Shown one piece after another: positions 1 to 64,000 of a stretch of DNA of 64,000 nt. The translations under genes were made by a program, and so were the position numbers. The notes under the pieces were generated by a model, which was not told the DNA's origin, made no database searches, and saw only the letters and a list, made by a program, of their open reading frames with translations. The DNA lies in assembly GCF_032062135.1 (NCBI RefSeq), contig NC_092861.1:55445179-55509178 (forward strand). The letters run 5' to 3'. The stretch is from Pyxicephalus adspersus (taxonomy: Eukaryota; Chordata; Amphibia; Anura; Pyxicephalidae). Every line of letters begins with the position of its first letter. The first letter of the stretch is position 1.

Positions 1-1027
1 ATGAAATGGTTTGTGTTTAGGACAGTTTTTAGGAAGGGGGTTGTTGGTGTGTGGTGCTGCTGGAAACATAGAGCTGCATCCTAATTTGTTTGAAACATTC
101 TAGGATGAGTAAATATGTAATTAAGATGATTCACAGGAAGGGGAAAGCAAAGAGGTGGGTCAGCCTATTTATCTGGTAAATTCTGTTGTGTTGACTCACC
201 ACTAATATATGCAAAAATGTAAAACCAAAAATGCAGTTTTATTTTATTGGTGTTGTACCGCTATATCTTATTCCAGAGTAGCCTCCCATTGTACTATGTT
301 CAGAAAACTCCTTCACAATCCAAGTTTGATGCACAACCCTGAGTTTATCTTATTTTTAAGTAATTTAATTCATCCTAAAATGTATCACAGTAATCGTGAA
401 AATGCAAGGCAAATGCATTACCGCAAAGCACGTTGCTACACACATTAATGAAACAAGCTCTTTTTAAAGTAATATAAAATGAATGTGAACATTGATGCAG
501 GTATTCTGAAGTGTAAACATGTATCACCCATTCTAATAACAGTGTATTAATAAATCATAATGTTTCATTAGTAGATGCAGGCTGGCATAATAATGTAATA
601 ATATGAAACACTTCTGGTAAAAGACTGGGGTAGTAAAATACAATGGTCTTTATTTATCAAGTGCTAAGTAAACCCTAAGGAGAATTTTTAATCCCCGTGA
701 GTTAAATCATACAATAAAAAATCAGTATTAGGAGAAATTAGGTTATTGAAATAATAAAAAGATATTTATTGTTTTTAATGCTATATTTATCATATGATTG
801 TATGCACTGTGAACACAGACAATGTGTGATAGAAAATAGCAGGAAAATAGCTCCGGTATTCTTGTACATATGTGCTAAAACACCAGGTAACACTGAGGAA
901 TTATTCACCGATCTTACAGAGGTGTTAAGTCAGCTTCCTGATTGACTGCGTGGGCTCACATATCATAAAATGAAAGAAGAAACCCACCAGCACGGCCTAA
1001 AACGGTTGCATAACACTGCCTTAATGC

Positions 1028-1058
<31 letters not shown>

Positions 1059-1498
1059 ATCTTCCTATGAAATTGTCAGAAATGCAGGATTGCATCACAG
1101 ATTTGTTGATTGGTGGCTAAAGGTAAGGCCTTGCTTTGGTAAGGTCTGACTTAGGTTAATAGGTAAGAAATAGGGGAAAAAGGTTGCAGCTACATAATGC
1201 AATAAGAACTTTCTCTGCTATGTCCCAGTATAGGAATATTACTAAACCTAAGGGAATGGTGGAAACCAGGTGGAGTAGGACAAAAACACACACATGTGTG
1301 AATGCACGACGCTGCTTTTATTTTTATTGGCATCCCAATGCATTTTGCTAATAGATGTGTTGCAGCACACCACAATGAACGCTGATTTAGAAAAACAAGT
1401 ACATCTACCTTTTTGGGGGGCCTTTTAAGATGAATGGGCCGCCTTTATATAACCCTCATATTAACACATCACAACAGCATGAACCGAGCCTAACAAAT
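1..1498. other. AT-rich sequence without a recognisable gene
   Basis: The reading frames here are short and show no family motif or codon bias. The only structured feature I see is the TA microsatellite at 1030-1058. Confidence 0.6.
1030..1058. repeat. (TA)n microsatellite
   Basis: About 14 perfect TA units in a row, with ordinary AT-rich sequence on both sides. Confidence 0.95.
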
Positions 1499-1500
1499 AG

Positions 1501-1655
1501 AGCCTGATTTATTAAACCTCTCCAAGATTGGGGAAGACAGACTATCCGGGGAGAACTTGGGTGATCCAGCAAACCTGGAATGAATTTCTTAAAAAACATT
1601 TGCTATTATTCTGGACCAGGTTCTCTCATGATAGAGAGCTTAAGCAAATCAGGTC
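1501..1655. mobile_element. Foldback MITE, copy 1 (right arm deleted)
   Basis: It begins GCCTGATTTATTAAACCTCT, continues through a segment ending CCAGCAAACCTGGAATG and a central CATTTGCTATT, then ends GCAAATCAGG. The same order of blocks is seen complete at 22827-23046, where left and right halves are inverted copies. Here most of the right arm is missing between GGACCAGG and AGAGAGCTTAAGC. It is non-coding and should depend on transposase supplied elsewhere. I did not find a convincing target duplication, so the superfamily is open. Confidence 0.75.
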
Positions 1656-2917
1656 CATTGTGTGCTATATAAATTTGTTCTTCCAATGCAATTTATTCAG
1701 GCAATCCAATTTTTTTTTTAATCTTTTAAAAAGAATACATTTTTTTAATGTCAGTGTGTTTTATGTGTTGAATACATTGAACATATTCTAGTTTTAATTT
1801 ATTTTCTGATATAAAGCTCCCTTGCACCCCCTTCATGGGCCTGGTCTGCTCATTCAATTTGCCCAGAGACCCTGTGTTATATAAAGAAACTGGTATATAT
1901 TTGTAGGGTATATTTTTTCCCACATCTTTGGATAGATAAAAGCTCTTTTTTCACTGCATCATCTCTAACAGTAAGACTCTGACATAGAGCAAGCATTTGA
2001 TGTTATATTTTAAAGGACCATTAAACCTAAATGTAAGTTTATCCAGTATGAAAAGGTACCACTTATTCATATACATAAAAGTCCCAATACCATGACAGGA
2101 CTGAAGATGTTTGACATTATTTGTAACCTTGTTAGCAAATGTAATATGAAATATGTATTCAAACTTCTCTAGGTTGCAAAAAAATGTTTTTTAATTGTGT
2201 GCCAGCCATGTAAGTGTAGATTTTTTCTCTCTGCTTGACCTCCAGTCTTTTAGAAACATTGGGGATTTTTGTTACATGCTAAATCTTTATGTAGAATGAA
2301 TTTATTTAGAGAAGTACAAAAATTTATTACAGAAGGAAGTGGGTAAAAAAAGCTTTTGTCAGTGCACATAAATAGGGGAGGAACAAGAGTGATTGAAACA
2401 GATTTGCTATGGTACGAGATTGTACTTTTGCCAGCAGCAACCCTGTGCCTGCAGGTAAGCATAGCCATCAAAATGACCAGATCAACAAACTGATAGAGAC
2501 TTTAAGGTCAGCAATCTATTTATTCTTTTCAATACAGTATCAGTTCTGAAAGATGAAGCCATTCATAAAGTTTGTTTCTTGTAGGGAAACCCCTGACTAA
2601 GAACCCCCTTACCAGGAATGTGCTGCTACACTTCTTCAGTATCTGGGTGCCAGGAAATAATGTTGGAGAGATTGTTAGGTCCTGATATATCTTGCTTCAA
2701 CATTATCCAAGACATTGTAAAGTGCAGTGAAGGCATACTGTTTGGCATATGCACTAATATTATGCTAAGTCATTTGTTTTTGCATCAGGCTTTATCCTTC
2801 CAGATAGGCAGGAGATGATGCTGAAATCTGTATTTGGCAGTTTTTGGTTTTTAGAAGTATAAACTCACAGGTACGCATGCAAATGTTGTTGGGGTAGTTG
2901 TGACATTTCCATGTGCT
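1656..2917. other. No gene or repeat recognised
   Basis: AT-rich sequence with short open frames only. I see no splice-flanked conserved exon or inverted repeat of note. Confidence 0.5.
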
Positions 2918-3030
2918 TTAACCACCTGGGTGGAAGGCCTGAACCTGGCTCGGGGTAAGAAAACTTGCTACTATCGGTTACCTAGAACCAGGCGCGGGGT
3001 AGCTAAAAATAGAAACACGCATTACAGTGC

Positions 3031-3068
3031 AATCCGATTGTCATACTACATTGTATGACAATCGGATT
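3031..3068. repeat. Perfect hairpin inside the TTAA-flanked element
   Basis: AATCCGATTGTCATA (3031-3045) is exactly inverted as TATGACAATCGGATT (3054-3068), with an 8-base loop. Subterminal stem-loops like this are common in non-autonomous transposons and may bind transposase; that role is inference. Confidence 0.9.
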
Positions 3069-3302
3069 ATAACTGAAAAAAAATACCTTGTCCCCGCAGC
3101 TCCTCCGGAGATGTCTTCTCTCTTCAGTCTTCACCCGGCATGTGCAGTGACGATCTCCGGGGTTTCCCGGTGACGTTGCTGCAAGAGTCGGTGCGGGCGG
3201 GAGGCGGGGCAGGAAATTCAAATCACTTTGTATTGAACTCAATACAAAAAAGCTGTATTGAGTCCAATACAAAGAAATTTTTATATAATATATATATAAT
3301 TG

Positions 3303-3305
<3 letters not shown>

Positions 3306-3344
<39 letters not shown>
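3306..3344. repeat. (TA)n microsatellite
   Basis: About 19 TA units lying inside the TTAA-flanked element. The tyrosine- and isoleucine-rich frame that crosses it is an artefact of this repeat. Confidence 0.95.
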
Positions 3345-3350
<6 letters not shown>

Positions 3351-4056
3351 AGCTACTGTACAGTTACATTACATTATACACTTTTTTTAAGTTTATTAAT
3401 AAATTTATTAAATTTTGGCCATATTTCGGTGAGTCATGCCTAAGAATTATAGCCTACAATCTACAATAAATTTCCATGCAAAAAATGTAATGCTTTTTGC
3501 ATGGAAGTACGGAAAGAATTAGAACACCCAGCGTTCGTGTACACGTCCCTCGACGATTCCTGATGAAGTCAGTGCATACGCCCGTCAACGGGGGTCGTAG
3601 CGGGAAATTCAAATATCTTGTATTGGATTGAATACAAAGTCCTGTATCCGATCCAATACAAAATAATACAAAAAAAAATTTATGTGGTTTTGTCTAAAGG
3701 TATGTGACGTTGGACTCTAAAATGACGTTGTGACGTTGTGACTTTAAAATTTACCACACTAGGGATGTGTTTTAGAAAAATATATTACTGTACAGTATCC
3801 TGAATTATTGCATTTTCAGTATTTTGTATTTATTTATGCATTCTTGTTTAAGCTGATTTTTGTGTTTTTTATTTAATTTTATTATTAATTTTTTTTTTAC
3901 ATGATTGTGTGTTTCAAACTTTATTATATTCAGGATATCTACTAGACCCTTGTTCGAACATATTTCTGTAAGTTACAGGTCTACAATATAAAAAAAAAAA
4001 AAAAAAACGCTTTTAGTACAGAAATCCAGACATCAGTGAAACGCCCAGGTGGTTAA

Positions 4057-5134
4057 AAAAGGTTTCTGTGGATAGATAAACAGGAGTTGTGTGCATTATG
4101 CAATAGGACACCGTGGGTTGTAGTTTCATGTCTGAGACTATGGTCACAATTAAATTGGCATAGGTACATTTGAATGTCAATACAATATAAGGTATATTCA
4201 GTAGTAGTAGGATATATTCAACTGGGTCTGTTCCTTAGTTTTGAAAATGTTTCATCAACAATCACGTGAATAGTTTTCTCTGTTCATTTTAGTGTCAGGA
4301 ACATACCCCAGCATTAACAACTACACAAGTTGCACTTACACTTTAATCTAATTGCCTGAATGAATACTCTTTTGTAAGAACTGCACCTACCAAATGCTGC
4401 TAGAGACCTCTGTGTCTCAGACCCCAGAAATACAATATACACCCCAGGTAGCTGCACGTCCCACATGCAAGAGTTTTGGTTCATATCCCTGCAATCTAAA
4501 AGAAAGAAGGGAACACAAATAGGAAGAAATGTTACGGTGAGTGAGAAATTACTCATATAGAAGCAGCTTAGCTTCTTATTTGCACTATTCAAAGTAACAT
4601 TTCTTATGTTCTATGTCACGCGTTTAATGAAGATCACAGGGGAATGTGACTGCAGCTGCATGTGGGCTGAGCACTTTTCAGCTTGTGGGTGTAAAAACTC
4701 TGCTCACCAGCAATTGTCTTTCCTTAATGAAAACTAGGGCAAAAGAAAGAAGTGTAGAAGCAACTATTTCTTCCTACATACTTACCTGTCATACTTCTCT
4801 CCACCCCTTACTAGTACCTCATTTTAGGATGAACATTCTACCATATCTATTGTTAAAAAATGCTTAATACATCATATGGCCTAGAGGTGTTAATAGGAAG
4901 TACAGCCTAGCTTAACATATAATAAAAACCCCTACCCAACTTTCCCAGCGCTTTTTTTTGTTATCCTACCAACTCTAAGCATTCTTTGGTTACTTCCAGT
5001 TCCTTTGTCAGGATGGGTCCCCTGGTTTCCTTACTTAGGCAGATGCCTATCCCATATCTACGTTAGAGACCCAAAGCAAGAGCCAAGTTTGGCACGTCTG
5101 GTAGGCAGGAGGAAAAATGTATTCTATAAATATA
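4057..5134. other. No gene recognised
   Basis: Short frames only and no recognisable repeat termini, up to the 3' end of the CR1-like element at about 5136. Confidence 0.5.
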
Positions 5135-5345
5135 TAGTTACATAGTAGGTCAGGTTGAAAAAAGACATACGTCCATCAAGTTCAACCACTAGGGAAAAAA
5201 ACATCCCAGATATAAAACCCTATGGACAGTTGGTCCAGAGGAAAGCAAAAAAAATTCTTCAATATCCTTTTTGTGAACTGGTGCCCAAAACTGCACTGCA
5301 TATTCCAGATGTGGTCTGACCAATGCTTTGTACAGGGGCAGGATT

Positions 5346-5495
5346 ATGTCTCGATCTCTGCAGTCTATTCCTCTTATGTCTCGATCTCTGCAGTCTATTC
5401 CTCTTATGTCTCGATCTCTGCAGCCTATTCGTCTTATGTCTCGATCTCTGCAGCCTATTCGTCTTATGTCTCGATCTCTGCAGTCCATTCCTCTT
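5346..5495. repeat. 30-bp tandem repeat, five copies, inside the CR1 reading frame
   Basis: Units start at 5346, 5376, 5406, 5436 and 5466, each beginning ATGTCTCGATCTCTGCAG. Copies 1-2 are identical, copies 3-4 share CCTATTCG, and copy 5 differs again. The 30-bp period equals ten codons, so the minus-strand frame reads a repeated decapeptide of the [10 protein letters not shown] type just upstream of the [10 protein letters not shown] block. A normal CR1 has one such segment (family knowledge). There are no unique spacers, so this is not a CRISPR array. Confidence 0.95.
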
Positions 5496-6051
5496 CTGAT
5501 ACAAGAAAGTATTTTCATATTGCAGCTTGGCATTGCAATGCTAATAAGTCTATGATCTACCAGAACCCCCAGATCATTTTCCAATTCTGCCCCCCCCCCC
5601 CGACTGTATTTCCCCCAAACAGTATGAAGCATGCATGTTGTTAGCCCCCAAGTGCATACTGTTACATTTATTTATAATAAATGTCATTTGTCACTTGGCT
5701 GCCCAATCAAACAGTACATCCAGGTCTGCTTGTAGATTATAGACATCCTGTATGGACTTAATTCCATTACATAGTTTGGTGTCATCTGCAAACACAGAAA
5801 TGGTACTTTTATTCCTAAACTCTATATCATTTATAAAGATGTTAAACAGTAAAGGTCCCAACACTGAACCCTGGGGTACACCACATAATCACTACTCTCT
5901 GGTCCTTAAGCCAGTTCTCTATCCATTTACAGATTGACTTTTCCAAACCTATTGACCATACCTTGCATATTAACTGTCTGTGAGTTACAGTGTCAAATGC
6001 ATTAGCAATGTCCAAGTACACTACATCAACTGCTATTCCACTGTCTACATG

Positions 6052-6722
6052 TGTCACACTTACCTGTTCCTCATTAAAGCACAGGCATATCTCCCCTGCG
6101 CATGCGGGCAGTTCTGATGCTGGGCGTGCCTCTGTTTCCAAGTTCAGCTCTCAGACTTCATTTTGTGTTCCTGCAACAAGTTTTGTCTCCTTTGTGCTGA
6201 GCCATTAGTTCTGTGAACTAGTTCCTGTACACCTGCTGCTTAATCCAGTGTTTCCTGTGTCCAGCTCCTGTGTTAACCCCCTCGTTATCCAGTCTGTTTG
6301 TTCCCAGCCAACTTCCCTGTGCTGTTCCTGTGTTCCTGTCTGCCTGTGAATATCCCTGCTTCTCATGTGCCTCCTGCTGTTTCCAGTATCTCCAGTGTTC
6401 CCTGTGCCTGCAGTGTCATTGCCGTCCGTCTCCTGGATGCCTGGCTATTGACCCCTGGTGTGTGACCGGACCTCTCTTGCTTGCTGCCTTTCTTGACCTC
6501 CGCTTTCCTTGACTATCCTCCTGCCTGGTGATTTGGTACCGTGCTTGCCTACCTTGATGTGCCCAAGAACTGCAACCTGGCCGTAACCAGCAGCGCAACA
6601 TCCTCACCATCAGAAGCTCTGGAGAAAATCTGGTTATGGCCTAGACTCTGCGCCTTGGCCCTTCTCAGGGCTCGCATCACCTCCTTAAGCCCCCTAGTGG
6701 TCCTGTCTCTCCGTGCATGACA
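6052..6722. mobile_element. Solo LTR 1, inserted into the CR1-like element
   Basis: The 671-bp segment begins TGTCACACTT and ends GTGCATGACA, the TG...CA ends of an LTR. The pentamer ACATG flanks it on both sides (6047-6051 and 6723-6727). CR1 coding sequence stops at one border and resumes at the other, which independently fixes both ends. An inverted relative lies at 50531-51259 and a more distant one at 54087-54776; all share the subterminal CCTCACCATCAGA. No gag, pol or second LTR is nearby, so internal sequence was probably lost by LTR-LTR recombination. Ty3/gypsy is my guess for the class. Transcription direction is not resolved. Confidence 0.9.
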
Positions 6723-7715
6723 ACATGTTTATTTACTTCTTAATAAAAAGAGAGTAAATTTGTTTGACAACTTCGGTCTTTCTTGAAGCCATGCTGACTA
6801 TCACGTATAATATTATTTTCTAGCAGAAACTCCTCTATGTGGTTCTTTATCAAACTCGTTAGGACCTTTTTAAACTATGGAGGTTAAACTAACTGTTCTG
6901 TAGTTACCTGGTAATCTCTTGGCTCCCTTGGTTACCTGGCTCCGTTTTGAAGCTAGGAACCAGATTGGTCTTTCACCAATCCATTGGTACCATGCCAGTG
7001 ATTAAAGAGTCTCTAATAATTAGAAATATTGGCTTTGAAATAACTGAGCTAAGCTCTTTGAGGACACGTGGATGTAATCCACCAGGTCCCAGTGGTTTGT
7101 CAACCTTAATTTTTCCCAACTTTTTCTCAGTCATATCAATTTTGAGCCATTGTGAACCGTTTAAGGCAGTGACATTGCCATTATGAATTTGGACTTGAGC
7201 TCTGCAAATTTTCTTTGTGTACACAAAAAAGGTAAAAAAAAGTGTTTAGTAAATCTGCCTTTTCTTTATCTCCAGTTACCAACCCAGAGACATCCTTTAA
7301 GGGGCCTACATGCTCAGATCTGCTCTTTTTGCTAATAATATATTTTAAAAAATATTTGGGGTTTGCCTTCATTTCCTTTGCAATCTGTCTTTCATTTTGA
7401 GGTTTTGAACATTTTATCTCCTTTTTACATCTTTTGTTATATTCTTTATAGTTTTCAAATGATGAAGGTGATTCTACATTTTTATATTTTTGGAATGCCA
7501 TTTTCTTGTTCTTTATGGCTTTTTTAACATCTGCTGTGAACCACATTTTAACCTCCTAAACTTATTACCCATTGGAATATATTTTTCTGTGTGCTTGTAT
7601 AGAACAGACTTGAAATATTTCAATTTCTGTTCTGTGTTCTTTGAGGATAATATTATCTCTCAGTCCAAGTCACAGAGAGCCACCCTTAATAATGCAAAAT
7701 TTCCAATTTTATAAT

Positions 7716-8756
7716 GAATCATAAGTGTAACACAGTTCTAGATGGTACACATAAACAATAGATGATCATGGCAATTTTTTCTTAAATTTGGCAATGATTC
7801 TTATTTTACCTAACCTTAACTGTCAGTTTTAACAGTACATACATAATCCACTGTTAACATCAGAAAACCAAACATGAGAAATCTTATTCAGCAACAAATG
7901 GCATTTTTACAGCTATGTTCACACTGTAAGATAAGTTGTTATATGGCTTCAAACCCCTGAACTACTTCCTTGATTGGGAAGCTACATGTAGCATCTCACC
8001 AATGACAGCCAATACAAAACTAATAGGGTTTCATCTGCTGTAATATGTTCAGCGTTTCTTAAAAAAAAAAAAAACAACAGTGCAGGCTGGCAAGATGCCA
8101 AATGGTACTGTTGCCAAATGTATGATGTGCGGTGCTTTACTTTATCACGTCTAACCAGGTAGAGTTTACTAAAAATATACCATATTTTTCTATATTTCCT
8201 TTTTATTTTTTTATGTCAACATTATTTTACATCTGAAGATTCATTTTTGTTTTCCTAAGCACCGTTTTAGGATCACATGCTTGAAAAATTATAATAATAA
8301 ATGAAGTCTGAAAACAAATAGGAAATATGTATTAATCAAATACTTTAGTTTGCAGCAATATGCATCACTAAGTAACTTTATTTCCAGTGTAGAGGCTGCA
8401 TTTCTCCCCAGGCTTCAATTAGGTTAATCGGAAAACTGTATTTAATAATTTCAGGCTTGGGCACTTCTCCGAACTATTTAGTCTAATTCCATAGCTGTGT
8501 AGGAAGAGAAAGTAGCCCTGTAAGAGCCTTAGAGATAAAATATGTTTTCTGGCCATCATCTTTCCAATATCGTTTTGGCTTCAAAGACCCTATATTTGTC
8601 ATATCGAAAAAACACAATCCAACATATTGTTAAAAATGAGTATCTGCTAAAATCACAAAACATTATGTTACTAATTTGACACCTCGAAAGACAGTGCCTG
8701 TGTTTGCTTCCTACTAATATTTTGATTGACAAGATAGACTATACACAGCTGAACAG
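7716..8756. other. No gene recognised
   Basis: AT-rich DNA with A-runs (for example near 8060) and only short frames. Confidence 0.5.
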
Positions 8757-8854
8757 GGCAAGTGACATGATATAAATAGGAGGTGTAGACACAACTAATT
8801 TTTTTTATATATACATGCAAGGGTCCCAGGACTATATATGTGTGTGTGTGTGTG

Positions 8855-8890
<36 letters not shown>

Positions 8891-8934
8891 CTGTTGTGTC
8901 AACACCTCCTATTTATATCATTTATATCACTTGC

Positions 8935-8935
<1 letters not shown>
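8757..8935. repeat. Long inverted repeat enclosing TG/TA microsatellite
   Basis: The left arm at 8757-8795, containing ATAAATAGGAGGTGT, is inverted at 8893-8935, where ACACCTCCTATTTAT occurs. About 37 of 39 bases pair; the right arm has a short extra TTTATATCA duplication. The loop holds (TG)n then (TA)n. It could be a small foldback MITE or an inverted duplication seeded by the microsatellite. Confidence 0.8.

Positions 8936-8972
<37 letters not shown>
8838..8972. repeat. Compound TG/TA and CA/TA microsatellites
   Basis: (TG)n at 8838-8855 followed by (TA)n at 8857-8886, then beyond the inverted arm (CA)n at 8935-8955 followed by (TA)n to 8972. The second block is the mirror-strand form of the first. 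Confidence 0.92.
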
Positions 8973-8993
8973 GATTAATATATATATATTTTT

Positions 8994-11354
8994 TTGTAAA
9001 GATACTGTGAACTAAATTCAGCGCACTTTATTCTGAAAGCAACATTCTTCAGACTTTAATTTCTGATAGACTGTGCTGTGTAAAATACTAATGCTTTCTG
9101 TGGTCTCATCTATAGTAATAAAGAATTTAATTTTGCAATTGTCATTGAAGAAAGTGATTTTACTGGAAGGTCAGACAAACAGAATATCATTGACCAGCTG
9201 TATTTTTCAGGTATAAAACTATTCTCTGTTATAACAGTGGATTCACATAGATACTCAGAATCTTTACAGTGTAGCTGTATATTATGAATTTGTTTAAGGT
9301 TCTGTATTTCCAAACTATGGTGTTTTAGGAATATTGATCTCTGTAAAACAGTAGTCTTCTTTAGGTATGATATGGTTTTCAAACACTGCAGTCTCATTTT
9401 AAATTTGGATTGCACAAACACCAATCATTCCATTGATTGTTTTACTTAATTTGCACTCAAGGCCTGCTGTGTTGCTGTTGTATAACTGGCAGAGTGCGAC
9501 TACTGCAGGTTTCCATTATTAATGTATGATCCATGTTCTCTTCACGCATCGCTCTACTTGTGATGCATTAAAGTACGACTGGATAAATTCAGATCACCTT
9601 ATGTGCCTTGTAAAATTCTGAATTTTAGGTTATGTCATGTTTGAAGGAAAAAAAATTTGAATCAATTTCCCCCTTTACTCCCCTTTTTTGCACGTTATTG
9701 ACATCTTCTGGGGCTCTGATGCTTCTTTGTACTTGTTTTAGATTTGATTAGCTGCTACGGTGACCTGTCAGTATTGCTGTTTGTTGTGATTTTAGCTCCC
9801 TGCTTGTTGAGGTTTATGTTCTAGTTTTTCATGTTCTATTTTCCAAACAGTATAGAAAGCAAACATTTATTTAAACAGAAATAATTTTATTGAGAGTAAG
9901 TTTTAAAATATACAGAATACAAGAAGTTGTAAAGATAAAAGTTTTGTAGCTGCCGACCTTTTACTGGCCAAACCACTTTTTATTTGACTGACTTTTAAAA
10001 AGCAAAAACAAAGGAACTTTTTCACATTTGTTTGACAAATGTAGGTAAATCCTAACTAATTTTGTTATGGAGCTTTTTTAAATAATGATTTATATTTTAG
10101 TCCATAAACTTACTAAATTGGAAAAAGGGGAGGAATACAGTAAGGTTGCAACATTTTTTTTGCCTGGAGGTCCTATCAAAATCTTTAAAATTCTTAGTAG
10201 TTCTCGGAAAATTCTTAAGGTCTTGGAAAGCTAGATATGCATCACATGTAATAATAAATTGTTTGCTAGACATAAATGTAAAACCATTCTACAATATACA
10301 ATACTTGTGATCACTTTTCGAAATATAGAATAGGAGTAAATTGGTTATTCCAAATAATCAATATTATATTTTTCCCAATCAAGATAAATGTTTCCATAAC
10401 ATCCTCCTGGTAAAGTGAAAGTAGAATCTAAAGAATACTGAGGAGATATACTATAACGGTCTGTAAAGATATTGCATATTTTATATTATTCTACATGCAA
10501 GCTTTTACAATTCGTTACACTCTCACACAGCAGCACTGTAGAAGAAAACAGCTTACTTATTGATTCAAATGCAGTTAACCCCTCAGGTAATATGAGCATT
10601 CAGATAATTCAAAACCTTGCTGATTTTTCAGCTCTAATGAACTATTTATTTATGTTGTCCTACCATCCAGCTTTAAGATCAAAAGCAATCCTGTTTAATT
10701 GATGCTGAGGCAGCAGTCTGAGCAAGAGAGATGCTTTATCCAGAATTATCTAAGAGGGAACGTGAGCTACACTGAACAATGCGTAGGTGGGAAATAGTCC
10801 ATTAAATCACAAAGGCCTCTGTGTTTGAGCTCGTTGAGAGTATTGTACAGCAAGCTGCAGGGATGAACATTACATCCTTCAGAGCTGGAAAGAAATTCAG
10901 CTTTCCTTCACATCTCTTGCCAGCATTGGCTTTACCAAATTAGATTTTGTAGCAAGTTTACTGCAGGCATGTGATTGTGTGGAACTATATAGCTATATAG
11001 CAGTTATACAGCTATACAGTTCACATTTACATTTTGCTACCACATGCAGATAAAAGATTTAGAACAATGGAAATACAGTGCAAGTTATTCTTTTCTAGCT
11101 AAGATGGTGCTATATTTATTTGAGCCAATATGAAATATACTTGTGCTAGTGAATGTCTATCCAAAACATTTTTCTATTGTGGAAAGGGATTAGAACCCCT
11201 ATCAGATTGTTTATACTATCTAGAAATGTCAACCTATAAACCATCATTTAGACAAAGTATTAATTATGCAAGAAGTGAGAGACAATTCCTAACAGTGACG
11301 CAAAAATAAAAATAATAAAATATTTTTCCTGTCTGTGTTAATGTTGCGGATTTT
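8994..11354. other. No gene recognised
   Basis: AT-rich with short frames only. At 9890-9960 a stretch with TTTTATTGAGAGTAAG resembles the reverse of a LINE 3' tail, but there is no coding support. A weak TATAGCTATA palindrome cluster lies at 10984-11022. Confidence 0.45.
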
Positions 11355-11439
11355 ACCTTAGAGCCATTTCAGACCCGTGCTTGACCGCAGCATGACTGTA
11401 GCAAGGCAGAGAACCGCATCCAGTATTCTCCCCCACTCC

Positions 11440-12240
11440 ACATGTTCATGTTCAAACTCCAAACAAATATTAGACAACACCAAGGGAGGTTAAATGGCCC
11501 GTAGGCCTTTTATTACAAAATGTAAATATTCATGTCAAACAACAAATACCAACGGCCATATTAACATAACATAAACAATAATATAACACAACACTGACAT
11601 AGCATTCCCTAACAACATCCTGAGACACCTTAAACTTGGTTACTAGTCCCAATAACCCTTGAGGATCTGCACCACCATGTTATATATGCTCCCAGCCACC
11701 TCCTCACCAAGCTCCCCAATGACATCTCAAATACTCGCAGCCCCAACCCTAAACCATTCCAACCATAGCTTTCTACCACAACATTCAGGAGTTTTCACAT
11801 CAAAGATTGATCTCCCACCCACTGATACCACTACCAAGGACTACCTTCCCTCGAGGATCTCAGCGCAAACCAACTTCCTACAAAGCAATCGGGCTGGCGG
11901 GTGGGAAAAACTTTCCCCTAATCTGTCCCACAGAATAATTGGCCACCACTATTCCCTAGCCTTCAATACTTTAACCCCTCCCTTCAATTTTGTCACCCCA
12001 CCACTCCCCCAAAAACTAAATTCGCTGTAACCCTACTCTACCCCATTAACCCTTTACTGTCTGCTCCCTGTAGCCCCAGTCGTGCAGGCCTTCCCTTATG
12101 TCTCCCTGCATTCTCTCGCTCAAGGCCTGTCTTTCTGCTACAGACTCACTGTGGTCTGTACCTTTCTGTAATCCCTTTAGTAATGCTTTGTATACTTGTA
12201 AAAGTCCGACAGTGGTTCAGTTCCTTCCTGACAAATCTAC
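11440..12240. other. C-rich, G-poor block, probable unidentified dispersed repeat
   Basis: The plus strand is strikingly rich in C and A and poor in G over roughly 800 bases, unlike either side. The longest frame (11659-12030) is open but low-complexity (Pro, Ser, Thr, Asn) with no family motif, so I do not call it coding. Just upstream, 11355-11432 contains a GACCGCAGCATGAC segment that resembles a frog MITE end. Strand asymmetry of this kind is common in LINE untranslated regions; no identification is possible by eye. Confidence 0.4.
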
Positions 12241-14784
12241 AAAAAATAAAAAAGTGTAACATGAAATTAGATTTTATTATATAACTTTTTTTCTAATGGT
12301 AGTAATAAGAAGTCTTGACATTCTTTGTTACACCCTTACATGGTGTAACATGATCTATAGTCCCAGAAATGCAATATCATTTTTAGGTAATAGTATAAAA
12401 ACTGTTAACATTTACGAAAAATAGCATTAATACAGACTGAACATTAGTTACTACTGCTAGGAATTTCTGAGTCAGGCAATATTATTACCAATTCAGTTAA
12501 AAGTATTTTCTTAAGGACTAAGCTTTATCTTATGAGTGTTAAGTTGTCCCATACCTCTTTTCATTAGTCTTTCCAAACTGAATTCACATTTTTTGGGTTC
12601 TTTTGTACCCAGAGGAAACTAGCCCGACTTTCCAATTTAAATAGAATGTAATCAGTTTTAAAATGCATTTTTGTCTAGAGCAAAAGCTTGATGACCAAAT
12701 GCCATCCATGAAATGTTCTGTATACATTACAAGCAACCTTCTTTCAAAGATACTACTTCCCTCACATTTACCTATCCCGGAAGTATGGCTCTCCTTCTCC
12801 AGGAAAATATAACAGCTAAATTGAAGGAATTCCCCCCTTTTGTCAATTGAAAACAGTAAAAAAAAGATGTGCCTGAAGAAGGGAAGAAGGTGAAATCAAG
12901 GTAGGAAGGTAGAATGGCTTCCCAATAATTTCTGAATTGGGTATCAGCATACCTTTAGACTATGTGTATTGTTTAAAATAAGTGGGGAGCAAATTGAACA
13001 GCACTCTTTAGGATTTGTAGAATGTATCTTTTTATTTTGTGTTTACAATTTCTGGAATTAATTTGTGTTTTGGAGATTAACAAAAAATGGATAAGTTTCT
13101 ATGGGTTTGTTCACATCATTGGTATTTGGCTTAAATTAACCTACAAATACTTATTAAGTTATAATGTGTAAAGAACAGTATAGCACAGGGTTTAGCTGAT
13201 ATGACTGATTTGCTAATTTGGGTGGCTACTCTTTGCACCTTGTAAGAGATGTTTGCTCTTTTTTTTTATTAAGCCTTTATATCCTACTTTTACTTCTTAG
13301 TCTCATTTAGGGTTAGGAGTTTTAACTTTTCTTTTATATTAAGAATGTTTTGCATAGTAGCAGTAGTGCAATGTTTATTTAAACATTTTGCATGAAGTAA
13401 AATTATATGGTATAGTAATATAGAAGGTATGTTGTATTCTAAACAAGATTTTATTTTTGTCTCAAATTACCAGTAATCACGTAAGTACACATTGGCGTTT
13501 GAAGAATGTGACATTTCTGTAATGAAAGCTATTGAACAATTCTTTAGTAGAGTCAGCAGAAATACTTGTAGTGAGTGGAAGGATAATTGATTTAACCTAG
13601 CCTGTAGATGACAATAAATAAGATGGAAGGAGAAACTTGTTTCAGGGTGCATTCAGTTAGTAGTAACACAATAATGATGTCAAGTATGTAGTATTAACAT
13701 CCAGTGGTCCATTCAGACAGGTAGAGAAGTCAAAATCTGTGCACCTGCCAATTTGGTCATTCCAATCAAAAATTAGGGCTTACAGTTGCATTCTATAGAG
13801 GACACATGAAAAAAGTTGCAGGCCAAGTGACTCATTGAAGAGGAATAATACTAGGAACACATTAATGATTCATGATGATGGTCTTTTTCATTTTATTACT
13901 TTATATTTAGAACCATTTTAACTAACACCAAGCTAAACCAAGCCGTAAATCAGTGTCTGTCATCCCTGAATTATAATTCATAAATGCAATGTATTCTTTT
14001 CCTGATAAACATGGCCAATAAGTTCCATTCTGCAGAACATCCAACTTTGCATGGCCATTTGTAGAAAACAAAAACAAACTAGTTAAAAAAACTAAGTACA
14101 GTTCTTCTTTTTTCTTTATATTATACCATTCAAACATCAAACAAACTAACATAAAGTGTTAGTATAGACAGTAGGTTGTAACGTAAACTTTCAATTGTTT
14201 AAACAGTACATGAACCCTGTGTTCCAATTAACCATATACCTATCCTCCCATAGTGCCCGAGTCATAAATCACAGTGTATAAGATAAAAAAGAAAAAGATT
14301 TCATTTGTATCACTCATTTTACTTTTACTGCCTCTTCATCAAGTTTACTTACAAATAATTGCACATACAGTATACTGCATAATAAAAGTAGGAGGGTATT
14401 CTACATTAAATGAAAACAACGTTCATACATGTCATCTCTGAAGCCGTCTAGACCTTTCAAGGACTAGCTGTCAAAGCATTTATTGACAGAAGAACCTAAT
14501 TTAACAATGCTCTGTTTTTTGGATTAGATGAACTGGGATTCAATATAAAGAGATCTGGGAAAGGAAAATGTTATTTGGATTCAATAATAACTCATAATGT
14601 GGGATTAGGAGGCATAGGATCTTACAAAAATGGGCAAAACACAACTAGACACTAATGTATTCTGAGCTGTATGGATTAGTTCATACTTTTGACAACATAG
14701 GGTAGCATTTGAAGGACATGCATTGGGCCTTACAAATTTCAGAATTGGGTTTGGCTAAAACAACAAAATATCAATCTAACTATA
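12241..14784. other. No gene recognised
   Basis: Ordinary AT-rich sequence. The frames at 13467-13652 and 13922-14152 on the minus strand show no recognisable motif. Confidence 0.5.
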
Positions 14785-14792
14785 ATCTAGAC

Positions 14793-15009
14793 CAGTCTTT
14801 CTCAATAAGGGTTCTTTGGAACACTGGGGTTCTTCCATAGGTTGCTACGGGTTTCTATAGCCACCCAGCAATAAAAGAAGTATTCTTCCTACTGACCACC
14901 AAACTAATGTACTGTGAGCTGTGGATGTAGTAATTATAGTAGGGGTTCCTCGAAAACCTGAAATAAAATATAAAGGGTTCCACCATGTTAAAAATGTCAA
15001 GAAACACTG
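14793..15009. mobile_element. hAT-type MITE (217 bp)
   Basis: The left end CAGTCTTTCTCAA and the right end AAGAAACACTG are inverted relative to each other, the usual CAGTGTTTCT form of hAT termini. The eight bases outside, ATCTAGAC (14785-14792) and TTCTAAAC (15010-15017), agree at six of eight positions, as expected for an old 8-bp hAT target duplication. The interior has a repeated GGGTTCTT/GGGTTCC motif and no reading frame. Confidence 0.75.
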
Positions 15010-15470
15010 TTCTAAACATTTTGATATACAATTGCATTTCTCCAGAGTAGTCTAGGTTAGGTTGTAGGGCCCCTAGGGTACACCAGAGAAAAGTAAAGAT
15101 GCTTACAGACAGTTATAGATATCTGAACGCCAATGACCCATTTTTAAGGTTCATCAAGTACACTTTAATTAAGGCCTGCCATCCTTTACAATATTTTTTT
15201 GTCTACAGTTCTTTTTGTATGTTACTTCCTTATGCTTTATTTAGTAGTAATTATCAAAGGCTGCTGGTTCTTCTATGTATTGTTTTGAATATTGCTTTTT
15301 TGTTACACATTATTACATCTAAATTCCATTATACTTACATTATATATATTCTAATAGTTTCAGATATGCGTTGATGTTGTTGAAAGGTAAGGGACATAAA
15401 CTATTTTTTCTATACCCTGACATGCACATATTGTCAAACACATAAGGCCAGACTGGTAGATGATGGATTT

Positions 15471-15510
15471 ATAGTGTTAATATAAATTATATAGTGTTAA
15501 TATAAATTTA
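15471..15510. repeat. 20-bp direct repeat, two copies
   Basis: ATAGTGTTAATATAAATTAT at 15471 is repeated from 15491, followed by more AT-only sequence. It is probably a replication-slippage product. Confidence 0.85.
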
Positions 15511-18500
15511 TATTATAATATAAATCTGTAGAAGTAATGAGAAAATGTGATCCTTTCAGATTCCTAATGAAACTGATGATGGTATTCCAAAGTCTAGTGT
15601 GTGTGCTTCACACTTTGGAAGAATATTATCCTAATAAACAGAAAAAATGTAATGTGTAACAATCTTCTACCGTGTATAATTATCTTACTCTTTATATGCT
15701 ATTGGCAACAGCGCATGTCATACTTTCTAAGCACATACTTCCCTAGGGTACCCATTTAGTTGGAATTACCATTATTGATTAGATGTACATCATCTGTCAT
15801 CCGCTCGTGATCCAGAATGGAACACTGTCTCCCAAACCACTGTTTCCAGAATACTGAAATCTTGGCCAATGTGAATTCCAGCTTTGATTAAAAGATAATT
15901 GAAAGATAGTACCCTTATTCTATATATTCACTGTGTATGTGTGTATAGCTAGATAGACAAAATATGTGGGAATATTACAGATTACCACTATATTTAATAT
16001 TGCTTGCTATACAATATGTAATGTTTTCAAGAAACCCAAAAAAAGTATCTAGGTAGCATTAATATTTTTTTAAAAGCAACTAAATTCTGAAGTTCAAATC
16101 ACAGAAATCTTCTAAAATTATTGGTTTTATTATGCTTTGTAAATAAATATAGGAAAGGGTATTGTTTAAATAAAAGGATTTTCTTGATTTCAGAACACAT
16201 ATATCTCAGATATGGTATCTATACTTCCTAAGATTTGCCTTTCTATAAATGATTTGAAATACCTCTAGTAACCAAGTGCTTGGAAGAAGAGAGTGTAAAC
16301 CAAAAGTAGGAAAAGGGGCACCTACTTCTAAATCTGAAAAGCTTTCCCCAGCTAAATGTGGCAGGTGTTCAATGCATTAGAAAATGTACTTTTTTTTTTT
16401 ATTGAAGCAATATATCCTATTTAGCTGTTGAGATCATGCATATTATTTATTTACCAAACTAATTGAGATGTGAAATGCTTTGCATCTTTTGCCCTTAATG
16501 TTCTGGGATAGAACAGGTGGCAAACTTGCGTTCCTTTCTAACAATACCATCATTAATGCCTACCTACTGATGGGAAGCAAAGGTACGGTGGTAATTAAGA
16601 AGACAATATGGTTTGCGTGCTGTTTTCTCGCTATTTTTATTTCCATCAGAGACTTTTGCAACTGACTGAACTTAACAACAGAAAGGAAAGACAAAAAATT
16701 GAGAACGCAACTGAACCTCATACTATTTCTGCTAATCTAACTTTCCTGCAAGTTGTAAAACACCAGGGCAAATTTACTAATTAAATTCTTTGTTTAATTT
16801 TTCCATTTTGGGTTACATAGAAAAAAGTAAAAATGTATTGCTCGTCCAACGATAATTTCTCTTTGCTACGGACTTCAGGGATTTTGAATCTTGAAGAGTT
16901 TTTTATCCCTTTATAATGTACCTTTACATCTGCAAAAGGTGCAGCTTTAATGCTCCTCAATCTAATCAGAACTTATCTATGCTTAAAACCAGCCTTGGAT
17001 CTGTCACCTATTAATCACTTTTGGCTGTGTTCAATAAGTACTAATTCAATAGTGCAATAGCCTAAAGCATCCAATCAGAATTAATCTTGTTCTGACTTTG
17101 GCTGAGTGATTTTTAAATGGGTACCTTGGGTTACAAGATTCACTGCACCTACTCTGATGGTATATTACTTTATTTTATTAGCTATATAAACTTCCAGTTA
17201 TATTAAATATAATTTTTACCATTAGTATAAAACCACAACTATGTTTATCATTACAAAAGGCAAGCAATGCAAAAGCTAGGTACAATAACACCATTTGCTC
17301 AGGCAATTTAGCATCCAGTGTCTCCACCACATCAGGAACCAAGCTGCATCATTCTTGGCACTACATAGTGTTTGATTCTTTCTGATGTGAGCAGAACTCT
17401 CCGTCCTTTTCGGTTCCATGTTCAGCAGAAGTAATCATATGATGCTGGCCTGGGGGTCAAGGACAGTTAACATTTTATTATTTTTTTTGTACAGTGTAAA
17501 TATAAACTTCCCATTTTATGCTAATCTGTTTGAGCAACATACTGCATAATGTTAACATAAATATTTTAATGGAAGAAAGCTCAGATTCGAATTTCTACTT
17601 TTTTCATACAAGGATAAAGAAGCTAACTGACTGATCATTCATGATCCAATATGCACAAGCAATTCCCTGATTGTGCCTGCAGCTGGCCAATGCAGTACTT
17701 ATGATGTGCAGCCAGTCAGAACTGGAACACAAAGAGATTCATCAAAAGTCTGACCACTGCTGCTGTTATATGTTCATCAGAACTTAACTCTTGTGCTTCT
17801 GCGGTGGTGCAGCAATCATTAATAAGACACCCTTTGGTGAAAACACACATATACTATATCGAAAACAAAAGTATGTGTCTTTTTTAAATTTTTCATTGTA
17901 TTGATTTTTGGCTGTTTTACTTTTGTCCAGCAGAATTAGGAGGAAAAAAGGATTGATTTAGGTGAGGATTCTGGCTTCTTGGGACCTATGTACAAAAGGA
18001 TGTGCCATGTTTGTCCAACATTTTGAATTAGTGCTGTTCTAACTATGAAACTCTAGTTCATTAAATGTACCCATGCTTTAATCAGCAGCACATTTTCTGA
18101 AGACTATTTTTACTCTTTGCAATTGGCAATTCGCCACAGTTTCTAAAAATAAGACATTCTAGCATATAGTTCAGTAAATACAGAAAGATCGGGATCTGTG
18201 TCTCTATAGTTACAACAAAGAAATGCTAAATTATAGGATTTAAAAAATAATGGTCTGGTAAAACTTGTGTTAGGTCATGGACTTATCTAAAAATGTGTTT
18301 GTTTTATAACAAGCTGGGAAAACAGTGGCTGGAGTTTTGCCTTAACTGTGTTACACTGGTAGCAGGACTCACAGCATTAAGTATTAGTGGGATACAAAAT
18401 AGTGCAGCCCTTTACATATATACATATTATTTACTAGTCTGCACTAAGGTCTGATTATATTTTTTCATAGGTTGCAGCACTCCGAACATCTTTTCTTTCT

Positions 18501-19954
18501 GTGCTGCTTCAGATCTTTTTTAGACAAATTTTTTTGAAGGCCACTAACCCAATGTCTGCCAGGACATAATTTTAATTCCCAGGTATCCTATAGCCTTAAT
18601 CCTATACTATGCTGAGGTACCAAATCGGTTGATTCCACTCCACTGATTCAGTTGCCATGTTCACAAAGATCATTCATCAGTTTGAATTTAATAATTTTAA
18701 TGATAATATTATAATAATAAGTGCTGAATATGTTACTTTGAAATATCAATACTTCAATTTTAAAATCTCTTGTATAATTTATTGAAATAACATAGCTCCA
18801 AGAGATCTGTACCAGGGAACTATCACAAATAAAAGGTAAAGCTACTAATAAAAAAGCACATGATCATACTATCTCAATCTAAAGCGTATATGACATGGGA
18901 ACTAAAGGTAAGAGGATGAACTGGAAGTATTCAAATAAAGGAGGAAGAATTAGAGGTAGATCAGTGATTGAAGGATATTTTGGACCTAATAAAATACTTG
19001 TCAGAAAGGGTACATTTTAAGGGTGTAGTTGATTGTTGTCAAAGGAAGTTCTGCAGAAAAATAAGAGGCAAATGAGAAGTCTTAAAAGCGAGAATGTAAA
19101 GAAATACATAGACTGAAGTAGAGGAGAGGACCATAAGCCAATAAGTTGTATTTTGTGTAACACTTGCAAATGAATATGATATATGGAAGAGACAGGTTGG
19201 AGACACCATTAGGTTACATTTATAATTGTATTCTTTGTGTTATTTTTGGTCTTTAGAGGGTCTGATAAATAAGTGTGGCTCAGGATAGATAGGTCTGGTA
19301 CCAATCTCTACATAGATAGCTGACAGGCTGACAAAGGTAGGAAATGTAAAAATGAAGTCTACCTAAAACTGGAGCAGAATTTATTGGATACATGTGTAAT
19401 TTCAATGAGCAAAATCATATATTTCCCCTAAGCAATTAGCTAGTGGAGCTGAAGTTATTGGGGCATAACTCAAATTAATTGTTTTTTTAGGTAAGCAGAT
19501 TGAGATGTTCTAACATATCAATACTAATTTTTTTACGAGAAGATGAAAAAAAGAGATAGCTTCTGTTAGAAACACAAGAGACGATCAGGCTTTGAGAGGG
19601 TATTCATTCTAAAAATGGGGTAAGGGAGGGGAAAGCAGCTGTCTGGGTAACATATTTTTTTTGTAGCTGCAAGAACTGGGGCATATGTGTGCTATGTTTA
19701 CAGTCCATGGATTTGAGTTCTATTTATCTATCCCCTTCTCCCACTGTTAAATCAATATAATTTGTCTTTCTGAGAGTTGAAAAATATGTAATCCTGCCCT
19801 AAGTGAAAAAGTTTAGCCAATCCTAATATAGAAGCTGCCACTCCACTTTGTAGTTTTTAAGGTAAACCTGTAATAAACATTTCCAAGTAAAACTGAGTTT
19901 ATGATGAAAAAAATAAATTGTAAGCGGATGTTACCATCTGTGAAATGGGTTGCC
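15511..19954. other. No gene recognised in 4.4 kb
   Basis: No conserved frame, splice-bounded exon, RNA gene or clear transposon end was seen. The sequence is AT-rich and unstructured by eye. Confidence 0.45.
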
Positions 19955-19958
19955 TTAA

Positions 19959-20491
19959 AGCAGTACTAAAGAAAAACAAAAAAAACACAGTAACCTTTAA
20001 TTCCACAGATCCCTCGATGACCTTTTAACGATCTGGCCTGCGTCATCCTAGAATTCTTTTTCATCTTAGCGGCAGCGTCTTCTCTTCCAGTCTTCTTGCT
20101 ACGTCATTTTTACGTCATTTCACACTGCTGCTGGTGTGAGATCGGGTGACGTAGAACCGCTTCAAAGGGGAAATAAAAGAGCTGATCTCATTGCACATTC
20201 GTGAGATTGACATCTCTTTCCCCTTAGTGAAAAAAAGTTCCTTCTGCACATGCCTAAGAACAGGGATGCACAGATGGAGCAGCCAAGAGCCTCCCAGAAT
20301 GCGTGACATAGGTATCTTGGGAGGCATTGCGTTCCCTCTCCGTCTTGATCACCGCGGCAGTGCTGCACCGTTTTTTTTTAAAACAAAAAAAGGGTATTGC
20401 ACTCAAAAAAAAAAGATTTAAATTTTCACTATAGATATATGGGTTGTCTACTCTTTTATGTGAAGTAAAAAAAGTTGAGTTTAGGTCCGCT
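19959..20491. mobile_element. TTAA-flanked MITE of the AGCGGACCTAAAC family, copy 1
   Basis: TTAA flanks both ends (19955-19958 and 20492-20495). The right end, read inward on the minus strand, is AGCGGACCTAAACTCAAC and the left is a degenerate AGCAGTACTAAAG. Just inside the right end is the family block CATAAAAGAGTAGACAACCC in minus-strand orientation. The core is GC-richer, with paired ACGTCA motifs near 20100 and 20150. Related copies lie at 44424, 56235 and 58665. The element is non-coding. Confidence 0.82.
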
Positions 20492-20495
20492 TTAA

Positions 20496-21366
20496 TGCAA
20501 TGTGATGCACAAAATGTGGTTATGCATTCATGCTTCCACAGCCACACAGGAGGTAGCCCAGTCTAAGGGCACATTCACATATGTGTTTTGCAGTAATGAA
20601 CACAGTACAAAATAAAATCAGTGGGATATTTGCCATTATGTGTATAGTCTGAGTTACTTATATTGATGTCCACATACTGTTAATACTAATTTTCTTGTAG
20701 GAGTGTAATGAAGAACTCGTTCTTTTTAATTAGTTCACCAGTATTATTATCCATATAGGGTTTGTGGGAGTCCCATAATGTGAGAGATGAGCCAAAAAAG
20801 ATGCAGTTTAACATTCAAACATATTCATCAATCTGGCAGATTTAATATGTATATATTATCTTAGTGCTCATTATTTAATCGTGTTAAATTGTTTTGCAGT
20901 TTGTACCTTTATATGATTTTTGATAGATGAGACATTTGCGTATTTTTTACATACTTGCTTTTATTGTTTTTGCATGTTTCAGTTATTGTGATGAACAAGC
21001 AAATTTGAAGATGCTGCTACCATCACTTTACCTGCCCATGAATTGACACCCCAACCCACCACGTTCATTGTTTTTTGTGAGTTGGCAGTTATAGACATCC
21101 ATTGTGAGGTGAAACCCTAAAGCAAACAGTAAATAAAGAACTATGGCTGCCCTAGGCAAAATACTTTTGAGTTTAGCATACATGGGTTAGGGTTATTGTG
21201 CTAATAAACTGTTCTGGCTAAAGCCTACCTGTGTGTATGACTATTTCAGCAGACTATAGGTGGTCAGTGTAAGAGTTGCAGGGCCTTTATTATGTTCTAC
21301 CTTAAAAGAAACACTGGGGAAAATTCTTGATCTGGTTGTCAAAAAAGGGGAGGATTACCTTGGAGG
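20496..21366. other. No gene recognised
   Basis: Short frames only between two MITEs. A GGGCACATTCACATATG stretch near 20566 resembles repeat-derived sequence, but no ends could be set. Confidence 0.45.
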
Positions 21367-21368
21367 TA

Positions 21369-21703
21369 CTGTAGAACCCCATTTCTCTAAAGCGTAGATA
21401 ACCAGCACCCGACAGCAGATCTGAGTTCCGGATAACCGCGGTTCTATGGCAATCAAGAAAGCGGAGCTCTGCTGATTGCTCTGCTTCGTGATTGGCTGAG
21501 GAAAGGGAAACCCTGATGATGGCTTAGGTGTCATTAGGGCTTCCCTTTTCTGAGCAATTCAGCACTGGAGGTGAATAGGGACCAGTCTTCTCATTCAAGT
21601 CTAGTGCTGAATAACTGATAAAAGGAAACCTCAGTTATCTGGAAACTACACTTATCCAGAATCAGCCATTCCCTGTGGGTGTCGGATACCTGAGGTTCTA
21701 CTG
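21369..21703. mobile_element. TA-flanked MITE with pogo/Tigger-like ends
   Basis: The left end CTGTAGAACCCC and the reverse complement of the right end, CAGTAGAACCTC, are near-identical. Each is bounded by TA (21367-21368 and 21704-21705), the Tc1/mariner/pogo insertion site. Inside, GGATAACC and TTATCTGG/TTATCCAG elements recur on both strands. It has no open frame and is a 335-bp non-autonomous element. Confidence 0.75.
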
Positions 21704-21810
21704 TATAATGATTAGATTCTGGATCTTCAACGTAAGGCTAGCTTTACGTTATCTAAGCTTGCTATTTGTCGGTCCAGATGTAAATTTACTGTATATTTTT
21801 TGAAAATATT

Positions 21811-22066
21811 TGGGTAGCACGGTTTGCTCAGTGTTTAGCATTGGGTGAGTTTTCTCCAGGTATTCCAGTTTCCTCCCACATCTCAAAAACATGCAGTAAG
21901 GTTAATTGGCTTTCCCTCAAAAATTGTCCTTACACTGTGTTGATGACATATGACTTATGGTAGGGACATTAGAATGTGGGCCCCTTTGAGGGACAGTGAT
22001 ATGACAATGGACTTTTACTGCATAATAAGTCAGCGCTATATAAACACTGGTTAATAATAATAATAT
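21811..22066 (+). mobile_element. V-domain SINE copy, B-box region deleted
   Basis: It starts TGGGTAGCACGGTTTGCTCA, matching a tRNA-derived head with an A-box-like TTGCTCAGTG. It then jumps to the conserved central domain GTTTCCTCCCACATC (about 21848-21897) and the body GGTTAATTGGCTTTCC and GGTAGGGACATTAGA. It ends GCGCTATATAAACACTGG with an AAT-rich tail. The head between the A box and the central domain is missing, so an internal deletion removed the B box. Two shorter relatives are at 38727 and 40627. The V-SINE assignment is from memory. Confidence 0.8.
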
Positions 22067-22826
22067 ATTTAATCCGGACCTGTATACATTGACTTTTTCC
22101 CGTTTACATTGAATATAATGAGTGATAGCTTTTCCAAAGGAAAAAATTATTATGCTTTTACCTTGCTGTCACAGTTATCCAGAAATAGGATTGTCAGCAG
22201 ATCCTTTATAAACTTAGATTTCAGTGAACGTGCAAAGTCTCACTAACGGTTGATAATAAGGAAAGTAAATCCCAGAGCGTTTTTGTGATTCTGCAGATTA
22301 ACAAGCTTTGGTGACCGCTTGGGAACATCTTTAAAGCTGTATGAAATTTATTGTGGAAAGAATTGGTAGAATTGCTTGTTAATAGTAATAATGTGCTCAG
22401 GATCTGACATCTGACTTTCTGGCGTTTGGAAAGCAGACTCAGCATCTCCTACACATGGACTTCACAGATAACCTAGAATGGGCATTAAAAGGTAATGAAC
22501 TTCTGTTAACAGTTATACTTTCCTATACAATTACAGTTGATAGAAAAAGATTATGAACCATAATTGGTATTTAATGTGACCTGCTTTTTTTCCAGTAACC
22601 TTACTTTTTTTCTAGCAGTGTGTTTCTTAACAAGCATTCTCCAAACATTCTCTGATAGAGAATCTTCCAGTTCCATGTCTTTTCAATGACAGCAATTGAT
22701 TCTTCACCAGAGATTGTTTGGTGAATGCCAGATTAACTACTTTATAAAGAGATACTTTGCTGGCAAGTCTCAAATACAGCATTTCTTATGCTTGTGTAGG
22801 AGTTATTTATTTTCTTCTGTCATTGA
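22067..22826. other. No gene recognised
   Basis: AT-rich, with no supported frame or repeat end. Confidence 0.5.
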
Positions 22827-23046
22827 ACCTGATTTATCAAAGCTCTCCAAGGCTGAAGAAGATATATTTTCATTAGTGAACCTGGATGATCCAGCAAACC
22901 AGGAATGGAATTCTTAAAACGCATTTGCTGTTTGTTAGCAAATGTTTTTAATCCTGGACCAGATCCATTGCAGGTTTGCTGGATCACCCAGGTTCACTGA
23001 TGAAAATGTATCCTCTCCAGCCACAGAGAGCTTTATTAAATCAGGC
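22827..23046. mobile_element. Foldback MITE, copy 2 (most complete)
   Basis: The left half begins CCTGATTTATCAAAGCTCTC and the right half ends GAGAGCTTTATTAAATCAGG, its inverse. Within each arm, GGATGATCCAGCAAACCAGG and GGTTTGCTGGATCACCCAGG are also inverted. The centre is GCATTTGCTGTTTGTTAGCA, itself partly palindromic. The element is therefore one large hairpin of about 220 bp. The two frames that read across it are by-products of the repeat. Confidence 0.88.
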
Positions 23047-26000
23047 TCTTTGTGTTTTATAGGTAAGAGAATTTATGTCTTGCAAAGAATTTACTCATAT
23101 ATGTTAAATTTTTTAGAATGTGAATATTAGTAAACTGTCCAGACCCTGAAGCTATCCATACAATATGTAATGTTTTGATTGATTAGATTAAAACTTTGAA
23201 TTATTTTAAAATAAATAATATTTTAAATCTTTTAACAATCATTAGGAAGAGTGTCATTTACAACTGATATTTGTATTAGGTATAATAGTACAATTGATTA
23301 TAATTCAGTTATTGACAATGATGATTCATCAAATATTTATAGTTAATCACAATGATCCATGTAAAATAATGGGTCTTAGTTGTTAGTTGACCCTGACCAC
23401 CTTCTAAATCCTGACAATGTTACAATTGGCTTAATCACCTATTTTCAGTGGAGACAGGCAAGAGAAGAAACAGTAAAATGGTGGTGCAATACAGCGTGTA
23501 ATACCTTTTTGTCACTTCAGTTTGCTTTCAATTTGTTTCAGATTCTGGCTGCATTTTCCTTTTCTTTACACTATAAACTTTAATATTTTGAACACATTGG
23601 CTTATACAATCCTGTTTAAGAAAGAAAACTATTTTCAGAAAGAATGAGTGAATGCAGGCACAATTTTCTATTTTCCAGAGCAACTTTTCCCAATTTTTTT
23701 TATCCTTTAATAACCCTTGAAATTATGTTAGGTCTCGAGGAACCTCTGCTAAAACCAATTTATCTGGGGTCTGTGGGAATAGAGATGTGAGAATGTAGCT
23801 ACAACACTGTCCTCTAGAAAATGTAAAAGATCATTTGGTTCTTGCAGGGGGCCTTCCACATTACTTTGGCCCCAGAACTATGCTTGCATCATCAAAGTTA
23901 TGGTCAAACAGCCACAACCCCTAACAATCTCTGGAGGAATCCTGGTGGAAAATAACTGTTCCTGAGGTTGTGTCTATGTCATAAGTAATTGAGATCCAAG
24001 TCTGATGATGATGTCATGGAGAGTAACAAATGCATTTTGCTTGCTATGGGAATAAGGTAAAATAGGAATATATTCTGAGATATGCTTTAGAAGGGAGAGG
24101 ATAATTTATGGAAAAAACTCTTTCCTTTACAAATTTTTGTAATATAGGCCTTTTAATGATAAACTGGAATGTTATAACTTGAATGAAAATTGATTTTTCT
24201 AGTGAAAACTGTACTATCATATCAATAACTGACAAAATTACATTGACATTTGTAGTAGTACAATATAGGTTATGTAAAAAAAAAAAAGGGGGACTAATTA
24301 TTGTAGCCAAAACTACTAAACTAAAGGTAATCAGGAATTATTGTGTTTTTAGAAATTATTAGTGGAATATGGACCAGGGTAGTTTTTGTGTAAAATTCCA
24401 CAGTTTTCCTTCTTTTATGTAATGTTTTTATGGTTGTTAGGCTAAAATCTTTACTGACTCAAAATAATACATCTGCTATATTTAAAAATTAGGGTTCAAC
24501 AAGTTAGTCAGAAGATTAGGTTTCTAAGAATAGTGTTATATATAACCATTTTATAACCAGTGTTTACAACTTACTTCAAATAGCACATATTTTATGTGCT
24601 TTTTTTATGTGTGTGTGTCCATGTTAATTTTTCATTTAATTCAAAGCGCTAAATTCATCTTTTATACTTTAGATGCTTCCTGCTTCTTTTTATTGCCCAG
24701 GTATACACTCCACTGTCCATTGCCATATGTTCCACATCCATCAAATCAACCGACTGTATCTTCCGTACAAATACATCATCTTCTCCCAAACATCTGCACC
24801 AGAGATTGTTAAAATGTTCTACAATACAACAGTGGTTTATATTGCCTTAGGTGACATGTCACTGCTGGGGAACCTCAGGGACAGCACATAATGTAACATT
24901 AGTTAGCCTTTATACGGTTTTCTTTATAATAAATAACAGGGTGCAGCACAATTGTGGGCTGCTTACTTAGCTAAATACTTATCAAACAATAACAAAATGT
25001 TTAAAAAATTATTCAGATGATAGTTTTGGTCAAGCTGCATTTATATTACATGTACTATCCTCTGCCTGAAATACATTCTTTTCTGGGTTCCAGTAAAAAT
25101 AATGTGCTTTTATTAGCCAAAAATAAACCAGTTTTGGTAAGTTTGTATTCAGACACACAGAACCATAATACAAAACAGCTTTAAAAATTGTGTATAATAT
25201 CAAATATGGCACCTTCCAGGTATAATTTTATTACAACATATAATGTACTATTAATAAATAGAAAATCTGTGTTGGCATTCCAATAACAAGCTCTTTTGGG
25301 TCTAAGGTGTATAGCAGCAAGGTTATAACAGAAGCTGTGTCAAACGCCTAATATAATAAAAATTGAGTATCTACCAATATTAATTATATAAAATATTGGA
25401 GGAGAGTCTACATTTAAATTTTGTAACATAAGCACAAGATTTAGAGTTCAACTATTTTTACACTTCTTAGTAATACAGAAGTGACGCAACAGTGATCATT
25501 ATTCTACTTTTCAATGAGACTTCAGTGTTAGACTGGCTAGAGCTACATGTCCACCTTTATTTGTCAGTACAGCATACAATACAGCAAGATCAAGATTCAG
25601 CCTCCTAGTCCATGCTCATACATACATTGGCGGCCTTGACTTGGACCCAAAGGTTGCACCCTTCAGTTGCTTCCTTGAAACACTGGTTCCACACAAGAGC
25701 TCTGACTAATTAAAACTTTTCTTATTTGTGGACTAAACCCACCAGTCTTCAATCTGACTCCTCCACTGGGCTCCCTATCTCACCCCAGTGTGACTTTCTA
25801 CATTTTCACACTGATAGACAGTGCCTTTCGCTTTTTGTAATTATCAATTGAAAGTTAACATTCTATTGTGTGTACCACTGATCAATTAAAACTAATCTAA
25901 AGTTCGATAGTTTATTCTCCATCAGAATGACAGAATATCATACACATATGTACAGTGTTTTGCTGCTTCATACAGAATGATTACCGATTTGTAAATTTGA

Positions 26001-26879
26001 TTGGACTGGTCGACTGAGTTCAAATATAGGCAGTGGATCTGTTTGTGTGTATGAAATAAAGAAAAAAAACATGTCCATGATATAAACATCTGCATGTTGT
26101 TCATTTTTCCCTTTGTAAAACCTATTTGAGAAAAATAGATTTTTTTTTCGCATAAAAGACTCGTAGTCTGAGGAGTCTTAAAGAAATTTAGCTATCTTTT
26201 TATAGGTTCTACCCTTCATTGTCGTTTAAAAAGTATATTCTTTTTTTTACTGGTAATGATTTATCTAGTAGCATAGTATGTTTTTGCATAACTCATTTTG
26301 AATCCTTGCTGTTGTGTTTTTGCTATGTAAGAGCTATGGTTATTTATGTTATCTATTTACTTTTTATTATTAGGCAAATGGCACTATTGTTATGGCTATT
26401 GTACATCTTGTATAATCTAAAATATTAATTATGATACATCTGTGTGGTGCAGCTCTGAAATGATGCATTGCCGGCGGCTGTAAATTCATAGATCATTGCC
26501 TTGCACATTTGTGTGGATCGACTTAACACCCATGTTGTATTCAGGCGATTGTTTCCAAATGATTGATGGGAAGCTGTTTTATTTATTCTGGTCTTACTTT
26601 AGAAAACTCTCTGGCTCAAAACGATAACAATGTGACAATTAAACAGTTGCTATTGCTGTTTAGGGATTTCCACAGATTAATAATGGACATATAAATAACA
26701 GGGACTAGTCACACTAAAACAAGGCATTTATGATTTTCAATTTATGAGGGTTTGAGTCATTTTGTTATTTTGTAATTTATTAAATTGGCAACAAAATATA
26801 GATTATTTTTATTCTTTAGTTGGATATTGTTTTGGTCTAAATTACAATTTTTGTGTGTCTGCAGTTCATGGAAATACTT
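23047..26879. other. No gene recognised (contains one weak hAT-like repeat)
   Basis: Apart from the element at 23678-23961, I see only short frames and AT-rich sequence. The frame at 24044-24310 on the minus strand has no motif. Confidence 0.45.
23678..23961. repeat. Possible diverged hAT-type repeat
   Basis: The left part CCAGAGCAACTTTTCCCAA and the internal GGTCTCGAGGAACC and CTGGTGGAAAATAACTG resemble a frog hAT-type MITE I recall. The right end is too diverged to prove inverted termini, and no target duplication was confirmed. Confidence 0.4.
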
Positions 26880-27043
26880 GTAGATAAGTCAAGCAACCCT
26901 TGAATGGACTTCTTAAAAGTAATTTGCTATTTGTTAGCAAATTTTTTCAATCCCGGACAAGATCCATTCCAGGTTTGCTGGATCCACCAGTTTAACTGAT
27001 GGAGGTATATCCTCTCCATCCTTGGAGAGCTATAAATCAGGCC
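26880..27043. mobile_element. Foldback MITE, copy 3 (left arm damaged)
   Basis: The right half is well kept: CCAGGTTTGCTGGATC, then CTGATGGAGGTATATCCTCT, then ATAAATCAGGCCC. The central GCTATTTGTTAGCAAAT is intact. The left arm survives only as a weak TCAAGCAACCCTTGAATGGA, and its outer part is gone. Confidence 0.78.
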
Positions 27044-27749
27044 CTTTGTGTTCAACTAGCATGATTGTGCAGTGCAGTAATGTGTGACTGGTTTACAGTG
27101 GTCACCCTTTCGTAGTCAAAATTTAGCTGTACAAAACATTTTAGGAAGCGATATCAAGATTGCTCTTAAGGTAATTATGAACATCTTGTAATATGTAAAC
27201 ATAGATATATAAAAGATCTAATATCATTGCTCGGGGATATATTTTTTAATAGGTTCAAATATTTGTTACTTTATCATACATTATTCTGTGTTTTGATTCC
27301 TATCATTTTCTTTTTTTCTTTAAAAGCCATCAATCTGTATGAGCCTCTGCATGTCTTGTGTCACCTCTGTATTGGTTCTTCTATTTTCTTTGGACATATA
27401 TAGAAGCATGTCTGTTACAGCGTGAAAGCATTTTATAGGCTTGGCAGTGCAATAAAAATAAATTATACAGGTTTATAATAAATGCATTATATGGAGCAAT
27501 TGCTAATAGACAATTTTGAAGTGGGTTTGTCAATTAAAAATGCAATACCATAGAACGATTGCTTAACCATACAAGAGAAAGAATGCAAAGGAAAAAAAAG
27601 CTGATACCTAAAGTTATTATTCATACTTTATTCCCTGTTTTTTGATTCTTAAAAGTACCTATAATGATACACCTCCACTTGACAGACTGTTGTGTAGACC
27701 ACTAGACACTTGGTTCTTGTAGCTTGTATGTGTTTTTATTTTCATAATA

Positions 27750-27825
27750 GAGTTAAAGTGCTAGGTAAACCACTGCCAAGTTATTAGTGTCCCCACTGGA
27801 GAATATTCTTGCTCAGCTTCTGTCC
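27750..27825. repeat. Inverted dispersed repeat, partner of 28447-28531
   Basis: The segment GAGTTAAAGTGCTAGGTAAA...CAGCTTCTGTCC is the reverse complement, with a small indel, of 28447-28531. The pair is about 0.6 kb apart in opposite orientation. Confidence 0.85.
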
Positions 27826-28411
27826 CAGTGCCTGTGGTCATCCCACTTTAGCAACACATTTAACAAAAAAAATTTGTTTTTTAATAGAGCAGGAATCTAT
27901 TATAACCTCTATCTGTTTTTCTGTTTTTATGGATTTTTTTTTCTTTTTTTTTTTGTTATCACAAAAAGGGCCAGAATTATCCTAACAAGAAAAACATAAA
28001 TCAAGGTCACCACACCAATATAATTAGTTTAACAGCTTTGATTTAGCTGAATGGCTTTCTATGCACAACATTTCAAAGCTTCCCATGCAGCCACGAAAGG
28101 TCATTGGTAGAAAGCCAATAAAGTAAATCATTTTTGTTTTTATAATATTAGTTTGCTGGCTTCACCCCCATTTATGTGTATATATTTAGTTATTTTGCTG
28201 CTGGCCTTGAATGCTGTATCCTATTTGCCCTGGGTTTTGTTTAGTAAGGACTTGTGTAAACTATGTAAATATGTACATCTATGTATACATTAAATACATA
28301 TATATTGCATAATATTTTAGAACTTTTTTTTATTATTTATTATAGAAATCATCCGAAGTATACTAAAATATAGAAACTGCCTTAATAGCTTAAACCATGC
28401 TCTCAAACCAT

Positions 28412-28596
28412 GGGCCTGATTTATTAAAGCTCTCCGAGACTATAGAGGACAGAAGCTGAGCAAGAATATTCCCCAGTGGGGACACTGACACCAATAACAA
28501 CCTGGCAGTGATTTACCTAGCACTTTAACTCTTTTGCTGGATCACCCAGCTTCACCGATGAAAGTGTATCCTCTCCATTCTTGGAGAATCAGGCCT
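28412..28596. mobile_element. Foldback MITE, copy 4, with a foreign segment in its middle
   Basis: The outer left GGCCTGATTTATTAAAGCTC and the right arm GCTGGATCACCCAGCTTCAC...GGAGAATCAGGCC belong to the foldback family. The centre (28447-28531) is replaced by an 85-bp sequence not in the other copies, which is an inverted relative of 27750-27825. This looks like a second element inserted into, or exchanged with, the MITE core. Confidence 0.78.
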
Positions 28597-29575
28597 CATG
28601 TCTCCTCCTTCAATTCAATATAAATTAGTGTCAATATTCAGAAATGTATGAAGTCCATCAGTCAGGAGAATAAATAAAAGTCAGGAGACTTTACCCTCAT
28701 GTGCAACTAGAAAATTAATCATATATAGGCACACTCTTAATGATATGCAAATATGTGAAGCTACTCAAAGACAGCATTGGTTGCTCAGGAGATTTAGGTC
28801 TTCCGCTGGTGTGGTCATTGTTGTCATCTTCTGCTGGATTTGATACATCTCTAAATGTTGCCTTTTATCCAAACTGAGTGGGATGGATGCATTTGGGTTC
28901 TGGGTTTCACATTTTAAATATTTTTAAGGAATATGGACTTAAAAGTCTTTTTGTATGCATTTGGTAGTATCTCGATTTAATGAAAAAGTCCTTAATTCAT
29001 ATTCACAGAGTTTCTTTTACTTAAGCAGAAATTTGGTTTGGATCCAATCTACAGACAAACGGGTTTACTATTCTTACCTTCTAGCTTTTAATTGTTGTAT
29101 GGATAAATCAGAGACCCATATAAACCTGAACCATTCATATTTTGTGTACCCTTTTATTTTTTTTCCAAACTAGGAAAACTTTATTAAAAACTTTATTAAA
29201 GGTTTTATAGAACACCACAACAGGAGGAACAGGAGAAATGGCTGTCTTCACACCAGTTTTTTATACTCACACTTTGATGATACATGATGGTAATTTTAGA
29301 GCCCATTGAAATAACTTCTGGAAAGAGTACTAGGTACTTTTAAAACACTTAGTCAAGGGGATCTCTAGGGGATATAATTGATTTGATTGGATACCTGCCT
29401 ATAAACGTAAAGGCAAATGTGCAAGCTACAAGCAGATGAAACAGCTGCAGGACAAGATGATGAAAGAAATGTGGTTATAATTTCTAGCTTGGGGAGTGGG
29501 GAGTTATCTGTCCTTCAGTTATTGATTTGAGTTAGTATTTAAGTTATGTTTGTTTTTAGGATTCAGTAATTTTGC

Positions 29576-29690
29576 ATGCGGCCTGGTATGATACAGTAAG
29601 GCACGGGTGCATCCTACCCTCCCCGCTCCTTTTCCTGGCCGCCCAAACTTCATCCGCGGGTAAGGATCTGGTAAAATTTAAAGGGAACCC
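29576..29690. repeat. GC-rich repeat fragment
   Basis: This short GC-rich island in AT-rich DNA, with CCTACCCTCCCCGCTCC, GGTCTGG-like motifs and AAAGGGAACCCCATAC, resembles a very common amphibian repeat I recall (a GGGACCCCA tail type). Ends are not defined. Confidence 0.4.
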
Positions 29691-30489
29691 CATACATTAT
29701 TCTAAAACATATTCTTAAACATATAAAGCTACAAGGTATCCACCATACCTTGTACCTTGTACTATGTTATGCATGGGGTATATGTATTTTAATTGTCACC
29801 ATTTAGGTCATTTGAAATTACCCCCTTTCCTATTATTATTTCCTAATTATGTTATTTTTTTTTTTTTTGCAGTATTGGTAGTGAAAAGTACAAGCTCTCA
29901 CCTCCCCATGCCTTTTTGGTTTATTCACCCTAAAATACCAGATATTGGAAGACTATAGGGTTTCACACTAATTTCCAATTCAGAACACATGAAAGAATAT
30001 TTGCCAAACGCTTCATGAACCAAACCCAGCACATTCACCCATTACTAATTAGAAATTGGACTGTGGCATATTTTTTAACTTTGATCTATCAGACGTGGTA
30101 CAACATCTTCTAAGGTGTGTCTAGGTTTTTTTCACTAACGTCCCTTGCTTTGTCATCTGTCTCACAAACCATCATAGTTGATAGAACCCAACCAACTGTT
30201 CTGCAGCCCTGATAGCATGGAAGTTCTTAGAGTGCTGTTGGATCAATTTAATAGCTTCTGAGCAGTTTAGCTTGAATTTGTTTCTATTCACTGTCTTTCA
30301 TTTCTAAGCAGGAAACCAAATTATATATTACTGAAAACTTTACTGATATTTAGGCAGTTGATGTAAATCAGACACTGTTACCCTTCTGTTGTGACAGTGT
30401 GTTATGGTAGCTTAAAAAAAGGAAAGAGTATAATGGAGCAATACCAAAGGCCTGCCCATATTATTCATTAAAATCAATTCTGTAGAAAG

Positions 30490-30560
30490 CCATCAGAGAT
30501 TGCAGAAAAACTCTAAGAGATGGTCAGAGACTGCAAACATACTACAGAAGTTTGAGACTA
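30490..30560. repeat. 32-bp tandem repeat, two units, related to 55819-56024
   Basis: Units begin at 30490 and 30522. The second reads GGTCAGAGACTGCAAACATA, close to the unit GGTCAGAGACTGTGGACATT at 55851. Same length and spacing at two loci 25 kb apart indicate a dispersed minisatellite or repeat-bearing element. Confidence 0.75.
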
Positions 30561-32738
30561 GAGACATGCTCACTGTCGCAGTTAAGCAAGTACAGCTCAT
30601 CTGTACTATTCTCTTTCTATATATGCTATATCTCTTTGTACATATGCATCAATAGGGATAGTTGGGGAGGGTTCTGTGAGGAGTCACCAGAAGAGAATTG
30701 TATGTCTGAACATGACTTTTACCACAAAAGAACTGAAGAAATAAAGTTGTACAAAGTATACATTTCATTTACATTTTAATTTAAAAAAGTAAAGTAGTTT
30801 CAAATACATTTGTAGCAAATTATTTTTCATTTAAAAAAATAAATAATATACAGAATGTGTGGCATCTTTCCTAACTATCCATGGATCTGTTCTTCCTCAT
30901 GTGCTGACATTTGAAAGAATTCCTGGGCACCTTCATTATACTGCCTACAAGAAAAGCTTTACCTGGCAAAAGGAATTAGTTGTTGTATCACAAGTATTTT
31001 ACTTGCCCCATAGCAAATTTCTTTCCTGAAAATGCATTGATGAAAAGCCTGTTTGAAGATTAGTCAGAAATTTGTCTGATATCTCTTAATACTCTCCTTT
31101 TCAGTCCTTCAAACCCTGAAGGTAAAATGTTGGATGTGAAATGAAATAATCTGCAACATTTGGATGTCTGACAGTATGTTCAGCATCTTTGTAGAGCCAG
31201 AGGGAGGAAAGTGGGTAGCACAAGCAGAAAAGTTTCACAAAGTACAATGCTATTTATAAAGTATTAATGCAATCCCTGCTGTAGGTTTCCTATTTCCATG
31301 CTAATTATTACGAGTTCAAACCTTTATTTGATATCCTCATTATATTGTTTTAGCCAAAGAAGGCATATGCCTGCTGCTCCATATTTGAATGCATTGTCCT
31401 ATATAAAAAAAAGCTCTAATAAAGAAACTATGTGCAGAGAAATATTCATAGACTGCCATTTCTGACCTCCTTTTTACATATCTTTGCATTTATTAAAGCA
31501 AAACCCTAGCATTTAAATGATTAACCTGTTAAAGATAAAACAAACCCAGCTTTTGCTGAAATATTAAGTTTCAATTCAAAGATTGTCCTCACAATAATTT
31601 TTCGCTGTTGGTAATGCCCTCAGTCCGATGGCTGATATCATTTAAACCCTTTTCTTGAAGCTAAGATCTTCCTGGCCTATGACTATACAGTGGAAGGAGA
31701 ACAGTGATTACCTCTACTTTCTGTCACTCTACTCACATGAGCATGCCCCTTTACACTGCTGCTTCCACTCACATATGACATCTGCTCTACAGGTAACAGG
31801 GTATGTAAGAGGCTGATGTCTGTCCAAATATAGGTAGTGCTAGCTATGTTATTATTACATTTATGTACTTATGATTACCAGAACTGCACTAATCTGTGTA
31901 TTTTCTATCTGCCTAAAGTACTTCCCATAATAGAGGGAATTATTTATTTCAATTTAACTTTTCGGTCCCTCTGTCACGGATATTACAGGCAACCGTTCCA
32001 GCACACATTGCACAAGTTTGATTCACTTTGATTAACGATAGAAATTAGAAATGGGGTGCAGCCATTACTAAGGCAAATGCATGTACACAAGAAATGAATA
32101 CAAGAGGTTGGAGTAATGCCCTTTTACCCCCTCATCCCTCTTTACCCTACACTAACCCATCATCGCTCTTATAGATATAAACTTACAGTGAATTGAAGGT
32201 TTGTGTTTTTGTGGATTACTGTGTAATACTGACAAATGCTCATTATCTTCCCTGCCAGTGCCTGTGCATTACAGCCTCATAAATTTCTCAGAGGTTGTAT
32301 TGTAAGTTTAAATTATGAAGACAGAAGAAGAGGTCTGTAGGGCTGCAATGTGCTGGTGTAGGCAGAGAAATGGACTAGCGACTGTCAGATGTAAACAAAA
32401 CCTCCATTTGGTTCTTGGCAACTATGAATCTGTGGGGGGGAATTTAGGGTTGGTTAGGATAAGAGGAGACAAAGGGTAATTGCACTTTATTCTAATGTAT
32501 AATTACTCTGGTCAACAAACATTTTCTTGCCAAACAGAATAAAATCATTTTAGGTTATGTTTGATGCAGAGATTCCAAATATGGTATTGGTTTTGCTTGA
32601 TTGGCTCTAGTTTTTGAAATAATGATCTCAATATTTACCTCATAGATCTGAATATATTCTATATTCAGTATATTTACAATCTAATCACAAGCTAATACAA
32701 GCTAATCACACAGAAGTAATAGAAAAATTCTGTTTGTA

Positions 32739-34287
32739 TTATCTCCTTTTATGCTGATGATCAGGACAATCACATTGAAGGCCCCAGTAAACTGCCATCA
32801 TGTGTCTATCCCATCTGCCCTGATACCTTTCTTCCATCACCTTTATATCTTGATGGAACCTCTCCCCTTGTTCCTCACTGAAATCGCCAAGGTTTTCTGG
32901 AAATTTTTGCAAATGGCTATAGAGATAGTGTACCTTTATGCTCATAGTAGCACACAAATTTCTAAAGTTTAGGAGCAAGTTTTGTACCAGTTTTTCAAAA
33001 TTTTGTGCTTTATGGTTACCCAAGACATTCCTGGCAACCATGACATAGCTGTGCCAGGCAGAAGCTTCTGTATCGGTCATGTAACTTGTGAAATGTGAAT
33101 CATTCATCAGTTTCTGAATCTGGGGGTCCATCAAAGATTCCTGCTTTTAATTTGTCAGTACTCAATCCAGGAAAGAATCTACAAATGTATTTGAAGCAAT
33201 CACCATCCTTGTTCAGAGCTCCAACAAATTGCTTCATTAATCCCAACTTTATGTGTAGTGGAGGAAGAATTATTTTTTATTTGTCAACCATTGGCTCGGT
33301 AATAATGTTCGCTGCCCCTTTTTTCATGTTTTCCCCTGGAGGCCATGTCACTTTTTTCCAGTGATCCTGCTTTGCTTTACTATCCCACAAGCAGATGAAA
33401 CATGTGTACTTTGTGTATCCACTTTGCTGTCCAAGTAGGAAGTTCATCATTGTTAAATCCACACATATGGACTATTGATGTTCATGATAGCAAAGGTTTT
33501 GTAAGACCATTTTGATATTTTCATATTCTTCTCTTTTGTTGAGTGACCAATTGGAATTGATGCATAGCAGTTGCCATTATGCAGTAAAACAGATTTCAAA
33601 CTTCGAGTGGAACTGTCTATGAAAAGCCACCAGTCTTCTGCTCAGTATTCTGGTACTCCCGTATAGGCTATTAGTCCAGGGACGTTACAACAGTACACAA
33701 AGTCTCCATCTTCACTAAAATATGGTAATAGTGTCACCTCTCTTGTCCTATAAACCGTTACGTTACCTTCCCGGTCTCAGTTTTTTTCTTTTAGTCTGGA
33801 TACTAAAAGTTCAGATGCTTTTTTGACAGACTTCGGTCACGTATTGATAAAACACTTCCTTCATATTCACTTCCACTGCTAACTCCTGGATTACACTCCA
33901 AACCCTGTATATCCTCTATGTTGGATACAGGAATATCAGAGAGTGTACTGAACACTGATATGGGAACTTCAGCACCATGTGGCATAGGTCGTCCTGCTGA
34001 TTCCAAATGTGATTCCAAATCACTTGTTTTTCCTGAAACAATCATCATGATGATTTTTGGGCTCTCGCCATACCATAGGTACACCAACGTTTAAACTTTT
34101 CAGTTTTCTGTTTTTCCACTGACGTAGACACTCTACACAATTTTTGCATACCATATGGGGAGCCCAATACTTATCTTTGTTCCCCAGTTTAATACCAAAA
34201 TATGCAATATATACTTGTTTCACAAATTCAGTAATGTTTCTTGGTCTCTGTTTTTGGTCATTTAAACAACTTGAAGAACTCCTATTT
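32739..34287 (-). pseudogene. Broken copy of a multi-copy metazoan protein family of unknown function
   Basis: Read on the minus strand, conserved blocks follow in order: FGIKLGNKDKYWAPH with a CKNCVECLRQW pair and VPMVWREPKNHHDDC (34020-34287), RPMPHGAEVPIS (near 33970), WWLFIDSSTRSLKSVLLHNG (near 33600), GYTKYTCFICLWDSKAK (near 33400), ILPPLHIKLGLMKQFV (near 33250), and GNHKAQNFEKLV...FPENLGDFSEEQGERFHQD (32739-33134). I recall near-identical block order in hypothetical proteins repeated through insect, spider, cnidarian and fish genomes; no function is known to me. Cys and His patterns suggest metal binding. Damage includes a stop at 33277-33279, stops in 33463-33802, a frameshift near 33520, and an extra base in the C run at about 33123-33127. 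At 34288-34300 the minus strand has TTCTTTTTTACAG, a good splice acceptor, so a first exon may lie upstream. Confidence 0.82.
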
Positions 34288-34940
34288 CTGTAAAAAAGAA
34301 CATGTATGAACAAAAAGAAGGCAAATGAAAGTTGGATGAAAATAATGCTACATTTAATATACAATGCAAAACATTGGCGTGAATAAGATTGATAATTATA
34401 TGCTGTGTTAACATTTGTTGTTGGTAAAAGCATATATTCTAATTCCTGTATCACAAGAACTAGAGCCAATTCCATGAAACTTATATCACTTCTGGATTCA
34501 GCAGAACTGAAATACACTAAATATATTGAAAAAAAATTTGTAAATCTGAACAGGTTTGTTATTTTTGTTTTACCTGTACAGGTAATAAAATTTAAACACA
34601 ACATATCTGCAAATTTAAATGAATGTTTTATTGAGTTGCTACGTTTACCAAACTGGAAAAAAAATATAAAATATAGCAACTGCAAATGTTTTTTAGCAAT
34701 ACAAATTTTAAGGTTTCAGAACCTTCCTTTGTTAGACTTTAATCCAAACCAGGTAAAGACATAAATTATCTGACCTTGGGAATCTCTCAAGGTGGTGTGC
34801 ATATACTCAGCAGCCAGTGCATTCACTTAGCAGTTGAGTGAGCATTAAAAGAAGCTAATGGATTTTCATTAACACTGCTTTATAAAAACACTAGTTTTCC
34901 TCTGGCTCTGGGTCTGTGAGTCTCTAACCCAGAACAAGTA
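34288..34940. other. Possible intron or flank of the broken gene
   Basis: Minus-strand frame 34020-34685 stays open through here but loses all family similarity beyond the acceptor-like site, so I read it as intron or flanking sequence. No upstream exon could be identified. Confidence 0.4.
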
Positions 34941-35158
34941 CAGTTAGGTCCATAAATATTTGCACAGAGACAACTTTTTTCTATTGTTGGTTCTGTACAT
35001 TACCACAATTAATTTTAAATGAAACAACTCGGATGCAGTTGAACTGCAGACTTTCAGCTTTAATTCAGTGGGTTGAACAAAAAAAAGATTGCATAAAAAT
35101 GAAACTAAAGCCTTTTTTTTACACAATCACTTCATTTCTCAAAAGTAGTTGGACAATT
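34941..35158 (+). repeat. Left terminal inverted repeat of the Tc1 element
   Basis: It pairs with 36362-36584. Differences are a handful of substitutions, longer A-runs, loss of a few bases after ATAAAAATG and loss of a short AGGGG-like block near its inner end. Confidence 0.9.
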
Positions 35159-35292
35159 GACTCAAAGGCTATTTCATGTGCTGGTGTGGGCAATTCCTTT
35201 GGTATGTCATTATCAATTAAGCAGATAAAAGGCCTGGAGTTGATTTGAGGGGGGGTGCTTCTTGTATGTAGAAGTTGCTGTGAACAGACAAC

Positions 35293-36333
35293 ATGCGGTC
35301 AAAGGAGCTCTCCATGCAGGTGACACAAGCCATCCTTAAGCTGCAAAAACAGAAAAAACCCATCCGAGAAATCGCTACAATATTAGTAGTGGCCAAATCC
35401 ACAGTTTGGTACATCATGGGAAAGAAACAAAGCACTGGTGAACTCAGCAACGCCAAAAGACCTGGACGTCCACGGAGGACAACAGTGGTGGATGATCCCA
35501 GAATCATTTCCATGGTGAAGGGAAACCCCTTCACAACAGCCAACCAAGTGAACAACACTCTCCAGGAGGTAGGCGTATCGATATCCAAGTCTACCATAAA
35601 GAGAAGACTGCATGTCTTGCAAAGTAAATACAGAGGGTGCACTGCAAGGTGCAAGCCACTCATAAGCCTCAATAATAGAAAGGCTAGATTGGACTTTGCT
35701 CAAAAACATCTAAAAAAAGCACAGTTCTGGAAAAACATTCCTTGGAAAGATGAAACCAAGATTAACCTTTACCAGAATGATGGCAAGAAAAAAGTATGGA
35801 GAAGGCGTGGAACAGCTCATGATCCAAAGCATAGCACATCACCTCTAAAACATGGCGGAGGCAGTGTGATGGCTTGGGCGTGCATGGCTGCCAGTGGCAC
35901 TGGGACACTAGTGTTTATTGATGATGTGACACAGGACAGAAGCAGCCGAATGAATTCTGAGGTGTTCAGAGACATACTGTCTGCTCAAATCCAGCTCAAT
36001 GCAGTCACATTGATTGGGAGGCGTTTCACTATACAGATAGACAATGACCCAAAACATATAGCCAAAGCAACCCAGGAGTTTATTAAAGCAAATAAGTGGA
36101 ACATTCTTGAATGGCAAAGTCAGTCACCTGATCTGAACCCAATTGGGCATTCATTTCACTTGTTGAAGACTAAACTTCGGACAGAAAGACCCACAAACAA
36201 ACAGCAACTGATAGCCGCTGCAGTAAAGGCCTGGCAGAGCATTAAAAAAGAGGAAACCCAGCATCTGGTGATGTCCATGAGTTCAAGACTACAGGCTGTC
36301 ATTGCCAGCAAAGGGTTTTCAAACAAGTATTAG
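35293..36333 (+). CDS. Tc1-like transposase, open frame but third catalytic residue replaced
   Basis: The 346-residue frame has the usual Tc1 length and start (MRSKEL). Residues about 8-45 form a first helix-turn-helix, KRPGRPRRT (55-63) is the GRPR-type linker, and about 66-120 a second helix-turn-helix; together they would bind the inverted repeats. The catalytic domain follows: WKDETK gives D153, HGGGSVMAWACM (187-198) is the glycine-rich box, and IDNDPKH gives D250. The DD34E rule puts glutamate at 285, but LNPIGHSF has glycine there (codon GGG at 36145-36147). That change should abolish cut-and-paste activity (family knowledge). There is no intron and no stop. The encoded protein may still bind DNA; whether it is expressed is unknown. 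Confidence 0.95.
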   Translation: MRSKELSMQVTQAILKLQKQKKPIREIATILVVAKSTVWYIMGKKQSTGELSNAKRPGRPRRTTVVDDPRIISMVKGNPFTTANQVNNTLQEVGVSISKSTIKRRLHVLQSKYRGCTARCKPLISLNNRKARLDFAQKHLKKAQFWKNIPWKDETKINLYQNDGKKKVWRRRGTAHDPKHSTSPLKHGGGSVMAWACMAASGTGTLVFIDDVTQDRSSRMNSEVFRDILSAQIQLNAVTLIGRRFTIQIDNDPKHIAKATQEFIKANKWNILEWQSQSPDLNPIGHSFHLLKTKLRTERPTNKQQLIAAAVKAWQSIKKEETQHLVMSMSSRLQAVIASKGFSNKY

Positions 36334-36361
36334 AAATGAACATTTTGTTTTCAGCTTTTTA

Positions 36362-36584
36362 ATTTGTCCAATTACTTTTGAGCCCCTGAAATGAAGTGAT
36401 TGTGTAAAAAAGGCTTTAGTTCCTCACATTTTTATGCAATCTTTTTGTTCAACCCACTGAATTAAAGCTGAAAGTCTGCAGTTCAACTGAATCTGAGTTG
36501 TTTCATTTAAAATTAATTGTGGTAATGTACAGAACCAAAATTAGAAAAAAGTTTTCTCTGTCCAAATATTTATTGACCTAACTG
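36362..36584 (-). repeat. Right terminal inverted repeat of the Tc1 element
   Basis: It is the inverted partner of 34941-35158 and ends CCTAACTG before the TA duplication. Confidence 0.9.
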
Positions 36585-36586
36585 TA

Positions 36587-38726
36587 CATTTCAAACATAC
36601 TCTGAATTCAGAAATACTGATTATTGTACCTATTCCCAGTCAGTGACTAGTTAACATTGAGATGTGTGAGCCCTACATTCTGGAAACCTTAAAAAACCTC
36701 TAAAAATGGTTGCGCTGTCAGTGAGTCATTTTTGCACTCCATGAGAGTTGGTTCTTTTCTGTTTGCTAGGGTGACAACTTGCAGTTAGGCTCAGTGTGCA
36801 TTCTTATTAATTTATATATACTCCAGTAAGATGCTTGAAAATTAAAGAACTCTCCGGGAAAATAGCTATGTTGCTAGAAAGGCATTACAATTCTTACAGT
36901 CGTGGGATAACTGTAAGCCAGTTTATACTCATTTCATAATTGATCTAAAATTTATGTTGTAATTCAAAAATGAGTATAGAATAATTTCTTTATAATAATT
37001 TATGGATTGATGTTGACTTGTTATAGTGCTAATCAGTAACCATTTATATTATTTCGTTTTTTTTTTCTTTTTTTGACAGGAAACTTGCCTAGAATTAGGA
37101 ATTCATGAATCTCAGCAACAGTGAATAAAACTGCTAAAGAACATGTTATTAGCACATGTTCCATTGCTCCATAGCTAAAATGTAGCTGCTAGTACTTCAA
37201 GCCAGTATCTATTGTACCCTTTTTTTTGCGCTCCTGGCTTGTTTGGTCTGCTCTGTAGAAGTCCTTCCCTGCCCTTATCATGGTATCATACCTGCCAGCT
37301 TTCCTATTTGGCACATTTGGAAACATTATCCTAGAAAGTGTTGTTCTTTCCAAATGTAAAATACAAATATAGTCATGTTTTATTATTGATCTGTTTATTT
37401 TAATAAAGTGATATCAATAGCAAACTAGTTTTGAATATAATTTAAAAACAGGTAAATTGATTCATTTCAGATTGTGTTCTTCATACTTAGAATTATCTGG
37501 GCTAATCCAAATGTTTCTGGAGCACCACAAGCAACATTAAGATGGCTGTGGGCTGTAAAAGGAAAGGCAACAGTCATACACTTCCTTACATTATGTCACT
37601 ACTTTCAAGGAAAGAGTCAATAAAAATTGGAAGATACCACTAGTACGCTTACATATAGGTTTTGGGTACTAGATTGTCTTGCATTTATATGAGGTATGAA
37701 ATTCTATAACACTAATACCAACAGAAAATCAGTGCAAAGTTTAGGCTTCTTTTTTAAATCATAAATAAATAAAAATAATAAAAATAAATAGGTAATTTTG
37801 AAAAAAAAACGCAGGTTTACCTCTAAAGCAGCTTTCCTGGAATAGATAAGCCTTTGGCACAAGCCCTTTGCACTTAATGGAATTAAAAGTGACCATACGC
37901 TTTGCCTCTCTTAGCTTGTGCATTAAATAAATTCTGATTCAAGAAAATGTCTCTGCAGTATGCCCATAAAAGGGATTATCACTGAATACAAGCAACTTGT
38001 TGGCAGTAATAGTGATATAACATAGTAATAAATTCCCTCTTTTTGTGTGTGTATTTCCCTTTTAATTCTTTTATATATGCCCAAGAATTGATTTTGTCTC
38101 CAAGCCAAATTCTAGAGAGCTACTCGGGATGGTTTTCTGTCTTCATTAAGAGATGTAATGAAATTGTTGGAACAAAATGAAGCCAAGCATCAAGCTTATC
38201 TATTGCTACTGCTTTCATCTGCTTCAAGCACAGTTATTTAAAGTATTAGGAAATGGTTAAAGCGTGGTGAGTGCACTTTAATAAATGAGCAGTATTGTCT
38301 AAACTACTGTTTGAGAGAATGGATGAATACAAAATTCAGGTAGATTATATATATAATTGTGGAGCAGTAAATCTTACTCATGGTGTAAAATTCCGAAATT
38401 ATCTTGTTAAACCATAACCAGCTAGCTAGATCTCATAGCCTATATTTCTGTGTATATAGGTATGCCAGATAAATAAAAAAAACCTTGAACATGTTTATTC
38501 TTTAGAGTTCATGTAGCTTCTTTGAGTTTTTTTTTTATTAGTTTTTTTTTAGACAGGTAAGGTGGAAAGGTGGTGGGGTGACACAAAAGCATCTGTTTCA
38601 ACTGTGCTTCCCAAGAGTAGTTCTAGCAATAAAAAGAGGCAGGGAACCCACTCTTAAACAAAACTATGTCATGGTGGGGCTAGGAAGTTCTAAAGTCAGA
38701 GGTTGGCTAGATAATCTGATGCATCC
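36587..38726. other. No gene recognised
   Basis: AT-rich with short frames. A pyrimidine-rich stretch ending TTTTTGACAG (37053-37079) looks like a splice acceptor, but no supported exon follows. Confidence 0.45.
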
Positions 38727-38857
38727 ATAAACATGCAATTAGTTTAACTGGCTTCTCCCCAAAATTGACCTAAGACTGTTTTAAAGATTGACATACATAA
38801 AACATTAACATATGACTGAGGTAGTGACATTAGATTGTAAACAATGTAAACTTTGAA
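38727..38857 (+). mobile_element. V-domain SINE, 3' half only
   Basis: AAACATGCAATTAGTTTAAC, CTGGCTTCTCCCCAAAATTG and GTAGTGACATTAGATTGTAA follow the same order as the body of the SINE at 21811-22066. The tRNA head and central domain are absent, as in a 5'-truncated insertion. Confidence 0.65.
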
Positions 38858-41800
38858 TACATCATAAACATTTTAATTAGTGCCCAGAAATATGTTTTAG
38901 ATGTTAAATGTTTTTGATACACTATATTTAGGATTTTAAATAAGTCTCAGTGACATAAATTTAAGGCACCAGAAATAAAAGTACCTAACACCAAAATGTA
39001 TGCTTTATATAAAAGGGTAGATGAACTAAAGACCAATATTATCTTTGTTGTTGGTAAAATGTGCATTTATTGTACAGATAATACATTGTTACATACTTAG
39101 AATGTAGCTACATAGTTAAAAAGGCTGTAGAAGAAAGAGATACTTAAAAGAATTGCGATACAAAATGGAGACTGACACACCAAAAGCAAAATGGTTGTGA
39201 AGTATCTGTTTCATGCAGAAAAAAAATCCTCATTCAAGAACCAGTTGTCTGTTGTGTATACAAAAAAAAAACAGTTTTATTCAAACAAAAAAGCCAAAAT
39301 AAAAATGATGCATGTTTTATGCCTATTCATATTTAGTAATTCACATACAGTGGGTTCTATTTTTAAATGTATTCACACAACCTTTACCCAAGTTATTTAT
39401 TTATTTATTTTTTTACATTGGATTCAATTATAAAATGTGTACGTTAACTTCTACTCATGATTTATACTTTTTTATAATTTACCCAGTGTGAAAAAGTCTA
39501 AACCTTGGGTGAATGTTGGGTGCAGACATTTATAATTAGACTCTTTGTTTTTGGAATACCCAATAACATTTCAGCAGTTGATTGTCATTACATGAATAAA
39601 CATTATGTCTAATTGGTCATCCGGAGATGAGACATGTATGCTAAATGTTGTAGTTGTTCTAGATCTAAAGCATTTGAAGTCTTTTTTTACTTCTTGCCTA
39701 TTAAGGCATACACGTTCCATGAAGTGAAATGTTCAAAGCCATTTTTTAATGTTATTGTCAGGCAGGCCTACTTATATGCTTTAAAACCCTATGTCAGGTG
39801 CATATTAGCAATGTTCTCTTTACATGCAGCCCGAGTGCATGAATAAGTTACAGCAAAATTTAGCTAATGTTAGTGGAAATAGAGCAAATGCTGATGTAGG
39901 ATTTCCATGCATTGTGAGCATTTATATTCTGCTTCACTGGTGATCTGATTTCCAGAATCATTTTTCTAATGTTATTTAATGTGCATCTCAACATTAATAT
40001 GCATTTGTGTTTGGGTTTTTTCAGAGTCTTCCAAGCCATGACGATAAAACAAGAGAGATCAATCAATAATAACATTTTATAATAAGTGAGCACAATATTT
40101 ATTTGAGAGATAGGGAACATTCTTAGCTTTGCAGGCTTAGCTTTATCTGCAAGGCATGATTGATTGCATAATATCCATATAAGTCCTTTGCTACAGTGGA
40201 AATATTTTCCTGATTTTACAGCATTTATCAAGTAAAAATAAAATATTGTAATGGATTTTTAGCAAACCATCTCTAAATAAGCTACGTGTGTAATGACTAT
40301 TTTCTCATACCTTTTATGTTTTTCATTCCTTTCTCCTCTCTCTATTTTACCTCTGCTTCTACTCACACTTTAATCTTGCTATGGGAATAATCTTTTAGGA
40401 AAACATTATGTAATCCTTTGCATTTCACCACTGGATTTGACTGTAATAGTAGATAAACAAAATGCTTCTACTCCAGGGAGCAAAAAAAAAAATCTGTTTT
40501 TTCTGTTGTTTCAAATTGCTTACTTTATACATAATAACATTTCTCTGGCACAACAGACAAAAACGTATACCAATGCTACTCCTTTATAAAAATAATAAAA
40601 AAAAGATGCATGAGATTGTATACTGAACTCTTGCCTTGCTAGCCCTAGGTCCTGGGTTTAAATCTTGGCTACTGCAAGGAGTTTGTATGTTCCCCTAGTA
40701 TTTGCATGGGTTTTGTCCGGGCACTCCTGCCATATCCCAAAAACATCCATTTTGGCCTTAGACTGTGTTAATGACGTATAACTATAGTAGGGTCATTGGA
40801 TTTTTCATTGATTAGAAAAGTGTCACACATTGTCCCTTCAAGAAAAAAAAGACAAATAGTTGGTATAAACACACGCATGCACTTGCAGCTTTAGGTGGTT
40901 CTTGGACAATGGATCTCATTTCATCTGTGGCTTGTACAGGAAACCAAGGAAAGGAGGATTGAGGAAGTTGGCTATACGAGGTCCCTAGATAAAGCAAGTG
41001 TTTCTTAACACACCACAGTTCAAACATTTGTGTATACTGAGCCACTTGGTTCAGTATGGCATATCAGTGCACATTTTTAGCACACTCTTCTGATTTCCAT
41101 GTGAGCCTTATTTTTAGCCTAAATTGTACACTAACTCATATCCAAGCATAAATATTAGATAGAGTTCTTCCCAATACCTGCTTATAATTGGCAATTCTCT
41201 TTTGAAATACAATGAAATTTGCTGTTTCAATGGTAAGCAAAGATAAGAAATGCATTAAAGGACAATTAAGTATCCATTACAAATTCCAGGACATTTACAA
41301 TTTAATAGACATTTGAAGGAGGGTTTTGTATTTGCATACAGGTATTGTAATTAATTGTTTGGTTCAATGAAATGTAGGAAATAAATGTCCACATCCTTTG
41401 TACAGAGGGTTCTTTGCCAAGGTGAAATGGGACACTAATATGGATTTTTGATAGAAACTTGGCAGTGTGAATAGGATGGATTTATCTACCAGACAATGGT
41501 GATTTCTAGAAAGGATTTGGGGAAATGACACAGCAGGTATATTGAAAGTTTCAGAGGCTTTGCTAACAAACCAGGGTGATTTAAATGTGTTAGCAGACCA
41601 TAACCCTTCTGTACAGTATTTTAATTTAGGGATATGCTCTGCGGAACTGGTAATTACAATTAAGGGTCAGTTCATTTGTTAGTACTGTATTGAATACTCT
41701 TTTTAAATGTTAATTGAATAGTGAGTGGCACATTAGGTATTAGAACACATTCTGTACACTTGTTCTCCGCAAAATGATTAACAGATGGAAAAAGAGATGG

Positions 41801-42249
41801 AAACACAACCATATACCTTCCATTCCAAAAGATATTATTACTAAAACACTTATAATATTTTCAGCTGTTCTTTTATTTTTCATTACCGTAGTAATTCAGA
41901 TGAATTAACTTTCAACTCAGTATGTTTGTGAAGTCCAATTCAAATCCTGCATCAAGGTATATATATCCATAGATCCCCTAAATGTATTTGTTTGATCATT
42001 TTTTGGGAAAAAAAAACTTTTTTGAATGTGCCTTTTGGTTTGTCATGTGACACAAAGTATTATGAACCCAGGAAATTGTGATAACTTGTCCATGACACCC
42101 TGGTCCAACAGAAATTAGGTGGAATGGAGGACCATCATTAGACTATGATAAGTAAGTCTTTGAGAAACAGCACTACAAAAATAAGGTGAAAGGTGCGGTA
42201 AAAATTTCTTGTTGGGATAACTTTTTCCAGAATCTTTTAGCATTTTGTG
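38858..42249. other. No gene recognised (one SINE inside)
   Basis: Apart from the SINE piece at 40627-40805, only short AT-rich frames are seen. The 123-codon minus-strand frame at 39860-40231 shows no motif. Confidence 0.45.
40627..40805 (+). mobile_element. V-domain SINE, decayed, with B-box region
   Basis: CTTGCCTTGCTAGCCC and CCTGGGTTTAAATCTTGGC retain the tRNA-like B-box region that the copy at 21811 lost. GGAGTTTGTATGTTCCC, GGGTTTTGTCCGGGCACTCC and ATCCCAAAAACAT give the central domain, followed by GGCCTTAGACTG and TAGTAGGGTCATTGGA. The 3' tail is missing. Confidence 0.78.
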
Positions 42250-42490
42250 ATTTGTGTTTGGAAACCCCCCCCCCCCCCCCAGACGTCTGACAGGTGGACC
42301 GCAGATCTGGCTGGTGCACCCACCAGGGGGGTCAGGAGAAGGACCCCACTTGGGGGGGTGTATCGGCCAGAGCCGCAGACCACATCTTCTAGAGACATTG
42401 CAGACTTGGTGGTGGCCGGGTTGTATCTCTGGCTCAAACCTGCGCATGCGCGGTCTAGAGTCTGTGCATTTACCACTACACTATAGAATT
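42250..42490 (-). mobile_element. GC-rich tRNA-derived SINE
   Basis: On the minus strand, 42483-42473 reads TAGTGTAGTGG, an exact fit to the pol III A box TRGYNNARNGG. GGTTTGAGCC at 42440-42431 fits the B box GGTTCGANNCC with one change. Box-to-box spacing is 43 bases, as in tRNA genes. The acceptor arms do not pair, so it is not a working tRNA. A body of about 150 bases follows, rich in GGGG and CCCC blocks, and ends in a run of 16 G on this strand (42265-42280). It differs from the V-domain SINEs elsewhere in the window. Two overlapping proline- and glycine-rich frames here are not coding. Confidence 0.72.
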
Positions 42491-44419
42491 AGGTTAATTG
42501 GCTGCTATACACCAAATATTTTTACCTTCCATATATATGATCCAGAAGTACTAAATACTTTTGTGGAAAAAGATACATAAAAAATATGCACAAGCATGGT
42601 AAATATATTTAGTATAATGTAAAATTGTGTGCTAACCTAAAAGAATGTCATCACATTGCAAGCGTCACGTTGCATCACGTTGCAATCATTTAATACGATG
42701 TGGAGGCAACTGTTCAAGAACTGTGCCTGTACTATACTTTAGACTGATTTGTGCACTACCTTTCCAAAATCCAAAGTATTGGATGGTACTCCTGAATCCA
42801 CTTTTGAAAGTGTGATGTGTGAGCTTGAGGGCTCTCTGGCATAACATGGGATCAGTTTTAGGCGTGTCACCCAGAGCTTTGGAACACCTTTAGTTCCACC
42901 ACCTGCATACATACCAGATTCAACTTACTAAAGCACATTACTTTCCAATTTTCCATATCAGAGTGTTGTAAATTTCAGCAATATGTGTTTTCACTTAGGG
43001 CCATCAAAATATATTGTTTATCATTTACTGCTTATAAATAAATGTTGTGCCTCTATTAAGGATGTTAATTGTTCAAATCAGGCTGGTCGCTCTGGGGACT
43101 ACCCATTTTGCATTTATATTGGTTAGAATCATTTATCTTGCTGAAACTAGACAGGTTCTACAGAAGACAAGCTATTTATTCTTAAATATCCTTTGCATAG
43201 TGATACAAAACCAAGTGATCACCTGTTCTGGGGGTTATATGTTTCTGTCTCCTTGAAGAACTGACTTGGACATCTTCCTAGGAATCATTTATCAGAATTT
43301 CCTTTGAGTAAAGCCAACAAGAATGATCAAAAAACAGTAAATCACTGTAAAGGCCGCTTGTGTCTGTAACTCATTTCTGTTTAGGTTTACTAAATTAGAG
43401 TCTTCAATTAATACAAAAATTGATATGCAGTAAATGTTCATTTATGAAAACATTAGCATACGAAGCAAAATAATTGAAATGCCTATTTTACACTTTCACA
43501 TACATACTACATTGGAAAATTCTTAAGCATCATTTTATGATAGTGATTTTTATTGTTCATCTTTTAAAGGTGTTGTTAGGTGTTTTTTTATTATTGGTTA
43601 TTGGTAGAGGACTAAAACAGAAAGTGATGTAAATGGGGGTTTTGCTCCATATCCACAGTTACAAACATCCATAATACAATGAATAATCATAAACAAAGCC
43701 ATACAAAAAGCCTGGTATAAATGGCCTTAATATCTAACAATTGTCATAACTGAGATTTAGTGACCAGGTTATGGGCAATTGTTTAACTGTGGACTGTACA
43801 AAATCAGGGCAGGAGTTGTAAATAGGTGAGACTTCATTTTACAGATAGTAATACATTGGGGTTGAATATGATAGTAGAACCTGTTTACTTTGGTAAGAGA
43901 ATGTTAACTGAGATAAAGGTAAAGCTGTGTTCACCTCAGTCAACTAATTACATGCTGGCAGAAATCCAGTTTTGTAATTGTCTTAATTAACATAACAAGG
44001 TATGGTTAAAAGTACAAGTTCACTTTAGTTAGTATCTTGCAGTTTACTGTCTACCTAGCAATAGTATTTGCTGAATCTTAAAGATTTCTGAAGATTTTTT
44101 GAGTGCCTACAAGTTCATTTCACCCAGTATGAGACAAATGATTGCTGTAATCCAAAGTCTTTTTACCTTTGCCAGCAATTATTGTCTGAATAATCCAGCT
44201 TGAAGCTTTGCCCTAGTGTTCTCACAAACAGCACATATTCTGAAGCAATAAATTGTCTCTTCCCAATACATTATGGTGGGAATGTATTTTACAAGGCACT
44301 GTGGGAACCCCAGCTTCCACCTACAATCACGTACTACACAGTTGTGTACTGATCCACTGTTTTGTTCTTCTAAATCTGTTGTGGAAGGTTTATGTTACAA
44401 TCCTAGTTATTGCTTTTAT
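42491..44419. other. No gene recognised
   Basis: AT-rich. A short TCACGTTGCA direct repeat occurs near 42665-42685. No supported frame. Confidence 0.5.
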
Positions 44420-44423
44420 TTAA

Positions 44424-44744
44424 AGCGTGCCTAAACTCAGAATTTTCACTTTACATAAAAGGGTAGACAGTGGTGGACACTGCATGTGCAGTGAGATTGG
44501 CAAGTTTTTTCCCCCAATCTACGTCACCTGATCTCGCGCCTGCATCTGGTGACGTAGAAAGAACCCGGAAAAAAAGAGGTAAAGATAGCGGCGCCTGGCA
44601 TTCCCTATCTGCTGGGCCTAAGACGGATACTGGGATGCTGCGGGACCCGATGAAAGAAACCTTCCGACGAATCAACTGCTCTGCGGGATTAAAGGTAAGT
44701 GTGATTTTTTTTTAGTTTTGGGTAGTTTTGGGTTTACTTTCTCT
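44424..44744. mobile_element. TTAA-flanked MITE of the AGCGGACCTAAAC family, copy 2
   Basis: TTAA at 44420-44423 and 44745-44748. The left end AGCGTGCCTAAACTCAGAAT is followed by CATAAAAGGGTAGACA. The right end, inverted, is AGAGAAAGTAAACCC with GTAAGTGTGATTTTTT just inside. The GC-rich core has TACGTCACCTGATCTCGC. The 321-bp element runs opposite to the copies at 19959 and 58665. Confidence 0.85.
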
Positions 44745-44748
44745 TTAA

Positions 44749-46547
44749 ACCTATTTAAAAATATGGTAAATGCTCAGAAAATACCTAGCAAAAGTTGAAG
44801 AAAGACCTTCATATTTAAAAAACTAGAATACTCAAATCTTCTAATAACAGGCTCTGTAAAAAAAGTAATGTATGTATGTATGTATGTAAGTATGTTTGAT
44901 GCCAAAGTATAAAGCCAAAACTCTCTTTAATCAATATGTACATTCATTAAAGTGGAGCTCTTGTCAAAACCTTTATAATATTTGTGTGGTGTTGTGTTCC
45001 TAAAGGTCTCTTTAGACACTATCTTTTGGTTTCAATGTCATATAAGGATTTCTTCTTTATGGTGTGCTTTCGGGTTACCTATGTGTATAAAATTCTTCTT
45101 AGAGTCCCATAGTTCTAAGTTAATGTTATAACATAGTCTACATGTTTTCTTGGCTAGCCAACCACTAATGGCATTTTTCTCAGTGGGTTGTGCCTAGCTT
45201 ATTTATATTCCAAACAAGCTTCTAAAAAATGTCTTTAAAACGTTTTATTTAGTTCACAGGCTGTTATTGTGCTTGGGTTCTGGACTGCACCCAGGAATAA
45301 GGTTCTTGGTCCTTTGGATTTGCAAAATACAGATGTCAGAATAGACCTGACCCATGGTGATACCAGCTGCTACAGAGATATCACAGGGTCTAATGGAGAA
45401 ACCACTTTGACCCTCCACTAGTTTACCGCTGATGTTTTTACCTTGTGATTTACCCTGTTTTCACCATCACATACACTTTAAGGATATCAGGGGGAATTCC
45501 CATTTTTTACATTCACCCCCACTATTTTTCTGCTTCTTGTTTTTTTAGGTACATTCAATTGTGATATTTATATTTCAGCAAAAATTTGTAGACTGTTTTT
45601 AGTCCAGACCTATTTTTAATACTGGATCTATTAAATAATTAAATACCTTTATACAGAAAGTGTAGAAAGCTAATTACTAGTATTGGCTAATCAGAATCAA
45701 GCTTTCAACCGCCAAGCCATTCTCATGTCAACTGATAAACAATTGCCTTTAAATAGAATACTAAAAAATATCACTTTTTACATTTTTGTTATGAAATGCT
45801 ATTTTTTGGTAGAATTTAGTGTAACCAGAAAGTCATCTCAAAATTTTTGAAAGAAGAAAAAGTAGTAGTAGTTACATGGCTATCATTACACAGGAAAATT
45901 AGATTGAATTTATGGCAATTTAATCAGAATTGCTATAACTGGTTATTTTCACCTGCTTGATTTATGGATACAATTTGGTATCATCACAAGCCTTTAGATA
46001 TCTTAATCATTTAAATGTTTGTCCTTCATTTGTGCCAAGGCATTTTAATTGGGTCGCCAGTGACTAAAGATCTCAGGTGATTACAGCTAAGAAAAACTTC
46101 TTGCATTTTGCTAAGCCTCCATCTGGTGCTTTGTAATTGATCCATTCACAGCACAAGGGAAGGCTTCTGGTTTAATTAGTCAGTTTCAAACCTAGGGCAA
46201 CTGATGCAACTTTAAAATATCTTGTTTTTTTTCTTTTGTTTTTTTCTTTCTACTGCTTATGTTGTTTAAAGCACAGTAAATGTTTTGATACCTATAATAA
46301 ACTCACAAAAATATATATATTTGGAGCAAAAGAGAGAACTAAGCTAGTTATGCTGGGTTGATAACCTTGAGTAGAGAAAGTTCAGTATTAATCCCAGCAA
46401 GGTGACGTATCCTGTACATTATATATAGTTACATACTTCGGGCCTGCAAATGCTATGTTCTAGAAGAGAAAAGCATTCCAGCAGCAGCTTATGTTGCTGC
46501 TCAGAGATGACATAGGATCAGATGCTGGGAGCTGCAAAGGAATCAGA
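44749..46547. other. No gene recognised
   Basis: AT-rich. Contains the TATG microsatellite at 44869-44895 and a TA tract near 46310. Confidence 0.5.
44869..44895. repeat. (TATG)n microsatellite
   Basis: Five to six TATG units with one interruption. Confidence 0.9.
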
Positions 46548-46549
46548 TA

Positions 46550-46891
46550 CAGGTTGACATTCAAAAATGCGGCAACCTCCAGATTTTCAAAAATTACGGA
46601 TTTTGTATGGTTATATATACTGTATATATTTAACAGAAAATGACTACCTGTACAGCCCATTAAATGGATGCTGAATCCATAATGGGGCTATACAGCAGCA
46701 AATAAATGAGAAGGAATGAGCAGGAAAGCATGTGCAAGCGAGACCCAACAGCTGGTTTTGGGGAACAGCGCCATCAAAACATAAACAATGCCTCCAGAAA
46801 AGAGTGTAGATTTGAAAATACGTTCTGAAATCCATGCCGGAAATCTGAAGGAACCGGATTATCGATAGCCAGATTTTTGAATGTCAACCTG
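46550..46891. mobile_element. TA-flanked MITE (Tc1/mariner-type), 342 bp
   Basis: The left end CAGGTTGACATTCAAAAATG and the reverse complement of the right end CAGGTTGACATTCAAAAATC differ only in the last base shown. TA borders both (46548-46549 and 46892-46893). The arms diverge after about 24 bases. It has no transposase frame. The ends differ from the full Tc1 element at 34941, so that element is not its obvious source. Confidence 0.9.
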
Positions 46892-46893
46892 TA

Positions 46894-47688
46894 CTGGAAG
46901 ATAGAAAAAGGTGTGTCACATTGAATCAGGCTCCCTAAAAACACCCAGGATTGGGTGTCAACTGTTGAATAAGGCACCATGACACACTTTGTAAGGTATT
47001 TTGTTAGGACACGTAAGTGCAATCCTGCCTATACAGTGCCAGAATTCAAAGAACCATTCATGAAGACGCAAACTAGTTCCACATTTTATTCAGATCATTG
47101 GTGGTTCATCCTGTCTCCTCTAAAGCATGTTTTCAAAAAATGCCTTTATTAGAGAATTCTGCATATAGTTTTATTCAAGCTACAAATCTAGTGGTTATAG
47201 TCTCTTTCCCCTTTACTCCTCAAAGCTAAACAACAAGAATTTGTGGACTTTTAACTTCATAGCTTGTTACTAGGAAGAAGCAGGAGAGACTCTGGGTTGT
47301 CTTGCTTCAAATAAGCATGTTGGGCTAAGCAATCAAACTGTTTTTTTATTACGTTGCAGATATCAAGAGGTTTACATAAGTAGGTTACACTGGTATTAAT
47401 GAGAGCTATGTTGAATGTCAATTAGCTTGTTAGCATAGTTGTTTATAAAGGGTAAAAAAAATCTAAATAATCCACCCCGTTTAAAGTTGTACGTTTATCT
47501 GCTTAATAAATATGGATTACATTTTTACTGTGTGACCGTGGGGTGGGTTTCTCTAAAACAACTATTTCACAATCGCAGGCAGTATAGAATTGCAGGGGTT
47601 AGGGAAACCACAAACAGAAAAAAAGTGAGCTGAAATGATTATTGTGGTGATAGCGTTAGATATACAGCACTTTTAAAGCAAAGAAATT
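46894..47688. other. No gene recognised
   Basis: AT-rich, short frames only. Confidence 0.5.
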
Positions 47689-48100
47689 AGAATGTGCAGT
47701 GTTCTCCCCAGAAATTTTTTTCAGCCGGGTGGTAGGAAGCTGTAGCCGGGTGGTAAAAAAGGGGGTGTGGCAAAACACGGCAAATTTAGTGATCCCAGCT
47801 GTTTATGCCATGGATATCCAGTAACCTTTTATTGTTTCAATGTTCTACCTTCTCCCAATGATTTGTTACAACTTTGTAATACCTGCCCCATTAGTATATC
47901 CAATTTTTCTATTCTATGTATTTTGCCACAACTGTCCTATGCCGTGTATTGTGACCCAACTTACTAGTGTTCTAAGTTTTAAGAGTGTATTCCTTTGTAG
48001 TAGTGAAATACTATAATGAATGTGGTGTAACAAGTTAGGCTTAGCTCATATTAGCAGCAAAAATCATTTATCCCTTCTGAGTGACTTCTGGCAACTACTA

Positions 48101-48404
48101 GGCACCTAGGATTGGTAACAGGCGGTAAGTGCTAGGCGCCTAGGATTGGTAACAGGCGGTAAGTGCTNNNNNNNNNNNNNNNNNNNNNNNNNNNNNNNNN
48201 NNNNNNNNNNNNNNNNNNNNNNNNNNNNNNNNNNNNNNNNNNNNNNNNNNNNNNNNNNNNNNNNNNNNNNNNNNNNNNNNNNNNNNNNNNNNNNNNNNNG
48301 GCACCTAGGATTGGTAACAGGCGGTAAGTGCTGGGCACCTAGGATTGGTAACAGGCGGTAAGTGCTGGGCACCTAGGATCGGTAACAGGCAGTAAGTGCT
48401 GGGC
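48101..48404. repeat. 34-bp minisatellite
   Basis: The unit contains CACCTAGGATTGGTAACAGG followed by CGGTAAGTGCTGGG. Starts at 48103 and 48137 before the gap, and 48302, 48336 and 48370 after it, all 34 apart. The last unit has two substitutions. Frames reading across it, including the gap, are artefacts. Confidence 0.95.
48168..48299. other. Assembly gap (132 N)
   Basis: The run of N lies wholly inside the minisatellite. The distance across it (48137 to 48302) is 165, five short of five whole periods, so the gap length is probably an estimate. Confidence 0.98.
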
Positions 48405-49221
48405 TTTTTCAGAGCGAGAAGTTTTTTAACCAGCAGTGGTTCCTGGCATGAGGAATGGACAAATGTAACCTTACTGCCGGTGTGAATTCAGCCTAACTTC
48501 AGATGTGCTCCTCTGTCTATATTTAGTTACAGTAAACTTTTGTGAAAAAAAAATTTTTTCACTTGATTCTTTTACAAAATTAGCCCAGCAGGCTCATGCT
48601 GGCTCAGCTTCCACCTCTTCTCTGATGCTCACTTGTACGTCCAATGCTGCCTTGTACTGCGCATGCATTAGATTGAAAACTTTTTTTTTACATTATAATA
48701 AATCCTCCGACGATGCATGCACAGAAGGAGCAGTGCAGAGCCTCTTGGGATTTGTGACACAAATATCCCAGGAGGCTGCGGAGTTCCCCTTTAGTCTTTA
48801 CTGAAATGGAAGTGAAGACTGAAGGGGAGAGGTCCTCTCCACAAAAGTGTAAAAACAAAAAAAAAAACAAAAAACAAAAAATGCACATTTTTCCATTACA
48901 TAACAGAGAAACTCACTCTAACATAATGTTAAAAATGTGGCGATGCTTTAATAGCATCATGCATGTGATATCAGATAGGGACAAGACAGCCAGTGACCCC
49001 CTCTCATCACTGCCCATATTCTATATATAAAAACACTGTCTGTGACGTTTATCCGCAGTGTGTAATGATATCATTGGCAGCGCAGTGTGATCGCTATGTG
49101 AGTGGTAAAGGCTGCTTGTCATATTCTGCAGCCTAACAACTCGCTGTGTTCAAACCTTCAGATCTCCTAAAACGTTGGTTGTATTAACTTGAAATTTTTA
49201 AGGTACACATGGAGGCATAGG

Positions 49222-49816
49222 AAACTGAAACTGTAGGTGCAAGTGCGGGACACTTGTGGCCAAACCCTTCTAAAATGTAATTACTATGGCATTATGAGAA
49301 CATAAATCTCTACCTAGCAAAATGTGCTGCCTACACATATCTGTCTGCATCTCTAATTCAAACCCCAATTTCTCCAGAATTAAGAGGTGCAGGGAAACAA
49401 AAATATAGGTGGAAGTGGGAGACACGTGTGGCGATCACCTTTCATCACCATGGCATCATTACAACATTAAAATAAAACTGTCCATCAAAATGCACTTCCT
49501 TGTTACACATGACTGTAACCTTCCTGTACCCCAACCTCAATAACATTTAGTGGCAGGGTTCATTTTCTAATGATGCCATAGTGATGAAGTTTTAGGGGAT
49601 GTTAGACACAGATGTTCCCCACTTGTACCTATATTTTTGGTTTCTTACACCTCCCCATTCCCCAATTCAGAATGTTAGATAAGTGGACAGGAATGTGTAA
49701 CAGGACAGGGAGGCCCATTGTAATGGTCAGAGTGTTTTATGTTGTAATGCTGCTGTAGTAATGAGATTGTAAGGGGAGAATGTGCCCGACACTTGCACCT
49801 ATATTTTCAGTTTTGT
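49222..49816. repeat. Four-part internal repeat, two forward and two inverted copies
   Basis: Forward copies with AGGTGCAAGTGCGGGACACT (about 49222-49293) and AGGTGGAAGTGGGAGACACG (about 49397-49457) are followed by inverted copies with CCCCACTTGTACCTATAT (about 49568-49641) and CGACACTTGCACCTATAT (about 49749-49816). The block could fold into nested hairpins. Confidence 0.75.
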
Positions 49817-50530
49817 ACCCCCACCCTCAGGGAAATTGGTGTACAAAGAAAAGAAGCAGACAGTAGTTTCATAGGTATAGATTTGTGAGAGGTAGGTATA
49901 TATTTAGGGGCCCCACCCCAATGCTCCTTGCTATGTTAGTGGCTCCGGGGTCCCCAATTTGCACTTTCAATTTTGGACTCCTAGTTGCACTTTCCTCTGA
50001 AACAGCAACCCCAAAATTCAATTTTCATAACTTTTTATATTTGTAACCCCCATATCTTGAAATTATTTAAAGCTGAGGGGCTGAAATTATAGTAACTAGT
50101 ATCTATGAGGGTCCCCTGTACACCCTGAAAATTACAGGTCATTGTGACATACAGTTTAGGAGATATGGAGGTTTGTACACAGAGCTCACGGATGCAGAAA
50201 TACATTTCACAGGCAGAGCTTGTGCTATGAGATGGGGGCGGGGCTGCCTGTGTCTCCTTCACATGAAGTCTGAACTGTGTGCTCACCTCTCATCGGCAGC
50301 AATCCCCTGAACAGATGACACAGAGCAGCCTGAGATCCGTGCATCCGAGAATGAGAGCTGCCGAGAGCTGGGCGGGGTATTCAAATCAGCCGGGCGGAGC
50401 AACCGGCTAAATACCTCTGGGGAGAACTATAATGTGAATAACAATGAACAGAGATCATGGAACCAAGTACAATAAATTCTAGCCTTGGGGAACAAATAGT
50501 CTTTTACTGTTTTGACTTCTTTTGTGTAGG

Positions 50531-51259
50531 TGTCATGCACGAACAGACATGACCACTAGGGGGGGGCGCTACGGTTTGCACAGAGGTGGTGGGAGAAAGA
50601 CCAAGGCGCAGAGTCTAAGCAGTAACCAGGTTTTCTCCAGAGCTTCTGATGGTGAGGATGTTGCGCCGCTGGTTACTGCCAGGTTGCGGTCCTTGGGCAC
50701 ACCAAGGTGGGCAATATGAAGCACAGTACCAAATCACAAAGCAGAAGGATAGTCGAGGAAGGCCGGGGTTGAGGCAGGCAGCAAGCAAGAGAGGTCAGGT
50801 CACATACCAGGGGTCAATTACCAGGGATCCAAGAGACAGACATTAGTGACACAAGGGGCCACTGCAGGCACAGGGAACACAGGAGACACTGGAAGCAAAA
50901 GGAGGCACAGGTGATGCAAGGATATCCACAGACAGACAGGAACACTGGAACAGCACAGGGGAATTGGTTGGGAACCAACAGACGGGACAATGAGAGGTTA
51001 ACACAGAAACTGGACAAAGGAAATGCTGGAATAAGCCACAGGTGAACAGGAACTAGAGGCTCGGCACAATGGAGACATGTTGCACGAACACAGAGTGCAG
51101 TGTGTGAGCTAGCTAAATAGCCAAGGATGGTTAAGAGATTATTGTCTGATTGGCCGGAATTGATGAAGCCTGGAAACACAGGCACCCCCAGAGTCAGAAC
51201 TGCCTGCATGTGCAGGAGAGAGGCCTGTGCTCTTTAGTGAGGAGGAAGTAAGTGTGACA
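50531..51259. mobile_element. Solo LTR 2 (729 bp), opposite orientation to LTR 1
   Basis: It begins TGTCATGCACG and ends AAGTGTGACA. The pentamer GTAGG flanks both sides exactly (50526-50530 and 51260-51264). Its reverse complement follows LTR 1 along its whole length, for example TGTCACACTTAC and CCTGCACATGCAGGCAGTTC against the same blocks at 6052 and 6096. It is about 58 bp longer than LTR 1. No internal retrotransposon genes are nearby. Confidence 0.92.
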
Positions 51260-51264
51260 GTAGG

Positions 51265-52244
51265 TATTAGAGCAGGCAGTAAACTTGTGACAGTGGGAAG
51301 TTTTGCAGATAAGCACATGCTTGATTTATATTATTTTATATCATGTTAGAAAAATTCTTCAAAATGGTACGACAAACAGGGTTTTTGTAATATTGTCTTA
51401 AAATCCTAAGACAAAAAAAAGCCTAAATAATTGAAAAATTTTGGGTTTTTTTCTACTTTGATCAGTCTATGTTAAAACACTAATTGCAAAGCTGTTTACA
51501 AATGCAAAGGTGCTTTTGTAATATCAACTTTAAAAAAAAGTTTAACTCCTAATGGAAAGAAAAAATAAACTAAAAAGCATAAAGGAGGAGTTAAAAAGAA
51601 ACAAATAATTTAAGAAAAACTTATTTTACTTTTTCAGGTTGCTTTATCTGGCATCACTACTGTTTCATTCAACTGCAAATCAAAGGCACTTGAAAAAGAA
51701 TGAAACAGAATAGATTCAAAAGTAACAGTGCTACTTTGTATATGTGTAAAGTGTGTGTTTGATATACAGTAAATCAGGCATACCTATCTGTAGAGCTGTT
51801 GCACTACATAGCAATTGCTACATCTGTATTTCACAGATGGGAGATCATGGTAGATGATTCAAGTGCAAGTGTAAACTACTGTCACATATTCTCATTGCTG
51901 GGGCTTAACAGAAATCTTAGACAGTTAAACAGTAGTAAAATCAGCAAGTGGTTTATAATGTAAAATAAAATGAAGAAGTTATTGCATGTGTTTTATTTTG
52001 GTGTGTTGTATGTACCAATGAAAGTAGAAAGTACCAAAGAAAATACATGTTAATCTTGCTAAAAAATGTTTCTTCCAAGCAGTGTTTCCTTACCCAGTTT
52101 ACGTGAACTACAGAATACACACACACTACAGATGAGGTGTTCTGTGGTCCAAATCAGAAGTGAGCAGTCTAGAGCAATGTGTATATATATTTATATAGTG
52201 TTAACACAGTTTATATACAGTGTAAGTGTATCATTAAAATCATT
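51265..52244. other. No gene recognised
   Basis: A-rich sequence (51400-51620) and short frames only. Confidence 0.5.
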
Positions 52245-52425
52245 GAGCCTGATCTATTAAAGATAGACATTCATGGGAAATCCTAAGTTGGCGTTGATTA
52301 AAATCATTTGTCAACTAAAAGCAAATGATTTTTTTTGGATATCATTCCAGGTTTTCTGGATCACCCAGGTTCATCCAAGATAGTCTATCTTCTCAAGTCC
52401 TGAAGAGCTTTAATAAATCAGGCCC
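52245..52425. mobile_element. Foldback MITE, copy 5
   Basis: The left GAGCCTGATCTATTAAAGAT and the right AGAGCTTTAATAAATCAGGC are inverted, and the right arm has TTTCTGGATCACCCAGGTTC. The left arm is shortened, missing the CCAGCAAACCTGG block. Confidence 0.8.
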
Positions 52426-54081
52426 AATACCTCCTCATTTTAAATAGATTCTGGGCTGTACAGATTTGATGGGTTTACTGTTCAATTTTATAGGAAAGAT
52501 CAGATCTGATAAAAAAGCTATACTAATTTTACTTATAAAATCCTTCTTCTTATTTTGTATTTGTGGAATATTTCAAGTTGAAGAAAAAATGTATACAAAT
52601 TTACAGAAAAGACATTTAATTTCCTTTAAGATCATAAACCTGCATAGTGCACTCAAGACTTTTATATACGCAAGGTTTTATCCCTTTCAAGCATGAAAAA
52701 AATCTAATGGAATTAAAGTATATTTATTTTGGCAGATCTCTGTGTTCTAAAGTAAATGGATGCACTGGGTAAGGAAATAAAGCATAACTCTTAGAAGCCT
52801 AGCCAAGTTGATGAGCACATGTGCAGTACTAAATACATTGCTTGTTTATCTCTACACAACAAATATGATGGATAAAATAGTGTAGATTGTGAGATAATGT
52901 GATTGCTTTGGTAAAGAGACATGGCTATCTGGCTTGTAAAATTTGTAAAATGCATCTCAATACCCACAGGCACAAACTAACCCTTTGGCCTAAATGCAGG
53001 TACTGTGTTCTTTTGCCAGCTGTAGTTTCCACATGTGTTACTACTCCCAAGATTTACTGACCTAACCCCTAGTATTGCTGCACTGACCTGCCGGCAAGAA
53101 GAAGATCATAATATTTGCAGGTAAATATCCTATAGTGGGCGGATATGATTAGCAGTGCTGTAAGAAGGAGGCTTGCAGTGTAGATTTAGGTTCAGTCTCT
53201 TGGCCTTCGCCTCTGACATGTTCACAGTATTTTTCTGTCACCTGTAGCCTGTCCAAAGGTATTCCTGCAGTATGTCCAGGGCTGGACCTAAGATGAAGCG
53301 AATTGAGCTTTCTGCCTGAGGCAGCATTTCTTTAAAGCTCAAAGTGGGCAACAGGCAAGTGGCTTTGTTAAAACTCCTACCATCAATTTAGTTTTTTCAG
53401 CCAGATTAAGGTGTGCAGTGTGCATGTGGACCACCTTCCCTTTGAAGATGAGGGTCTTCCTCACACAGGCTTAGTGCATGCATCCTGTAGTGAGTAGTGG
53501 TACCAGCATGCGACTTGCAGGCACTACAGTTACCATTACCGCATTTTTTTGTATACAAGTATACATGCCAGGGTTAGATGATATGATATGGGCACTTGAT
53601 TTTTCCAGTGACTGAATAATGTAACATAATCATTGTAAGGTGTTACAGCAGCTAACCTGTCCAACAGCCAACAGCATACAGACATTTCTGACTTAGTAAA
53701 CAATTAACAGGCATTCTTATCATATGATTTGGGAATGATGAGAACCAACATGATAATGACAAATAGGTTTGCTGTGAAAGAATACAGGAAGGACTTTGGT
53801 AGTGCCGTAAGGTCTGCAGAAAACCCTGTTTCTTGAAACATGTTATAAAGAGGCTTCAAATATGAACAAATAAAGTGGCCCATAATCTTTGAAAAATTTA
53901 CTGTTGGGAAATACCTGTGCAAATTGAAAAATAAAATAACTATGTGGAAGCTATGTTACACCAGGATATTCTTTCAGGTGGTAACAGATCTAACTAATCT
54001 ACACTCTTTTTAAACTGAAATACACTGTGTGACAGCAGAACACTGATGATACTACGGAAATAAGTTAAATGAGGTCTGTTA
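52426..54081. other. No gene recognised
   Basis: Short frames and AT-rich sequence with no clear repeat ends. Confidence 0.5.
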
Positions 54082-54086
54082 CTAGG

Positions 54087-54776
54087 TGTTAGCCCTGCAG
54101 GTCGTGCCCGCGCCGCTGCTCCTAATTGCAGGCACGGGCGCCGCGTCCTATCTTTCAGGTAGAGTAACCCCACTACCTGTATTCCATGCCTTCTGGAGAC
54201 TTTCTCTGGTGTTTGAGCTGGCGTGGGTGTCTCTCTTAAATCTATGAGGTAACACATACACGCCCTCTGTTTTCTACAGCCTATGGCTGGATCTCTGCAG
54301 GTATTTAAAGGCACCTCCTACTACAGGAAGTTGCCTGAGCAATCTCAAGGTTTTACCCTGTGTAACGCCTAGTGCAAAGGTGTTTCCTCTGTTTGCTTTA
54401 CTGTGTGACGGACCTTGTTTACTTACCTTTGGACTTTGCCTGTTTGCCGCCTGACCCTGACCTCGGATTAGGATTTTGGACCTTTGCCTGATTGCCGCCT
54501 GACCCTGACCTTGGATCTTGTTTCTGGACTTCGTCTGATTGCCATCACCCTCTTGGCCACGCAAGCCCCTCGGTGCTTGCACCAAGTACCCTGACCCCTC
54601 TGGTCAGCTGCCACTGACCTGGGGGTTGCTCTGGAGTGGCACCTGGCACCTACCCTGCGGCCCAAGCCTATCCTCACCATCAGAGGCTCTAGTGCAGACC
54701 AGGTAGCGGCTTAGTTATGTCCCTTCGGAGCATACCCAGTCAGTGGCACAGTGGGTCCACACCCGCGTGCATAACA
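54087..54776. mobile_element. Solo LTR 3 (690 bp), related family
   Basis: It begins TGTTAGCCCTGC and ends GTGCATAACA, with CTAGG on both sides (54082-54086 and 54777-54781). The 3' part matches LTR 1 in the same orientation (TATCCTCACCATCAGAGGCT and the final GCATAACA against GCATGACA), while the first half is different and GC-rich. It is thus a diverged or recombinant relative. It contains a 48-bp tandem repeat at 54427-54545. No coding sequence. Confidence 0.9.
54427..54545. repeat. 48-bp tandem repeat within solo LTR 3
   Basis: TTTGCCTGTTTGCCGCCTGA (54435) recurs as TTTGCCTGATTGCCGCCTGA (54483) and partly as TTCGTCTGATTGCC (54530). That makes about two and a half units. Confidence 0.85.
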
Positions 54777-54781
54777 CTAGG

Positions 54782-55580
54782 GTCTGCGTTCAGACATTTT
54801 TAACTGCCACATAAGGTTTTATCAGTGGTGACAGAAAATTTAATGTTTAGGATTAATACACAAAGCAGCACAAAGAAATCGGCTCTGAGTATGTCCACAG
54901 TGTTTGAATTTTTTTAATGACTCTAAACCACTATGGGCGGCATGTTTGAAATAGCATGGATCTTTAGAACATAGTGAAGATAGCATTTTAGGGAAATCCC
55001 AGGGCAATTTTTAATGGGGAGTTTGAAATTGACGGGTGATGGAAAGAAACCCACAAACATCTTCCAAGTGAAGGAATTTTACAAAGATGAGTGGTCAAAA
55101 ATTTGTTTGTAGTCAATGTCAGAAACTAGAGGGGCAGTTATGTAAAATCCCTTACCTGCCTGACCAAAATGTTTAAATTACACTCATCCCTTCCCGCTCA
55201 ATTGCGGGCACCACCATCTTTACCTAGTCCTCTTGCATCTTGAATTCATCTTGATTGTCAAATCCAGACGATGTAACATGTGCATACTGGGGTTTATCCA
55301 TTCACGGCAGCCAGGGGTATGGCAGGATAAAGACTGTAAGTAGGCAGGTAAGTTTATTTTATTGGAGAAGGGACATCACCATCACTTAAGTTTAGTTTTG
55401 CTTTAAGATGCAGGTTTTCCTTGTGTTCATAACGAGTGTATCACTTTAATCTGTGATCATAGTTTGAAGAAACAGCTAATGTTTGTTCAAATAAATTGAA
55501 AAAATAGCAATTTGGTGTATACTTACTTCTTAACCAACTGTACATCACTAAAAGGCAGCATATTAATTTGTACATCTGTA
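54782..55580. other. No gene; possible remnant of a TTAA MITE at its right
   Basis: Sequence ending GTTTAGTTTTGCTTTAAG (55389-55407) resembles an inverted AGC-AAAACTAAAC terminus next to TTAA (55403-55406), but no matching left end was found. Confidence 0.35.
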
Positions 55581-55604
55581 CATTATTATTATTATTATTA
55601 TTAA
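55581..55604. repeat. (ATT)n microsatellite
   Basis: Seven ATT units directly next to the LINE fragment. They account for the run of asparagines in the minus-strand frame. Confidence 0.92.
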
Positions 55605-55748
55605 GGTTGAAAGTGATGAGGTTATGATCAGAGAGGGGGAATGGTGAGTTGTCAAGGACGGTGAGGTTGCAGAGTTTAGAAAATACCAGGTCTAATGTAT
55701 GTCCGGCTATGTGTGTGGGGCCATTGATGTGCTGTGTGAGTCCAAATG
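55603..55748 (-). pseudogene. LINE endonuclease C-terminal fragment
   Basis: The minus strand encodes SFGLTQHINGPTH, then GHTLDLVFS, then PLSDHNLITFNL. This order is the end of the apurinic-type endonuclease of non-LTR retrotransposons, where SDH carries the catalytic histidine (family knowledge). It lacks the N-terminal half and the reverse transcriptase. It ends at 55603 in an ATT microsatellite and is joined at 55748/55749 to a 55-bp sequence from a TTAA MITE. The clade (CR1, L2 or another) cannot be told from 48 residues. Confidence 0.75.
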
Positions 55749-55803
55749 ACGTGGCAATCAAAACTGAATGGGAGCACAGAGCCCCCTGGGATACCTTGGT
55801 CAT
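55749..55803. repeat. 55-bp exact duplicate, copy A (partner 56348-56402)
   Basis: It begins ACGTGGCAATCAAAACTGAA and ends CCTTGGTCAT and is identical to 56348-56402 over all 55 bases, while the flanks differ. The other copy sits inside the TTAA MITE at 56235-56615, where sister elements have diverged homologous sequence, so B is the natural context and A the transplanted copy. Confidence 0.95.
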
Positions 55804-55818
55804 TTCTCCTACAATATA

Positions 55819-56024
55819 CTGTCACAGACCACGGATATTCTTTAGCAGATGGTCAGAGACTGTGGACATTCTACAGGAGATACTGTGAGATAATGTAAAT
55901 GTTCTAAAAGAGAAGGTCAGAAACTGTAACCCTTCTACAGGAGATACTGTCAGATATTGTAAAAATGCTGGAGGAGAAGGTCAAAGACTATGAATTCACA
56001 CCAGAAGATGGCCAGGAATCTAAG
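55819..56024. repeat. 32-bp tandem repeat, about six units
   Basis: Units begin at 55819, 55851, 55883, 55915, 55947, 55979 and 56011. They alternate between GGTCAGAGACTGTGGACATT-like and CTGTCAGATATTGTAAAAAT-like forms, so a 64-bp higher-order unit is visible. Related units occur at 30490-30560. Confidence 0.9.
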
Positions 56025-56234
56025 TGATAAACATGTTTCAATGTCTTAAAAATAGTTTTTCTGTTGCAAAAATTTGCAGATACATGTAAGGCTACACTCC
56101 TGTGTCAAGACACCTCTGTAAATTGCCAACCATTGGACATATATAGCAATGCATAAATTGAAAGCTAATTTCTAGAAGGCAGCCCTCCTCTTCTGAAAGC
56201 TACAGCAATGTACTAGACTCCGTACATCACTTAA

Positions 56235-56615
56235 GGCGGACCTAAACTAACATTTTTTAGTTTACATAAAAGAGTAGACTACCCTTTTATATAAAGTAAA
56301 AATTGTGTTATTTTTATTCTACAACACCTGTTTTAAAAAAAAGAAAAACGTGGCAATCAAAACTGAATGGGAGCACAGAGCCCCCTGGGATACCTTGGTC
56401 ATGCATCCCAGTACCTGCACAGTGTGAGATCATGTGACGTAGCAAGAAGGAAGAAGACATAGCAAGATGGCGGTGCCTTATTCTTCCTCCACGCTGGGAC
56501 AAAGGAGAATTCCAGGACTTCAAGTAAGACCCAGACAAGGACCTTCCAGCGGGATCAAGTGATCTGCATAATTAAAGGTAAGTGTGATTTTTGTTATAAT
56601 CAGTTTTTTTCCGCT
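56235..56615. mobile_element. TTAA-flanked MITE of the AGCGGACCTAAAC family, copy 3
   Basis: TTAA at 56231-56234 and 56616-56619. The left end GGCGGACCTAAACTAAC is followed by CATAAAAGAGTAGACTACCC. The right end, inverted, is AGCGGAAAAAAACTG with GTAAGTGTGATTTTTG just inside. The core contains copy B of the 55-bp duplicate and GAGATCATGTGACGTAGCAA. Confidence 0.88.
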
Positions 56616-56619
56616 TTAA

Positions 56620-58660
56620 GGTAGAAAACCCTCTGTCACCTGTTACACAAAGCAGCAATGGCAGCTAGTCAAAATAATTCAAAACTAGAAACAAGTAGAA
56701 AGGTGCACTTGGATAAAGCAGTATATTGAATCAGGCCGGCACAAATAAACCTCTTGGTGTACATACTGAGGTTTTTGTTGTATACACTTGCATGTTTTTG
56801 TAAAGCTATACTGCCATATCAAGGCTTTTCTGTAAAGTCTGGTCCTTAACTTACAACTGTCTCATTCCCAAATCCTAAACCAGGAAAATGTTTTTTTTTG
56901 ATATGCAGGAAATGTAAGTACCTGAATTTGACCTGACATCAGCCTCTTTCAGCCCCAGTACAGCAAAACGGAAGTGTGAGAGGAAGAAGCAGTACAAGAG
57001 GCCAACCAAGAAGCATAGTGAAAGGAAAAAAGATGAGCTTATCACTGTGCTCTTTTACCTTGTACTGTTGAGTCGTATGGGTGGGACAACTCTGAATTAA
57101 AGATGAATAATCTGAGAAATGTGTTTAGGGTCTTTTTAAAAGGCTATTTATTTTATGTTGTTTCTTTTACTTGAACTCTTGCTTTAACATGAGAAAGTAC
57201 CATTGTGTTTTATACTCATGTATGCACAGTGAAGAACATAGCGTTTAGTGGTGATATTGGGATACAAACACGTGTCCTCCTTTTCCTCCTCTTCTTCCTC
57301 TAGGCTGCAAATTTTCTACTGTCTGACAAACATTTGATAAGCTTGCATGATGACTGAATAATGTATTGCTTTAGTCACCTCTTCCCCTATTTAGCAATCA
57401 CACTTTATATTTTAGTAGTAACAAGGTAGAAAAGGGTCTAAACTGTGTAAAACAATCTGTATACATAAACAATTAAGAACAATCTGAAATAATTTACCAG
57501 TACTGAAACATATGACAGCAAATTTATGGGCAATTTTATTTGATCTGTCAAGCTAGTGATTGCAGGACAGTAGCACAACACTGCAAATCAATCACACTAC
57601 AGTCATGTGCTGCTATATTTTTAGATTTCAGTTGGCAGATGTGATTAATCACAGTAGTAGTATATTCAAGAGTTTTCTTGTAATTTTTTTATTTTTGTTT
57701 TATTTCGATACTATAGACCATTTTAGTTGCAAAAAACAAGCGATTGCAGGATTGTATTACAATGCTACAAATCAATTGGATTGCAGGATGTCATTCTTCA
57801 CAAGTTGTAATATAATCAAGTGTTTTTCTGTGAGTTTTTGTTTTATGTTGATTTGTTGATTTAAATTTGTATTTTTAAAGACATTAAAAAAGTTTGCCTT
57901 GTTCTTCCTTCCTATAAAAGCCACAGGTAGGATTCCAAAATGTCCTGTTCAAAAGTATAGAAAATTCAGTGGTGGTAAATCTTTATTTAGATGCTAAAAC
58001 CAAAAACACAGTAAGATAACAGCATGTTTCTAAATTTACTACAGCTGGGGATTGGAAGCAGGACCCCTGATCTTTTATATATATCTTCTAAAAAATTACT
58101 TTGTGAAAATAAATTTTATTCACTTAACAATGAGATATAATTGCACATACATGAAATAATGCAACAACACAACTACAAATTGTGTGCACCAAGCTTAAAC
58201 TTAGTTCATATGCAATGTGATTACCAACATTTGACTTTGAATGGTGTCTGAACAAAGATGACATTATTGACATTATGACTGTTTAAAGGAGATAGATAGA
58301 TGAAGGTATTGCCATGGAGTGTACCTTAATCACTGTGAGAGGATATAAATACTTGTAACTTTTACACGTTACTTAGCAAGCTCAATCTGACACTAGGTCC
58401 ACTATGAGGTTCTATAAATATGCAAGTTTAGTTGTAAATATTATTTTGGCCCTTCATTAGCTTTAGAATCAGCTTTGGTGTCAAGAGCCTGAGATCACCT
58501 ATTGTTTAACAACTAAACTAAAAACGTAATATATAATTGAATGCCATATTTGTCATTTTAAGAGGACTTTTTTAGTCCTCTTCATCCTATTTGTATTGTT
58601 AAATCATGTCTGCAGTTAGTCTAAACCTACATTCTTTACCTGTTACAAATTTTAGGCTGC
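56620..58660. other. No gene recognised
   Basis: Short frames only. A stretch at 56880-57110 has repeat-like character, but no ends could be set. Confidence 0.45.
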
Positions 58661-58664
58661 TTAA

Positions 58665-58982
58665 AGCGGAAGTAAACCCAAAACTTACCCAAAACAATAA
58701 AATCACACTCACCTTAAATCTCGCAGATCAGTCAATCTGTCCGAAGGTTTCTTCGATCGGGTCCTGCGTCATCCCAGTATCAGTCTTCAGCAGGCACAGA
58801 GGGAGCCAGCCACCGCCATCTTCTTTCCTATTCGTGGTTTTCCAACTACGTTACCTGATCTCACACTGTGCAGGTGCCAAACATGAGAAAAAAAACACAA
58901 AAAACTAAATTTTTTACTTTAAATGAAAGGGTTGTCTACCTTTTTATGTAAAGGAAAAATTCTGAGTTTAGGTACTCCTAAA
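58665..58982. mobile_element. TTAA MITE of the AGCGGACCTAAAC family, copy 4
   Basis: TTAA at 58661-58664 precedes AGCGGAAGTAAACCC. The right end carries GGGTTGTCTACCTTTTTATG and TTCTGAGTTTAGGTACTC, the inverse of the left end of copies 2 and 3. The right TTAA is mutated (CTAA). The core has TCGATCGGGTCCTGCGTCAT. It is opposite in orientation to copies 2 and 3. Confidence 0.82.
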
Positions 58983-59288
58983 CTGTTAGATGCATACAAA
59001 AAAAGCATACATTGAACAAGTATATAAAATGAATTAGCCCATATTTTACAGTGGCGAAGGAAAACAAATAAATGTTCTTAGGTCTCTTAGTACATACATA
59101 AAACTTACTGAAAAAATGCTATTTTAACGTAGTCTTACACAAAGATATTGTTTCACATTGAAGATCCTGCCATCTTGTACCAACAGCTGTAAATACTACT
59201 AAACAGGTCATGAAAAAAGATTGCACAATTTAATCTTTTGGTTTGTGTTGTCAAGAAGAAACAGATGGTTTATTGTACATTGTGCTGT

Positions 59289-59289
<1 letters not shown>

Positions 59290-59320
<31 letters not shown>

Positions 59321-59329
59321 TATAAAGGT
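59290..59329. repeat. Uninterrupted run of 40 T
   Basis: Forty consecutive T, far longer than other homopolymers here. As A40 on the minus strand it may be the tail of a retroposed copy, but I recognise no body upstream on that strand. Confidence 0.95.
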
Positions 59330-59733
59330 GAAAATATCTATCCTTTTCAGTGCAGCCATTCATAAATCATTAACTGATATATCAATGTAACCTTAACAGA
59401 AAATGAACATATCTTGCTCTTAAACTTCCCATGTGCATCCACCTTTATTTTCTAGCAGAGGTTGTGACATTTAGTACAATAAAATGATGGTGTTCTGTTT
59501 ATATAGGAGTATGTCAATGTTTATATAGGAGTATGTTGAGGATTTCCCACATACAGTATGGTTTTATCTTTAAATTATCATTTTGTTCAACCTCTAAGGG
59601 ATGGGATTCTTTAGTACTTATCAAAAAAATATGTATAAACCCTAGCCCGCAGCCTGTGAATATGGGTATAACAAAGTGACAATGTTACCTCAGTATTTGT
59701 ACATATCCTTCCAAAAAACTTTATCTGTTGGTC

Positions 59734-59754
59734 TATATATATATATATATATAT
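59734..59754. repeat. (TA)n microsatellite
   Basis: About ten TA units, followed by ATTT repeats. Confidence 0.92.
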
Positions 59755-59837
59755 TTATTTATTTATATTTACTATATGACATCTGCCAGAACTGGGCATC
59801 TTCATTTAGATTGTGTACATTATTAGTGTAACATTAA

Positions 59838-60826
59838 CCACCTAGCCGTTAAGCCCGACCTTCGTACGGGCAAAAAAAAAAAGGCTAGGATGGTTAACCC
59901 CGTATTTTTGTCGCATCCATACTTACCTGGTCCCGCTGTGCTCATCCAGCGTCGTTTTCGTATTCCAGCATCGTCCTCCGTCCATCTTCGTCCGTCGGTC
60001 TCCCTCTCCAGAGTCGGGTGCCAGCGGGAACGGTAAGATGCCGGCCGGCATCTTTTGTTCCGCTGCCCGGCATCTTTTGTTCCGCCGTCCGGCAGAACAC
60101 AAGATGCTGGTCGGCTTCTTACCTGGTCCCGCTGATCGCCGATGATCCTTCTTCATCCAGCGCCGGGTGTCTTCTGAAGCGAGAAGCTGTCCGGCTGAGA
60201 AAAAAATAGCCGGACGGCTTCCCTGCNNNNNNNNNNNNNNNNNNNNNNNNNNNNNNNNNNNNNNNNNNNNNNNNNNNNNNNNNNNNNNNNNNNNNNNNNN
60301 NNNNNNNNNNNNNNNNNNNNNNNNNNNNNNNNNNNNNNNNNNNNNNNNNNNNNNNNNNNNNNNNNNNNNNNNNNNNNNNNNNNNNNNNNNNNNNNNNNNN
60401 NNNNNNNNNNNNNNNNNNNNNNNNNNNNNNNNNNNNNNNNNNNNNNNNNNNNNNNNNNNNNNNNNNNNNNNNNNNNNNNNNNNNNNNNNNNNNNNNNNNN
60501 NNNNNNNNNNNNNNNNNNNNNNNNNNNNNNNNNNNNNNNNNNNNNNNNNNNNNNNNNNNNNNNNNNNNNNNNNNNNNNNNNNNNNNNNNNNNNNNNNNNN
60601 NNNNNNNNNNNNNNNNNNNNNNNNNNNNNNNNNNNNNNNNNNNNNNNNNNNNNNNNNNNNNNNNNNNNNNNNNNNNNNNNNNNNNNNNNNNNNNNNNNNN
60701 NNNNNNNNNNNNNNNNNNNNNTGTTCGGACATATTTCTGTAAGTTACAGGTCTACAATTTAAAAAAAAAAAATTCATGAAAAACAGTGGATCATTTTTGG
60801 TACAGAAATCTAGACCTCAGTGTAAC
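59838..60826. mobile_element. TTAA-flanked element, second copy related to 2922-4052, with assembly gap
   Basis: TTAA (59834-59837) precedes CCACCTAGCCGTTAAGCCCG, similar at the first bases to the 2922 element. The last part, TTCGGACATATTTCTGTAAG and ACAGAAATCTAGACCTCAGT, matches about 100 bases at the right end of that element. The final GCCCAGGTGGTTAA is not preserved, so the right terminus is lost or diverged. The visible interior is GC-rich, repeating CTTACCTGGTCCCGCTG (59925 and 60119) and CCGGCATCTTTTGTTCCG. Long frames reported across it run through N and are meaningless. Confidence 0.7.
60227..60721. other. Assembly gap (495 N)
   Basis: The N run begins within GC-rich repetitive sequence of the element above. 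Confidence 0.98.
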
Positions 60827-63269
60827 GCTCATTTGCAAAAATTGTGATGATAATGCATGGGTTTGTGTCCATGATTAATATTTACTAGATTATGATGATG
60901 ATAATGTCATCTTAGCATCTCATCTAGTCAATTTGTGAAATGTATTATTTTTGTTTTTTATTTTAAGTTTTTCATTATGGGTATCTGATCCATCCTTCCT
61001 TACATTACCAGATTACATATGCCAGTGAATAATTACACAGTGTTACTTGCAATAAATAGATCTTTTTAGTTGCTAGGTAGGTTTGTATTTAAAAAAAAAG
61101 GCCACCTAAACTTACAGAAAACTTTGATGAGGTCATAAGATGACATCACTGGCAAAGTCACCTGGGTTCCATTTGCTACAGGTTCAGAAGAGTTCTTTTA
61201 GGTTCCCTAAATACATTTGGGGCAAAATCACATAACTGATATTGGAACAGACTCCATGTAGTAACACCCCTAAAAACACCACTGAGAAAGCAGTTTGCAA
61301 GGTAAACAACTGGCTGGTAGCCAGTTGTTATGTTGGCAACTGATTTAAAGTTTACAGTTTGCAAACATGTACAGTAATTTATGAAAGTTGCAGATGCTTA
61401 GAGTTTATTGAAAACTCATGTTTGGGTGAACTTGCACCTCATCCCAAGTATTTACTTTGTCAGATTGGTGTTATGGTAGCAGGACTGGAAGCCCAAGAGG
61501 TAATCATTTTAGTTTCAGTGGTGAGTCCTGCTTTCTGGATGGTAATTGAAACGGACCAATTTTAAATGGCAAAACCAGACTCAGTCTAAAAACAGAACTT
61601 GGACTTGAGTGGCTAATAAACATATTAATGAGTAAAATACTAGAATATTGTCAGGTGAAAGGAAATAATCATTATATTTAAAATTAAATACAATGTTTCA
61701 CATTTTGCTTCATGAAAAAATATTTCTTTATTGTAAATATTGCTTGAATAACGTCAGGAAAGTTATTAGAAAAGACGTTTCAATGTGTGTCCCATAAAAC
61801 ATATAGGTGATCATTAAATCACAGTGTCATTTTTACTCACTGGCACATTTAAAATATACAAATATCTTAAATAACTGCTTAGGAGATGTCTTGTGGTAAT
61901 AATTTTTTTATTTTTTAAAAAGTGTGGGGTTCCTTTTAAATTTCAGCCAGACCTTTATTCAGACCAGGACATTTTAGTTCCATGTCTGGTTCCCTAAAAG
62001 AATGTGGGTGTTTGTTGGGGGGCTTATGATGGAATATGGTACTAAAACATTTTTATTCTCAGTTACTGCTGATTTTACAAGTCCAAATATTACTTTGCTC
62101 TATAGGGGTGTACAGATGTGAAAGCTAAACCTGTTTATTAGATTAATTCATAGTGTGTGATATTTGTAGTCAGTTTTATATTATCTCAGATTTATTGCCA
62201 GAATAATACAAATACATGTACCTGCAGCACATTCACATACTTATGATAACCTTACTGTCCCATAAATGGAGATTATGTTTTGACATAATAATAGATCAAG
62301 TTGGCATTGACTTCTTTAAAGCTATTTAAAGCTTGTTTACTATGGAAATTGAATTCTATAACACGGTTATTTACAACTTACACAAGTGCTACTGTACTGG
62401 GACAATTTCATTTTAAAGTGAATATCAGTGTTTAGAAAAAAAAAGTTGCATAATAAATATTATCTGTAGCATCCAAAAAATTAATAAAATAATAGCAACC
62501 ACCAATTCTTTATATAGCAAACTTAATCCAGATTTTTAGTCTAAACTTCAGATGGGCGTTTGTCAAATACAAAATTACCTATTCCCACTAGTCATCCTTG
62601 AGCATTTGATTTGTTTTTTTGACAAGCAGGCAAGTTTGTAAGTCTTTGGGAGCATTTTGAGTGGTAGATCATCCTGAGATGCTGCATAAGTGCCTCAAAA
62701 ACTGCGCTGAAACCAAACACCTGTACAAAGCATTTCAGCCTCTACAATTTGTTTGAATAATACCCAGGGCATTGAGGAGCTTGAGGACTGGTTGATAGTA
62801 ATAAACTGCAGTGATCCTTCATTCAAAAACCACCTGTGTAAGCCTTGGATATATTACTTTTTAGGGAAGTAGCAACATTTTATGTAGCAATGTACCTTCC
62901 TTAAGTAGCAATGCGCTCTCCTATGTGAGTGCAATCTTAGAGATGAAAAACCTTTAGAAGCATAAGTTAACGGATGATGGCAGTAACTGCAAGGGAAGGT
63001 AGACTTATATAATGCAGGTAATGGCAATAACACATTTGTTTTGTTTTTCTAAGTGCCTTAACAGGCTTATTCTTGGGAAAAAAAGGAAATATAACTAAGA
63101 CATAATTTTTTCTCCCCCTTTACCATGGTGGCAACACTGTTCTCACTCCAGTGGAATCAGTGCATAGGGTAGTTTAGGTGGACATTTATAAGGACTTTTA
63201 TTAAATGACAAACAAATTAGTTCATTTGCAGCTAAAAATGTTGCAAAAGTAGTTTTTTATTACTATTTT
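60827..63269. other. No gene recognised
   Basis: AT-rich with short frames. The 68-codon frame at 61359-61565 has no motif. Confidence 0.45.
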
Positions 63270-63840
63270 TTTTATTTAAACTTTATTGAGAAGGTTCAAG
63301 GACATTAAATTTCACAAAACAATATAATAATTGTAAACATAACATTTGTGTGGTAAACATTAGGCAAAAGTCTGGAAAATATCTAACATATTATAGAATA
63401 TGACAGCATAATTTGAATACACACTAAAAATTTCCAGTCCTGTAGAACTCAACTCGGATTTTTGTTCAAAATAGTTGGGGAAAAATAACTAATGGGAAGG
63501 TAGGGGAAGGGTTATTATGGTGGGGGTGGATGAGGCAGAAGGGGATACAGGGAGTAATAAACTCAGTGCTGGGATGAGAACATCAGATCAATAGGTGAAC
63601 AATACTTGCGTACCATATTTAAACCAGAGGGCTAGTATATTAGACAGTTAGACCACTATGGGCCCTTCATATAATATTAAAGCCTATGCATTAGCTTGGA
63701 GGACAGTCAAATAGTCGGGTGAGTCTCGGAACAAGACCCAGTAATACCATCTCTGGGTATGCCTGTCTTCCGTGCCAGTGGTGCATATAGGGGATCCAAG
63801 CTCATCTCCATAATGGAGGGCCAGAACGTCCTCTGCAGAA
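63270..63840 (-). repeat. Possible LINE 3' end
   Basis: Sequence with AAACTTTATTGAGAAGGTTC and a purine-rich GAGGCAGAAGGGGATACAGG resembles, on the minus strand, the 3' end of an L1/Tx1-type LINE. There is no coding evidence, so this is tentative. Confidence 0.35.
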
Positions 63841-63847
63841 TAAAGCT

Positions 63848-64000
63848 AATGCCCCTGATTCATCAATGAAATCCGCGCTCGCTGGAAGCGCGAATGTACG
63901 CGCGGCCATCGATCGCGGATTACCGCGGTCCGGACTCGAGTATGCGCGTACACTCGCCTCACTACCAGCCGGATTCCAGCCTTCACAATAGGGAGCGCGA
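63848..64000. repeat. CpG-rich repeat running off the window end
   Basis: From AATGCCCCTGATTCATCAAT the base composition changes abruptly to CpG-rich, with ATCCGCGCTCGC, CATCGATCGCGG and ACCGCGG palindromes. I recall a similar frog MITE beginning TGCCCCTGATTCATCAA. The right end is outside the window. Confidence 0.55.

Follow-up and report, generated by a model that had tools for sequence, protein, structure and literature searches.

Chapaev3 is already known as a kind of transposon. Three of its families, Merrow, Garfield and Conan, have been described by Zhang et al. 2014 (PMC4079192). In the available sections of that paper, they are elements of about 2–2.3 kb with a DDE transposase of ~560 amino acids, which contains C(2)C, LH and H(4)H motifs. 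They have CAC..GTG ends, duplicate a TWA target found between A and T, and show a patchy distribution in animals, vertebrates included. The C(2)C and H(3-4)H motifs are common to EnSpm, Mirage, Chapaev, Transib, RAG1 and their relatives, a group with mostly CA..TG ends and duplications of 2 to 5 bp, according to the accessible text of PMC12730594. In the excerpts available from other papers, Chapaev3 is placed within a broad Transib superfamily and an N-terminal Chapa domain is named (PMC4411706), Chapaev is moved into EnSpm by Repbase (PMC4455052), and DUF1280 is assigned to Chapaev (PMC3985635). The transposase proteins analyzed here do not match DUF1280 in Pfam.

We have analyzed a stretch of 64,000 nucleotides from the frog Pyxicephalus adspersus, which we call the window. 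It almost certainly contains an old, dead Chapaev3 cut-and-paste DNA transposon, a member of the CMC/CMCT group, in the larger clan that includes Transib and RAG1. This assignment is made by description (motifs, ends, target and size). It is supported by the predicted fold, the conserved motifs, the termini, the copy number and the target duplication in sister copies. The size of the element and of its protein, the three motifs, the ends, the target and the patchy distribution are all as described for Chapaev3; the copies observed in the frog genome differ from the named families in being interrupted. The initial annotation had suspected a mobile element, which inverted repeats, target duplications, transposase fold and copy number bear out, but proposed it as an undescribed system, a view that membership of a described transposon family would overturn. 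In fold, inverted ends and duplications it matches the described Chapaev3 group (PMC4079192, available sections), so at the level of the group it is a known and ordinary element.

The transposase gene, about 560 amino acids long and degraded, lies on the minus strand at 32742..34289, as seen from its blocks, a read-through search and tblastn. At least six conserved blocks in order had been claimed; they are present on the minus strand in the order FGIKLGNKDKYWAPH..VCKNC, DREGNVTVYRTRE, DWWLFIDSS, SICVDL..FLLGQQ, CFICLWDS, PPLHIKLGLMKQF, KVHYLYSH..SEEQGERFHQD. An intact relative, P0001, matches the window by tblastn over its residues 9–559 in five colinear segments (best E 1.5e-139), which implies at least four frame changes. 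Between recognisable blocks there are four in-frame stops, and the gene is split by stops and frameshifts, as first noticed.

All the following features are on the minus strand. The N-terminal block FGIKLGNKDKYWAPHMVCKNC (34137..34199; block reading and Pfam) is probably zinc-binding, with a weak zf-AD similarity. The block of the first catalytic Asp, DWWLFIDSS, corresponds to D261 in the relative P0003 (33609..33635; blocks, alignment and predicted structure). The second catalytic Asp is found in SICVDL (D315), followed by the C(2)C motif CFICLWDS (33379..33471), and the LH motif in LPPLHIKLGLMKQF (33226..33267), both from blocks and alignment. The H(4)H motif KVHYLYSHL and the block of the third catalytic acid, SEEQGERFHQD (E510 in P0003), are found at 32847..32936 from blocks, alignment and predicted structure; we infer that this acid is E510 and not the nearby invariant E513. 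The three motifs and the DDE residues are invariant columns in an alignment of 35 rows, and the blocks can be read in the window as well.

The read-through search found 1858 proteins at E<=1e-3, from 6111 candidates, the best with 62% identity over 97% of the query, so the blocks in the window are far beyond chance. Rhineura floridana, Hydra vulgaris, Onthophagus taurus, Callosobruchus analis and Ranitomeya imitator are named hosts among the 120 matches listed. The repeated uncharacterized proteins of arthropods and a cnidarian mentioned in the initial annotation are the same family (Onthophagus, Callosobruchus and Hydra). One matching protein, P0098, is labelled as coming from a Pseudomonadota metagenome assembly, a label which we take for contamination. 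Proteins of this type, with YWAPH and GERFHQD blocks, belong to a known kind of transposase, so animal gene models which contain these blocks are better treated as repeats.

In Pfam, five pieces of the window, the 35 relatives, P0003 and P0074 match no family above the cut-off wherever a score is given; among the remaining members of the 35 relatives, for which there are E-values only, the best is zf-AD at 3.5e-05. In NCBIfam, three proteins gave a single match, far below the cut-off, and the PDB searched by sequence gave none. Two short peptide patterns gave 21 and 41 matches in viral and genome contigs, with no confirmed relative, and a text search of the literature for GERFHQD, or for GERFHQ with other words, found no paper.

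No transposase fold had been obvious at first, and structure prediction was suggested as a check: the predicted structure has an RNase H transposase fold, whose nearest folds are HzTransib and RAG1 (6pqx, 5zdz). No match was found in a library of viral folds at E<=0.001. The family shares with the Transib and RAG1 core the RNase H fold with a helical insertion, the C(2)C and H(4)H motifs and the CAC-type ends. The distance between the first and second Asp is 54 residues here, and about twice as long in RAG1. Intact, the single gene would code for a transposase of ~560 amino acids, with an N-terminal zinc module, which presumably binds DNA, and a DDE RNase H core. If it works like RAG1, Transib and other CMC transposases, this protein would bind the inverted CAC..GTG ends; it would cut the element out, by a chemistry which is also assumed by analogy, and join it to a TWA target between A and T, which would duplicate TWA.

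The assembly which contains the window has 1.44 Gb. A piece of the protein with 135 amino acids matches at least 150 places in it, a lower bound since only 150 of 8972 first-look candidates were scored. We have examined two samples of copies: 21 loci, namely the window and twenty copies selected for their long open frames, and 20 others from plus strand rows near the top of the match list of this piece. Compared in pairs, 16 copies have a mean identity of 0.878. Termini, which had not been obvious in the window, are found in the genomic copies together with target duplications. The two ends repeat each other imperfectly in inverted orientation, as CACAGCTCAACAAA... and, after reverse complementation, CACTGGTCAACAAACATTTTCTTGCC. 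Of the printed edges, 20 of 21 on the right show the right-end motif, and 12 of 15 on the left show the left-end motif.

With up to 4 mismatches allowed per 14-base motif, 16 of the 21 loci in the first sample passed and 5 were dropped. Fifteen of them span 1.95–2.24 kb, and the remaining one is the window, which has a false left match. In 9 of these 16 loci the 3-bp flanks are identical, while flanks swapped between copies agree in a fraction of 0.263. In the second sample (up to 3 mismatches), 11 loci passed and 9 were dropped: six have 2.13–2.25 kb, and five have 2.4–2.8 kb, with insertions or uncertain end calls. Identical 3-bp flanks are found in 6 of 11 (0.273 when swapped). Both samples together include 41 loci, 27 of them two-ended, 15 of which have exact TWA flanks: TAA in 8 copies and TTA in 7, with TAA never paired with TTA in any copy. 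These 15 copies have A before the duplication in 14 cases and T after it in 14. Among the other 12, a single base separates the two flanks in seven, and the false match of the window accounts for one. A duplication of 4 bp (WATN), our initial reading of the ends, is ruled out, since none of the 27 two-ended copies has flanks identical over 4 or 5 bp. Kolobok was considered, with Sola, before the structure result; Kolobok duplicates TTAA, which does not fit.

Three features of Chapaev3 (TWA duplication between A and T, CAC..GTG termini, and C(2)C, LH and H(4)H motifs) are all present in the family. A separate, unnamed lineage of the CMCT clade might merely share the C(2)C and H(4)H motifs and the TWA target with Chapaev3. 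The absence of a Pfam or NCBIfam family above the cut-off, where scores are given, would agree with this, and Chapaev3 proteins were compared by description. In the accessible text of PMC12730594, EnSpm/CACTA, Mirage, Plavaka, ESTA and Lanisha also have C(2)C and H(3-4)H between the second D and the last E, with CA..TG termini in most cases; in this comparison by description, ESTA differs in its TA duplications, but EnSpm families make 3-bp duplications as here, so duplication length alone does not decide. Nevertheless, the sizes of element and protein, the LH motif, the CAC..GTG ends and the target between A and T jointly coincide with Chapaev3, and we consider such a lineage improbable.

A domesticated host gene, or its pseudogene, is hardly credible. 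Some relatives are annotated as genes, for example LOC133365351 in Rhineura, but this explanation has to face at least 150 matching places in the genome, and the two ends and TWA flanks found in the loci examined. We give equally little weight to a Transib or RAG-like transposon, in spite of the nearest folds and of the CAC[A/T]G ends, which resemble the heptamer of the RSS. The 3-bp TWA duplication disfavours it: the duplications of Transibs are typically 5-bp (PMC4411706, available excerpt), a length at which no flanks agree here. The match to RAG1 in sequence-profile comparison is not significant either. As for a possible N-terminal Chapa zinc domain, as in Chapaev and RAG1, hhalign pairs WAPHxVCKTC..W..H..DCYFC with the HPTxFCHNC..EW..H..C..C block of RAG1 with a probability of 0.5, and another register reaches 7.7 (at most 1.16 in 10 shuffles).

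The Chapaev3 copy in the window is recognisable on the minus strand at 32506..34533, with 78–89% nucleotide identity to 15 other genomic copies. The limits first proposed, 32739..34287, agree with its coding part, and the repeat reaches farther on both sides. The right (3') terminal inverted repeat, at 32506..32550 (minus strand), reads CTCTGGTCAACAAACATTTTCTTGCC on the plus strand, where other copies mostly have CACTGGTCAAC...; the end at 32506 reads CTCTGG instead of CACTGG, a single change. Next to it, TTA at 32503..32505 is one side of the TWA duplication, with A before it at 32502, as in most copies. On the left side, homology is clear until about 34533. The left (5') repeat is expected at 34534..34575, where the first ~37–40 bp are unrecognisable: when the first 45 nt of four other copies were compared with it, 5–28 of 200 shuffles scored as high. 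A TTA at 34559–34561 may be due to chance. The CAC and GTG ends of Chapaev3 are seen in sister copies, while this damaged copy has CTC on one side and no recognisable repeat on the other.

The vertebrate origin proposed for this DNA is correct: the assembly contains the RAG1 of a frog, which shares 91% identity with the Mantella aurantiaca protein and 80–86% with those of the other named frogs listed. When compared at the protein level, the transposases of Rhineura and Hydra are 77% identical, which exceeds the 58–64% between the RAG1 of this frog and ray-finned-fish RAG1 (rows covering 95% or more). This argues for horizontal movement, and we are cautiously inclined to think that the family passed between animals as distant as frogs, a worm lizard, Hydra and beetles before it multiplied in this frog to 150 copies or more. 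Horizontal transfer has been published for other Chapaev3 families (PMC4079192, available sections). The result gives one more host, a frog, to a group of transposons akin to the ancestor of the V(D)J recombinase, and the frog's copies are numerous enough for a study of ends and target choice.

Second, more diverged copies of the same transposase are found a few kb from the first at two loci (L012, 5850–6886; L024, 252–1847). Their C-terminal identity to P0001 is 60% and 56%, versus 73% and 72% for the first copies, a sequence difference which suggests that this genome contains more than one subfamily. The window also contains other elements. An open reading frame of 349 amino acids for a Tc1-like transposase (HTH_Tnp_Tc3_2, DDE_3; 35284–36333, plus strand) lies some 750 bp away from the recognisable limit of the Chapaev3 copy. 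Three minus strand open reading frames at 5189–7555 (7181–7555, 5842–6150 and 5189–5671) are likely remains of a non-LTR retrotransposon; the middle one has a weak reverse transcriptase match (RVT_1, E 2.6e-05, below the cut-off). An in-frame tandem repeat inside 5189–5671, at about 5335–5485, is probably a minisatellite in this remnant.
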